This document shows positions 1 to 64,000 of a stretch of 64,000 nt of DNA, in pieces. The stretch comes from Nannochloropsis oceanica (lineage: Eukaryota; Sar; Eustigmatophyceae; Eustigmatales; Monodopsidaceae). Within the stretch, counting starts at the first letter, position 1. Each line of letters starts with the position of its first letter. The translations under genes were made by a program, and so were the position numbers. The stretch lies in NCBI GenBank assembly GCA_004519485.1, contig CP038135.1, positions 368,501 to 432,500 of the forward strand, given 5' to 3'. The notes under the pieces are model-generated. The model was given only the letters and a program-made list of their open reading frames with translations. It ran no database searches and was not told where the DNA came from.

Positions 1-103
1 TAAATCTCAAACCAAAAAATGCCCGGTAAACTGCACAATAGAAGGGATGTACATGTAAAATACTCGCTGGCGACCCCGCCCCTGTGACCATTTCCCCTTG
101 ACC

Positions 104-1138
104 TCAATCCCCATGCCCGGGACAGGACACCAAAGATTGCGCACAAGCTCTCAGCAGTGCTACTTCTACCACACCGGTCGTCGCCCTTACTCGGAATAGA
201 CAGGTGTGAAGCTGGAGTTTATCCAAGTCATCATACGCAAAGCCAGGCGAAAAGAACGCCGAAATTTTCCAGCCATACTTTGCAGCAAACCATATCCTGT
301 GTACGATGAAAATTGTTGCGACCTCACCCGGGTCGTCCGGATATATCAGTGAGTCAACCTCCTCAAACTTGAAAAGAACGCCGGCAGGAGTCATGACGCC
401 GCTTGTACTGCTGCCCTCTAATTCGGGCATTGTGCACCGATGCTGGCCACTGACCGCATAGTTACTAAGCCCAAACGATAGAGTGTCAGCGTAAGCAGCA
501 AACATGGACTGTAAAGATCCGGGAAACGCGCTTGCGTTTGTCATCGCATTATCCATTTGGCGCCATCTCTCTTTTTATTACGCGAAACACACAAGGAGCG
601 GGCCAACACCCTGCTTCCCCGGTGAATAAGGCTAGGGAGACAACGGCACTGTCACCCCTGTTGAGCTTACAATCACCACTTCTGCGTGCGCCACGCCCTT
701 CTCTGTGTCCACCGACCCCAAATGCCAACGAAGGAGATTCGAGCCCTTGAAGTACTCCTCCAAGAACGTGCGGTAATTCCCCGGATCGTCTTGCAAAGGA
801 ATCTCGAGCGTGTGCAAACTCAGCACTTGTTCGCCCTCTTTTTCGTCGTCGTAACTAGTGGCTCCAGCCCCGAAAATTGTTGTGGTGGTTGTGGACGTGG
901 CGCAGATGACGGAACAAGAAAGAGGGCAGAGGCCCAGCACGGGGTGACTCTTGGTGGCGGCCCGCGAACCGGTGCTCTTCACACCAGGAATCATAAAGGC
1001 AGAGGTAGGTAGAGGTAGTATTGTAAGGAGAAGGAGCCCGATCAGTGGCACAGCCACCAGTGGTGTGCGCGTGATACGCACGGAGCTCGACCAGCGGGGC
1101 TGACTGGAGGCGCAGGAGAAGAGTGTTGCCGAGGACAT
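104..1138 (-). CDS. Plastid-targeted protein of unknown function
   Basis: This is a two-exon model: exon 1 at 1138-671, intron 670-569 (GTAAGC...AG), exon 2 at 568-104, giving 310 residues. Both exons are open and the junction is phase 0, so the two open stretches join cleanly. The start chosen is the Met opening MSSATLFSC; an in-frame Met further upstream (1315) would put unrelated His-rich sequence ahead of the targeting peptide. Residues of about 25-47 form a hydrophobic stretch (LVAVPLIGLLLLTILPLP) followed by TSAFMIP, which resembles the stramenopile signal-peptide/transit-peptide junction with Phe at +1. This implies import into the complex plastid. The mature part has no domain I recognise. 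The gene is divergent from ESF1, with 360 bases between starts. Gene reality and targeting are fairly secure; function is unknown. Confidence 0.6.
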
Positions 1139-1498
1139 GATGATTTCGATGCAGCTCTCTGCAGGCAGTGTGAACCTGTGAATGTGTAGATGTGGGTGCG
1201 ATGTGTGAATGTGGATTGGTCCTGTCTGTGATGTGGTGAAGAAGTGTCCAAGCAAGCAACAGGCCTTTGGTCGTGCTGGTGGAAGCGAGAGAAGCTTCTC
1301 CATCCGTCCGGCCATGCTGGTACGTATTTGTCTGCTTCTTTCTCAGTCTTGCATGCGACACGAGCACGATGACAATAGTACTGTCATGAGATATTCTTCC
1401 GGCATCTTACCCACACTTCTGGCTTTAACACAAGAAAAGCACAGGCAGCAAGCCACGCACCCACGCACCACCGCTAAATCAGCTACAGACGCTCGCAT
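1139..1498. other. Divergent intergenic region
   Basis: This region lies between the starts of the unknown plastid gene (minus) and ESF1 (plus), so it should hold both promoters. I see no TATA box or repeated motif I can defend. Confidence 0.4.
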
Positions 1499-4143
1499 AT
1501 GGCCAAGAAGAAAGACACGGCCAGACAGGCCATGCCTTCCTCCCGCCGCACTGAGGAGGTGCCCGTCATGGAGGACCCTCGCTTCAGCTCTATGCACTCG
1601 GCGCCGGTACGTTTCTTGATAATCTTGTCTCCCTTCCCAACTTAACTTTTCCAAGCCGACCTCCCCACCCCCCCTCCTCTTTTTCCTCCACTCATCCTCC
1701 CCCAAACCCCCCCGTAATACCATTTCATTAGACCTTCCAGCGCATTCCTAAGGACGATCGTAAATTCAAGATTGACCCCCGGTTCAAAGCCGTGCTGACA
1801 GACGATCGTTTTCGAGCAGTAGATGGAGGAAAGGTGGACAAGCGGGGTAAAAAAATGAAGAAACGCGAAAAGGTGGTGGATGACTTCAAGGCTTTCTATA
1901 CCGTTGATGGAGAGGAGGGGGGCGACCAAAGTGCGAAGAAGATGGGAAAGGGAGATGAGGAGGAGAAAGAGGGGTTCACTCGAAGAGGAAGGAAGAAGGG
2001 GGAAAGAAAGCAATCTAAGGAGGCACAGCCAGATCCGCGTTTCCAGTTGCGCCCGGAGCAGCAAGACGACGAGAAAGAGGAGGAAGAGAAAGATAAAGAG
2101 GGAAAGGAGGAAGAAGAGGAGGAGGAGAAAGAGGAGTGCGGAGACGATGGAGCTGAGGGGAAGAAGAAGGACGATAAAATAAAAAAGAAGTCCTCTCCTT
2201 CCCACAACGAGGACGAAGACCGACTGGAGTACCTGAATCGCCTCGCCCGCGGAGAGATCAGTGATGCCTCCACATCGTCCTCCACTGGCACCTCCTCCTC
2301 TTCCTCTTCCTCTGAAAATGACTCCTCGGGTTTCGAAAGCGAAGACGAAGAACCCCAAGCTGACGACGACGATGACGACGATGATGTCATCGAATCGAGG
2401 AAGCTCGACGAGGCGCCAATTCCTATGGGTGAAGCCACCTCCCGTATAGCCATCATGAACTGTGACTGGGAGCATTTAAAGGCCTTGGATATTTTGGGCA
2501 TTCTGCTATCGTTTAAGCCGGGGGAGGGGAAGGTGGAGAGGGTCCGAGTGTATGTTTCGGATTACGGGAAGGAGAAGATGGAGGAGGATGCAAAGAGGGG
2601 ACCCGGGTTTATGCTGAAGGAGGGAGGCCCGGGGGAAGGAAGGAAGGAGCAGGAGGCACACGAGGAGGACAAGGAGTGTGAGGATGAAGGGAGTGTGGGT
2701 AGTGAGGAGGAGGACGAGGAGGAGGGAGGGGAGGAGGTGAACCAGGAAATGATGCGTGCGTATGAAGTCCAGAAGTTGAGGTATTATTTCGCGGTGGCGG
2801 AATGTGATAGCGTCAATACGGCTTCGAAGCTGTACGATGAGGTGGACGGCCTTGAATTTGAAAATTCAAGTTCGCAGATTGACGTCCGATTCGTTCCTCC
2901 CGATGTGGAGTTTGAGGGGAGAGAGGTGAGAGATGAGGCAAGTGGGGGCTCTTTACCTGTCACGTACGAGCCACCCGTGTTTGTGACCAAGGCGCTGCAG
3001 CAGACTAAAGTGGAGTGCACATGGGAGGCGGGGGATGGAGAGAGAGAGCGGAAGTTAACTCAGTACCATAAGTGGCATGAGATGGACGAGGATGACTTGG
3101 GCGCGTATTTGGCCAGTAGTAGTAGTGAGGAGGAGGAGGAGGAGGAGGAGGAGGAGGAGGAGGAGGATGAGGAGGAGGGAGGGAAAAAGCAGAAGGGACG
3201 AAAAGAAGAACGGAGGAAGAAGTTGAGAAATTTGTTGTTGGGCGGATTGGTGGGGGAGGAGGAGGAGGAGGAGGAGGAGGAGGAGGAGGGAGGGAGGGAG
3301 GGAGGGGGGTTCAAGGAAGTGACGTACGTGCCGGGGAAGCTGGCCAAGAGTAAGTGGGAGAAGAGGAAGAAAGAGGAGGAGGAAGAGAAGGAGAGGGAAG
3401 AGGAAACGCCGTTTGAGGCGTTGTTAAGGAAGAGGAAGGAGAAGAGAAAGGAGAAGAGGGCGATGAAGAAGGAGGAAAAGCGAGGGGGAAGAGGAGGGAG
3501 GGGGGATGAAGGGGAGGTGGGAGGAGGGGAGGAGGAGGAAGAGGAGGACGACTTCTTTTCTGAAGGTATCCGCGATGGGAAGAACGATAAGAAGAATAAG
3601 AGGAATAAGAAGGGAAAGCGCGCCGAGGACGAGAAGGAAGAGGACGAAGAGGACGAAGAGGAGGAGGGTCCTGCCGCAAGGAAGCGAAAGGAGGAAGAGT
3701 TGGAGTTGTTGTTTGCAGGGGAGGATAAGGAGGAGCAACTGCGTGATTTTGACATGCGGGCGTTGGAGAGGAAGGAGAGATTAAAGGGGAAGAAGCTCAA
3801 GGGGAAAAGGAAGAGGAAGGAGGAGAAGAGGGGGGAGGTCATGCCCGGGGGGGGCTTTGAGGTGGACGTGCAGGATGAGAGGTTCAGTGCTTTGTTTGAA
3901 GGAGATGCGAGGTACGGGATTGATAGGACGAATAAGGAGTATAAGCAAACAGAGGGCATGGCGGTCATTATGGGAGAGCAGAGCAAAAGACGGAGAATGA
4001 AGGAGAGAGGGGGGGGGGGCAGAGGAGAGGAGGAGGGCGGAGGTGGAGAGTGGGAAGGAGAGGAAGGAAAAGAAAGAGAGGGAGAGGAAGAAATGTGCGA
4101 TGGGAGCGGAAGAAGTGGGGGAGAAGAAGGCGTCGTCATTTAG
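1499..4143 (+). CDS. ESF1: ESF1-like 18S pre-rRNA processing factor (NUC153 domain)
   Basis: Two exons, 1499-1606 and 1732-4143, give 839 residues; the intron is GTACGT...AG. The short first exon encodes a Lys-rich start and DPRFSSMHSAP, and joins TFQRIPKDDRKFKIDPRF, the conserved N-terminal signature of ESF1. The middle contains blocks typical of the family (DWEHLKALDILGILLSFKP, then LRYYFAVAECDSVNTASKLY, then the DVRFVPPDVEF strand). The C-terminal NUC153 motif (DERFSALFEGDARYGIDRTN) is followed by a Lys/Arg tail. ESF1 is a nucleolar protein needed for early 18S pre-rRNA cleavage. Long Glu and Lys/Glu tracts separate the conserved blocks and inflate the length, with GAG/GGA codons repeated for tens of bases. 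The opposite strand is open for over 1 kb only because of this base composition. Confidence 0.93.
3121..3300 (+). repeat. GAG/GGA trinucleotide repeat tracts
   Basis: There are two purine-only blocks inside ESF1, near 3128-3182 and 3256-3308, made almost wholly of GAG and GGA codons and encoding runs of Glu and Gly. They are likely length-variable between strains. Confidence 0.8.
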
Positions 4144-5198
4144 TAAGTTGGTGCACAATATCGCACGAGGTGCGACAGCGAAAAACTAGCTGTAAAAGAG
4201 AGAGGGGGGGGGGTGTGGGGGAGAGGAAGAGTCGCAGGGAGGGAAGGAGGAGAAGGACATATTTTTTGTGGGCAAAACGAAGAAGAGGTAAAGGATGGAC
4301 GGGAAGAAGTAGAGGCGAAGATGGTCATGAAAACGAAGAAAAATCAAGCAAAGAAGGCCAAGAACAAAAAAGATAGGAGGAAGGTGAGGAGGAGAAGGAG
4401 GAGGAGGAGGAGGAGGAGGCACAAAGGCCGGCGTATATAGCACACGGATTATCTCCCTCCTATTCCCTGATTAAATTCGATATTTTCTATTTTCGCATAG
4501 GCCGTCTGCTCGGCTTCGTCATCGTCCGTTCTTTACACACATGCAAGCTTTCTTCCCCCCCCTTACCTCACCTTGTATCTCCCTTGCCTGTCCGCGATCC
4601 ACCTCCTTGCAGACGAAATGCTTCTTCCAAAATCATAATGTTTACTTGCAATTCATTTCATTGGGACGAATGAATGAACGAACGATCATGGACCGGCGAA
4701 AGGGATGAGAAGAGGGTTTAGGGGAGGGAACGAGAGAAAAAGGGAAGGAAACTCGCGCAGGGCCCATTCATAACGCGACTTTCCTGCTTCCATGGCTTTC
4801 TCTTCCTGTCGGTCCCTTTCAACCCCTCTTCTCGTCGTTCTTTCTCATTCTTTACCTCGATCTAATCATCTCTCCTCCATTGGTGGTCTTTCTATTCCCG
4901 TGCACCGTTCTGGATCGTACACAGCGAAATGGCCAAAGACGAAGAACAGAATAAAAGGGGGAGAGAAATAGAGGTCAGTGGTATCAGTCAGATAAGACCT
5001 ACTCGACCCTATTCTTTCCCTCTCTGACATCCTGACATCCCTCCTCTCTCCTCCCTCCCTCCTCCCAAACACAGCAACCCGGCGCAAACCTTGAGCCGCC
5101 TTCCCCCCCTTTCCGCCCACCAATCGCAACAGCATCGATGAATCCCCTTCTCTCAACCCCCCCGTCGCTCTCGACCTCGATTACACCCACAACCTGCC
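4144..5198. other. Convergent intergenic region
   Basis: It lies between the 3' ends of ESF1 and the pyrophosphatase. The first 300 bases stay purine-rich (GGA/GAA), continuing the ESF1 composition, and the rest is pyrimidine-rich. No conserved coding was found on either strand. Confidence 0.5.
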
Positions 5199-6793
5199 CT
5201 AAAACTCTAACGCCCCCTCCGCAACCGGCGTCACGGTCCTTGACCCTTCCCTCCCCCCTGACTGCCCATCCACCCCTCCCACGCCATTTAAGCCCCCCAC
5301 CACCGCCGTTGCATCCTCTCCTGCCCGCCTCGCCCCCTGCCCTCCCCCCTCATTTCCCCCCCCCCCTTCCTCCTCCCCTACCAGACACGTCAATGGCCCT
5401 ACTGCCCCTGGCACCCGCGGTGTCCCGTCCGGACCCAGCAACGCAAACACTGCCTGCTGATCGCTATCCATATTCAACTTCTCCAAACTCGGTACCGACA
5501 AATTTCGCGCCAACGACCCGTTACTCCCCTCCCCAACGCCCCCCATCCCTCCACTTGACTTGATCAGGCGTTTCCAGGCCTCGTGCGTCTCCCGGATCAC
5601 CCGCATGGTATATTTAACGCCCATAAACCTCTCCCCCAGCGCAAACCTGTTCTCCGGCTTCCCGTCTGGAATCTTGTACGTCCTGAACCACTCCCTTATC
5701 GCGTGCAACGTCCCCGGCAGCAGCCTCTCCACATCCTGGACATCATTCAGTTCCCCCGCCCATCGGTCCTCCTCGTCAATCGCGATCACCTTCCAGTCTG
5801 CCTCGCCATCATCGATCAGGCACAACACACCCAGCACCTTCACCTGCCGCACAGCCCCCGTTGGGATCTGTCGCAGGCCAATCTCACAAACGTCGAGAGG
5901 GTCATTATCCCCCCCCACCCCTACGTCCTCGGGCACATGTTTGGGGTCTTCCCAGGTCCGGGGGAAGCAACCATAGTTAAAGAAAATGTCGCCCTTCGAA
6001 AACACGCGAGGCTTGCCGTTCTTTTCGTCTTGCTTTATAGGATTCCCGGCTTCGGTGGTGCAGATTTCGAACTTGCGGCGAGTGAACTTGGGGCTGGAGG
6101 GAAGGAGGGGAGGAAGGGAAGAAAGAAAAGGGAGAGGGATGGGTGAATGAGGAGCACATACTCTCGAGGAAATAAAAGAGCAGAGAGGAAAAGGCACAGT
6201 TCCCTACAGGGCTACCCCCGGACGAGTCGAAAGATGTAAGAAGCTACGTACATCTCGCAAATGAAGTTGAGTGCGCCTGTGGGTCGGGCATCGTCGTCAA
6301 CGGCAAAGAGGGGCAGCTCATGCCAGAGGGAGATGCGCTCCTCGTTATGGTCGAGGGAATGCACGCGATAATCCACCGTGTCATGTTCTCCTTCCTATAT
6401 GTAGGGTAAATCGGTGGGGAGCAGAGGATTTGCGGGTGTATGGGGTTGAGAATGGCGTAGGTTCGTTTTGTCAGACAGCAGGAATCGTAGGGATAATTGT
6501 TCCGAGCCTGCCGTTCTTGGCGTTTGTCGTTCATCCATGTATTCTAGCACTACGCATAGAGGTTGATTAAGAGCTATTGAAAAAAGTGTGTTGATTTTTT
6601 ATTTGCTCACACCCTCACTTCGCTCGGCATGCACAGCGCCCTCCGATCGTGCCCGAGCGCCACGCCACCACCACCCTCTCTACGCCTCCCTCACCATCCC
6701 ACCCGGTTGTCTCACGATGTCTTCTATACAATTTTTACGTACGTGGACTTTGGTCAAGCGGTTGATGGTGTTGATGGAGGCGACACGCTTCAT
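5199..6793 (-). CDS. Soluble inorganic pyrophosphatase (family I, eukaryotic type)
   Basis: The enzyme hydrolyses PPi to two phosphates, pulling biosynthetic reactions forward. Three exons, 6793-6743, 6394-6252 and 6093-5199, give 362 residues in frame throughout. The second junction restores an Ile (AT|C) and yields ICEIPKFTRRKFEICTTEAG, the conserved family I strand. Visible active-site motifs are KGDIFFNYGCFPRTWEDP and GDNDPLDVCEIG, the metal-binding Asp cluster, then KVLGVLCLIDDGEADWKVIAID. The first exon encodes only 17 residues (MKRVASINTINRLTKVH), which could be a weak organellar pre-sequence; its link to exon 2 is the least certain part. After the catalytic core there is a Gly/Ser-rich C-terminal extension of about 110 residues not usual for the family. 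The enzyme's identity is certain; its compartment is not. Confidence 0.9.
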
Positions 6794-7355
6794 GGCTGAC
6801 TTTGGTGGGTAGGGCGGAGAGCGGGTGCTGGGTGTGGTGGGTAGAAAAATTAGCCACGCTGGGTTCTCTTTTTTGCTTCGGTGGCGGAGGCTACCAAAGA
6901 AGCAGGAAACGCCCTCTTAAGAGTATGTGTGGATGGTGGGAGGAATTGGGGTTGCGGCGTGTAAACGACAGTGGATGAATAGTAGATGCATGGGGTCATG
7001 ACGTGCTGTGTCTGTCGTGTGTGGAGACGCACTTCGACGTGCCAGGGGTTGGCCAACGGCAGCCTGTGAACGGCGCATTTTCCCTGTCTTAACGTTTTGT
7101 GTCAGACAGACACTGACCCCTATGCACTCACGCGCGTGAAACAATTGGGCAAGAAAGACAGACACAAAGGCATCGTGAGTGTATGCGGCCCGCTCGGAGG
7201 ATCGGTTCAAAGGGGTATGCAGCTGTCCGACCCAAACGTTTCGATCTCTTCGCTACCTGCCATGTTGGTCATATTTTGAGTTTATTTGATGATTTTCTTT
7301 TATGAGCACATTTCCTATTTGCCCTGTCTCACTATGGACATAGCTAATTCTCGCT
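6794..7355. other. Intergenic region
   Basis: It lies upstream of the pyrophosphatase start and downstream of the GSCFA gene's stop. No conserved reading frame or repeat was seen. Confidence 0.4.
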
Positions 7356-9189
7356 TCACTCCACCAATCCCTTCCTGACCACTGCCCGCTCGGCTTCAAA
7401 GTCCAAATGCGGCCACGAGGCTTGCAACCCTTCCATTTTAATCAACTGCTGCTTCAAGAATAGCTGGTGCGCCGGACTTGTCCTGTCTAACGGACGGTGT
7501 TGTAGGTTGCGTCGTAAAGTCTCAAGGTCTTTGCGAAGGAGAAAGGAAGGCGGGGAGAAGTCTAGGTAGGCGTCGGCGAAGCGCGAGTAGATGTATTCGA
7601 GTGCGACAGGGGAGGGATGGATCATGTCGGGGGCATAAAAACGGTAATCACGCAGATCATCCATCATGATTTCATAGGCGGGAAAATAGGAGAGGAGAGA
7701 GGAGGAAGGGGAGGAAGAGGGGGAAACGGAAGGAGAGGAGGAGGGTGAAAGAAGGTCTTCATCGAGGACTTGGTGGATGGCAGCGAGAAGTTGGGCTTTG
7801 CTGCGAGAGCTTTGAACTGTTGCATATTGTGTGGGTTAAGAGGATGGGAAGACGAGATTGAGAAGCGGGAGGACGTGAAGGCAAGGGCAAGAGCGTTACA
7901 TACTTGCGTCCCCGGCGGCGTTGCGGAGATGTCTGACAGGAGAGACAGTGAAGGTGATAGTGCACTCTGTGTTGATGACCCGTATGGATTGAATGGCCGA
8001 TTGGAGGGATGAGACGATCTTGGGTATGTCTGTTCGTGAAGAGGGGACAGGAGAGGAAAATGGTAAATGTGAGAATGGAAACTTAAGAGGAGGGCGTGAA
8101 ATACAGAGGCAGAATGAGGGGAAGGCGACTACATCTTAAGAAAAACAAGTTCTTTATTTTGTCTCAAAAGTGTTTTTCGCACCGAGCAATTCCCGTCGAA
8201 AGCTCGTCGCCGGCAACCGATGGCAATTCGCCACAACCCTCTTTTCCCCTTTCTCCCTTCCCTTCCTCTCCTTGGATAGAAGCACATACGCGTGTGCTGT
8301 TCCCAGAGTCAAAAAGACATGCTTGGCATGCTTTAATGAGACGTGGCCTTGAGCCAGGCGGGAGTTAATATTCGACAAGACCTTACTCGGATCACGGGCA
8401 CTGAAGCTGGTGTGGTGGTCAAAGCTTAACGTGGTGTGGGCAGGATGAGGGGATGGGGGGGGGGCTCGGGAGTATGAGTTGGAGCGTGAGTCAATGCCAA
8501 GCCCTTCATACTGGTCTATTCATTTCCCAAATTTGTTTGTTTTTCGGTTTGTTTAAAGGATTTAATTTTTTGCAGCCTCTATCAGGAGAGGATTCAATCC
8601 GCCTTCATTCTCTCTCCAGCCCAGCCTCTGCAATTCTTCTCTCCCTCTTTTCTCACCTGAACCACCGTCCATCCTGGGGATGCTCCTCCAACTCTTCCTC
8701 CTCAAATGGCCTCCCAGTCGCCAAGCGCTCCAAGCACCGGTAAATCGATACCGGATTATATGCTGTGCCAAAGGGGTTGATCTCCACATTCATTTTTAGA
8801 TTCTCTTTAAGTTTCCCGCCCATATTGTCTGAGAAGCAGGAGCCGAGGAACAGAATAGGGTCTGCGGGGTAGACGCGTCGGTGAGAGACGCGAGGAGTAA
8901 CGGGAATGATGGTACGGAAGGGTATGTCGAACGAGGAGAGGGAGGGGGAGGAATTTCGGGATAGTGAAGATGAAATGCGCCTGCTGCTGGTGCTGCTCCA
9001 ACTGCTGGGCTGCGGCTTAAAGATGGCGAAAGCACGATGGGGAGGTAGAAGTGATGGAGGGACGAGGATAAATGATGGCGCCACTGAAGAGGAGGAAGCA
9101 AAGAGGAAGAGCTGCGGGATCAGGAGAAGTCGTGGTAGGGAGGTGTGACGGCGTGGGGAACAGGCTGCCATAAGCATGTGGTGGACCAA
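7356..9189 (-). CDS. GSCFA-domain protein (SGNH/PC-esterase-like)
   Basis: Four exons, 9189-8657, 8424-8183, 8029-7904 and 7816-7356, give 453 residues with every junction in frame. The conserved GSCFA signature opens the domain in exon 1 (ILFLGSCFSDNMGGKL...NPFGTAYNP). Exon 2 has WFSFDHHTSFS across the splice and HVFLTLGTAHAYVL...VVANCHR, exon 3 has TFTVSPVRHL, and exon 4 has SKAQLLAAIHQV and YFPAYEIMMDDLRDYRFYA..DMIHPS. The family is assigned to the SGNH-hydrolase-like fold: the Ser of GSC and the D..H of the last motif would be the catalytic set, but substrates are not known. The N-terminus (from MLMAACSPRR) is basic then hydrophobic and Ser-rich, suggesting export or organelle targeting. 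A Ser/Pro tract precedes the last block. Which of the first Met codons is used is unclear. Confidence 0.88.
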
Positions 9190-9504
9190 GACGGACTGGG
9201 GGGAGTGAGGACTAATGTGAGCAGGGAGTGAGGACTAATGTGGTAGGGGTGGAGAATGATGATTGAGGCTTTTGAACTGCCCCTGCAAGCCCTGGCCTTG
9301 TTGTCCGCACCTTGATATCCTCTCAAGTGCAGGTCCTCGTCCTGTGCATGGTGGCGGCAATTATAATTGACTGTGGCGGTGGGTCAAGTAGTTTGGACGT
9401 ACGAAGTTGACAACCCATTCGCTGAATTCAAACAGCTGTGTTCTTCGCGCGTCCCCACTCACCTCTCTACACGCCACATGCTCCACACAGAGAGTGTTGT
9501 AGCC
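9190..9504. other. Divergent intergenic region
   Basis: It separates the GSCFA gene (minus) from COG4 (plus). A 19-base segment, gagtgaggactaatgtg plus flanks, is directly repeated near 9205-9241. Nothing else is evident. Confidence 0.4.
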
Positions 9505-12315
9505 ATGGCGGTTGACGAAGGCGTGTGCCCTCCAGTGTTTTCACGTGGTAATCATCCTTCCTCCGCTGCCGACGCCGCACCATCCGCAGTATCCTTTACC
9601 TATGACGACGAAAACCAAGAGCTTTTCGAGACATTGCGAAGCGAGCTTACGCTAGTGACCAAAGAGGAAGCCCGCGTCGAGGCCACCCTGGCCGACAACC
9701 TCGACTCCTTGCTCAGTGTGGAGGCGACCAAAGCGGTGCCGGCCCCGGATGGGAAACAGCTGGCCTTGCAGATGGAAGGAATAGAAAAAGCCTTTGCCAC
9801 TGCGCGCTTGACAGGCTTGACAGACAAAGTTACTGCCTTGGCCGAGCACGTGTACAGCTGTCAAGAACTTGCCGACAAGATGAGCTGTAGCGTGCGCAAG
9901 CTCGACGAACGACAAATGCGGGTGCAGCATGTCCTGGCCTTGGTAGAAGATATTATCAACCTCAAGACTTGCGCAGAAGGAGTTGAGCGAGCATTGGAGG
10001 AAGGCGACTTGCCCGATGCCACGAGTTACGTCCGGCAGTTCCACAGCATTGAGGGGTCAGCAGCTAAGGCCTCTGATCACTACGATTTTATGGTTTCTTC
10101 CGAAGCACGGTTGAAAGAGACTGTTATGCGTAAAGTCCAACTCGCCGTGTCTCGCTCCAACCTCGAAGACGTCTTCAAATTTTGCCCGTTACTCGGACCC
10201 TTAGGCCTGGCTGAAGAAGGCGCAAAGATCTACGAGTCATTCGCGGAGCGCTTGTTGAAAGAGAGTCTAGATCCGTTGGTGTCCGAAGCTGGGAAGCTGC
10301 AGGCTGTGCAGTTGCTTCCGAAAATTTATAACGTCGCCGCGGGATTTTTGCAGCATCACTTGCCGTTGGTCGCGCATGGATTCAAGCAGGTAAATGCCGA
10401 TGTAAGTTTGATCAGATTGGTGCAGCGGGAATGTGAAGATGCAGCCATTCCAGTCATCAAAGGGTTAATTAAGGCGAGGGGGTTGACGGGGAAGTGCCGG
10501 ATGGTAGCGAATGCGAGCCCGGGGGGGATAAGGGGGGGAGGGGAGGACGAGGAGGATGGAGGAGCAAGGAGAGAGGAAGCTAGAGGGGAGTCGCTGATGA
10601 GTGGGGATTTGGATGCATTGATGGATGAGCTAGCATTGGTGATTCAGCACACCGAGAGCTATGACCGTTTCGTGCGGTACCTTGCTGCGGAAGCTAAAAA
10701 GACGAGGAGTAGCAGTAGCAGTAGCAGCATTCAGGAATCTGGGACGGAAGAGAACAAAGAGATGGTGGTCTTGCCTGCGGCGACGGATCTGAATGTCACG
10801 ATTGCTGAGGTGTCGGGTCCGTTCGCGGTGTTGGAGCACCATTTGATGCGGTCCTCGATTCACAAGGCCCTGGAGATAGACGAGCTTCCCCCACTTGCTC
10901 CCCTTACATGCCACCAAGGCGGGCTCCAGGGAAGCGGGATTGCGGCCGCGTCCGCTGCTGGTTCTGGGAGAGAGGAGGAGGTGTACGGGCCGGGGGCGGT
11001 GGGGACAGGTAGTGGTGGGGCCCCTCAAACGAGCAGTTGCGTGGATGACACTTTTTACGTGGTGAGACGGTGTGCCCGACGAGCGCTGGTGACGGGGCAT
11101 GCAGGCACGGCCTCGGCGATTGTTAACTATATCAATAGTACGTTGCTGGATGAGTTGATGCCGGTCCTGAGTGCCAAGGTGCGGAGTCTTAGAGAGATGC
11201 CGTTGCCTGTAGGTCTGAACCCTGCAACAGGTGCTGCTGCTGCTCCTAGCAACAGCAGTGGTGGGGGTGGCCGAAAGGCGGGTGCTGCCATCGTAGCAGC
11301 CAAGCAGCATTGGAGCAGGGTCAAGGGAGGGTTTGAAGCGGGGCTGGAGACGGCGCAGCAGCTGACTGCTGTCGCTGCTGGTTCTCTCATGGGAGGCGCA
11401 GGGATCGGATTGGTGGGAGGAGGGGCGGGAACGATCGCATATTACCCTGCAACAGAAGCTAAGTTGGCCTTGGATCGGCTGGTCATGTTGAACAACCTGG
11501 CAGCGTGTGCGGTGTATACGATAAAGCTGCAACAGGAGCTGATGGCGGAGGTACCCTCGATTTTTCAGGATGACCCGTCCACGGACCAGTTGATGGTGTG
11601 TCTGGGGGAGATGAGTGAGACGAGTCGACAGTTTGAGCAGGCGTGTGAGGAGGGGTTACAGCATGTCGGGGCGTTGATTAAGCCGAAGATCAGAGGGTTT
11701 TTGCAGGATGCGTTGGGGGTACAAAGTCACGAGGGAGGAGGAGGAGAGGGAGGGGGGGAGGGGATGGGGGAGAGTAAGGTGTCTTATGAGTTGAACGAGG
11801 AGGACTTTGCCGGCAATGAAGCGGTGGATCCATGGGTCCATCGCTTCGTGGAGTTTTTGGGGGGCGTACTGGGACCTATTAGGCAGCGATTGAGTGATCA
11901 GGGATTTGAGAGTTTGAAGATGGCGCTGGTTGATTATTTGGTGAAGAGGTTGGAGTACTTATTGATGCGAAAATCCTTCACGCAATTAGGGGGATTGCAG
12001 TTTGATAAGGATTTGAGATGTTTGTTGGCGTTTTTCCCCTCGGGGGGTGAGGATGGGGGGAGAAAGGGAGGGAGGGGGGGGATGAGAGAACGGTTTGCGA
12101 GGTTGATGCAGATGAACCAGCTGTTGAACTTGGATGTACCGACGGATATTGTGGATGTGTTTGGGGGTCCTTTGAGCAAATTGACGTCAGAGGAAGCCTT
12201 GAACGTGATGAAATTAAGGGTGGATTGGGAAGAGACGGAGATAGGGAAGGCGCAGCAGCATTTGTTAACGGCCTCGTCGGGGGCGGGCGGAACGGGGGAT
12301 GGCGGGTTCTTGTAG
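9505..12315 (+). CDS. COG4: Conserved oligomeric Golgi complex subunit 4
   Basis: COG4 belongs to lobe A of the COG tether, which captures vesicles in retrograde intra-Golgi transport and works with SNAREs and the SM protein Sly1. The single exon gives 936 residues from the Met in context agccATGG at 9505; an in-frame Met at 9367 would add 46 residues with no family similarity. The N-terminal part is coiled-coil-rich (LRSELTLVTKEEARVEATL), and the diagnostic block is VLALVEDIINLKTCAEGVERALEEGDLPDATSYVRQFHSI read in two pieces around 9930-10050. C-terminal segments (LNNLAACAVYTIKLQQEL, then SLKMALVDYLVKRLEYLLMRKSFTQLGGLQFDKDLR in two pieces) are typical of COG4. Gly/Ala/Ser-rich insertions near 10520-10600, 10930-11040, 11220-11300 and 11730-11770 lengthen it beyond the usual size of about 785 residues. 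Confidence 0.88.
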   Translation: MAVDEGVCPPVFSRGNHPSSAADAAPSAVSFTYDDENQELFETLRSELTLVTKEEARVEATLADNLDSLLSVEATKAVPAPDGKQLALQMEGIEKAFATARLTGLTDKVTALAEHVYSCQELADKMSCSVRKLDERQMRVQHVLALVEDIINLKTCAEGVERALEEGDLPDATSYVRQFHSIEGSAAKASDHYDFMVSSEARLKETVMRKVQLAVSRSNLEDVFKFCPLLGPLGLAEEGAKIYESFAERLLKESLDPLVSEAGKLQAVQLLPKIYNVAAGFLQHHLPLVAHGFKQVNADVSLIRLVQRECEDAAIPVIKGLIKARGLTGKCRMVANASPGGIRGGGEDEEDGGARREEARGESLMSGDLDALMDELALVIQHTESYDRFVRYLAAEAKKTRSSSSSSSIQESGTEENKEMVVLPAATDLNVTIAEVSGPFAVLEHHLMRSSIHKALEIDELPPLAPLTCHQGGLQGSGIAAASAAGSGREEEVYGPGAVGTGSGGAPQTSSCVDDTFYVVRRCARRALVTGHAGTASAIVNYINSTLLDELMPVLSAKVRSLREMPLPVGLNPATGAAAAPSNSSGGGGRKAGAAIVAAKQHWSRVKGGFEAGLETAQQLTAVAAGSLMGGAGIGLVGGGAGTIAYYPATEAKLALDRLVMLNNLAACAVYTIKLQQELMAEVPSIFQDDPSTDQLMVCLGEMSETSRQFEQACEEGLQHVGALIKPKIRGFLQDALGVQSHEGGGGEGGGEGMGESKVSYELNEEDFAGNEAVDPWVHRFVEFLGGVLGPIRQRLSDQGFESLKMALVDYLVKRLEYLLMRKSFTQLGGLQFDKDLRCLLAFFPSGGEDGGRKGGRGGMRERFARLMQMNQLLNLDVPTDIVDVFGGPLSKLTSEEALNVMKLRVDWEETEIGKAQQHLLTASSGAGGTGDGGFL

Positions 12316-13546
12316 GGGAAGATAGCAAAAGTTGAGAATGTCGATGTGGGAAAAGGACATTAATCAAGAATTGGATGATGGGATTTCATTATTTGATGAT
12401 ATTGCTACTTGTTTTTATTCACTTACTATTATGTGGTTCGCGGACTTTTTTGGGGGCGCTATCAACCCAAAATCCACGGAGATGCCCTATAACTGTGCAC
12501 AGCGAGACCTGGTGCTGTGGCACGGCAAAAGGTGTGTCTTGGAAGGGAACGATGGAGATAGAGGGAAGAAGAACACAACGCAAGGGCACGGGGAAGAGAG
12601 AAGAAAAACGCAACTCAAATCGTCCTGAAAGGCCGCAGGTCTTCAACCTTCTTCGCGTCTTCGTTTTCACCACACAACAGTTTCTCGACAAAGCACGGCG
12701 CATCATCTACATCTACGCACCAACGCGACAGGTGGTCTAGAGAGCCAAACCTGTCGTCAACCCTCCCACCCTCCACCAAAGGGGGGGACCGCCCTATCCA
12801 TATGGTCACTGCGCACACAGCCTCGATATGGGCAGGATTGCGCGTTGTGGGCTTCCCCCGATCGTTCAGGTCCCCAGGCCGGCTGACGCATCGGCCCTCA
12901 CACGATTCTTATCTCATATGCCGTCAGTCGTTGGAGTCGACTCGACGCCATATCCTTGACCATAACTTGAATGAAACAATTAAGGAGATCGGCTCGCTTC
13001 TGGCTAAAATTTAATGTGACGGTTCCAACCCGAGCCGTTTATTCCTTTGCTTCCTTTGCTTCGCTCTTCTGACATCCTTATTTGCTTTGTTGTGTGCTGC
13101 TGCGATATAAACCCAAGCTATAAGTTCTTACCCTTAGTTGGGAAAGTATTTTTTGCCCGGCATGTTGTGTGTGACCAATGCACTTGAGCGCGGCCACTAC
13201 CCCCAGTGTCGCTGTGCTTCTGAAGGAGTCCCTCTGGCAACTTTTCCAGAAAAAAGCAGAACGGCATGGCACACATCATCCCTACAAAAGGGGAACGGTA
13301 TATGTATATAAGTACCACCTACTACAAGTAGTAGCAGTCTTGATTACCTGATTGAGGAACCCTGCAGACATGTTATAGTGGGGCAGGGATGGCCCATCCA
13401 AGAGCGCCGTCTTTTTCGGTGTACCACTCCCAAAGCACAATAACATGCCTTCCCTGCAACCAATCACACAAACAGTATTTATATGCTCGTACATATCCTT
13501 GCCCCCTCTTAACCCATGTTTCACCAATACACAGCTCGTATAAAAC
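12316..13546. other. Intergenic region, no gene recognised
   Basis: There are 1.2 kb between COG4 and the first elongase. Short open frames exist on both strands, but none has a recognisable domain, supported splice sites or consistent codon use. The right half should hold the elongase promoter and 5' leader. Confidence 0.4.
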
Positions 13547-15093
13547 ATGGAGGTCCCCCTCCCGCCTCTCTGCACCAGCTCGTGGTACTGCCCGCCCGAG
13601 ACCCTGGTGGCCACGCACCGTGACTATTCATCGCGCGACATCCACTATTCGTTTCTTCAGGTACATTTGACTTAGCAGGGAGGAGAGAGAGGATATGCGT
13701 GTGTTGAAGCGGGAGGTGTGCTACGTGGGTCTCATGGGTGGGTGTGCCTCAATTGAGTAGGACAGTACTCAATCAATCATTCTCAGAGCATATCATCATA
13801 CGTGACTTCTTCCTCTTTAAATGGGTCCAAGGCAGAAGAAGAATCAGTTCCCTTTGACCTGCCTCACTTATCTACTTCTGGTCCTTTCTCTTTTCCTCCT
13901 TCCGATCTCTACCCTCACTCACGCTATCCACCCACACGACTCCCACTTCCCTCCCACAGCTCTGGCAGCTCTTCCCCTTCCTCGAGAAGTTTTATGCGCC
14001 TTTTGAGAAAAATTTCAACCCTATCCCTATATTTGAGTTCATCTCAACCAATTGGTGGATCCCCTACACATCCCTGGTCTTGTATATCTCCATGATTGTT
14101 TTCCTGCCTCGGATCATGAAAAATCGCCCGGTGAAAGATTTGAGCAAGCCCTTGGCTTTTTGGAATTTCTTCCTAGCAGTGTATAGCACCATCGGGGCCA
14201 TTCGTGTCGTCCCTCACTTGTTGTGGTTTATATCCACGCATACTTTTAAGGAGACTGTCTGTACCGCCCCCTATAGGATCAATGGCGACGGCGCCACTGG
14301 TCTGTGGGTCACGCTCTTCACGCTCTCCAAGGTCGTGGAGTTGGTGGACACCCTCTTTATTTGCTTGAAAGGGAAGAAGCCCATATTCTTGCATTGGTAC
14401 GTGCTTTAGGTGGGAAGGGGATACGAGGGACAGGAGCAAGGAATGTGAGAGAAGGCGTAAAAAGACGCACGTGCTCACAATTTTCTTCTCAATGCATATG
14501 CATACCTTTCTATTGTCAATAGGTATCATCATGTTTCCGTCCTCTACTTCACGTGGGCGGCCCACGAGGCTGCCCATGCTGGCATGTATTTCATCGGCAT
14601 GAACTACACCGTGCACTCGGTTATGTATTCCTACTACTTCCTCATGGCCATCAAGGCTAAGCCCAAGTGGCTCAAGTAAGTACCTCCCGCCCGTTACTTT
14701 TTTAATTCCATCTCCCCTCTTTCCTCCCTTTTTTCTTCGCTAATCGGCAACGCGGACTTGAATCTCGCATCTTGTGCATCCAATCCAGACACCAATTCCT
14801 CCCTTCCTCCCTCCCTCAATTCTAGCCCGATCTACATCACCTTCATGCAAATTGCGCAAATGATCGTGGGCGTCATCATCACCGCCTTTGGATTTTACTA
14901 CTCCTCCAAGGATGCTACTTGTGCGGTTGACCCGTTCGTGCTGAAGATCTCGGGAGTAATTTATGCGTCTTACCTTTACTTGTTCATGGAGTTTATGATT
15001 AAGCGCTTTTTCGTTGGTGGCGGAGGGGTGGCCGGTGGGAAGAAGAAGGGAGGTGCCTCTCCCCGAAAGGCCAAGGCGAAGAAAGCGCTCTAA
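13547..15093 (+). CDS. ELO-family very-long-chain fatty acid elongase (first copy)
   Basis: This is the condensing enzyme of the ER fatty-acid elongation cycle, joining malonyl-CoA to an acyl-CoA. Four exons, 13547-13660, 13960-14396, 14523-14675 and 14826-15093, give 323 residues. The catalytic histidine box is HWYHH; the intron after 14396 splits its Trp codon (TG|G). Other family blocks are LSKVVELVDTLF, MNYTVHSVMYSYYFLMA and YITFMQIAQM. The MNYxVHxxMYSYYF form resembles ELOVL6-type enzymes acting on saturated or monounsaturated chains, but specificity cannot be settled from sequence. About seven membrane helices are expected. The Lys-rich C-terminus (RKAKAKKAL) resembles a lysine-based ER retention signal. 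It is a tandem paralogue of the gene at 17313. Confidence 0.93.
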
Positions 15094-17312
15094 GCTTCAG
15101 GATTTTTGGGATCGGGGTTCCCTATTAAGGGGAGATGGGCGTAGGCGTACGTGTGGATATATGGTGTGAGGAGCAGTTGCGTGCATAATCGAGGAAGGAA
15201 AGTGATTGAGACCAGAGAGAGGAACGACGAGTGGCTTTTTAAAAAATACGTCAGGCCAATAGGTAGCAACGACAGAATGTTTACATATGTGCAAAGCCCA
15301 TGCATTTTGTATTGGATCTCTAAACATCGAGAAGATGAGGATGGAGGAGATTTTTCCACTCTACTGCTTTTGAAGGGGGGGAGGGGAGTTGAGTGTCCCT
15401 TGTCTTCCTGTAGATGCATGCAACAGGCATGCATGTACACAAATAAGGAGAGTAGATATAGAGAGAGGGTTGGGGAGAAAGAGGAGATGTGGAGAATGGA
15501 ATGGGGAGAGAGGGATGGCGGAGACATGAAGAGAAAGAGATGTCAACAATTTAGTCAACAACAGATAATGAGGACAAAAATAACAACGACGACAACAACA
15601 AGAATGACCGAATATGGGAATATCCGCAATGCCAAGAATGTAATATGAATTCTCCTCTATGGAGAGAATGTGAAGGGAGGGAGAAGGTGTGTAGTGTTCC
15701 TGAGCCCGATAAGTGTCAACATCTGATTTTTTCCGGAATTTACTACCGCACATGTCAATTTAAGGCGATTCGTTTGACAGGATTAAGAACAAGATAGGCG
15801 TGAAGGCACGTAGGAGCCAGAGTGATGAATCATAATGTTATCAGTTCGCATACTATCGTTTGTTCCCAGCTCTCACTGCGGGTCTTTTAGTTGTGCCTTG
15901 GCAACTCCGCACTCATGGGTCAACAGAAAGTGCTCTTTCTTATATTTCCTTACCTTTTCCTTCGGATGGTTTCAGACAGAAGCATTTTTGGCGCCGCCTT
16001 TCGCGTGCTTCTGGCCCTTTGTTGTCTTAAAACTTTTTTCACGGCTTGTGTAAGGCCATCCTAGGCAAATGTCTTCCCTGGGGCACCACGCACATATCGA
16101 TCGTTATCTCCGTTGACGTGCTACCGCATCATTCATTGTGCATCCCCCCCCCAACGGCACTTAAGTCACCCATAATCCGCAAATAACCTCCCAACCCAAA
16201 CCCTCCCCGGCTGCAACGACAAAAAAGGACGGCACAAGGTGTGCCGCACCCAAAGCATGTATCTATCCATGGGGATAATACTAAACATGGTTTGATGACC
16301 GCTTGTCATCACTATTGTGTCGTACCCGTACACCTCAGAACGCGTATAATGTTGGACGATGGTGAGAATGATACATGTCCTCACGGCAAATTTTTCCAGA
16401 AGCGAGACAATCACGCAAATCCATGATTCCAAGGTGTAGAACACATTGCCTTAAAATCGTATCACGAAAGATATTGGCGAGACCAATTTATGTAGATCCC
16501 AGGAGAACGTACTTATCCGCTCTCTCCAGCTTTTTGCCGGGGGAGTGGGGTGGAGAAGGGTTGAAGTGGGAACGTGTATCCTTGTGGTCTCATGATACAT
16601 GCTTGATTTATATCCCATGCTTTGTCAGGACTGTCCACTGCCCTTATCAAGATGACTTTCACTCCATCAACGCACCTCTTTACGGCGGCATCGTCGCTTA
16701 CCTACTTCTATATTTCACAAATCCTCTCCTCCTACACTCTCAGAACATAAACAGACAGCAGCGATCCTTGCTTCAGGTAGCGCGACCAGAAGCATGCCCT
16801 AGGACACGTCCTCTGGCATCTTTAATTTCGGCTTAAATCGTTTCTGCTCCTTGTTCCGTGCACACACATCGAACTGGACAAGCGTACCGTATAGTCTTGT
16901 GGGAAGATGGACGTGGAAGCAGCTTTCTTTCCCTTGAGATATGCTTAACTGCTTGCCTCGGAACATGGCCTGTGCCTTTACTCGTGAGGTACTATGGTAT
17001 CTGGCTTCTGAGGAAGGAGACAAAAGACGCGCATAGTGATGGCTAATCTTAGCTGCGCTCGCACATTTGTTCGCCGTCGTGAAAAGAGTGCCACCCTCAT
17101 CTTGCTTCCCAACCATCCCCTAACCGATTCCTCGACCCCCCTCCGCTCCCGATATGCATCCCTTAGATATACAACAGGCAGCACATAGATAGACAGAGGC
17201 TGGGGTCACTCGAAAGAGGCGTCTGCACCACACCCCCCCACCCTTGCCACACCCGTGTCGCGGTCGTCCTGATCATCACCACCACAACCACTACCCACCC
17301 CCTCCGTGAAGC
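15094..17312. other. Intergenic region, no gene recognised
   Basis: There are 2.2 kb between the two elongases. It holds an A/C-rich stretch of acaacgacaacaac type near 15575-15605 and short open frames without domains. A remnant third elongase was looked for through HxxHH or MNYxVH and not found. Confidence 0.4.
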
Positions 17313-19004
17313 ATGCTGGACGATGGCATTAACGCCACCACCTGCACCTCCTCCTTCTACTGCCCCCCCTCCACCCTTATTCCGGTGACCCGCGAGCTGG
17401 CTGGCAACACCTACACATTTTTGCAGGTGCGCAAGAAGAGAGCAAAGGAAAGAGGATGGTCATGACACAGACCGGAAGATCAGATATCCAGGGTTTTGGG
17501 GATTAAAGGGAAGGATGGAGGGATAAACAATTACATTCAGGAAATTTGAATTTCTTTTCGCTCCATCCCTCTCTTGTTAGTTCTGGCAGCTATTCCCCTG
17601 GACCAAGCCATTCTACACCCCTTTCGAGAAGAATTTCGACGTCCGGCCATGGTTTATGTTCGTACATGGGAACTGGTGGGTGCCCGTGGTAGCCATCGCG
17701 CTGTATGGCGTGATGATAGTCACCTTGCCGAAATACACCGCCAAAAAGCCAGTCAAGGTAGGTAGGTTGGGAGAGAGGGAGGAAGAGGAGGTGGGAGGGA
17801 GAGAAGGAAGGGTGGATAGGATTCAAACAAAACATTTGGAGGACGAACGAAGGGCTCATCGAAGACTCTCGCCCGCTCTCCATCATCCACGCACACGCCC
17901 CCCTCCCCGCAGTGTGACGTGGCTCTGGCGTACTGGAATTTCTTCCTGGCCGTTTTTTCCACCCTGGGCGCCATCCGGATCGTCCCCCACCTGTTGTGGT
18001 TCTCGGCCACCCACACATTCAAGGACACGGTGTGCACTCCGCCGCAGATGATGAATGGGGACGGAGCCTCGGGCTTGTGGTGCTTGTTGTTTACGCTCTC
18101 CAAAGTAATTGAGTTGCTGGACACGCTCTTTGTCTGTCTGAAGGGACGGACGCCCATCTTCTTGCATTGGTAAGCGTGGAAGGCATGGAAGGAAGGACGA
18201 AGGGAGGGATGGAGGGATGGAGGAAGGGGACAGGGGGAGCTTACCTTTTCAAAGGAAAATTTATCCACTATCTCCCTCCTTCCTCCCTCCCTCCCTCAGG
18301 TACCACCACGTGACGGTCCTGAGCTTTACATGGACCGCCTACGCTGCCCGGCACCCGGGGGTGTATTTTATCGCCATGAACTACACCGTGCACGCCGTCA
18401 TGTACTCCTACTTCTTCCTCATGGCCATCGATGCGAAACCCAAATGGCTCAAGTATGTACCTTCTGGGGAAGGGAGAGAGAGAGAAAGGGGGGGGGAAAG
18501 GGAGGGAGGGAGGGAGGGAGGGGCGGAAGGAAAGGAAGGAAATTTGATGCCTTACATCTGCTTCTCATTTGCTTTCTTCCCTCCCTCCCTCCCTACCTCA
18601 GTCCCATGTACATAACCTTCCTACAGATCTCCCAAATGGTGGCCGGGGTCGTCATCACCCTCTGCGGCTTCCACTACATCGCCCGCGACCCGTCCACCTG
18701 CGGCGTCGTCCCTCATGTCCTCTACTTCCAAGGCCTTATTTATGGTTCCTACCTTTATCTCTTCCTCGAGTTCCTCATCAAGCGCTTTTTTTCCTCCTCT
18801 AAAAAGGGCTCGTCCTCCCTTGTGTCCTCCCTCCCTCCCTCCCGCTCGGCCGTGGCCTCGAACGGCGCGATGGCCAAGGGGATCGGGAATGGGGGGCAGG
18901 AGTTGGCCGCTGGAGAAAGAGATACAGCAGTAGCAGCACCGGCAGCAGCAGGAGGAAAAGGGGAGGGATACAAACGTGACTCACACTCGAAGAAGCCGCA
19001 GTAG
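17313..19004 (+). CDS. ELO-family very-long-chain fatty acid elongase (second copy)
   Basis: It is the same activity class as the upstream copy. Five exons, 17313-17426, 17581-17757, 17913-18169, 18300-18452 and 18602-19004, give 367 residues. The first exon (114 nt) and the exon after the histidine box (153 nt) have exactly the lengths seen in the first copy, and the intron again splits the Trp of HWYHH. The second copy has one more intron, after PVK (17758-17912), where the first copy reads straight through. Motifs are LSKVIELLDTLF, HWYHHVTVLSFTW and MNYTVHAVMYSYFFLMA. The C-terminus carries about 60 extra residues rich in Ser, Gly and Ala beyond the last membrane helix (LYLFLEFLIKRFF). It is convergent with EMC3. 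Confidence 0.93.
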
Positions 19005-19574
19005 CCGACAGATTAGATCAAGGGAGGGAAGGAGAGGAGGTGGGAGAAGGACAGTGGCCTGGCCAGCAGCGAATGGGGCTACCAGCATGGCAGCGTGGCA
19101 AGACACAAGAGATTGAGTAAGAGATAGGTAGAGATAGATGGGGAGATAGAGAGAGAGATTTAAACAGAGAGAGGGAGCGATAGGATAGAGAGAGCGACGG
19201 ACAGACTGAGAGAGCAGAGAGAGAACAGATTGAGAACAGAATGGGAGAGACAGAATGAGAGAGACAGAATGAGAGAGACAGAGACTAAAGCAAGAGAGTG
19301 GAGTGCAAACAATGAAGACCGAATGACACTGCGAAGTGAAAATACATAGGATGTTTGAGGTCAGTAAAAGGACACTGTTGTATTCGATTAAACCAAACGG
19401 GGAGAAAGCCGGCACAAACTCACAAATGGAAGCAAGAAGTAACATAAATCGAATGAGAAGGACTGCAGTCGTGTACAAGTCTCGACGACAGAGAGAGCAA
19501 AAGAGAGGAAAAGCTGCGTATGGTCACCTATGTGTAACTTATGCTTCTTTTGATATTTTATCGATGGGAACCTG
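19005..19574. other. Convergent intergenic region, GA-rich
   Basis: It contains the 3' ends of the second elongase and EMC3. The middle is dominated by GAGA-type purine repeats, listed separately. No coding was recognised. Confidence 0.5.
19243..19285 (+). repeat. Tandem repeat, 14-base unit GAGAGAGACAGAAT
   Basis: Three adjacent near-perfect copies sit inside a longer GA-rich stretch (about 19130-19290), between two convergent genes. Confidence 0.75.
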
Positions 19575-20597
19575 TCACTCTTTCTTCAGCGTCGACTTGG
19601 AAGGTCGTTTCCCCAGGCCCGCCTTCTCGTCTCCCTTCCTCAACATCTTTCTCGCCTCTTCCTCCAAGGATAGGAATCGTTCTGTGTGTTTCATACATGA
19701 GGAATGAATATGAGAAAATGCACGACGACAAGCCAGAGCTTCGAAGTCAGCTTTCCCCCCTCCCTCCCTCCCTCCCTCCCTCCCTCACATACCTGTCGCC
19801 GACAACATGGCCGGGTATCGGTCCCCCAGCAGGCGTTTCTCGACCTCTTCTAGTTCGAATCGATGCCGGACCACCTCCAGTCCCTCTTTGGCCGCCATGA
19901 ACATTTTCGCGCAATCAAACCCCATCGGTGCCGGGGGCCCTCCTCCTACAGGCACGCCTCCCATCTGTTGTCCGTACACCCGTGCTTCCTCTTGCAAGGA
20001 TTCCTCGTCAAAGGTAAAGAGACGTTGCAAATCCTTCACGCCGAACGCCACCAAGAACATCCACGAGGTAGCACTGACATATGATGCGTCCAGCGTTGAC
20101 AATTCGATGCCTCGTTGCAGCATCCCCTTGAACGATGCCGTCAGAGCAAACGGAATTTTCACCAGGACAAATCCAGAAAAAAACATCTCAGAAAATTGCA
20201 TCATTCCCATCTGAGTCATGCCGAAGTACGCCTGTCCCTTTACCATCTCCATCATTCCCATCGGATTCGACATGGGGTTAACCGCTCCCGGTACTCCTTC
20301 CTCCAATAAGACCCCCTCCCCCTTTTCCTTATCAACAAACCAAGCCTTCCGCGCATTAAAACCCTGTTGATGGATGAAATTGCCTTTGGTCCGTAACCTA
20401 TCGGCACGCGCCAAAGTCTGTCGTCGTCTTAAATCGTCAAGCTCGGGGGCCTTGTTGCTCTTGCCTAAGTGGGTCAGGTATGCCCGCAAGAGATTGATGC
20501 ACATCACAAAGACCAGGATGGGCAGTACGCCCCAGTTGCGGATGGCCGGATCCAGCAACAGGTCCTGACTGCTGTGTCCTAGGGTTGGGGCGTGCAT
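19575..20597 (-). CDS. EMC3: ER membrane protein complex subunit 3
   Basis: EMC3 is the Oxa1/YidC-superfamily core of the EMC insertase, which places terminal and low-hydrophobicity helices into the ER membrane. Two exons, 20597-19793 and 19681-19575, give 303 residues; the junction rebuilds Glu (G|AA). The N-terminal helix follows LLLDPAIRNWGVLPILVFVMCINLLRAYL (two pieces), then a cytosolic Arg/Lys segment (LRRRQTLARADRLR), then a second helix MFFSGFVLVKIPFALT with FKGMLQRGIELSTLDASYV, and SWMFLVAFGVKDLQRLF, all diagnostic. Exon 2 supplies the basic C-terminus ending in STLKKE. The intron begins GTATGTGAGGGAGGG, a G-run also seen in other introns of this window. Confidence 0.94.
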
Positions 20598-21243
20598 TCT
20601 AGACGTGGATTGTGGTGGTGAAGGATGGGAGCCGGGAGGCGTAGAAGGCTGCTTCTCTGGCGAGGGGGGTCTGGGAAAAGGGGTCTTAATAATGTTTCGG
20701 TGGGTTGCGCCTGTGCGTTTGGGGGTCAGGGGACCGAGATAAAAGAAAACTCTTATTTAAACTCGTCGTCGTCGTGGTGGGATAGTTTGTGGGTGTGTTG
20801 ACTTGCTCGTGAGATGCACGGCGATGGCAAAATGGCAGGTTTAGCGCCGCTGCCCGGGAGTAATTTACTCCATGGCTTCTGCTATTTTCTACCGGTAAAC
20901 CTGTTTGTCTTGTCCATTTTGACCACAATAAGAAGATAAGTGTAGAGACCTTGTTTCTGCTACCCATAATTCTCGATCGCACGCACTAACTTGCCTCGGG
21001 TCACACACAGCTGGACACTGAACTGCGTATAAAAGTCGCAGGTCGAACATCAAGTTAACCTGCCTCCTTCGCCTGCATCCGTGCACACCCCATCACCGGT
21101 CGCACAGTGGGCAAGGCTGCATGCTCTCGTCGTCCCGGTGTGGATCTGCCAAAACTGTGTATCGTCGTCGTAGATCACTGCTTCAGCTTTCTCCTCAAAG
21201 CCTCTGTCTAGTCAGCTTTCATTTCCCACCCCACATCGCCGCC
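20598..21243. other. Divergent intergenic region
   Basis: This is the shared upstream region of EMC3 (minus) and the TrhO-methyltransferase fusion (plus). No gene was seen and no motif assigned. Confidence 0.4.
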
Positions 21244-24200
21244 ATGCATTTGGTGGACAGGTAAGTGTATGTCCTGCATTATGAAAGGTTTCTCTGAGTA
21301 ACTTTCATCTAAGACCTATATTTCGTCCTGCTCTTTCAACTGGTAGTCCAGCCACATTAAATTTGCCTTGTTTCTTGGCAGGAATTTACCCATCTTTACC
21401 GTAAATCAAATAGATAGCCAAAACCAACGATCTATTCACCATCTCTGCAATCCACACAGAAAGCAACACGGAAGTATTTTCATGCGCGGTGTCAGTCTCT
21501 ACTGTCTAATGGGATGTGTCCGCGCCTTCCACTTCCACCACGCTCTTCCTTCTCCCTCTTCCGCTACCAGCAAATGGCTCTACCCCTCCTCCTTCCACCG
21601 CAACCAATACCAGCAACGTCCTTTCTGGACAATGAGCGCCAGTACCAACACGGATACCAGCACAAACATTCACACCAAAAGCAATGTTCCAAGTGGAAGC
21701 AGCTCGACGGGGGTTGACAGCGCGCGGGCTGGATATTATCGGACATTTGACGCGGCTGGTACCCCAGACGTTGACCCGTTGCTTCGGAGCCAAGTCCGCG
21801 AGAAGTTGCTGAGCAAGCGGAGGGAACGTTTTAGTAAGGAAAAAGGGGAAGAGATTTTGCAGCAGTTGAGTGATAGTCGGGTGGTGCCTGTGAGAGTCTT
21901 GGTCGACGTAGATTTACGGCAGACCTTGAGGCTGACAAGGCGGGAGAAGAAAACTCGATTGTTCATCCCGGTGGAAGCAATGAGTAAATTGAGTGTCTTC
22001 CTGGGCTATATATATCAAGCATTTCCTGTAGAGGGCATGCCGCACAACATTGTGGTTAAGATCCGAAGGGGGGAAAGCACTGCCACTCGGGCAGGGGGAG
22101 GAGAGGTGAATACCGAAGCTGCTGTTCAACAGAAAGATGAGGAGAGCAACAACACCAGCGAGAGTAGCAGCAACATCAGCTGTGAGGAAACTGAAGATTT
22201 GTTCATCACCTTGGTGACTGATGCGGACCTTCAACAAGCTTTTTCGGAGGCTCAAAAAGAAGGCCAAATGCCACAGCTTTACATTAAAACGGACAAGACA
22301 GCCGCTGCCGCCATGGTTCCCTCCTACCTCCGCGACATGCCCGACCCTAGGCTCGCCGAAGCGATGCAAATGGTGTCTTTCTACAATTTTTTCACGCCGC
22401 CGATCGCCGATGAATTGGGTTTAACCCAACTGGCGAAAAGGCTCAGGGCGGTCTGGGAGCCATTCGGGGCGTTGGGGAGAGTGTACGTTGCGAGTGAAGG
22501 AATCAATGCCCAAATGGCAGTCCCGGCGACCGTTTTCCAGAATTTTGCCGAGGCTTGCACGTCATTGAGTGAGTTAAAGAATGTCTTTTTGAATAGGGAC
22601 AGGGAAGTGAGGATGGAGGAGTATATGGAGGAGCCAGCTTTTGATTCACTGCATATCAGAGTCCGCGAACAGGTGGTGGCGGATGGAGGCATGGAGGGAG
22701 ACAGGGGGGAGGGGAGAAAGGGAAAAGAATTTGATTGGCAGGATTGTGGAGTTGGGATGAGCCCGAGTGAGTGGCACGAGAAGGTGGATGACCCCAAGGT
22801 GCTGGTCCTCGACTGTAGAAATGAATTTGAGTCGGAGGTCGGGCGATTTGTGTCAGCGGAGCCGTTGAACACGAGTTTCTTCCGGGAGTCTTGGGACGTC
22901 TTAAAAAGGAGATTAGAAGACGTGCCGAAGGAGACAGAGATTCTGACGTACTGCACGGGTGGAATTCGGTGTATTAAAGTGGGGGCCTACCTGAAGCAGG
23001 AGCTAGGGTTTGAAAACGTCGCGAGGTTAGAAGGAGGGATTGTCTCGTATGCCAGGCACTTACGGGGGGAGCAAGTTGTTGATCCGGCTTCACAAACTAC
23101 ATCAACTGTCAAAACGGCAGCGGTAGCGGTGGGAGGGGTGATTCCTGGAAGTAAGTTCAAGGGGATTAACTATGTATTTGATAATCGACTCGGGGAGAGG
23201 ATAACGGAAGATGTTCTCGCACGATGCGACCAATGTGGCACCCCTTCGGACAACTACGTGAATTGCGCCAACCCCAATTGCCATGTGCGTTTCCTCCAAT
23301 GCTCCTCTTGCAGCGCATCGCACCAGCAATGCTGCTCCCGTGGGTGCATCCAAGCTTTGCAAGACCTCGAGCATCAACCCCCCAAAGGCGGCTATCCCGC
23401 CCCTCCCCGCAGTGTTTACCCTCCCGGCGTCGAAGAAGCTTGCCCGCTTCTACCTCTGTCGGAGGGGAAGCGAAGGTCCCGTAAGAGGGTTTGGCTCCAG
23501 CCGGGGCCCTTCCAGAATGTTCGTTTAAATAGAGGCTTTGACGTGGCCATGGATGCCTTTATGGAAGCTGAAGCAGGGACGTTGCTTGAGTCCGATTTGC
23601 TTCAACGCTTGTCGCAGGAGACAGAGGGCGTGTTTCCGGGAGGAGCACACATGTTGTCCGGGCATAGTCAGGGGAGACTATTGGCGACGTTGACGAAAGC
23701 GATCGGCGCGAGATCCGCGTTGGAGATTGGCACATTTACAGGGTATGCTACCTTGTGCATGGCTGAGGGTTTGGCAGGCGCTGCTACTGTTACTGCTGCC
23801 GCTGTTGGTGCTGATGCCGCTGTTGGTGCTGATACTAGTGGGGGTTTGCGCCCCAAGGTAGTAACGTGTGAGATTGATCATCGTGCGGCCCAGATTGCTA
23901 AAAAGTATTTTGATGAGGCTGCTGCTACTCCTGCTGCAGGTACTGCTCCTGCTGCTGAAATTGAGATGCACCGAGAGCCGGCCATGGATTTACTGCAGCG
24001 GTTGGCGGCAACGCCTGAAGGAAAGGGAAGACCGAGTTTTGATGTGATTTTCTTAGATGGCGATAAAAAGAGATATATCGAGTATTATGACTTTGTGTTG
24101 GAACACAAGCTTCTGTCCGGGGGGGGGATAATGATAGCGGACAATGTGTTGTGGAAAGGGTTGGTGCCTGAGCTAGGACGACGGATTGGGAAGGGCGGAG

Positions 24201-24430
24201 AGAAGGCGGTGTTGCCAGTGGAAGAATTTGAGGCCCTAGGATTTAGTAGAAGGCAGGTGATGTTGACCAAGGTGTTGCATGATTTCAACATGCACGTCCG
24301 CGCGGACATGCGGACGGAGCAGGCATTTTTGCCCATAAGAGATGGGCTTTTAATTATGCGATGGAAGGGATTTGAACGTACCATGCTATCTATGGCGGCT
24401 GGGGCTCCTCCTGTGTCTGGGAGAAGGTGA
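21244..24430 (+). CDS. TrhO-type tRNA uridine-34 hydroxylase fused to class I O-methyltransferase
   Basis: Exon 1 (21244-21260, only 17 nt, start context cgccgccATGC) joins exon 2 (21382-24430) at AG|G to give 1021 residues. A later Met (21482) begins a hydrophobic leader ending in RAFHF, resembling a plastid signal junction, so it may be an alternative start. Residues ~176-305 look PB1-like. Residues ~340-450 match the TrhO/UPF0176 N-terminal domain (YNFFTPP..., GRVYVASEGINAQMAVP). The rhodanese domain (~479-565) has the catalytic Cys in CTGGIRC (530-536). A Cys-rich zinc-type module (~621-660) follows, as in TrhO. Residues ~715-1015 form a CCoAOMT-like methyltransferase: ALEIGTFTGYATL for AdoMet, DVIFLDGDKKRYIEYYD for metal/substrate, MIADNVLWKG. 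In bacteria TrhO makes ho5U34 using O2, and TrmR, an O-methyltransferase of this family, makes mo5U34. The fusion would do both. Domain calls are secure; the tRNA role is inference. Confidence 0.9.
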
Positions 24431-24960
24431 GATGTGTCAGAGTGGGAGACAATTTTGATGGGGAAAAGGGAATGGAACAATTTTAAAATGTGTGACTGCG
24501 TGCGTGTGTGGGAGGAGGCACCAATAGTGTGCGAAAAAGACGTTGATAGTCCGACAACAGCACTAAAGAACAAACAGTGCATGACTTTGTGAAAATATAG
24601 CTCGCCTCGAGAGTCAATTTATTTTTCATCTTCGTTGGTGGAACACGCGGCGGCTCGGCCCATTCTCCCACTGCAAGGGGACACCACTAACCCTATCCCT
24701 TGGTGGTCATTTCCACGATGATTCGAGCGAACGATTCGTGAAAGTAAGTGAATCAAAATTTATTTCCTCTCCTTATGCGGGATTAATTTATGAATTTGAT
24801 GCACTCATGTCCCAGTTAAACCTCCCATAAGCAAGTTGCTTCTCCTTGTTGAAGCAGAGGCCAGAGGCACACGTCTACGCTCAAGCCGCCGTGACACAAA
24901 CACATAACATGACGCACTGATCATTCGGACCATGACAATAACATAGGGACATCCGACGCG
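24431..24960. other. Intergenic region
   Basis: It holds the 3' region of the fusion gene and the upstream region of the phosphohexomutase. No conserved feature was recognised. Confidence 0.4.
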
Positions 24961-26766
24961 ATGGCACGTTCCCAACGAAAATCCCGGGCCGCCTTATTCC
25001 TCCTCGCTCATACTTCTGCCCTCCTGCTCCTCCGGCAACGAGCTTTAAGCTTCAGCGTCCCCTCCCCCATCTCTAGCGTCGAGCGATTCAAGCGTCTACA
25101 GAACCAGTTCGACCTGCGCGGGACGGCGTTGGTCAGCAATGGCAAGGGCAAGATGGTGACACTCTCCCCCACCGAGGCATTCTTTTTAGGCCAGGCATTT
25201 GCGACTTGGGTCGTTCGCCAGCAGCAAGCGCCCGCGCCCATGACGATTGCTGTAGGCCGAGATAGTCGGTTGACAGGACCGGCGCTTTCATACAGCTTAC
25301 TAGAGGGAGTGGAGGCCGTATGTGGCTCAGATGCAGTTCTGGACCTGGGCTTGTGCTCTACTCCTGCGACCTTCCATGCGTGTCTCGACCCGCCCCCGGG
25401 ACTTGCCGTTGCAGGCTCCATTATGGTCACAGCTTCCCATCTACCCATGGACCGGAATGGCATGAAAATGTTTTCTCGTGTGGTCAAAGGAGGCTTGGGT
25501 GAGAAAGAGGTGTCAGAAGTCGTCGCGCTTGCGAGCCAGCTGTACGAGGAGCAGCACGGGGTGTACCCTGGTCTTGACCTTCCCACCACTCGCCCCCATC
25601 CTCAATGGAAACAAGCCCATAACTTTCTCCCAAACATTTACGGCGAGCATCTTGCACAACTCATTCGGAATAGCGCTGCAAATGGCCAGAAATGGGAGAG
25701 GCCCTTGGAGGGGATGAGGATTTTAGTCAACCCAGGGAATGGGGCGGGGGGCTTCTTTCTTCGCGTTCTCGAAGCATGCGGAGCTGATACCACGGGGAGC
25801 TTCAATGTCGAACCTGACGGTCACTTTCCCAATCAGAACCCTAATCCCGAGGACCCTGCCACAATGAAAGCGACCATGGAAGCAGTAGCAGCAGCTAAGG
25901 CGGATTTGGCCGTGATTCTTGACCCGGACTGCGATCGAGTGGGGTTGGTGGGCGGGGGAGGTAAGAAAGCCCCGGCGGGGTTTCAGCCGCTGGCTTTGAA
26001 TCGAAATCGCTTGATTGCGATGGCGGCGGCGGTGGTGTTGCGGGATCATCCGGGTAGTACAATTGTGACAGATTCAGTGACAAGCGACGGGTTGTCGAGA
26101 TTCATTTCAAGGAGGGGGGGGAAGCATTTGAGGTATAAAAAAGGTTACCGCCTGGTGATTGAAAAGGCGCAGAGCTTGCCTGATTGTTGGTTGGCCATGG
26201 AATGTAGTGGGCATGCGGCCTTTCGAGAGAATGGATTTTTGGACGATGGAGCGTTTTTGGCCATCAAATTGATTGGAGAGATGGCCTGTCCGGTGTCTGT
26301 TTTGACAGGTGGGGGGAAAATGGGTATTGCCATGCCGACGGACGCGGCGAAAGGCAAGGATTTGAGCGCGTTAATTGCGGATTTGGACGAACCGGTAGAG
26401 TATGCGGAGATACGACTAGAGGTGCGGGAGGGGTGTGACAAAGGAGTGGCGACTGAGCACGTATTAAAGGCGTTCGAGTGGGTGGTGAGTATCAACTCGG
26501 TTTGGAAAATGGAGAAGGAGAATTACGAGGGTTTGCGGGCCAAAGTTCAGGAAGTTAGAGGGGAAAAGACAGGTTGGTTGCATTTCAGACCGTCCTTGCA
26601 CGATCCAGTGGTGGCTTTGACGTGTGAGAGCGAGTTGGACGGGGGGATTGCGGCGATGTTGGGCACTTTGATTGATGGGGGTATGTTGGATGCGACGAAT
26701 GATATGGTGGATTGGTCAAGCTGTACGGAATATTTGCGTGGGAGGCGAGGACCGCGGAGCTTGTAA
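24961..26766 (+). CDS. Alpha-D-phosphohexomutase (phosphoglucomutase/phosphomannomutase family), organelle-targeted
   Basis: It interconverts hexose 1- and 6-phosphates through a phosphoserine. The single exon gives 601 residues. The catalytic Ser lies in TASHLP (S159); the usual family form is TASHNP, so the Leu is a variant next to the active site. The metal-binding loop is DPDCD (321-325). The sugar-specificity loop is MECSGHAAFRENGFLDDGAF, and the C-terminal phosphate-binding domain follows. The N-terminus has a basic start, a hydrophobic core (ALFLLAHTSALLLL) and ALSFSVPS, resembling a bipartite plastid pre-sequence with Phe near the junction. The overall form recalls the plant plastid-type mutase relatives rather than cytosolic PGM. 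Whether glucose or mannose phosphate is preferred cannot be told from sequence. Confidence 0.88.
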   Translation: MARSQRKSRAALFLLAHTSALLLLRQRALSFSVPSPISSVERFKRLQNQFDLRGTALVSNGKGKMVTLSPTEAFFLGQAFATWVVRQQQAPAPMTIAVGRDSRLTGPALSYSLLEGVEAVCGSDAVLDLGLCSTPATFHACLDPPPGLAVAGSIMVTASHLPMDRNGMKMFSRVVKGGLGEKEVSEVVALASQLYEEQHGVYPGLDLPTTRPHPQWKQAHNFLPNIYGEHLAQLIRNSAANGQKWERPLEGMRILVNPGNGAGGFFLRVLEACGADTTGSFNVEPDGHFPNQNPNPEDPATMKATMEAVAAAKADLAVILDPDCDRVGLVGGGGKKAPAGFQPLALNRNRLIAMAAAVVLRDHPGSTIVTDSVTSDGLSRFISRRGGKHLRYKKGYRLVIEKAQSLPDCWLAMECSGHAAFRENGFLDDGAFLAIKLIGEMACPVSVLTGGGKMGIAMPTDAAKGKDLSALIADLDEPVEYAEIRLEVREGCDKGVATEHVLKAFEWVVSINSVWKMEKENYEGLRAKVQEVRGEKTGWLHFRPSLHDPVVALTCESELDGGIAAMLGTLIDGGMLDATNDMVDWSSCTEYLRGRRGPRSL

Positions 26767-27108
26767 AAAATAAGCTGTGTATGGGGTGGTAGGGGTTGTG
26801 TGGTGTGTGGGAGTGTGGGGTGGGGAGGTTAGAAAATGTATCGCATGACTTGGCAGTAAATAATCAACTTTAAATAATCAACATAAGAAGAAGAAAGTAT
26901 GGCAAGTAAACCAAATATCGCTTTGGGGTTTCGGGGTCGGGGGTTGGGTGGGCCCCTTGCTTGCGTCAAGGTGTGGCCCATCACTCTCTTCACTGCCGAC
27001 GCTGACGAAGGAAGGGATGCCGCTGTCCTTCTTATCCGTACAATCCACGCCACACACTCATCAGTGCCACGCCATTCCTACCACACAGGACACGTTGAAA
27101 TTAAATAT
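26767..27108. other. Intergenic region and probable 5' leader
   Basis: It leads into the CSB-like gene. An in-frame Met at 26899 would extend that protein by 70 residues, but the added sequence has no low-complexity bias or motif like the rest of the N-terminus, so it is treated as leader. Confidence 0.35.
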
Positions 27109-30100
27109 ATGGATGCCGCGTTCGCCCCTGCTGTTGTAACCTCAGAGCCCGCGTCCTCTTGTTCCTCAGCCCAGCCACACGCTCCCGCAGCTCTTGGCAC
27201 TACAACTATTACCACTGCGCCCACCGCCTTCACAACCGCCTCTCCTTCTGGCGGCCTCAACGGCACCGATGAGTATGTTGATAATGTGCTGGACAGGCTG
27301 GGGGTTCGGCATGTAGACGAGGACGTGGTGGCGTGCGAGGTTATCCAGAAGGCGCAAGCTCGGTGGGCTTCCATCGCGGCTGCCAAGCGGGCTCGTAGAC
27401 CTCCTCCTCCTCCACCTCCTCCGGCACCAGCTGCATCTAAAATTAGGGGAACTGGAACACCGGAGCTGGCGGAAGATGATGTACCTGCTTCCGACGCAGT
27501 AGCAGTAGTGACAGTGGCATCGACAGTACCCGTTTGGAGGAAGAAGAAAAAGGGAGGACGCAAGTCGGAGGCGGAGGAGGAGGAGGAAGACGGTGGGGCT
27601 GTGAGTGGGGATGAGAGTGATAAAAAGAAAGCAAAAGCAAAAGATGGAAGGAGAAAGGAGGGAATGATGAATGAGATGCTGGGTGAGTCGAACCAGGTGC
27701 GTTTTGGGGACTTGACTCCTTTTGAGGAGCAACGGTTGGCAGCTGAGCAGAAATCGGAGAGGCACAAAAATAGGCTGCAGCAGCAAGAGGAGGAAGCAAA
27801 ACGAATAGGGGGAGGAGGAGAAGGAGGAGGAGGGGGGGGGGGTAGTACGCTATCCGGGGATGGTGGGGCGATACCGAAGATAAAAAAAGAGAGGCTTTTG
27901 TCGCTGCCACTTCCATCATCGTCGTCTACAGCAGCAGCAGCAGCAGCAGCGAAAGGTGGTGATGGAGCAGACGACGAGGGGGGGGGCCAGCAAAGACAAT
28001 GGGAGAATGATGTTTCCAAAAAGAAGAGGACATATATGAAGCCGCAGCAGCAGAAAGGGGACGAGTATTCGCCAGGAGAAGCGGAAGAAGCAGCCGAAGC
28101 TGCACCAGCAGCCGAAGCATCATCAACAGCAGCAACAGCACCAGTGACGGCATCAATTATGCATCCAGCAGAATCCGACGCCAAGCGGAATCAAAAAAGG
28201 AAGAAACAGGCCTTCCCCAGAGGTCACGGCCCAAAACTGTCCTCGGCGACCAGCAGCTGCCGTCGCGCCCGCAGCAGCAGCAGCAGCAGCAATGATATGG
28301 CGATTGTAATGGATGATAATAAAAAGAAGGGAACGGACAAGGAGGGAGAGGAGGAAGGCGAGCCCACTGTTTCGTGCCCTGTGTGTGGGAGGGGTGTGCC
28401 TGTTCAGGATAAGACCCAACCGGACGCTGAGCTTTCGCAGCATTTGGACCGATGCATGCGTACGTCACGAAGGCGGGCTAGCGCGGCATATAAGGACGAG
28501 GAGGACGAGGAGGACAAGAAGGGGTATAAAAAGAAAAAAGTCAATAAGGAGGAGATAAAAGAGTCGAAGGAGGGAGTGAGGAAGGAAGTGATGGATTTTG
28601 TGGACGTCGAGTCGTCGGACGAGGAGGAGGAGGAGGAGGAGGAGGAGGAGGGGAAGGAAGACGACGATGACCTAAAAACTGAAGCGCCACTCTCTCTTCG
28701 GCTTCCGACTGGGCAGCGTAAGGCCGTTACTGCTGCTGCTGTGAAAGATGGGAAAGGGAAGAAAAAGGAGAAGCAGATGATTGGAGGGAAGCAAAAGGCG
28801 AGAGGCTTCCTGTTGGTGGATGACTTCGCGGACGATGATTATGAGCATAGGTTGGACGAGTATGAGGCGGCGTTGAGAGCGATGGGGGGGAGCAGTGGTG
28901 ACGAGGAGGAGGAGGAGGAGGAGGAGGAAGATGAGGTGGAGGGGAAGGACGAGGGTAGTGGAACTGGTGGTGCTGGTGGGGGTGGCAGTATTGCGAGGGA
29001 GCCTATACCTGGCTCGCGTGCTGCCCAAGCGACGGCACGGAGGGAGGGAATGATGGAGGGGGAGACGGCGGGGCCATTGGAATTGCCTGGTGGCTTCAAG
29101 TTGCCCGCGAGGATAAATCGGAAATTGTATTGGTACCAACGTACGGGGGTAAGGTGGTTGTGGGAGCTGTACAGGCAAGGGGCGGGCGGTATATTAGGGG
29201 ATGAAATGGGTTTGGGTAAGACGGTGCAGGTGTCTGCATTTTTGGGCGGGCTGCAAAGAAGTGGAAGGCTCAGAGGCGGAGGATTGATTGTGGCACCGGC
29301 GACGTTGATGAGCCAGTGGGCAAGCGAATTGTATGCGTGGGCGCCATGGCTGCGGGTAGTGCTGCTGCATCGGTCGGCGGCGGCGTTTGCGGCGCAGCCT
29401 GCGTATAAAGTGGGACGTTTTGTCAGGAAGGTCTTGGAGATGGCGAATGGGGGAGGACAAGGAAGGAGGGGAGGAGGGGGTGTGGTATGTCTGACGACTT
29501 ATGAGAGTTTGAAACTCCTGAGGAAGGAGTTGCTGGGCCATGCTTGGGCTTATGTGGCGTTGGACGAAGGACAGAAGATAAGGAACCCAGATGCGGAGGT
29601 AGGTAGGAAAGAGAGGGACGGGCGGTGGAAGGGAGGATGTGTGGGTTTTTGTGTATGGTTTGGTCGTGTATTGCAGCTCTGTCCATCACCTCACTAACAC
29701 TCCCTCCCTCCCTTTCCCCTCCTTTCCTCCTCCCCTCCCACCAGATCACAGTCTGTGCCAAGCAGCTTCCAACCGTCCACCGGCTCATACTCTCCGGCAC
29801 TCCCATCCAAAACAATTTAAAAGAACTCTGGTCATTGTTTGATTTCTGTTTCCCGGGGCGTCTGGGGACCTTGCCGGCGTTCGAGACAGAGCTCGCGACC
29901 CCGATTAGATTAGGAGGATTCAGCAATGCAAGCCCGAGTCAGGCTCAGTGTGCATACCGATGTGCCTTGGTCTTGCGCGATTTGATCCATCCGTATTTGC
30001 TGAGGAGGATGAAGAAGGATATCATGACGATCTTGCCAATGCCGAAGAAAACGGAACAGGTATTGTTCTGTAAGCTCACGGCACGTCAGCGAGCGCTGTA

Positions 30101-32114
30101 CCGTGCCGCTATTTCCTCTCCTGAGATACGATTGATTTTGGAAGGGAAGGCGTCACATTTCAAGGCGATTACGGTGTTGAGAAAGATATGTAACCACGCA
30201 GACCTGGTCGCAGGGCCGAATGAGGAAGGCGTTGATCTGATGTCGCGAATCGTAGCCGGCGGGGGATGGGCGGATGAGTGGCACGAAAGCGACGATGAGG
30301 ACGACGACGAGGATGGGGTGGATGAGGCGGCGAGAATGGTCATGCCACGCGCAGCGAAAGGAGCCTTGAAGCCAGTGACAGCTGCAGATTATGGTGACGT
30401 AGCCCGGTCGGGGAAGCTGCAGGTGCTTGCTGAAGTCTTGCCAAGGTGGGAGAAGCAGGGGCATCGTGTCCTCCTATTTTCCCAGACCCGCCAGATGCTC
30501 GATATTCTGGAACGATTAGTGAAGCGACAGGGATGGGGATACTTACGGATGGATGGTAACACGAACGTAGGAGCTCGTCCAGCGATGATTGAACGCTTCA
30601 ATACCGACGAGAATATTTTCATTTTTCTCCTGACTACACGGACGGGGGGATTGGGGATTTCCTTGACTGGTGCGAACCGCGTAGTGCTTTTTGACCCCGA
30701 CTGGAACCCACAGACGGACATTCAGGCAAGAGAGAGAGCGTGGCGGCTGGGGCAGAAGCGGGCTGTGACGATATACAGATTGGTGACGACAGGGACAATC
30801 GAGGAGAAGATTTATCAAAGGCAGATCTTCAAGACGGCGATTTCGAATCGGGTTTTGGTGGACCCGAAGCAGAAGCGGTTGTTCTCCTCGGGGGAGTTGA
30901 AGGAGCTATTCACATTAAAAGAGGATTTTGGAGGAGGAGGAGGGGGCCAAAGGGATGGCGGTAGGGTGGATGAGGAGGCGCCTAATGATACAGCGATGGA
31001 ATTTATGGAGGGGGTGGTAAGGAGGTCGGATTTGAAGAAGAGAGGTGAGAGGAAGTGGGAAAAGAAGAAGGAGGGAGAGAAGAAGGAGAAGCGAAGGGAA
31101 GAAGAAGAAAGAGAAGGGGAACTGCGCGAGGACGACGATGAGGGAAGCGTGGGCGTGCCTGTGGAATATGAAGAAGAGCAAGAGCAGGAGCAGGGGCAGC
31201 AGCAGGACGAAGAAGACAGTAAGATATTGCGGGCTGTCTTTGAAGGCCGGGGACTGTCCAGCATCCTTAGTCACGACGTGGTCGAGTCCGGGAAACGAAA
31301 CACTGAAATGTGGGTACAAATGCAAGAACATGCCAAACGCATCGCCGACCGGGCAGCTGCGGCTCTCCAGGATTCAGCAGCCTTGGTCCTGGCGACGCAG
31401 CAGCAGCAGCAGCAACAACAGCAGCAGCAGCGGGGAGGGGGGGTGAGTAGTTTTACGCCCACGTGGACGGGGCGATCGGGGAGTGCAGGGCTGGGGGGGG
31501 CAATGGCGGCAGCCACAGAAGCAGCAGCAGCGGCGGCGTTCGTGTCATCTTTGCCGAGGTTTGGACCGCGGGGACGGATAATGGATGCGGGGGCAAGTGG
31601 CGGTGGAGGGGGGGGGGGAGAATCAGGCGTCATGTTTGGAGGGCAGTCAAATGCACCTATTAGTTCGACGGATATTTTGTCGAGGTTTCGAGAGAGGGAG
31701 GGAGGAAGTGGAAGAGGAGGAGGAGGGTTAGTGATGGCGGGAGCAGAGGCTCGGTATATGTCTTTGATGGATCGGATTAAGAAGTTTTTGATGGAAAAGG
31801 GGCCAAGGGTACCAACGGAGCGATTGCTGCAATACTTCCGGGATGTTCCACATACGGACGCGGTGATTTTTAAGGCAATGTTAAAGACTGTGGGGAGGTT
31901 GGAGAATGGGGCATGGAGCTTGAGGGAGGAGGAGGAGGAGGGGGGGGGGGGGGGGGGGGGGAGGACGGCGGAGGTAGACGTCCGGAAGGGTTTGTATGTA
32001 TGTCTTATAGACAATTGGTTAAGAGGTGAGAGAAAGGGTAATTTAGATTGCTATGATGTAGCAAAGGCTTGTGAAGGTCGAGAAGAAAAGAAGTTAATGT
32101 GCACTCAAAAGTAG
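27109..32114 (+). CDS. ERCC6: CSB/ERCC6/Rad26-type SNF2 DNA-repair ATPase
   Basis: It acts in transcription-coupled repair, remodelling stalled RNA polymerase II. Exons 27109-29598 and 29745-32114 give 1619 residues (1689 if the Met at 26899 is used). The long N-terminus is low-complexity with acidic, Lys and Gly/Ala tracts. It contains a zinc-finger-like motif of UBZ4 pattern (CPVCGRGVP... HLDRC, 28375-28455). The SNF2 core has GDEMGLGKT (motif I, 29200), motif II DEGQ (29563-29574) where CSB normally has DEGH, KIRNPDAE, LSGTPIQNNLKELWSLFDF and FPGRLGTLPAFE, then GGFSNASP, LRRMKKDIM, LRKICNHADL and LLTTRTGGLGISL. QARERAWRLGQ is motif VI. A C-terminal segment (31760-31930, LMDRIKKFLMEKGPRVPTE then WSLREE) matches the winged helix known at the CSB C-terminus. 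Poly-Gln and Gly runs lie between. Confidence 0.92.
31380..31432 (+). repeat. CAG/CAA repeat (poly-Gln)
   Basis: A run of CAG and CAA codons near 31398-31430 encodes about 11 Gln residues in the CSB-like protein. Confidence 0.8.
31925..31963 (+). repeat. GAG run followed by a long G homopolymer
   Basis: GAG codons pass into about 20 consecutive G residues, encoding poly-Gly near the C-terminus of the CSB-like protein. Such a run is prone to sequencing error, but the frame continues correctly after it. Confidence 0.8.
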
Positions 32115-32842
32115 AATGCCAAGTTGGAGTCTGTTAATGTTAAGAGAATACATAGCAACGGCGAATGAGAAGACACTAAAGCGGTGCCCTTAGAGATGTG
32201 CACATTCAATAATACAACTAAAATTTATTTTGCAAAACAAGAAGAAAAATAGAAATAGAGGCTCATTCCAAAAGGACAAAGCAAGCCAAGCGGAGCAAGT
32301 TAGCGAATACGCTGGAGGGGAGGATAGCATTAATCTTTAATCGTGTAGCTCGTGTTTAATTTGATCTCAATCCTCCTTTGCCAATGCCTCTCCCGTGTCC
32401 GATACTTCGACTCATAATGGTACTCGCTTGGTGTACACGTTGCGACTTTCTGTGTACATTTTTCCGAATAGGAAAGCCATGTAAAGTCAACCGCGGAAAG
32501 CCACCAATAGACCTGGGAGGCGTTTTGCAATACAGCAAAGGAGCATAAGCAAAAAAGATTAAAAAAACAACCAAAAACAAAGAGAAAGAAAGGACTGTCT
32601 TTATTCCTTTCTCTTTGTTATAGGGGGGAAAACAGTCTCGGATCCTTTCCTTGCAAGCATCTCACTCCACATGCTCCCCGTCCTTTCCCTTTCCCCTCCC
32701 CAGACCTCGTCACCTCATTCCTGCTCCATTTCATTCCCAGCTTCCTCCCAGTACATTTACATACACGTCCTTCATGAACACCCTTATTCTTTTTATTGCC
32801 CTGTCTCATCTTCCCACACCTCCTCGCTAGGCTCCGCCGACT
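32115..32842. other. Convergent intergenic region
   Basis: It contains the 3' ends of the CSB-like gene and AP-2 mu. It is A-rich around 32220-32290 and 32540-32600. No coding was recognised. Confidence 0.5.
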
Positions 32843-34440
32843 CTAAATGCGCACCGCAAATGACCCTGCCCTTGTGATATAGCGCACCCACCGATTGGTC
32901 TGGTCTGAAACACCGGAATATTTATAGGGAAGAAAATGACACAGGGATCAAAATAAGTCTTAATAAGTATTGAAATCCTGTGTTGGCGTTAGAGGATCCA
33001 AACTCCCCCACCTCCCTCCCTCCCTCCCTACTTACATCCACTCTTATCATACACTCTTAAAAACCTGACATGCACCCCCGATGATGTGAACATGGGGACT
33101 TGAAACTCGACTTGAATAGGAGGCCTTGACCAGGCCTTGCTGCTGGTGCTTGGCATGAGGGTCACATCTGCCGTGATCATGTATTCGCAGCCACCGGGGA
33201 AGCGTTTGATTCGCCAGACGATAGCGCGGTGCTCAGGCTCAAATTTGGCGCGGCCCGTGGACACGTTAATTTGGGTTTTGGCCGTGTTGAGAGGCACGGG
33301 GATCTAGATAGTTGGAGATAGGGGCGACAAAGAGGTGGTGAGTGAAAAGTGAATGTTTTTCAAGTGAAGAGGGACGATGGGAATGTCGACAGAAACATCT
33401 CCCTCTCTCCCTCCCTCACTCCCCTCCCTCCCTGCGTCACTTACTTTTATCACCACATTCTGCCCAAACAATTTCGAACTGAAATTAGCAGTGACCTTTA
33501 CATTGACCGCTACCCTATTCCGTCCCTCTTCCTGAATCGCCGGGATCAACCTGAAAGGCAAATTCACATTCTCCGTCACCCTGTAGCGCATTAATTCAAA
33601 CTCCCCATCAGGCGGAATGAAGGTAATCGTCCGGTCCGCATCAAACTTCCCCAACCGCACACACCGATGGAAAGTACAATCATCGATTTCCACCCCTGCA
33701 TTCCGTCGTGTCACCGTCCCACCCGCAGCCGCAGCAGCAGCAGCAGCAGCCTTGCTGGCCGCCTCCCTGTCCATGATTAACTTGTCATTCAACCCGAACT
33801 TACACTCGGGCCATCCTGACAACAAAGCCTTCATCACAATCTGCCCCGTGACATCCGAACGCAAGACATTGCCCGTGGCCGACATGAGAATGTTCACGCT
33901 CTCCAATACGTCGATATACACCTCATTTTTCCGATATCGAATCCCATCCCGCCTCCAATCAATCTGACCCGTAATTTGCGAGGTCAACATGGTCGGTTCC
34001 TGCTGCTCCATCTCCGCCTGGACAGTACCTAAGTTGATGTACTGCCGTAAGACCTCAATGGCGCAGTTCTGTGGGTATCCAAAGTCCATCGTCTCGTCCA
34101 GCAGCTCGTACACGAGGGTAAAATGATTTCGCACCGCGTTCTCATCGAAATGGTCCCCGAAATACGCCTTGAAAATGCGGACCATTCGGTACAAAAACTC
34201 AAAAACCAAAGCAGGGTTCAGGTTGGAGCGGGTGACGGCGACGAGGTAGAGATGGTGGTGGCGGATGTACAAGAAGGTGGAGTTCTCGATGACTTTGACC
34301 GGGGCTTGGGAGCCGGTCTCCTTGGATGCAATAACCTTGTGCCGAAAAGTGTCCACTACTTGCCGACTCACATCGTCGCGGTACAGCCGATTAACTACCA
34401 CCTCCCCTTTTTGGTTGACCAGAAAGATGGCTGAGATCAT
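32843..34440 (-). CDS. AP2M1: AP-2 adaptor complex subunit mu
   Basis: AP-2 mu recognises tyrosine-type sorting signals in cargo and PIP2 at the plasma membrane during clathrin-mediated endocytosis. Three exons, 34440-33445, 33303-33036 and 32904-32843, give 441 residues, close to the usual 435. The start MISAIFLVNQKGEVVVNRLY is the conserved longin-type N-terminus. ITGQIDWRRDGIRYRKNEVYIDVLE (two pieces) opens the mu homology domain. Exon 2 has IPVPLNTAKTQINVSTGRAKF and AIVWRIKRFPGG. The last exon is only 62 nt and encodes TNRWVRYITRAGSFAVRI, the canonical C-terminus, with a Tyr rebuilt across the splice (T|AC). An Ala run and RRN segment sits in the linker. Both introns begin with GTAAGT followed by GGGAGGG runs. 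Confidence 0.94.
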
Positions 34441-35127
34441 CGGTCGAAAGTGTTGGGGAAAGGGCAAGGAGTGTAATGCTGCTGCTCAGGTGGGGGATGT
34501 AGGATTGGGCTGAGAAAGGGGAGGGCTTGTGACCACTGGCCCGATAAGTCGCCTCTGATCTCGGACGCCGGCTAAGTACCTCCTCGGGCCAGCTGGCGCC
34601 TGTGTGATGAGGTGTGGGAAGGTGGCGTGAGACGTCGGACAAGAAGAACTTCCTGAAGGCATCGGCAATGACGAAAAGGAGGCGTTAGCGATCGACTCGA
34701 TGGTGGTTGAGGGCTATTGGCTAACAAATCAACCCAGAGCCCCAGATTTACTTTCAGTGCACACACGCATCTGAATCATTTGTTTATGGTGCTAGTGAAG
34801 GGTTTGGATGTTGGGTTATGTTCAGGCTTTGGGACAAAGGTGGGAGAACAGGGGAGAGCCCATGGTTCAAGATGTGAAGTGTTCTCACGATATAGCACCT
34901 GCATCGTGGATCTTGTTCTGCCCTGCAATCAAAACTCTGCGATCTCTCAAAAGCAAGCGAAGCTCATTGTTGCAGCTTATCTTGCCCTTTCCTAGAGAGA
35001 CTGCTGATATCTCGATTTATTTGACTTTCTGTGCCCTCATCCTTCAAAAATACCCCACACAGGGGTGCGATTTGTCCGAACCCTAAACCATCTACGACCC
35101 GTCCATCGCAACTCTCCGCAAGCAAGC
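34441..35127. other. Divergent intergenic region
   Basis: It lies between the AP-2 mu start and the cystatin-like gene. It may contain leader sequence of either gene. No conserved element was identified. Confidence 0.4.
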
Positions 35128-35823
35128 ATGCCACGACAACGGCAAGCCCTCCTGCTGACAGTGCTTTTATATGTGCTTGTCTGGGTAGGGGCCGGTGTCT
35201 TGGAGTCTGCGGCTGGAGCATCATCAGCGCAGGAGGAGCAGCACCAGGATCCGCCGCCAGCTCCCTTACAGCAGGAGCAGCCGCCGCCGCCGCAAGAGCC
35301 AGTACAAGCACCATTCGGAGAGGAAGTACAAACGTCCCCACATAGAAATGACCAAGTAGCACCACCAACTAACACAGTATCCCTCGCTACTCCTGCCGAT
35401 GACTTAAACCCCCCCCCTCCTGCAGAAGCGGCTATCCCCGCTGTCCCCGCCGCTCCCGATGTAGTGGTGTCCCCCGTTTCTCCCACCGAAATCCCGCTTA
35501 CTCCTCGGCAGCCGGTCGAAACCAATGATACCATGGTGCTGAAAGCAGCCGCACTCTTAATGGTGGACGTGAACCCGGTGGAAGGAAAGGCGATTGGTTG
35601 GCGTGTTGTGCATGCCGACAAGCAAAGCTTTGCAGCAGGCATCACTTACTATTTGCAGATTGAGCTACGGACTAAATCCCGCTGTGAGATACACGAGAAG
35701 AAGGTTTTTGTCGAGGCTAAGACGGGGAATCTTATTCCAGGAGGATTGGGAGACCTGTTGCCTTGCGATCCGTCCTTACCGCCCGCCGATTATTTGACTA
35801 AAAAAGGGTTGAGGGGAGGGTGA
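35128..35823 (+). CDS. Secreted cystatin-like protein
   Basis: The single exon gives 231 residues from the Met in gcaagcATGC; an upstream in-frame Met (35065) would put charged sequence before the signal peptide. Residues ~5-30 form a strong signal peptide (ALLLTVLLYVLVWVGAGV). A Pro/Gln/Glu-rich low-complexity spacer of about 110 residues follows. The C-terminal ~75 residues read VVHADKQSFAAGITYYLQIEL...SRCEIHEKKVFVEA, which fits the cystatin fold: the QxFAAG segment is in the place of the QxVxG hairpin that enters papain-type protease active sites, and YYLQIEL and the C..H..V strands follow. The altered hairpin means inhibition cannot be assumed. Gene call strong, family call moderate. Confidence 0.65.
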   Translation: MPRQRQALLLTVLLYVLVWVGAGVLESAAGASSAQEEQHQDPPPAPLQQEQPPPPQEPVQAPFGEEVQTSPHRNDQVAPPTNTVSLATPADDLNPPPPAEAAIPAVPAAPDVVVSPVSPTEIPLTPRQPVETNDTMVLKAAALLMVDVNPVEGKAIGWRVVHADKQSFAAGITYYLQIELRTKSRCEIHEKKVFVEAKTGNLIPGGLGDLLPCDPSLPPADYLTKKGLRGG

Positions 35824-36916
35824 TGGTGGGAAGCAGTAGTGGAGAGAAAAAGGAAAAGAAAAATGGGATTGAAAGAATTCGGCGAGTGAATAAAATTGGG
35901 GGACTCTTGATATTTTAATCTTGTCGGACGAGATATAAAAGGGAAATAACATTGCAAGGAGGTGTCGATGGAAGGGGGAGGCGGGCGCTATGGATGTAGG
36001 TCCGAACTCCAGTATGACAAAGAAGCAGGAAGGAAAGGAGGAGGGTGCCACAAATATGCATGAGAATGTTGTAGCGGGCTCTAGACTGGAGATGAATCGA
36101 CAGGTAAAAATGAGGCATCCGTGCATGGGGCATAAGCAATATACGAGTGTCCGTCGAGGGCCGGTACGAGTGAATGATGTTAGCAGAGAAAAGGCCACTC
36201 AAAGCAGAGAGCTGTGAACGTATGACGAGACGTCCGTGAGAAGAAAGTTGTATCGGAGATGCTCGAGAGAATCAAAATATATTTCACTGGCAGCTCGAGC
36301 GGAGACGCGTTGCGTGTGTGTGTATGCGTGTGACGGAGAGTAACTAAGAAAAAAATCGAGCGGTTGCATGAACGATCATGACATTAAATAAGGACAAAGC
36401 AAGAAGATACATATATGTGTGAGCAAGGGCGCACATCACGCACACACAGACGGAATAGTCTGTGTGTCAGAGCACAGATATAGTTCCGGTCCAAAAGCGC
36501 GAGGAAATCCGCACAGATTGAAGGGTAATTGAGCGATAAAAAGAACCTTTGCAATAAAGGGGGAAAGTCACTGCAATGGAATGATATAAAAAAGATGGCA
36601 ATGAAGTTAAGATGATGCATTTTGACATTTTTCCGTCGTTTTCCCTCCCTCGGTCTTCTTCGTTTCTTCTCGATGAACCCCTACTACGGCCAATACTGTG
36701 GACGTTAAGTGTTCTCTTCTTCTTTTTCTTCTTCCTTATTTGCCTTCATCCGCGCAAGCCCACGCATACAAAGTGATGTACATCGACCTCCTTCCATCCC
36801 CTTCTCCTCCTCTTCACTTTTTCTTTCCCCCTCCATCCTCTCGACCAGATCTCACCTCAGGCTCCTCCTCCGCGGCAAAACTCTCCATCCCCTTCCAGCC
36901 TTCCATCTCTCCCTAC
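35824..36916. other. Convergent intergenic region
   Basis: There are 1.1 kb between the cystatin-like gene and the beta-galactosidase gene's 3' end. It has a short GT-rich stretch (gtgtgtgtgtatgcgtgtg) near 36311-36335. No coding was recognised. Confidence 0.45.
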
Positions 36917-41468
<4,552 letters not shown>

Positions 41469-43229
41469 ATGCTCTCGTCTCTTGGATTGTTTTCTTCAAG
41501 CACCACAGTACCGTCACCTTCAGCAACCGACGACGACGTTGTCGCCTCCAGTTTACCACCAGCAGCGTCACCACCAACGATATCACCGCCATTGCTACCT
41601 GTAGCTCTCTTTGTTGACCCACTGGCACATCTGCCTGGGGATGTGGTTTTCCTAATTGAGCTTTGCCTCCCCGTGCAGACCTTGGTTTCCCTTTCTGCCG
41701 TAAATGTGGCCTGGAGCCACCTCTTGTGCGAAAGCCATTGGCACCGCGTCTTCCAAGCGCGTTGGTCACATTGCTACGAAGGCGGGCAAGGCTTAACTAT
41801 CTCTCCCTCAATTTTGTCTCGCCTGACGGGGAATTACCATTCGTTTTGGGCTACGATCGAGAAGGCCTTCATGGGGGATAACTCCATCGTGGGAACGCGG
41901 CAGCGGGACTCCCTCTTTGAGAGGCTCTTCAAGCTTTTGCAGCCCGCTACAGGCGGCGATGGTAATGAGGTTGATGATAACGCTGACGATGACGGCGACG
42001 TCGGCGACGATGGCGACAACAACAACAACAACAACAGCAACAACAACAACAACAACAACAACAATAACAACAACAACAACAACGACAATGATACGCCCAC
42101 TCCCTCCTCTTCAAGCACCAGCAGCACAACCAGCACCAGCAGCTATGCCTCTTTCTTCTACCCCTCCTCCATGCGAGTGATGAATAGTTGGCCCTACTAC
42201 TACTCCAAAGTCGTTCCTCCCACCCCTGTCCTTCCGTCCTCCTGGAAACTCGCCTGCATACTCCGGGACCGCGCCGAAGGTCGCAATGTCCTAATGGGCT
42301 GTCGCTTCTGCGGTGAACTGGATGTCTTCACGGAGCACATGCGTGAGCAAGAATCCTCCTGTCCCACTCAACTACGGACATGGGTCGTGCCCTGTCTGTG
42401 CCCGGCCCTTGTTCACCTTCGATGCCTGGAAGCCCACGTGGCCTCTGCACGATTGCAACCGTCTTTGAGCCAGGCACATTCTTCCCCATCTTTTTCATCC
42501 ATTCCCACTGGTTACGGTCTGTCTCCACCGGCACGGCGAAAATGGATCTCCTACGACACTGCTCTCTTGCCTGCCGCCGCGAGCGAATCGGAAGGAGAGA
42601 AGGAGTCGTTGGGACGGTGCCAAGGGTGCGACTCTTTGTACCTACCTGGCTTTCGGTTACCCGCCGTAGGGGAGCTTGTTTCAGTGACATGGCAGGATGA
42701 ACTCGCCTGGAAGAGAGCGGGGGATTGCATTTTGATGTGGTTGATGGGTGTGGCAATCGTGGCATTGTCTGAGGCGTTATATCAGGGGAACGGGGAGCTG
42801 CTGGCTTGGCCAGAGGAGGGGGGTCAGGTGCTCTTCTGGTGGCTTCTGCAGTATGTGATTTCGTTGAACATTTTCCTGTCGCCTAGATTTGCAAGGGTGG
42901 TGGACCTGCTGTGGCTTGGGCCGGTTTTCCGGTTTTATGCCAAGTTGTACTTGTATTTCTTGATGGCCACGTTTGGGATGCTTTGTTTTTTTACGCCTCT
43001 TCCTAAAAGGGTGTTGGGGGTTTGCATTATGGAGGGTTTGGGGATGCCTGCATGGTTGATGCTAGTTGGGGGATGGGGGAATTTTGCCGTGCTCGCCACG
43101 ATAACCTCAATTGTGATTTTCTTGTTTTGGAAGACAAATTATCGCATACCGACGATTGCGGATCTGAGGGAGACTGAGCCGGGGGGGTCGGAATTCTTGC
43201 ATCCCATGTTGTCGATTGGCGGGGCATGA
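41469..43229 (+). CDS. F-box + RING-CH (RINGv) membrane protein, putative E3 ubiquitin ligase
   Basis: The single exon gives 586 residues. Residues ~52-98 match an F-box (LPGDVVFLIELCLPVQTLV...VNVAWSHLLC...W..VFQARW), the module that docks on Skp1. An Asp/Asn-rich stretch with a poly-Asn run (42016-42085) follows. Residues ~278-387 fit the C4HC3 RING-CH pattern: CRFC, then PCLC, then VHLRCLE, then CQGC, which recruits E2 enzymes in MARCH-type membrane ligases. The C-terminal part carries three to four hydrophobic segments (LMWLMGVAIVALSEALY; VLFWWLLQYVISLNIFL; LYLYFLMATFGMLCFF; FAVLATITSIVIFLFW). F-box and RING-CH in one chain is unusual, since F-boxes normally borrow a RING from Rbx1. Each domain is called on pattern only; the RING-CH is stronger than the F-box. 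Confidence 0.78.
   Translation: MLSSLGLFSSSTTVPSPSATDDDVVASSLPPAASPPTISPPLLPVALFVDPLAHLPGDVVFLIELCLPVQTLVSLSAVNVAWSHLLCESHWHRVFQARWSHCYEGGQGLTISPSILSRLTGNYHSFWATIEKAFMGDNSIVGTRQRDSLFERLFKLLQPATGGDGNEVDDNADDDGDVGDDGDNNNNNNSNNNNNNNNNNNNNNNDNDTPTPSSSSTSSTTSTSSYASFFYPSSMRVMNSWPYYYSKVVPPTPVLPSSWKLACILRDRAEGRNVLMGCRFCGELDVFTEHMREQESSCPTQLRTWVVPCLCPALVHLRCLEAHVASARLQPSLSQAHSSPSFSSIPTGYGLSPPARRKWISYDTALLPAAASESEGEKESLGRCQGCDSLYLPGFRLPAVGELVSVTWQDELAWKRAGDCILMWLMGVAIVALSEALYQGNGELLAWPEEGGQVLFWWLLQYVISLNIFLSPRFARVVDLLWLGPVFRFYAKLYLYFLMATFGMLCFFTPLPKRVLGVCIMEGLGMPAWLMLVGGWGNFAVLATITSIVIFLFWKTNYRIPTIADLRETEPGGSEFLHPMLSIGGA
42016..42085 (+). repeat. AAC repeat (poly-Asn)
   Basis: A nearly pure run of AAC/AAT codons, broken by one Ser codon, encodes about 23 residues inside the F-box/RING-CH gene. 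Confidence 0.9.
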
Positions 43230-43391
43230 GGGAGGCATGGAGGGAGGGAGGGGAAAGAAAAAGGAGGGAGAAAGCAAACAGGAGGAGCACAGAGATTGAG
43301 TGGCCTATAAAAGACACTTGCATTATATGAAATCATGTTCTCAACTCGGTAAAATATCTGCACGTTGCTTTTCTTGCTTTGATGCCATACT

Positions 43392-43901
43392 CTACGCATG
43401 ATTCTCCTCTCCTCCTGCGGCCGCAGCCGCCGAGGCTTCGCCGGGTCTCTGGTACTTCGCCGGCATTTGAGCAGCGCACTTTTCGTAATCGTCACACAAT
43501 CGATGACGGAGCTTGGGCTTGCCACACGCGGGACACGGGTAGGCGTGGACAATATTCTCACAGTCATAATGCACCAGCTTGCGGCGCCTTCGTCGGTGGG
43601 AGACCTTCTTCTTGGGCACCGCCATGCGAAGCAAGCCATCCCAGAACCCCTCCGACCCCGCCTCCTCCTCTCTCCGCTCTTCTAGCTGCATCTCATCCTC
43701 TTGCTCCTTCTCGATGGGAGGCATCCCTTCCCACGCCAAACCCAAGTTGTACGTTGTTTGTTGAGTTGGCACCCGCAAGTTTTCTGATATGACGACTGGC
43801 GGCCGCAAGAGCGAGAGGGTGGCCGGGACAATGACACGCATATCACGGGCCCACGCCCCACTCTGCCGCCGCAACTGCACCGCTAGCTGCTGTAACGCCA
43901 T
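43392..43901 (-). CDS. Mitochondrial ribosomal protein bL32m
   Basis: It is a large-subunit structural protein of the mitochondrial ribosome. The single exon gives 169 residues from the Met opening MALQQLAVQLRR; that stretch is basic and amphipathic and suits a mitochondrial pre-sequence, while the Met 27 codons upstream adds no such feature. The mature bL32 core starts at AVPKKKVSHRRRRRKL, followed by the zinc ribbon CPACGKPKLRHRLCDDYEKC with all four Cys present. In mitochondria of other eukaryotes bL32m is matured by the m-AAA protease, and the long Glu-rich segment before AVPKKK could carry that processing site. The C-terminus ends in an Ala/Gly tail. Confidence 0.87.
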   Translation of the reverse strand: MALQQLAVQLRRQSGAWARDMRVIVPATLSLLRPPVVISENLRVPTQQTTYNLGLAWEGMPPIEKEQEDEMQLEERREEEAGSEGFWDGLLRMAVPKKKVSHRRRRRKLVHYDCENIVHAYPCPACGKPKLRHRLCDDYEKCAAQMPAKYQRPGEASAAAAAGGEENHA

Positions 43902-44363
43902 GTCGCCTGTCTGTACGTGTGCGGGTCGAGTATCGTTGGCCAATGGCGGCGTAAGTATCTCTGGCTGAGTGAGACAAAACAATCCGAGACATGACCATCA
44001 TCATGATCAAACTGAGCGAGTCTTGGCCCTCCCTCCCTTTTCATTTTCAAAGTAATCCAAAGCGCGCGGCGACTTCTAGTTTTCATAGCTCCTACACCTG
44101 TGTTGAGATAAACTTATGCGCTATGGACTCTGCCTCTTCTTATTGTGTGCATAATTGTGCATGTTTTCTCCTGTTCCCAAACACTCGACTCTCGACCTCC
44201 CACCCCCTTCGAACGCGTACAGGGTAGAATCAAACAATTGCGGACATTGTTTGAAATTGTCCGTAATTTTCTACCAGCTCATGTTGTTGTTTGCTTGCTT
44301 CTGGGTCTTTCTTTCATCCCTACATAGGTGCCATTTGCTGTCATCATCCCTCCCCTTATCTCC
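43902..44363. other. Intergenic region
   Basis: It lies between the bL32m start and the MYST gene's stop. No feature was recognised. Confidence 0.4.
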
Positions 44364-46227
<1,864 letters not shown>

Positions 46228-46865
46228 GGCTGCCTGATGTGGAGTGTTGTACTTGTGTGCAGTGATGCAAGAGGAGCGACCAGGAAGGTGCCGAACTTTG
46301 TTCCTCGCGATCGGAGAGTGGGGGGGGAAGGGGGGGGGGGGGGCCACGAGGAGAAGAAGGGTGGCTCAAGACGCGACCTTCCCGCTAAGCGCGTTGCCTA
46401 CCTGTGGAATACACGTTCATAGTTGTTGCGATGGGCGTGAATGGGCTCTGTGCAAAATCGTATGTGGTCGTGGGCGCACAGACACAGAGGATAGAATCCT
46501 TCTGGCTGCGCCCCTTCGCGCCACCCGCCAAGCACCCCAGGCTTACCTGCATCTCAATATGGGCCAAGCACTGCACGTACATACACACAGTTACGTTGGT
46601 TGGTCTCTGTGTACGTCTATCTTTCTTCTTTTCCTTCTTTCTTTCTCTCTTTGCGCCTTAAGCCTAGTTGGGTTTTCGAGTCGGAGTGAAAAAAAGGCCG
46701 GCCGTATTTAATTTAGTCGCCATTCCCCCATACCCAGCACCCCCAGAAAATCAATGCTGCCTCTTCCCTGCCTCCTTCCTTTTAATCCCTCCATCCGACC
46801 CCTTCATAATACACAACTTCTCTCTTCGCCATCTTCAACTTTCATTGTAACATCTTTTTTGCTGC
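46228..46865. other. Intergenic region
   Basis: It holds the upstream region of the MYST gene and the 3' region of ftsZ. A run of 13 G residues sits near 46329-46342. No coding was recognised. Confidence 0.45.
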
Positions 46866-48774
46866 TTACTTTAACCCTCTCCCCAAGGCGGTTGTCGTCT
46901 CCTTGACGCTTTCCATGTCCTCAATGCCCGTCGCCACGATCGAAACGCGAACAGATCCCCCCTCCCCATTCTCTCCCGTCCCAGCCAAACTCGCTTCATA
47001 CGAACTCCCAAAAATTATGTTTGCATGCTCGTCCTCCACTTCCTCCGTCACACGCTGCGCCGCCTTATCAACCTCGAACAAGGTCATGTCGGGCCCCCCC
47101 GTAATATTAACCAACATGCCTTTCGCCGACTTAATCGACACCTGGCCCAACAGCGGGTTCTGCAACGCATCTTCCGCCGCGCGCAAGGCTCTGTCCTCCC
47201 CAGAAGCTTGGCCTGTGCCCATGATGGCGTTTCCCATCCCGGACATAACGCTTTGGACGTCGGCAAAGTCGAGATTAATCAACCCCGGCATGGTCATCAG
47301 GTCTAGGGAGTCGATAAAGATGGAAAGCAACAGTTGATCAATGAAAACTGTCTAAATATTATCTAAGGACGAAGGTATGGGGGGAGAGGGAGAGAGTGAA
47401 TAAGGGAGCGAAGAAGGGAGGGCCTACCTGTCACACTTTTCACCCCCGCGAGCAACACGTCGTCCGCCAGGCGGAAAGCATCCAGAAGAGTAGTGGAGGG
47501 GTCGACCATCTTGAACAAATTCTGGTTCGGAATCACCAACAAGGTGTCCACCGAGTCCTGCAGTCGCCTCAAACCCTCCTCCGCAAGCCGCATTCGATGG
47601 GTGCCTTCAAAGCGAAACGGTCTGGTAACAACGGCCACCGTTAAAATCCCTGCCTCATGGCACGTCTTCGCAATGATTGGCGCTGCTCCTGTCCCCGTCC
47701 CTCCCCCCATTCCAGCAGTTATGAAAACCATATGGGAGTCGCCTATCCTTTCGAGCAACTCCTGCTTGCTCTCCTCGCCCGCCACCTTCCCCACATCCGG
47801 GTTCGCGCCACACCCCAACCCTTGCGTGATGTCACGTCCGATTTGCAATCGATTATCTGTTAAAGTCGTCGCCAGATGCTGCGCATCAGTGTTGCAGACC
47901 AGAAACTCCACCCCAGACAACCCGCGCATGATCATATTGTTTACCGCATTGCCCCCTGCGCCGCCCACGCCAATCACACAAATTTTAGGGGCAAACTCCG
48001 TGCAAAGATGCGTCTGCAAGTGCGTGTGCTGCATCGTCGGAGCAGCCGGTTGAGGCCGCATGAATGCTGCGGCTGGGGTGCCGGGGGTTAACCCGGCCAG
48101 GTAAGGGGATTCGGACGCAGTGGTGGTGGAAGAGGGGGAGGAGAAGAGGGAGGACGCATTGGGAGAGGAGGCGAAGGCAGATTCGCTCGTAGCGTCCACC
48201 TTGATGTCCCCGCCCGTGGTTGTGGACGCAGAGGGCGTTGTTGTCTCCAGGTCGTCCAGGCTGGCCTCGTTCACGGAGAGGGTGCCGCCGTTAGTCGTAG
48301 TAGTGGTGTTGGGATTGTTTCCCTTTTTGCCCTTTTGGAAGACCTGGAAAGGGAAGGAAGGAGAAATTTGAGAAGTGGGAAGTAAAGGCACCCGAATTCC
48401 AGATTTTTGCAAGGTCACACCATCAGTGTGCAACACACTTATTACATGCCCTCCAGTCTCATCCTTTCCTTCCTTCCGTTCCTCCCTCCGTTTCTCACTT
48501 CATAGCCGCTGGATCCAGGAGAGCCATCATCAAGCATACCTTTCGTCAAGAAAAAGAAAGGATTTGATGCTTTGTCTCACAATCTGTCCTCAGACAAGAC
48601 ATTCTTCCCTCCATCCCTTCCCTATTCAAATACCTTTTGTAAGTTCGCCCCCTGGCTAGAAAAGGGTCGGCTAAGGAATGCCGTGGACGTGTAATTACGC
48701 GCGACCATGACAGGCCTGGCAGACTGGTTCATAAGGGCGGCATGTGCCGCACGCCGAAGGCCCTGGTGCAGCAT
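46866..48774 (-). CDS. ftsZ: Mitochondrial FtsZ (alpha-proteobacterial type)
   Basis: FtsZ is a tubulin-like GTPase that forms the division ring inside the mitochondrial matrix. Three exons, 48774-48634, 48343-47428 and 47302-46866, give 497 residues in frame. Exon 1 encodes an Arg/Ala/Ser-rich, acid-free leader ([20 protein letters not shown] and onward to about 45), a clear mitochondrial pre-sequence. After a Thr/Ser-rich linker the GTPase domain starts at [18 protein letters not shown]. The GTP loop is [12 protein letters not shown] and the T7 segment is [16 protein letters not shown]. The blocks [19 protein letters not shown] and [20 protein letters not shown] resemble alpha-proteobacterial FtsZ and not the plastid FtsZ1/FtsZ2 forms. 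Stramenopiles are known to retain such a mitochondrial FtsZ. No conserved C-terminal FtsA/ZipA-binding peptide is seen: the protein ends soon after the core. Confidence 0.94.
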
Positions 48775-49308
48775 CTTGAGCAGGCTGTGTTCGTGTTTTG
48801 ATTGGACATACAGAAGAAGGCGGGAGAAGGGGAGAATGAAAGATAGATGCGTTGCTTTGCACTTGTCTTGAAGGGTTCTGCTTGAGATCCAGATGCTGCA
48901 GAGCCTTGAAAAATTAGTTGCTTATCGTGCCCATATGGGTTGTGGCATGGAAGTGTGCGCGTCGAGATGGGCTGCGTTTGAGTGGTGACAAGTGCAGAAA
49001 AAGAGGGAATAAGCGCGGCGCGACATCTCATAGGTAGTACGTCGCCTCAAAAAACAAGCAGGCCATACTCCAATTTAAACGCACCACCATTATCAAGTAG
49101 AATCGAGCTATTGTCCTCCTAGATGCTTTGATGCCTTTCTTTTTGTGCCTGTATGGTTGAGGAGGGCCTGCCACTGGCTCCGTCGATTTGAAATGTTAGC
49201 GAGACAGCGATCTCCTCTTGCCTCCCCTCCTCATCCCCTAACCCTCACACCCTTCACACCCTTCACACCCACCACACAGGCCATGTCAGCACCAGCACCA
49301 GCTCATCT
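48775..49308. other. Divergent intergenic region
   Basis: This is the shared upstream region of ftsZ (minus) and the GNB1L-like gene (plus). Near 49248-49275, before the second start, a short direct repeat of cccttcacac occurs twice to three times. Confidence 0.4.
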
Positions 49309-50499
49309 ATGATGCCCAAGCCCAAGCCTTCCCCTGAGCCCCGTATCCTTCGGGGCCACGAGGCAAGCGTGCAAGCAGTCTCCTTCCTGGGCAGCAGCGG
49401 TAGCAGCAATGATGGGGAGCCTCCCCTCCTCGTGACGGGCGATGCCGACGGCCATGTAAAGCTCTGGGACCTTGGCGCCTGTCGTCCGCGAATAAGCTGG
49501 ATGCCGCAGCAGTATTCTGCCCCCTCCTTGTGTATGGCGCCGCCGACCCTGTCATCGATGAAGGGTGTCTTGAGCTTGCATGCGCTCGAACAAGGCCGGC
49601 AATTGTTGACGCAGCTTCGCGGGGGAACCATTTCGTTGTGGGACATGGGCGAATATGGAGGGCAGCCCCGACCAGTGCGTTCCTGGGCGACGGGTTCGTT
49701 TCATTTTTGTAAGGTCTCGGTGGGTGGAAATGTCAGTGCTACAGCCAGTGCAACGCCACAGCAGCATCACCAGCAGCGGTTATTGTTGGCGCCGACAGCC
49801 GAGTCGGAACAATTTCAATTGTGGGACATGCGGGATGGCACGCGTCCAGCGCATACATTTGCGCCTTCAGAGCCTGAGAACAGGGGGCTGTGTATGTGTC
49901 TTCGCTTAGTGTTGCCCACCACTTCTGTTGGGGAGGGAGATGGTGCTGGTGGTGGTGCTGCCGCTGGAGAGGGGTTTGCGCTGGCGGTGTATGAAGATGG
50001 TTCTCTATGTGGATGGGATCTTAGACGTTGTTGTACCTCTTTTACGTCTTCTTCCTGCAGTAGCAGTAGTAGCCGCAGTGGCAGTACTGCTGCGTTCTCT
50101 GTCAAGCTTACTGAGAAAGAAACGCCCGTGGCTTTGGATATCGGGCCGTCGGGAAACCGAGGAATCTTAGGAGCAGCAGGTTGTGAGCTCGTCCTTTTTG
50201 ACCTGGAGCTGGCACAACACCGGTGTACGAAAAATAAATCCCTCTCGCTGAAGCACCCAGGTGTAGGGGCAGTAGTAGTGCGGAGTGATGAGAAGCTTTT
50301 CGCAACGGGAGGTTGGGACCATCGGGTGCGTATTTTCCGGTGGCAAGATGGCGCACCTTTGGCAGTATTGAGAGGACATAGCGAAAGTGTGAACTCCTTG
50401 GCCTTTAGTTCGGATATGAGTACGCTGGTCTCGGTGGGGAAGGACGCAAGGGTGGCGTCGTGGGAAGGCCTTTACCCGCCGACAATACCACCACCGTAG
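49309..50499 (+). CDS. GNB1L: WD40 protein GNB1L/Asa1-like
   Basis: The single exon gives 396 residues, predicted to form one seven-bladed beta-propeller. The first blade has ILRGHEASVQAVSFLG and TGDADGHVKLWDL; other GH/WD blocks are LRGGTISLWDMGE, FQLWDMRD, YEDGSLCGWDLR, and the final pair FATGGWDHRVRIFRWQDGAP and LRGHSESVNSLAFSSD. The ending VASWEGLYPP, placed just after the last blade, is characteristic of GNB1L and yeast Asa1. That family supports folding of PI3K-like kinases together with the TTT complex. Ser-rich and Gly/Ala-rich insertions separate some blades. The next-best reading is a generic WD40 protein; the C-terminal signature favours GNB1L. Confidence 0.78.
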   Translation: MMPKPKPSPEPRILRGHEASVQAVSFLGSSGSSNDGEPPLLVTGDADGHVKLWDLGACRPRISWMPQQYSAPSLCMAPPTLSSMKGVLSLHALEQGRQLLTQLRGGTISLWDMGEYGGQPRPVRSWATGSFHFCKVSVGGNVSATASATPQQHHQQRLLLAPTAESEQFQLWDMRDGTRPAHTFAPSEPENRGLCMCLRLVLPTTSVGEGDGAGGGAAAGEGFALAVYEDGSLCGWDLRRCCTSFTSSSCSSSSSRSGSTAAFSVKLTEKETPVALDIGPSGNRGILGAAGCELVLFDLELAQHRCTKNKSLSLKHPGVGAVVVRSDEKLFATGGWDHRVRIFRWQDGAPLAVLRGHSESVNSLAFSSDMSTLVSVGKDARVASWEGLYPPTIPPP

Positions 50500-51021
50500 G
50501 AGGGATATCAGGCGTAGAGTTTTCGTTGGGACGCAAATAAATAAAGGTCAAAATTTAGAACATTGTAGGAACATGCACAGAATACTTAGAAAAATAATAA
50601 AATTACCTGTTGGTTAGGACCTCTGCGACGAGCTGGGTCTTGTTCAACGTTCTCTGAGTGCAAGGTCGTCCTCTTTTTTTCATTTTGTCCTTGTTTCTGT
50701 ACCCTCCCTTTCCCGAAAAATCCATAAAATCACTTCCTTTCTTCCTTCTTCTGTTCCTTCCAGCCTTTCCTTCTGCTTTCTTGCGTATGTGGTGAGGGGG
50801 GAAGATGGGCAAAAAGGGAAGAGGGGGAGATTTTTTGTTCTTTAAGCTACTAACCCTATGTAGGACCACCACTGCATGCATGGACCAGCTTAAAGCTCTG
50901 GACCAGACGTACCCAGCAGCCGGGAAATGCAGCATGTGAGTGAGGTGTGTTATGTTTGTGGAGATGATGACTATGGTGGTGCTGGTGATAAGATGCAACT
51001 GTAAACCCTCCGGGAAAGAGT
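50500..51021. other. Convergent intergenic region
   Basis: It contains the 3' ends of the GNB1L-like gene and a light-harvesting gene. No coding or repeat was recognised. Confidence 0.45.
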
Positions 51022-51930
51022 TTACTGCGCCGCGGCCCACTCAGCAGTCTGGGTGAGGATCCCCTTGGGCTGGAGAAACTCCTGAATGAGCATGCCGGCC
51101 GCGCCGAGCATGGCAAGACGGGCGTGCTTGATCTCAGCCAGAGCGTAGTCGGGGTTGACACCATTGTCGGCGAATCCAAGCGGGTCGAAACCAAGGTCAC
51201 CGGGGACGAAAGCCTCGGGGTCCTGGAAACCAACGTCAACAGCATTACCGAAGGCATTGACACCGGCCTTGGCCTGGGTCTTGGCGGCACCGGACAAATC
51301 TCCGAATCGGCCTTGCACGACCTTGGTGCGCTCCAATGGAGACAGGTTATCCTCATAGGTGAATCGCTCGTTGTAAACCTTGGCGAAGGTGGCCACCTCA
51401 ATAAAGGCGATGGCAAGGAGGATCTGGGACAAGCCGAGGGTGGGGACGGCGGACAAGGCCTTGATGGCGTTAAGCTCAGAGAACTCGGGGGCGAACTTGA
51501 AGCCTTGGAAGCCGGAAGGGGCCTGGACCAACTCAGGAGTCACCATGCCGAGGGTCGCCACCATGGCCAATCGCCCGTGCTTGAGCTCAGCATTACGCAG
51601 CCAGTTCACATCGAAGATCTTCGACAGACCAAAGGGGTCAAAGCCAAAGTCACCCACCAAGGAGCCGTCCCCAATCTCCGGCTTGGTCACCCAAGGGAGG
51701 GCGGTGGAGAGGGTCGGATCCTCGCGGACGTACCACTTCCCAAGAGGACCGACGCCGGGCTCAACCTCCTTCAGATAGTTGTTGGCAGTCTGAGGCTTGG
51801 CGGCCTTGGCAGCCCCGGCCTTGCCAGACTTAGCGGCCTCCATCCTGGTCGTAGCGGGCAAGGGGGCGTTGGGGGCGAGGAAGGCCTGGGCGCCGATTAG
51901 GCCCGTGACGAAGAGGACAGCAGTCTTCAT
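51022..51930 (-). CDS. Light-harvesting chlorophyll-binding protein (LHC family, Lhcr-like)
   Basis: This is a thylakoid antenna protein binding chlorophyll a and carotenoid. The single exon gives 302 residues. The pre-sequence is MKTAVLFVTGLIGAQAFLAP, a signal peptide ending in the stramenopile AxAF junction, followed by a basic transit region rich in Ala and Lys. Three membrane helices are visible: helix 1 with ELKHGRLAMVATLGM, helix 2 around ILLAIAFIEVATFAKVY, and helix 3 with EIKHARLAMLGAAGMLIQEF. The ExxHxR pairs of helices 1 and 3 are the chlorophyll ligands and inter-helix salt bridges. FGFDPFGL and PGDLGFDPLGF precede helices 1 and 3. The long loop between helices 1 and 2 and the DPLGF repeats favour an Lhcr (photosystem I) type, but subfamily needs a tree. 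It uses an unusually C/G-ending codon set, as expected of a highly expressed gene. Confidence 0.92.
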   Translation of the reverse strand: MKTAVLFVTGLIGAQAFLAPNAPLPATTRMEAAKSGKAGAAKAAKPQTANNYLKEVEPGVGPLGKWYVREDPTLSTALPWVTKPEIGDGSLVGDFGFDPFGLSKIFDVNWLRNAELKHGRLAMVATLGMVTPELVQAPSGFQGFKFAPEFSELNAIKALSAVPTLGLSQILLAIAFIEVATFAKVYNERFTYEDNLSPLERTKVVQGRFGDLSGAAKTQAKAGVNAFGNAVDVGFQDPEAFVPGDLGFDPLGFADNGVNPDYALAEIKHARLAMLGAAGMLIQEFLQPKGILTQTAEWAAAQ

Positions 51931-52880
51931 GACGGGATTCGAGGAAGGATGGGACTATGATTCATATGATGGGTAGGGTGGGTGGGAGGAGAATTGTGAG
52001 TCTTTTGTACGTGCATATACCATGTAGCTCTGGTCTTCAAATACATGCTTCTTTTTACTGTGTAGCCCGACTGGCTCAATGATGACTTTGCTGCTGTCAG
52101 TCCCCACCACACCTCTCATTCTAATATAGTGACAATGTGTTTTTGCCTTCGCGTGTGAATGCAATACATCAAAAGGAAGACACCAGAGTCCCTGTGACTT
52201 CGAGCCAAAATCCTCTGCCTCTCTCATGGGGAGGCCAGACAACCAGCCCAGCCCAAACCACCTTCCATTCAAATGACAAACACAGGGTAACATAGCCACG
52301 CATGACCAGATATCAGGCAAACACGTGGCCAACTGCCCAGGTGGAATTTATCCATGACAATGGAGAGAAGCAGAGCGAAGAGGGCAGGCAAGGGGAGGGA
52401 GAGGCGGGCGAAGGTGGTTGGTTGAATTGATGAGATACCTTTTGCGAAGGACTGACCTGCGTGGAAAAGAAGGGCGGAAACGTGTGAAAGGAAGGCTAAA
52501 TCTTCTCCAGTACGAGGCACTCGGGCCTGTATGTAGACGGGCATGAGAGTACATTTGTGTGTTGGTGCTGCCCTGCTTGGACGTCGTCTATCTTGTTGAC
52601 TTCCAAATCTTTGTCTGCGGCACGGAGGATTTCCACATCAACCACCAAGGCTCGTTCTCCTGATTCCGCTTGCCTAAAACGAAGCAGAGAGCCAGGACCT
52701 GCTTGCCTTTGAAGTGTTTGGCTCCCTTTCTAAAGCACTTTGCGCACCATAAAATATGGGGCAAGAGGCTTGACAGCTATCTACGATGCTGTTCCCCAAG
52801 TTATTTGTCTCTCACATACATTATTCCCTTCCTTCCTGCCCACACATACCGTAACAGACATCCACTCTCCCGTCTCAAAG
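51931..52880. promoter_or_regulatory. Shared divergent promoter of two light-harvesting genes
   Basis: There are 950 bases between the starts of two antenna genes facing away from each other. No other gene was recognised here, so the region probably carries both promoters and possibly common light-responsive elements. Individual sites cannot be assigned by eye. Confidence 0.5.
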
Positions 52881-54110
52881 ATGAAGTGCGCGATGGTTGT
52901 CCTCGGCAGCTTGGCCATGGCCTCTGCCTTTGTCCCTGCCGCCCCTAAGATGTCTCGCAGTAAGTACACAACGAGTGCTGGGTGGTCTCGGACACGGGGG
53001 GGGGTAGAGAGGGGGCTTGACGCGCTAAGGGAGGCGCAAGAAAAAGGCGGATCGACACGCACAGGCTTGGAAGGCACGCCCATCTTTTTTGTCGGTAGCA
53101 GCATTTCATAGACGCTTTAGTATGTGTGGTTTGTACGTCCTACGTGGGGTGGATACTGTCGGCATATGGCGGTAGGATTTGCCTGAACCAGAGCCATACC
53201 AGAAGACGATAATCCCGTTTGGGTTATTATTATGGTATAATGCGTGTAAGCACTTTGTCCAGAGTGTTTAGTAAGCTTAATTGACCTAGGTACTGCAGTC
53301 GGTAATCCCTTCATTTTGCTCACTCGTCGGACCTCCATTTTTCTTCTTTCAACCACCCAAAACAGCTCGTGGCGTGGCCCGCATGGCCGTGAACGAGATC
53401 CTGGGCGCGGACGTAGAGACGGGTGGCGTCTGGGACCCCCTGAATTTCTCCAAGGATGAAGGAAGCCTCTACCGTTACAGGGCAGTCGGTGCGTTTACCC
53501 GTCTATCTTCCCATCCCTCCCTCCCTCCCTGCCGCTCTTTCTCTCAATCACACACAATCCTTCTCTCCTCAATGGACGCGATGACTTCGTCTGCTGGATG
53601 CCCTTTTGTGCCAGCGCCTTGTCATCCTACGAATGAAGATGTATGCACCCACGCATCATCGCCCTCCCTCCCTCCCTTCAACCCACCCCTCCAGAGCTCA
53701 AGCACGGCCGATTGGCCATGCTCGCAGTTTTGGGCCTGTGGTTCTCTGAGTTCTACCACCCTCTGTACGATGGTAAGATCAGCCCTGGCCTCAAGGCCAT
53801 CGGTGAGCTCCCTGGCGCCGCTTGGCTGCAGATCCTGGCCGCCATTGCGGTGGTTGAGTTGACGATCGGCAAGCAAGACACGGAGAACAAGGCCCCCGGC
53901 GACCTCGGGTTCGGTTTGAACTTCAACCCCTTCAAGAATGACCCGGAGAAATTCGCGGAGCTGCAGCTGAAGGAGCTCAAAAATGGTCGCTTGGCGATGC
54001 TTGGTGCCGCCGGCATCCTCCTGCAGGAGGGTCTCACTGGGCAGACGTGCTTTGAGCAAATTGCTGCCCAGCACTTGAGCCCCTTTGGGGATGGACAGGG
54101 CTTCTTCTAA
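52881..54110 (+). CDS. Light-harvesting protein of the FCP/VCP (Lhcf-like) type
   Basis: This is a thylakoid antenna protein; in eustigmatophytes this class binds violaxanthin and chlorophyll a. Three exons, 52881-52959, 53366-53488 and 53695-54110, give 205 residues. Exon 1 holds the targeting peptide MKCAMVVLGSLAMASAFVPA, with the ASAF junction. Exon 2 carries GGVWDPLNFSKDEGSLYRYR. The second splice rebuilds the chlorophyll-ligand Glu of ELKHGRLAML (G|AG). Exon 3 holds helices 1-3: LKHGRLAMLAVLGLWFSEF, WLQILAAIAVVELTIGKQD and LKNGRLAMLGAAGILLQEGL, with GDLGFGLNFNPF between. Compact size and the KNGRLAM helix 3 fit the FCP/VCP group. It is head to head with the other antenna gene. Confidence 0.93.
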
Positions 54111-54887
54111 GTACGTACATTGAATGTCTTGGAGGAGTTTGGAGATTTGATTGTTGGGAAGCTGCCGCGTTTTTGGTTTTGTTTGAAGCGTCGCCCCCTC
54201 CGTCTTCTTCTGGATTACTCTACCCTACCCTCACCCTCACCTTACCGTCTTGCGTCTTTTTCCACCCACACAGAAATCGGTCGTTGTTATCCACGTGCAT
54301 TCAGCTTCGTCGTCCTATGTGGTCTCCCATCCCAGCGCCATGGATACTTGAGAGAGGGAGAGATCGAGGACAGGGGTAGGGTAGAGACGATAGCGGGAAG
54401 GATTATCTTCGTTGCGTGTCCAGCGGTCTTCGGGAGCAAATATCCCTTGTACTCGTTCGTGCATTTGTGTCAGTGTGTGACGCGGGATGAGAGCCGGGGC
54501 CAGGACCTACTGTTAGAGCGCCCGTAACGAAACCCAACATTTCTAGAAGGAATTAAGAAAAAAAAGATAAGTGAAATAAAGCGAGAGGGATCCTGAACGA
54601 CAGGCCCAAATAAGCGTTTTCTCCAATTAAATCTTAATTGCTCTGCTTATCTAGTCATGTCAGTGACGACACAGAGACAATAAAATGCGCGTGTGTGTGA
54701 GAGTGTGTGTGTCATCGAACATCTTTTTTACATTTCTTTAATTTTTTCACACCCGTTTCCTTTCCTCTCATTCTACCTTTTATTTGATCAACTCTTATTC
54801 CCCTTCTTTGGACAGATAACGTGAGATACTTTGTGTCTTACAATAAATAAAAATGTTTATATCTAAAAAACAATATTTACGTCGGTC
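54111..54887. other. Convergent intergenic region
   Basis: It lies between the antenna gene and the poly-Gln/His membrane protein gene. A GT-rich stretch (gcgtgtgtgtgagagtgtgtgtgt) occurs near 54688-54712. No coding was recognised. Confidence 0.45.
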
Positions 54888-55338
54888 CTAGCGAGGACTG
54901 AGGGGGGGTAGAGCTGTTGGTGGTATATGATTTGTACCGACCCCTGTTTCTCCGCCAGTCACTGCCTTCTCCAAGGCCCGATGTCGTCGGTGCTGACGAC
55001 GTTTTCGATGAGCGTGAATTTCAGTGTAATGCGCAAGAATGCGACATATATCCTCAAACGTCCAGCCCCTCTTGTGACCTTCGTTGCTGCCGCTGCTCCT
55101 GCCCCTGCCTGTGCGGTTGCTGCCGCTTGAGGTTGCTGCCGCTATTAGTTTGACCTTCATCTCTTCCTCCTCTGCCTCCACGATGGCTGCAAGCTCGGCC
55201 AACTCCGATGGCGAGGGCTTTAGACCTAGGCCTAGAAAGAGGTCCTTCAGGTACCTCCGAGATAAGAGTTGTTGCTGTTGCTGTTGGTGCTGATGTTGGT
55301 GCTGTTGGTGCTGGTGCTGGTGCTGGTGCTGGTGCTGG

Positions 55339-55375
<37 letters not shown>

Positions 55376-55988
55376 TGATGGTGTTGTCGAAAGCCCGAGA
55401 TATTCGCGCCAGGCGAAAGAAGTAGATTGAGCTGAAGAGTTGGGAGAAGGCCACCATGGCGACCAGTGCTGCCAATATCGCTTCCTCGATTTTTACGCCC
55501 GGTGACACATCTGCTGCCCTTGATGACCTCGTGGTGAGGCCTAGCACCACAGATAGGACAATGTACGGTCCGAGAACGCTTGCGTTGAACAAGAGCTGGA
55601 CTGTTAGAGGGAATAGACTCATTCTTTTTCTCACTCTGGTCCCCCCACCCTCTCCGGCTGAAGCTTGGTGTTTCCCGTTCTGCGCGAGGACAAAGAGCAC
55701 TCGTACATCCAAGACAAGCCCGATGCCAGCCAGGGTCAATGATGAGGCTTCGCGCCAGGATTCATTGTGATGGCTACTGGAGCCCGCTGCCATAAGGATG
55801 ATTAACACGGCGAGGGCAAGAGCGAGACTCGAAAGACCGAGTTGCAGATGATGCTGTAGGCGAGGCCTAAAGGCCCAAGGCGGACGCGGCAAGGCGTCGG
55901 GGACGTGCGATGGTGATGATGTGGAGTGAAAAGGGGCGTGGGAAGAGGGCAGCAGGGGCGTGGTGGTGGAAGTAGAGGATGGCGGCAT
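54888..55988 (-). CDS. Four-helix membrane protein with poly-Gln/His tract, function unknown
   Basis: The single exon gives 366 residues. The Ser/Thr/Pro-rich N-terminus is followed by four hydrophobic segments: LSSLALALAVLIILMAAGS, SLTLAGIGLVLDVRVLFVLA, LLFNASVLGPYIVLSVVLGL and ILAALVAMVAFSQLFSSIYF. After them comes a Gln run passing into alternating Gln-His (encoded by 55265-55374), then LKDLFLGLGLKPSPSELAELAAIVEAEEEE and, after a Gly/Ser linker, WTFEDICRILAHY. The last two pieces have the helix-loop pattern of a degenerate EF-hand pair but lack clear calcium ligands. No family is recognised. The gene looks real from the membrane segments and sustained frame. Confidence 0.55.
55265..55374 (-). 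repeat. CAG and CAGCAC repeat (poly-Gln, Gln-His)
   Basis: Read on the minus strand, about 14 CAG codons run into alternating CAC/CAG codons. The hexanucleotide part is regular, suggesting slippage-driven growth. Confidence 0.9.
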
Positions 55989-57207
55989 GCTATGTGAGAG
56001 TAGGTTGGAAGAAAGTCGGTTGAGACGACGCGTGGATTGGCCAAGCAGATGAAGCGAGCGGATGAAATTTCTTTTAAAAGACGCCTCATGGTGGAGGCTG
56101 CGTATTTAAACTCGTGTGAGGGTTGCCTTCTTCTTGTTCCACACACAGCTCTTCATTCCATCACCCTCAGTGACGTCACATACTAGTGGTACTCCCGAAT
56201 CCGGCTCCTGGTGGTCTGAAGGGCATTTTTAAGTTGTCTGCTTACCTTATTTCCAGTCCACATCATCTTTAAGGGAAGATTAGTCCTTGCTTTGACCTCT
56301 TCAGGAGAATCTCTCATGCGCATGCTCCTCGCCCACCCACCTCTCACCCTTGTTCCACAAGTTCTTCTTTTCGTGCGAGTGTGCCCGCACACTCTTTCTT
56401 CCGCACTCATCAGGATCGCAACTGTCAAAAGTTATATCCTACTAATTCGATATAGTTTTGGTAATGGCATGGAGGGAGGGGGGGGGAGTCTCTCGGGCCC
56501 AAGTGGCGACAGAACGTTGCTATCTGCAGAAGCACCAGGCCATCTGCCACAAGCAGAAGGTAAACATGCAAAGGATCAACACATCGAAATGCGCACAAAG
56601 CACAATGGCCACGACCTAAGTACACACACTGGCATTTATAAGGAACAGTAGAACTGAGACTCGTGGGTTGCTCAGGAGCGTGATTTTGGGGTATTAGCTC
56701 TGGTGGGACAATCGGGACTTTCAAACTGAAGATTTCTCGAAACCAGTTTATCCAGAAATGAAGCGCTGATAATGAACGAGCAACGAGGGGGAAAAGCACG
56801 ATGTTGTTTCCTGTGCCCCTTCTCCTGAATTCTTCCTCGCGATAGCGAGTAGATGCATCATAGTGGCCGAAAGTGCTTGGCTAGGAAAATTTCAGCATGG
56901 GACGCAGGCTCCCCTCACGCAAAAGAACAACGAAGATGCAAGTGGCCTCGCTCTTCTGATTTGGAACAATTATTTCAGGAATTGAAGATGCACAGGAGCA
57001 CAAGCGATGGGTCCGTCTGCGCATGGCTTCCTTGCTGCGGTGGCCCGAACTTACGAGTGTGCACTATCCGCCAAATTGCCACACTCTCTGCTAACAATGT
57101 CTCGGGCTCACTTCCCCTATTCCCGCCTGTTGCCCCGTCTCGGTCAGCTCACGACTCAACACCCCCCATTTTGTCCATACACACCTCAGCAGCAGCTGCT
57201 CTGCCCG
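55989..57207. other. Divergent intergenic region
   Basis: There are 1.2 kb upstream of both flanking genes. In-frame Met codons of the next gene start at 57007, so part may be coding. No other feature was recognised. Confidence 0.4.
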
Positions 57208-59568
57208 ATGACCACACTCGATTATGTCACCGGTGCGGCAGGAACCGAGGACAAAAAGATACAGGGCGTAGGAGACCCTCGCATCATCACCACTAGCAGT
57301 GCTAGCAAGAGCCACCATCCGATTTCGCCCAGGAGCGCCTCCTCCTTCCGTCCAGCATCGTCGTATGCCTCCTCCCCCTCCTCGTCCTCATCCGTCTCCT
57401 CGAAACGAAGCAGTTCCAGCAGCAGCAAGCCCATTACCTATGGCACGTCGACTTTGCTGCCGCCATCTGTGCTCCCTCCCGAATACCTGCATGATATGCG
57501 GGAGACCATCCGGCAACGCCTGGAGGCCATGCCGGCAGATCGGGAAACTGACCTGGTGGCCTTTGCTGAATGGGTTTCCCTGTTCGTCGGGCGCACTCTG
57601 ACTAGCCGCCGAACAGGTCTGTTGCTGCCCCCCACGGTGGCCTCGTCCAAGGCCATTTGCAGCAGCAGGGGGAAAAGTTGTGCAGCTGGCGATGATTCGG
57701 AGAAAACGGAGGAGCGTCGGCAACGGCGCAAGACGGAGACTGCGGCAGCGGCGGCGGCGCAGCAAGACGATGAACACATGTTTGTAGTGGGACAGGGCTA
57801 TTCTCGTCCCGCGCCCAATTCGCCTTCGTCCTACTCCACTTCGTCTGCCGAGAGCTGTGTTGACACCACCACTGTCGGCAGTGGGATGCACCCTGAAAGT
57901 GAGCAGGGAGATGAGCAGCAGCAGCAGCAGCAGTCTGCCGTCGCGGATGTTGCAGTAGTCTCGGCCGGTGCAGTTACTGGTGCCGGCACATCCCCCAGGC
58001 CGAAGGTTTCCGGCAACCCGAGCGACTTGGAACTCATATCCATTCTTTTGGATTTCTCCAGTAAGGCCAAGGCCACAGCACCGCAACGAAAAGCCACGCC
58101 CATGCCCGGGTCCATCTCCTCTGACTCATCTTCTCCCTCCTCCATCGTGTCGCCCAGAAAGACCAAGAAGAAAGCCAGCCCCCTGTTACCTATTCCCTCC
58201 CGCCACGAAACGCCGCATCATTCCTCGGTGCTGCTAAACACAGCCGCTCAAGCACCTGCCGTAATCCACAACAGTTCGGCCACCGGCCAGTCCTCCCCTT
58301 CTCCTCTTCCCTCGACGACGGCAGATACGCATCAGTCCTCTCATGTTAACATGTCGATGGCGCTGCACAAGCCGTCGATTCCTATGCCACTTCATTCTTC
58401 GTCGTCTTTCTCTTCCCCTCCCTCTTCCTCCCCCTCACCCTCTTCCTCGCTGTCTCTTCCGCTGCCAGATCAGAAGACGACAGGCGATGCCACATCCCCT
58501 CATCCCTCCTCTCACCTTAAACAGCAACCCCAGTTCATGGCCTCATCCTCATCTTCATCCTCTCCTACTCTTCCTCCTCCGCCACCTCCCTCGTACGCCT
58601 ACTTCATGCAAGCCGGCTGCTCCCGCGAAGGAATATCTGCCGGGAACTGGACTTACTTCCACGGTGCCGGACTAAAAGGCCAACCCCACACAAACCTCTT
58701 CATGGGACAGCTACTCCGCATCTCCGGCGTGCCTTCCAAGACGCAAACAGTCGTGGCAGGCATCGTCCGGTACAACAAAGACACGACCTGCAACGCCGCC
58801 CTAGTCTTGGACATAGCCGAAAGTGCCTTTATCCTCACGCCTATTGCCCCGCTTCACGCTCTTCTCACCGGAAAGTACCTTGAAGAGGAGGCTCGCTTGA
58901 CCATCATGTCTAGACTTATCTCTCAATGGCTCAATTGTCCAGCCCGGAAGAGTGAGGCCTGGTCTCCCTCTGCCGCTTCTTCTGCCTCTTACCCCACGCC
59001 GTCGACAGGGTCGATAGAATCCGAAGCATCAGCAGCATCCGCAACATCAGTAGGAGCTTCGGTCAGGAATATGAGAACAGGAAGGCCAAAGCCAGCTATT
59101 GAGACTTCAGCCTTGTCCCCGATAGATGTGGCAGCAGGAGGAGTTGGAGGAGGAGGAAGAGGAGGAACACCAGCAGCGGCAGCAGTGCCTTATCCCCCCC
59201 TTCGAGCACCCTTCCCTCCGGGTCCGACTGATTTGGTCCCCCCTCCCCATGCAGCGCCTAAGAAAGTCGTGCCCCCTCCTCCGTCCCCGCGGCCTTTTGC
59301 AGTGGTCGTCCCTCACCCACAGCGCTTTTCCCACCATCAACACTTCCCTCAGCACCAACAGCAGCAGCAGCAGCAGTATCCATTGTCTGCCCCTGTCCAT
59401 CATCAACTCCAGCAGCAGCAGCAGCAGCAGCACACCCATCGGCTGCATCCCCAGCACCAGCCCTACTCCCATTCGTCCTACATGCATCAACAGCAGAGTG
59501 TGTTCCAGCAGCAGCAGCAGCAGCAACAACAACAACGGCAGCAGCACGCTCCTCTCGCGCGCGCTTAA
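57208..59568 (+). CDS. Low-complexity protein of unknown function
   Basis: The single exon gives 786 residues from the Met opening MTTLDYVTGA; the same frame is open to a Met at 57007, which would make 853. Most of the chain is Ser, Pro or Gln repeats. Two stretches look folded. One is near 57480-57620 (EYLHDMRETIRQRLEAM, AFAEWVSLFVGRTL), predicted helical. The other is near 58600-58950 (GISAGNWTYFHGAGLKGQPH, LFMGQLLRISGVP, NAALVLDIAESAFILTPI, LTIMSRLISQWL). The C-terminus is Gln/His-rich with CAG and CAA repeats. I recognise no family. The composition is like that of transcriptional or RNA-granule proteins, but that is only an impression. Confidence 0.55.
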   Translation: MTTLDYVTGAAGTEDKKIQGVGDPRIITTSSASKSHHPISPRSASSFRPASSYASSPSSSSSVSSKRSSSSSSKPITYGTSTLLPPSVLPPEYLHDMRETIRQRLEAMPADRETDLVAFAEWVSLFVGRTLTSRRTGLLLPPTVASSKAICSSRGKSCAAGDDSEKTEERRQRRKTETAAAAAAQQDDEHMFVVGQGYSRPAPNSPSSYSTSSAESCVDTTTVGSGMHPESEQGDEQQQQQQSAVADVAVVSAGAVTGAGTSPRPKVSGNPSDLELISILLDFSSKAKATAPQRKATPMPGSISSDSSSPSSIVSPRKTKKKASPLLPIPSRHETPHHSSVLLNTAAQAPAVIHNSSATGQSSPSPLPSTTADTHQSSHVNMSMALHKPSIPMPLHSSSSFSSPPSSSPSPSSSLSLPLPDQKTTGDATSPHPSSHLKQQPQFMASSSSSSSPTLPPPPPPSYAYFMQAGCSREGISAGNWTYFHGAGLKGQPHTNLFMGQLLRISGVPSKTQTVVAGIVRYNKDTTCNAALVLDIAESAFILTPIAPLHALLTGKYLEEEARLTIMSRLISQWLNCPARKSEAWSPSAASSASYPTPSTGSIESEASAASATSVGASVRNMRTGRPKPAIETSALSPIDVAAGGVGGGGRGGTPAAAAVPYPPLRAPFPPGPTDLVPPPHAAPKKVVPPPPSPRPFAVVVPHPQRFSHHQHFPQHQQQQQQQYPLSAPVHHQLQQQQQQQHTHRLHPQHQPYSHSSYMHQQQSVFQQQQQQQQQQRQQHAPLARA

Positions 59569-61308
59569 CCAACGAGGCTGTGAAGGGTCTAGGTAAGATT
59601 CTGTCTCACACTGATAGTGGTAGTGAGAATGAGGGCGGTAACTGGTTTCTCAAAGTAAAAACGCAAATCGAAAGACTCGGAAGTAAATGGAGATGAGAAA
59701 AGTTGAGATGGGGTACGTATATGTATGTTCGTCGTGTTCATTAAAATATGTGAGAATGTGAGTGGGAGCCATTGCAGTGTTTTGGCAGACAAGTGAGGGA
59801 GAAAAAGAGGTCATTTCCTCTTTTGGGGGTTGTGGTTGTCACGACGATGCCTTCAGATTAAGATGAAGAGGAGAATGATTCGTGAAACGTAACAGTCATA
59901 TGACGAAGATATCAGGGATACGATACGAGGGGAATTCGAAAACGTGTCTGGGAAAACAGATGGACTCTGGAAATTGATTATGGGGAACGTGAGGGTACAT
60001 TGACAAACCCGAAAGCGCGATGGAAATCGAAGAGCACGATGCACATGACAAACGGAAGAAAGCGACCATGGTTCTGACTCTGACTGATATCAATGGATGT
60101 TCAAGCATGCATCAACATGAGAGACGATGCTCGAGGAGGAAGAAGAGATAAAGGAGGAGGCAAACAAGAAGGCTTTTTGTAGGCCATCAAAATTGTAGAC
60201 GGGTGGCAGCTGCATAGGTACCTCTTTTAATTGTAGAATTCCAAACTGAGCGCCAGAGGTTTTGTATGGCTGCCCGCAGTCTCCATCTAAAATGACGGAG
60301 GGACGTTCGTCAAGAAACCTTCATAACTAGGGTCGGTAGGCAGGCAGGTAGTATTAGATAGGAAGGTGGGTAGTTTGAATTGGAAGAGAAAGGCGAATGA
60401 CGTTTGAAAAGATAAGTTCATAGAACATATGTGAATAAAAAAGGATAAGGCAAGAGGCATTCGAAAGTAAGGACTAAACGTGAGAGAGGATATAGGTTTT
60501 GGAAAGAGTGCACGTGGGGATATTCAAAGGAAAGAAGGCAGGTAGAAAGTAGAGGGAAGTTCTAAAGCATGACCAGTAGGCGAACAAAAAAAGGACCGAA
60601 AATTCCTTGTAACACTAGTCGTATACGAGATCATTTACTGCCGTCAAAAGAAAGGATGAGGACACAAAAATTGGGCTTCGGCATGGTAAGGGGGAAGGAT
60701 TTTTTCATGTTTCGGTGTCCGTTGATTTCTGTTCTTGTCGGTCGTGCTGTGTTTTTAGTTCATGTCATGATATCAATCTTTCAGGTCTTGAATCTATGCT
60801 TCTAATGTATCACAAGTTGTGTCTATGTACAGGGGCGTTGACCCGTCTATCTCACTCTTTATTATTCTATCGCCGTTTTTTCTCTCTGCCTCTCTCTTTC
60901 TTTCTCTCTGTTTTTTTTTTCTCAAAGGAAGCTTCTTCCTTATAGAATCTTCGAGCTTAAAAAGAGGCTTCTTAAGACTTGCCTCTGATCCGCTGTTGCA
61001 TACAAGTCGTCTTTCTCTTTTGCAGTACACAAAGCGCACAAAAGGAACACGCTCGTCTCGCTCTTTTCATTCCCATTCCATTTGTTTTAACTGCCCAGTC
61101 TCATGTTCATCCTCCACATTTTGCGCACGAGAAAATCACTACTTATTCTACTTGACTCTCTCTTTTGAGCCTCTTAGTAGTCCCCAACCCTCTCTTCCTC
61201 TATGCCTCCCTCCTTCCACCTCTATCTTCGTCTCTGACGCGCAAAACCTCCTTGAGAGTCAATCCTCCCCTCCTCCACCCTCCTTCTCTTCCTTCCTCCC
61301 TCCCTCAC
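59569..61308. other. Convergent intergenic region, no gene recognised
   Basis: There are 1.7 kb of A/T-richer sequence between the low-complexity gene and the 3' end of the Deltex-like pseudogene. A C/T-rich run with ten T residues lies near 60880-60920. No conserved coding was seen on either strand. Confidence 0.45.
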
Positions 61309-62660
61309 TCATTGAATCCCCTTGGCTCGAAGCTCTTCCCGAAGACGTTGAAAGTAGGCTGGATTGGGGTCGCCATAGCTGTCAATTTTATTCAAGTGCA
61401 TGTTTCATGTTTGTGAAAGAAATAGTGAATTTTCATTTGTTAAATGAAGGAAGGAGATGGGAAACGAGATGAGAGAAAGATGGAGGGCATCTACGTGTCT
61501 ACGAGGACCCCGAAATTTCGCGAGGAAATAAATGAGAGTAAGACTTCAGTGACTTGAAGAAGTCACGGAAAGAGGTCAGGAGCGCGCCACCCAAACAAAC
61601 ACTTACAAAGCAGGCCCCCCCAACGTGCTCGTCTTCATGTGCACCCCAATCCACACAATCTGCCCGTGCCTTCATGTCGTCACACTCGTCCCAATCGTGA
61701 ACATCAGCTTTCGATTAAAGCAACATCGAAGGATTAGAAGCGACGCCCACCCTTCTGGTGTGTCGGGGAGGTACACCACGCGGGTCGTGCCCGGAAAGAC
61801 AGCACCCGGGGAGGGATGGCCCATACTCGCTAATCAGATACCGGAGGGGAATTTGTACTGCGGGAGGGAGGGAGGGAGGAAGGATGAGCCATGTATGAGT
61901 TTTCTCATTGCGTAGTACAATAATCGCTACAAGCTGCTTTTAATCCTCCCTCCTATCCTCCCCCTTACCTAGATCACCAGCGACTCCTGCTGCACACCCA
62001 ACAGTGGCATAGAGCCAGGCGAATATCCAAAACAAAGCATCTGCCCATCAGACTGGTCCCCTGTTTTTTCCACAAAGTGATGCGCACACGTAGGACCTGG
62101 CACTTAAGTCGTCGTCGAAGGAAATGAGGCTTCCCCCGTCGTCGGTTTCCCAGCTCCAAATAAGGGGGGGAAGACGAGAGGATGGACAAAGAAAGCGACG
62201 AAGGGCGCGCTTCTGGTTGTTGGTGGTGTTGATTTGTTGCATGCTTGCGAAATCCACCTAGGTTTAGGGAGAGGAGACCGTGAGTTGTAACAGGGCGGTA
62301 TGAGTGCTCTTGGAATAAAAGACACACACCTCCCTATCTTCCAATCGCTCGCTTCGCCTCGTACCTGGTACTCCTTTCCCGCTAACACATGGTAACTGAC
62401 AGATGGAAGCTGCTGTTGCTATGCCGCCTCCACCAGATCGTTCAAATCTGCACGAAGTGGTACCCAAGGTACGCGATTGTCCCCTGCATACTTCCACTCA
62501 GCATTGTGCTGCTGTGCCTGCCCCGAAAAATGAGCCTCGGCTGCTGTGAGATTAGCAGTAATGACAGCATCAAGAGCAGAAGCTGCCGTCGTGCATGTCT
62601 GAGTCGTCTTCATGCGATTCCATTGTCTTGCGCTCTCGGCAACATCTATTCTTACCTGAC
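61309..62660 (-). pseudogene. Deltex-type E3 ubiquitin ligase pseudogene (WWE and DTC domains, four in-frame stops)
   Basis: Five exon-like blocks read in one consistent frame set: 62660-62365, 62257 to about 62107, 62096-61969, 61857-61607 and 61378-61309. Blocks 1-2 encode a WWE domain (AEWKYAGDNRVPWVPL..., GKEYQ|VDFASMQQINTTNN, KRALRR). Block 3 starts with what would be the end of a RING (CPTC if a T is carried across), then DGQMLCFGYSPGSMP. Blocks 4-5 are the Deltex C-terminal domain: YKFPSGI, GHPSPGAVFPGTTRVVYLPD, KLMFTIGTSVTT, then FYGDPNPAYFQRLREELRAK. In-frame stops fall inside conserved segments: TAG 62421-62419, TAG 61971-61969, TGA 61836-61834, TGA 61674-61672. The RING core is missing. 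Working Deltex ligases use WWE to bind ADP-ribose and RING-DTC to ubiquitinate. Splice sites are intact and no frameshift is needed, which suggests recent decay or sequence error. Confidence 0.72.
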
Positions 62661-63088
62661 CTGGAGGAGGGAGGGAAAAGATGAGGCGTCTGAGGAGCTT
62701 GTAAAGGCCCGAGAGTGCATTCCACAGCATCCATGGCAATAGATAAGATGTAGGCTTCGAGAATCTGGGTGGATGCTGGTAGTGGACAAGGGATGTTCAT
62801 AGCGCAAGAGGATAGCTCCGGTACGTGCCCTGCTTTCCTGGTCTCGCAACACTGTCCTCAGACGCCTTCGACACGACAGGCGACCAAACCCTACGGGATG
62901 CTGCAGAAAAAAGTCACGTTTTCTTCTGTCACGGGGTCAGATGGTGTGTCCTGTGGTGTGAGGCAGAGGAAAAAAGAAGGGTCGGGCAAGCGTTCCCCTT
63001 CACTTTCCGACACTTGAAGCACCTCAGGCTGGCTGGCCTCGCCGTCGCATTCGTTCGATCGATCTGCCTTCGATGTGATCATGCCCAT
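62661..63088 (-). other. Possible 5' exons of the Deltex-type pseudogene
   Basis: On the minus strand an open block from a Met at 63088 encodes MGMITSKADRSNECDGEASQ and continues acidic to about 62900. A second small open block lies near 62780-62690 (ILEAYILSIAMDAVECTLGP). A strong pyrimidine-rich acceptor ends at 62661. These would suit first exons of the Deltex-like gene, but I could not join them in phase. Confidence 0.3.
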
Positions 63089-63234
63089 GCTATTGCTTTA
63101 CATCTTTGCCACGGGCAGCACGTGCAGGACTCCGCTATGGCTAGTTTTACTAACCATCCCCTTCATTTACCCAAACATAGGGAGAGAGAAAGGAGAGAGA
63201 CGCCTTCGCAGTAGGCACCTCCGGCTAAACCCTG

Positions 63235-64000
63235 ATGGCGATGGCAGTGCAGCGACAACGACAGCGCCAAAAAACTAAGCAGCGGCAGGACGACGAGGTG
63301 GTGAAGAAGGAGGACAAGGAGGGTGACGTCAACATAGCCAGCGTGGTCGTGTCGGCGCCCGTGCCTCAAAGCATTCAATTTCTTGAATCCGCAACAGAGG
63401 ATGGCAACATCGATAAAGAGCGGCCGCAGCAGCAACAAGGGCAACATGCCGCCGCCACAGATCTGGATCCCCCCGCCACAGAGGTAAGTCCTTCCTTGAA
63501 ATGCGTGCCATCTATCACGACGAGCACTCGCATGTATGTGCATCAGTTCTGGCTCATCTTAACCACCGTGTCTCCCCTCTCTCACACCACCCTCTATTCC
63601 CTCCTTTCGATCCGCATGCCTGCTGATCGATTGTTTAAATATGCGCCTGTCGATGTGCAGACATCCAACTGCGCATCAACCCATCTTTATCCAATTCTAA
63701 TTTTCTGTTCACAACCCTCTCCTCCCCTCAAAATGACCCCATACCTCCTCTCTCACACCATTCATTCTCCACACAGCTGGAGACTGACATCCTCAACGCT
63801 CTCCTCGACCTGCTCTGCAAAGAAGTATGCCACCAAGTCCATCGCGCTGTCAAAACAGGCCTCATGACCCGCGCCGAGATCCTTGCCGTCCTCCCTTCCG
63901 ACACGTCCCCCTTCCCCTCCTCCTCCTCCCCTTCTACCAACGGCATTCTCTCGCGTCCTGCAAGTAACGGTGTTAATGTTGATGTCTACGGCCACATCCC
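63235..64000 (+). CDS. Partial gene, function unknown (runs off the window)
   Basis: Exon 1 is 63235-63483 and exon 2 runs from 63778 to the window edge; the intron is GTAAGT...CACACAG and the junction is phase 0. The visible part is 157 residues. The start is basic and Gln-rich (MAMAVQRQRQRQKTKQRQDD), followed by a charged and Gln-rich stretch. Exon 2 begins with a predicted amphipathic helix pair (LETDILNALLDLLCKEVCHQ, then VKTGLMTRAEILAVLPSD), then a Ser/Pro linker. No family is recognised. It is divergent from the Deltex-like pseudogene. Confidence 0.55.

Follow-up and report, generated by a model that had tools for sequence, protein, structure and literature searches.

A fused TrhO–O-methyltransferase gene in Nannochloropsis oceanica, a candidate two-step enzyme for wobble uridine modification

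Introduction

The TrhO-type hydroxylase and the methyltransferase are usually separate in bacteria. According to the description given by Sakai et al. 2019 (PMC6599085), yceA (trhO)–trmR fusions are present in Phytophthora sojae, P. ramorum, and Phaeodactylum tricornutum; they were used as a clue to TrhO, and their hosts were called ‘bacterial species’ in the text and the Fig. 3 legend. All three hosts are stramenopiles by genus, and the taxonomy was confirmed for P. tricornutum and P. sojae. These fusions are known here from that description. They are similar to the algal gene presented below, as TrhO and the methyltransferase form one gene in a stramenopile host. A sequence-only reading of the algal locus had stated that no eukaryotic enzyme of this form was described, a statement which does not hold against the three fusions named by Sakai et al. 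(PMC6599085). As far as that description goes, this kind of fusion is already in print for stramenopiles, and the alga adds another member. Two features of the fused methyltransferase are new here, namely its lack of the TrmR marks and its proximity to a bacterial class that tracks TrhO.

No experimental test of a TrhO–methyltransferase fusion was found in the literature titles and passages searched, and no mo5U measurement in any alga was found among the titles. Among the passages searched, PMC6599085 alone mentioned such a fusion. Sakai et al. (PMC6599085) suggested that eukaryotic TrhO homologues imply xo5U-type tRNA modification there, and a review assigned ho5U to bacteria and eukaryotes (PMC7694415). 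Synechocystis RNA is reported to contain mo5U (PMC12860351); in the accessible text of that paper the words TrhO and TrmR were both absent. A literature search on slr0095 found no paper. Mycobacterium tuberculosis is described as having a TrmR homologue with no known hydroxylase (PMC10531406, partial text), and the TrhO–TrmR pairing is therefore not absolute.

Results and Discussion

Domain order and proposed reaction

The analysed stretch of N. oceanica DNA (the window) is 64,000 nucleotides long, and all coordinates refer to it. Translation of the window showed an open frame from stop to stop at 21347-24430 (+) with 1027 codons. In this frame, a complete TrhO module was followed by a complete Methyltransf_3 domain (21347-24427, +). 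The Pfam families were found on the plus strand in the order UPF0176_N, the acylphosphatase-like domain of TrhO (PF17773, 22367..22675, residues 341-443 in P0001 numbering, 7.4e-17), Rhodanese (PF00581, 22760..23056, residues 472-570, 7.9e-10), Rhodanese_C, the Cys-rich module of TrhO (PF12368, 23159..23347, residues 605-667, 1.7e-18, also matched in the search of the alga's own genome), and Methyltransf_3, a cation-dependent O-methyltransferase domain (PF01596, 23588..24361, 8.5e-32, in two stretches with the best at residues 837-1005). Four ordered families in a single 1027-codon frame exclude chance. The sequence-only reading had described a single frame with a TrhO module and a CCoAOMT-like methyltransferase, and the four families in the claimed order bear this out.

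On sequence grounds, the gene probably encodes one bifunctional tRNA wobble-modification enzyme, which would convert U34 to ho5U34 and then to mo5U34, likely on organellar tRNAs. The TrhO half would bind a U34 tRNA of bacterial type and hydroxylate C5 of U34 with O2, resulting in ho5U34. The tethered cation-dependent O-methyltransferase would then use AdoMet to methylate the hydroxyl just formed, resulting in mo5U34. Likely clients would be the organellar U34 tRNAs reading NYN family boxes. The hydroxylation is proposed because the TrhO residues are conserved, and the methylation of ho5U34 because of the pairing of the two halves and their co-occurrence in bacteria; direct hand-over from one half to the other is suggested by the fusion alone. 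Sakai et al. 2019 (PMC6599085) describe this pairing for three further stramenopiles, which supports the two-step reading in the Rosetta stone sense.

Sequence of the methyltransferase half

The FLDGDKKRYIEYYD motif was located at 24050..24091 (+). In the alignment, its two Asp correspond to D163 and D165 in the CCoAOMT of Medicago, and we take this Asp pair to have a metal-site role. The AdoMet-loop stretch EIGTFTGYATLCMAEG was also present in the frame translation; the sequence-only reading had pointed out both motifs. In the alignment, the metal-site Asp, Asp, and Asn, the AdoMet-loop glycine, and the Lys were retained, and these residues together with the PF01596 match identify the algal domain as a Methyltransf_3 member. 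The fused gene was the only Methyltransf_3 gene found in the genome by a six-frame, exon-by-exon search (29.26 Mb, 32 contigs), and a YrrM query against the same genome matched the fused gene alone (9.5e-5). With a single fused gene and no other Methyltransf_3 gene found, the question of eukaryotic xo5U becomes testable in this alga.

The closest PDB sequences to the algal domain were bacterial O-methyltransferases, such as 3cbg (7.9e-23) and 2hnk, and not TrmR. YrrM matched with 1.3e-6 and 8k1f, a chain named tRNA 5-hydroxyuridine methyltransferase and presumably the Mycoplasma TrmR, with 6.4e-6. Bacillus TrmR (YrrM, 5zw3) and 8k1f share with the algal domain the O-methyltransferase family, the metal-site residues, and the presumed reaction. 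In contrast, the TrmR clade showed 22-26% identity to the algal domain over four rows, and its Pro, Ala, and Phe/Tyr (Medicago positions 61, 165, and 193 in those four rows) were replaced by Met, Asp, and Trp in the alga. With YrrM as the query, no NCBIfam family reached its cut-off among the 25 of 32 shown, which made this library useless for telling TrmR apart.

Phylogeny of the methyltransferase half

A GTDB genome scan with the algal domain gave at least 579 relatives, from which the best 80 loci were kept. Among these best 80 loci, four were from cyanobacteria, two from Acidobacteria, and one from Actinomycetota, and the remainder look like Bacteroidota. Two midpoint-rooted trees were built. 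The first tree had 50 rows, including 37 of the 87 locus methyltransferases, with the human 2avd fragment and 4oa5 left out. For the second tree (45 rows), 13 more locus rows were removed and eight of 11 fetched rows were added, with L151-L153 left out.

In the 50-row tree, TrmR formed a 100/100 group that excluded the algal domain. The plant CCoAOMTs were placed inside a bacterial clade (93/90), with the algal domain outside, and the algal domain joined the ‘MLSGHxQGR’ rows without firm support. The 45-row tree, which contained YrrM-like Bacteroidota rows, agreed with this result, and a 99/94 branch split TrmR and the YrrM-like rows from the others. In the topology tests, the algal domain with bacterial and plant O-methyltransferases was weakly separated (p 0.061), and one clade of the algal domain with TrmR and the YrrM-like rows was not rejected (p 0.397). 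A clade with the plant CCoAOMTs was rejected (AU p 0.0094, three plant rows); the sequence-only reading had counted a C-terminal domain grouped with phenolic CCoAOMTs against itself. By these marks, the algal methyltransferase appears to be neither a phenolic plant enzyme nor, judged by its residues, a TrmR ortholog. The earlier placement of the domain in TrmR's family thus stands for the broad family and is compatible with a shared clade (p 0.397), but it does not extend to the TrmR-clade residues, which are absent, or to the match scores (1.3e-6 for YrrM vs 7.9e-23 for 3cbg).

The Bacteroidota ‘MLSGHxQGR’ O-methyltransferases (L012 from Roseivirga, L030, and L005) had the highest identity to the algal domain, about 38-41%, and grouped loosely with it in the trees. 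Unlike the algal domain, they are free-standing, and trhO was absent from their fetched flanks. The Synechocystis O-methyltransferase 3cbg and the cyanobacterial trhO neighbours (L158-L166) are members of the same family and 32-37% identical to the algal domain; the neighbours also share with the algal gene a genomic link with TrhO. 3cbg differs from the algal domain in falling with the bacterial and plant CCoAOMT-like enzymes, a weak separation at p 0.061.

Co-occurrence with TrhO in bacteria

The Bacteroidota sample comprised 148 genomes, and a TrhO with Rhodanese_C was present in 83. Methyltransf_3 genes scoring 100-210 bits, a band used as a stand-in for the methyltransferase class and an imperfect label, were present in 74 of the 83 TrhO-positive genomes vs seven of the 65 TrhO-negative genomes (Fisher p 2e-23, uncorrected for kinship). 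Three in-band genes were read: the gene of G096 was a class member, that of G127 a divergent member, and that of G136, one of the seven TrhO-negative exceptions, was not a member. Genes above 210 bits occurred in seven Bacteroidota genomes, all lacking TrhO. Nine TrhO-positive genomes had no gene of at least 100 bits, and three of them (G009, G019, and G024) carried genes that were YrrM-like by the 45-row tree; G014 carried both methyltransferase types. U32-family genes showed a negative association with the methyltransferase in this sample (30/72 vs 51/76, p 0.003). The U32 family includes TrhP, the other ho5U enzyme, and the negative association does not help the mo5U34 reading.

For the cyanobacterial sample (117 genomes), the query was a cyanobacterial member and the threshold was at least 80 bits. 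Matches were found in 46 of 50 TrhO-positive vs 11 of 67 TrhO-negative genomes, counts that are uncorrected for kinship and whose negatives include many small genomes. In nine of the 50 TrhO-positive cyanobacteria, some of them close kin, trhO was located within about 3 kb of a SynOMT-type gene. These nine neighbours resembled 3cbg, with 50-57% identity, more closely than they did the algal domain. As the neighbour was convergent with trhO in all nine, the pair is not an operon. In a tenth cyanobacterium (G169), a SynOMT-type gene was 12.5 kb from trhO. The methyltransferase and trhO may also both follow aerobic life or genome size.

Proximity of trhO to the methyltransferase was observed in none of the 87 loci from the GTDB scan and the plasmids, with fetched flanks of at most 5 kb. 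The plasmids were searched with each half separately, and 40 of 61 and 10 of 58 matches were listed. Among the viral contigs, five pattern matches for the fusion included no relatives, and in 17 phage records the coverage of the query was always below 80%. The longest TrhO frames had 501 codons in the Bacteroidota sample and 408 in the cyanobacterial sample; the 501-codon frame was read and had no methyltransferase.

We tentatively suggest, at somewhat less than even chances, that there is a second ho5U34 O-methyltransferase family, which is distinct from TrmR, goes unnoticed among ‘caffeoyl-CoA-like’ enzymes, and includes the fused methyltransferase. The free-standing MLSGHxQGR relatives in Bacteroidota and SynOMT-type relatives in cyanobacteria would replace TrmR, and the stramenopile fusion would give organellar mo5U34. 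If the methyltransferase makes mo5U, bacterial genes annotated merely as O-methyltransferase become candidate tRNA enzymes. If the second-family reading is true, an xo5U-type modification exists in a eukaryote.

Other roles for the methyltransferase half

The fused methyltransferase might instead have a different substrate, such as a phenolic or CoA ester, some other RNA, or a protein, with TrhO still serving as the U34 hydroxylase and the fusion only co-localising the two. The best PDB matches to O-methyltransferases such as 3cbg and 2hnk rather than TrmR, and the missing TrmR signature residues, fit this explanation. The rejected plant placement speaks against it, as do the co-occurrence with trhO in bacteria, the related genes beside trhO in cyanobacteria, and the pairing described for three other stramenopiles (PMC6599085), and we regard it as unlikely.

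A less probable explanation still, and one to which we give little weight, is that the C-terminal domain is degenerate or regulatory and aids AdoMet or tRNA binding, so that the enzyme ends at ho5U34. The long branch of the algal methyltransferase in the 50-row tree (1.08) is in its favour. The Methyltransf_3 domain also contains repeat-rich inserts (tandem repeats at 23793-23833 and 23918-23957, +), and its metal loop is LDGD in the alga, compared with IDAD, VDAD, IDAA, or VDVD in the other aligned rows shown. Against this, the AdoMet-loop glycine, the metal-site Asp, Asp, and Asn, and the Lys are all retained.

The TrhO half

The three TrhO domains were in the order known from TrhO, each above its curated cut-off. 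The CTGGIRC active-site loop, already named in the sequence-only reading, was found at 22952..22972 (+) and aligned with C200-C206 of E. coli TrhO. Among PDB sequences, the TrhO half matched 9j5o best (1.3e-29), an entry with the name tRNA uridine(34) hydroxylase; Legionella Lpg2838 (4f67) followed with 1.5e-24. From the mutants described in the available text of PMC6599085, C200, T201, G203, and R205 of E. coli TrhO are essential, and K112 and R114 are needed. The alignment showed that the algal TrhO keeps C200, T201, G203, R205, and R114 and has Arg in place of K112 (E. coli numbering).

In a TrhO tree of 19 rows, a 100/100 branch parted two sides: the algal half shared one with E. coli TrhO and nine rows from Bacteroidota, and 9j5o, 4f67, three cyanobacterial rows, and three other Bacteroidota rows were on the opposite side. 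The algal branch was long (2.25), and the tree program flagged a warning. By tree side and residues, the TrhO half is assigned to the E. coli type. It is similar to E. coli TrhO (YceA, b1055) in its three domains, those of E. coli as given in the available text of PMC6599085, in its tree side, and in its essential residues, with 35.8% identity over 310 columns. The differences are that the algal protein adds a C-terminal methyltransferase and a long N-terminal region, carries the K112 to Arg change, and stays under the NCBIfam TrhO equivalog cut-off (NF001133, 154.1 bits vs 170 bits), in a library made for bacterial and archaeal genomes. A second TrhO-like gene, split into exons and with Rhodanese_C, was observed in the same genome at C29:37587.

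The rhodanese domain with its CXGGXR loop, and the other rhodanese models that matched the TrhO half, all under their cut-offs, would also suit a persulfide or sulfur-transfer protein like other rhodaneses, with no hydroxylase activity. The presence of both UPF0176_N and Rhodanese_C, the E. coli-type placement, and the basic residues retained at 112 and 114 make this explanation very improbable.

Gene structure

The gene probably begins with the ATG at 21244 and contains a single intron, with a predicted product of 1021 aa. The proposed exon 1 (21244..21260, +; ATG CAT TTG GTG GAC AG) is preceded by GCCGCC and is in frame with exon 2 after removal of the intron. The proposed intron of 121 nt (21261..21381, +; GTAAGT ... 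TTTCTTGGCAG) is of the GT..AG type and is proposed from consensus splice sites alone. The main exon, including the stop codon, spans 21382..24430 (+). The start at 21244 given by the sequence-only reading fits a 17-nt exon 1, this intron, and an exon 2 from 21382, with ATG 21482 as the alternative.

We infer one intron and a single mRNA for the fused gene. That two separate genes were misread as one through an annotation or assembly slip is scarcely credible, as 1027 codons run without a stop, the codon-position composition is alike on both sides of the domain junction save for one repeat-rich block, the TrhO and methyltransferase domains are joined with no need for an intron between them, and fusions are described in relatives (PMC6599085, available text).

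N-terminal region and candidate organellar tRNA clients

The alternative start ATG (21482..21484, +) yields MRGVSLYCLMGCVRA-FHFHH, which in our view resembles a signal peptide followed by a plastid transit peptide of secondary plastids. This start exposes a short hydrophobic stretch and then VRA-FHF, and the hydropathy peak is at GVSLYCLMGCV (mean 1.82). The N-terminal region also showed a weak PB1-like stretch (PF00564, 22193..22285, +), with E 0.0026 for a 208-aa piece, under the curated cut-off, and E 0.13 for the full protein. As the two candidate starts yield different N-termini, the plastid and the mitochondrion are both possible destinations. Phytophthora has no plastid, and an ancestral mitochondrial role is therefore at least equally likely.

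Contig C32 (117,556 bp) carried Photo_RC genes and is the plastid contig, and contig C31 (38,068 bp) carried cox1 and is the mitochondrial contig. ARAGORN was run on contig pieces that covered these two contigs up to their last 68 and 556 bases, and it found 24 tRNA genes in each organelle; its output lacked some of the organellar tRNA genes that were expected. The plastid U34 tRNAs for NYN boxes were Pro, Val(UAC), Ser(UGA), Thr(UGU), and Leu(UAG), and in the plastid pieces ARAGORN found no second isoacceptor for the Pro, Val, and Thr boxes. The mitochondrial U34 tRNAs for NYN boxes were Ala(UGC), Pro, and Leu(UAG).

Neighbours of trhO in cyanobacteria

In 9 of the 50 TrhO-positive cyanobacteria (117 genomes sampled), trhO and a SynOMT-type O-methyltransferase gene were convergent neighbours. 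These pairs lie at loci L158-L166 of genomes G256, G157, G174, G185, G182, G160, G221, G246, and G271, and their methyltransferases showed 50-57% identity to 3cbg, the Synechocystis O-methyltransferase. The SynOMT-type enzyme adjoining trhO is a candidate for the cyanobacterial mo5U methyltransferase.

Methyltransferases and TrhO variants in Bacteroidota

YrrM-like methyltransferases, resembling the Bacillus ho5U34 methyltransferase TrmR, were observed in the TrhO-positive Bacteroidota genomes G009, G019, G024, and G014 (loci L147, L148, L149, and L150, respectively). Genomes G009, G019, and G024 had no Methyltransf_3 gene of at least 100 bits. A gene of the U32 peptidase family, to which the other ho5U enzyme TrhP belongs, was located 0.3-1.7 kb from TrhO in 6 of the 83 TrhO-positive Bacteroidota genomes (G033, G065, G076, G115, G126, and G142).

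Long TrhO frames of 458-501 codons were also seen in the Bacteroidota sample (L141, L142, and L143). They carried an additional C-terminal piece whose end resembles LPFRVRLSDKLYKILD, for which Pfam gave no more than a weak match to EF-Tu domain 2, in L142 (0.037).

Other features of the alga

Inside the N-terminal region of the fused TrhO-methyltransferase protein, window positions 22193-22285 gave a weak PB1-like match (E 0.0026, below cut-off); such a stretch, if real, would be unusual in a tRNA enzyme. The alga's second TrhO-like gene, L002 (G000:C29:36087-39248), is exon-split, with CTGGVRC and a Rhodanese_C module, and resembles animal TSTD2.

On the plastid contig C32, Rfam detected an IsrR match of 154.8 bits at 5383-5565 of L124 (minus strand), downstream of a Photo_RC gene. 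This match likely represents psbC read on its antisense strand, psbC being a relative of isiA, rather than a true IsrR.

Elsewhere in the window, an SNF2 helicase (26887-32111, plus strand) extended over two overlapping frames that matched SNF2 profile positions 1-144 and then 146-289, which places an intron or frame break near 29600-29700. The minus strand at 36920-41047 encodes a LacZ-type GH2 beta-galactosidase in a frame spanning 1376 codons.
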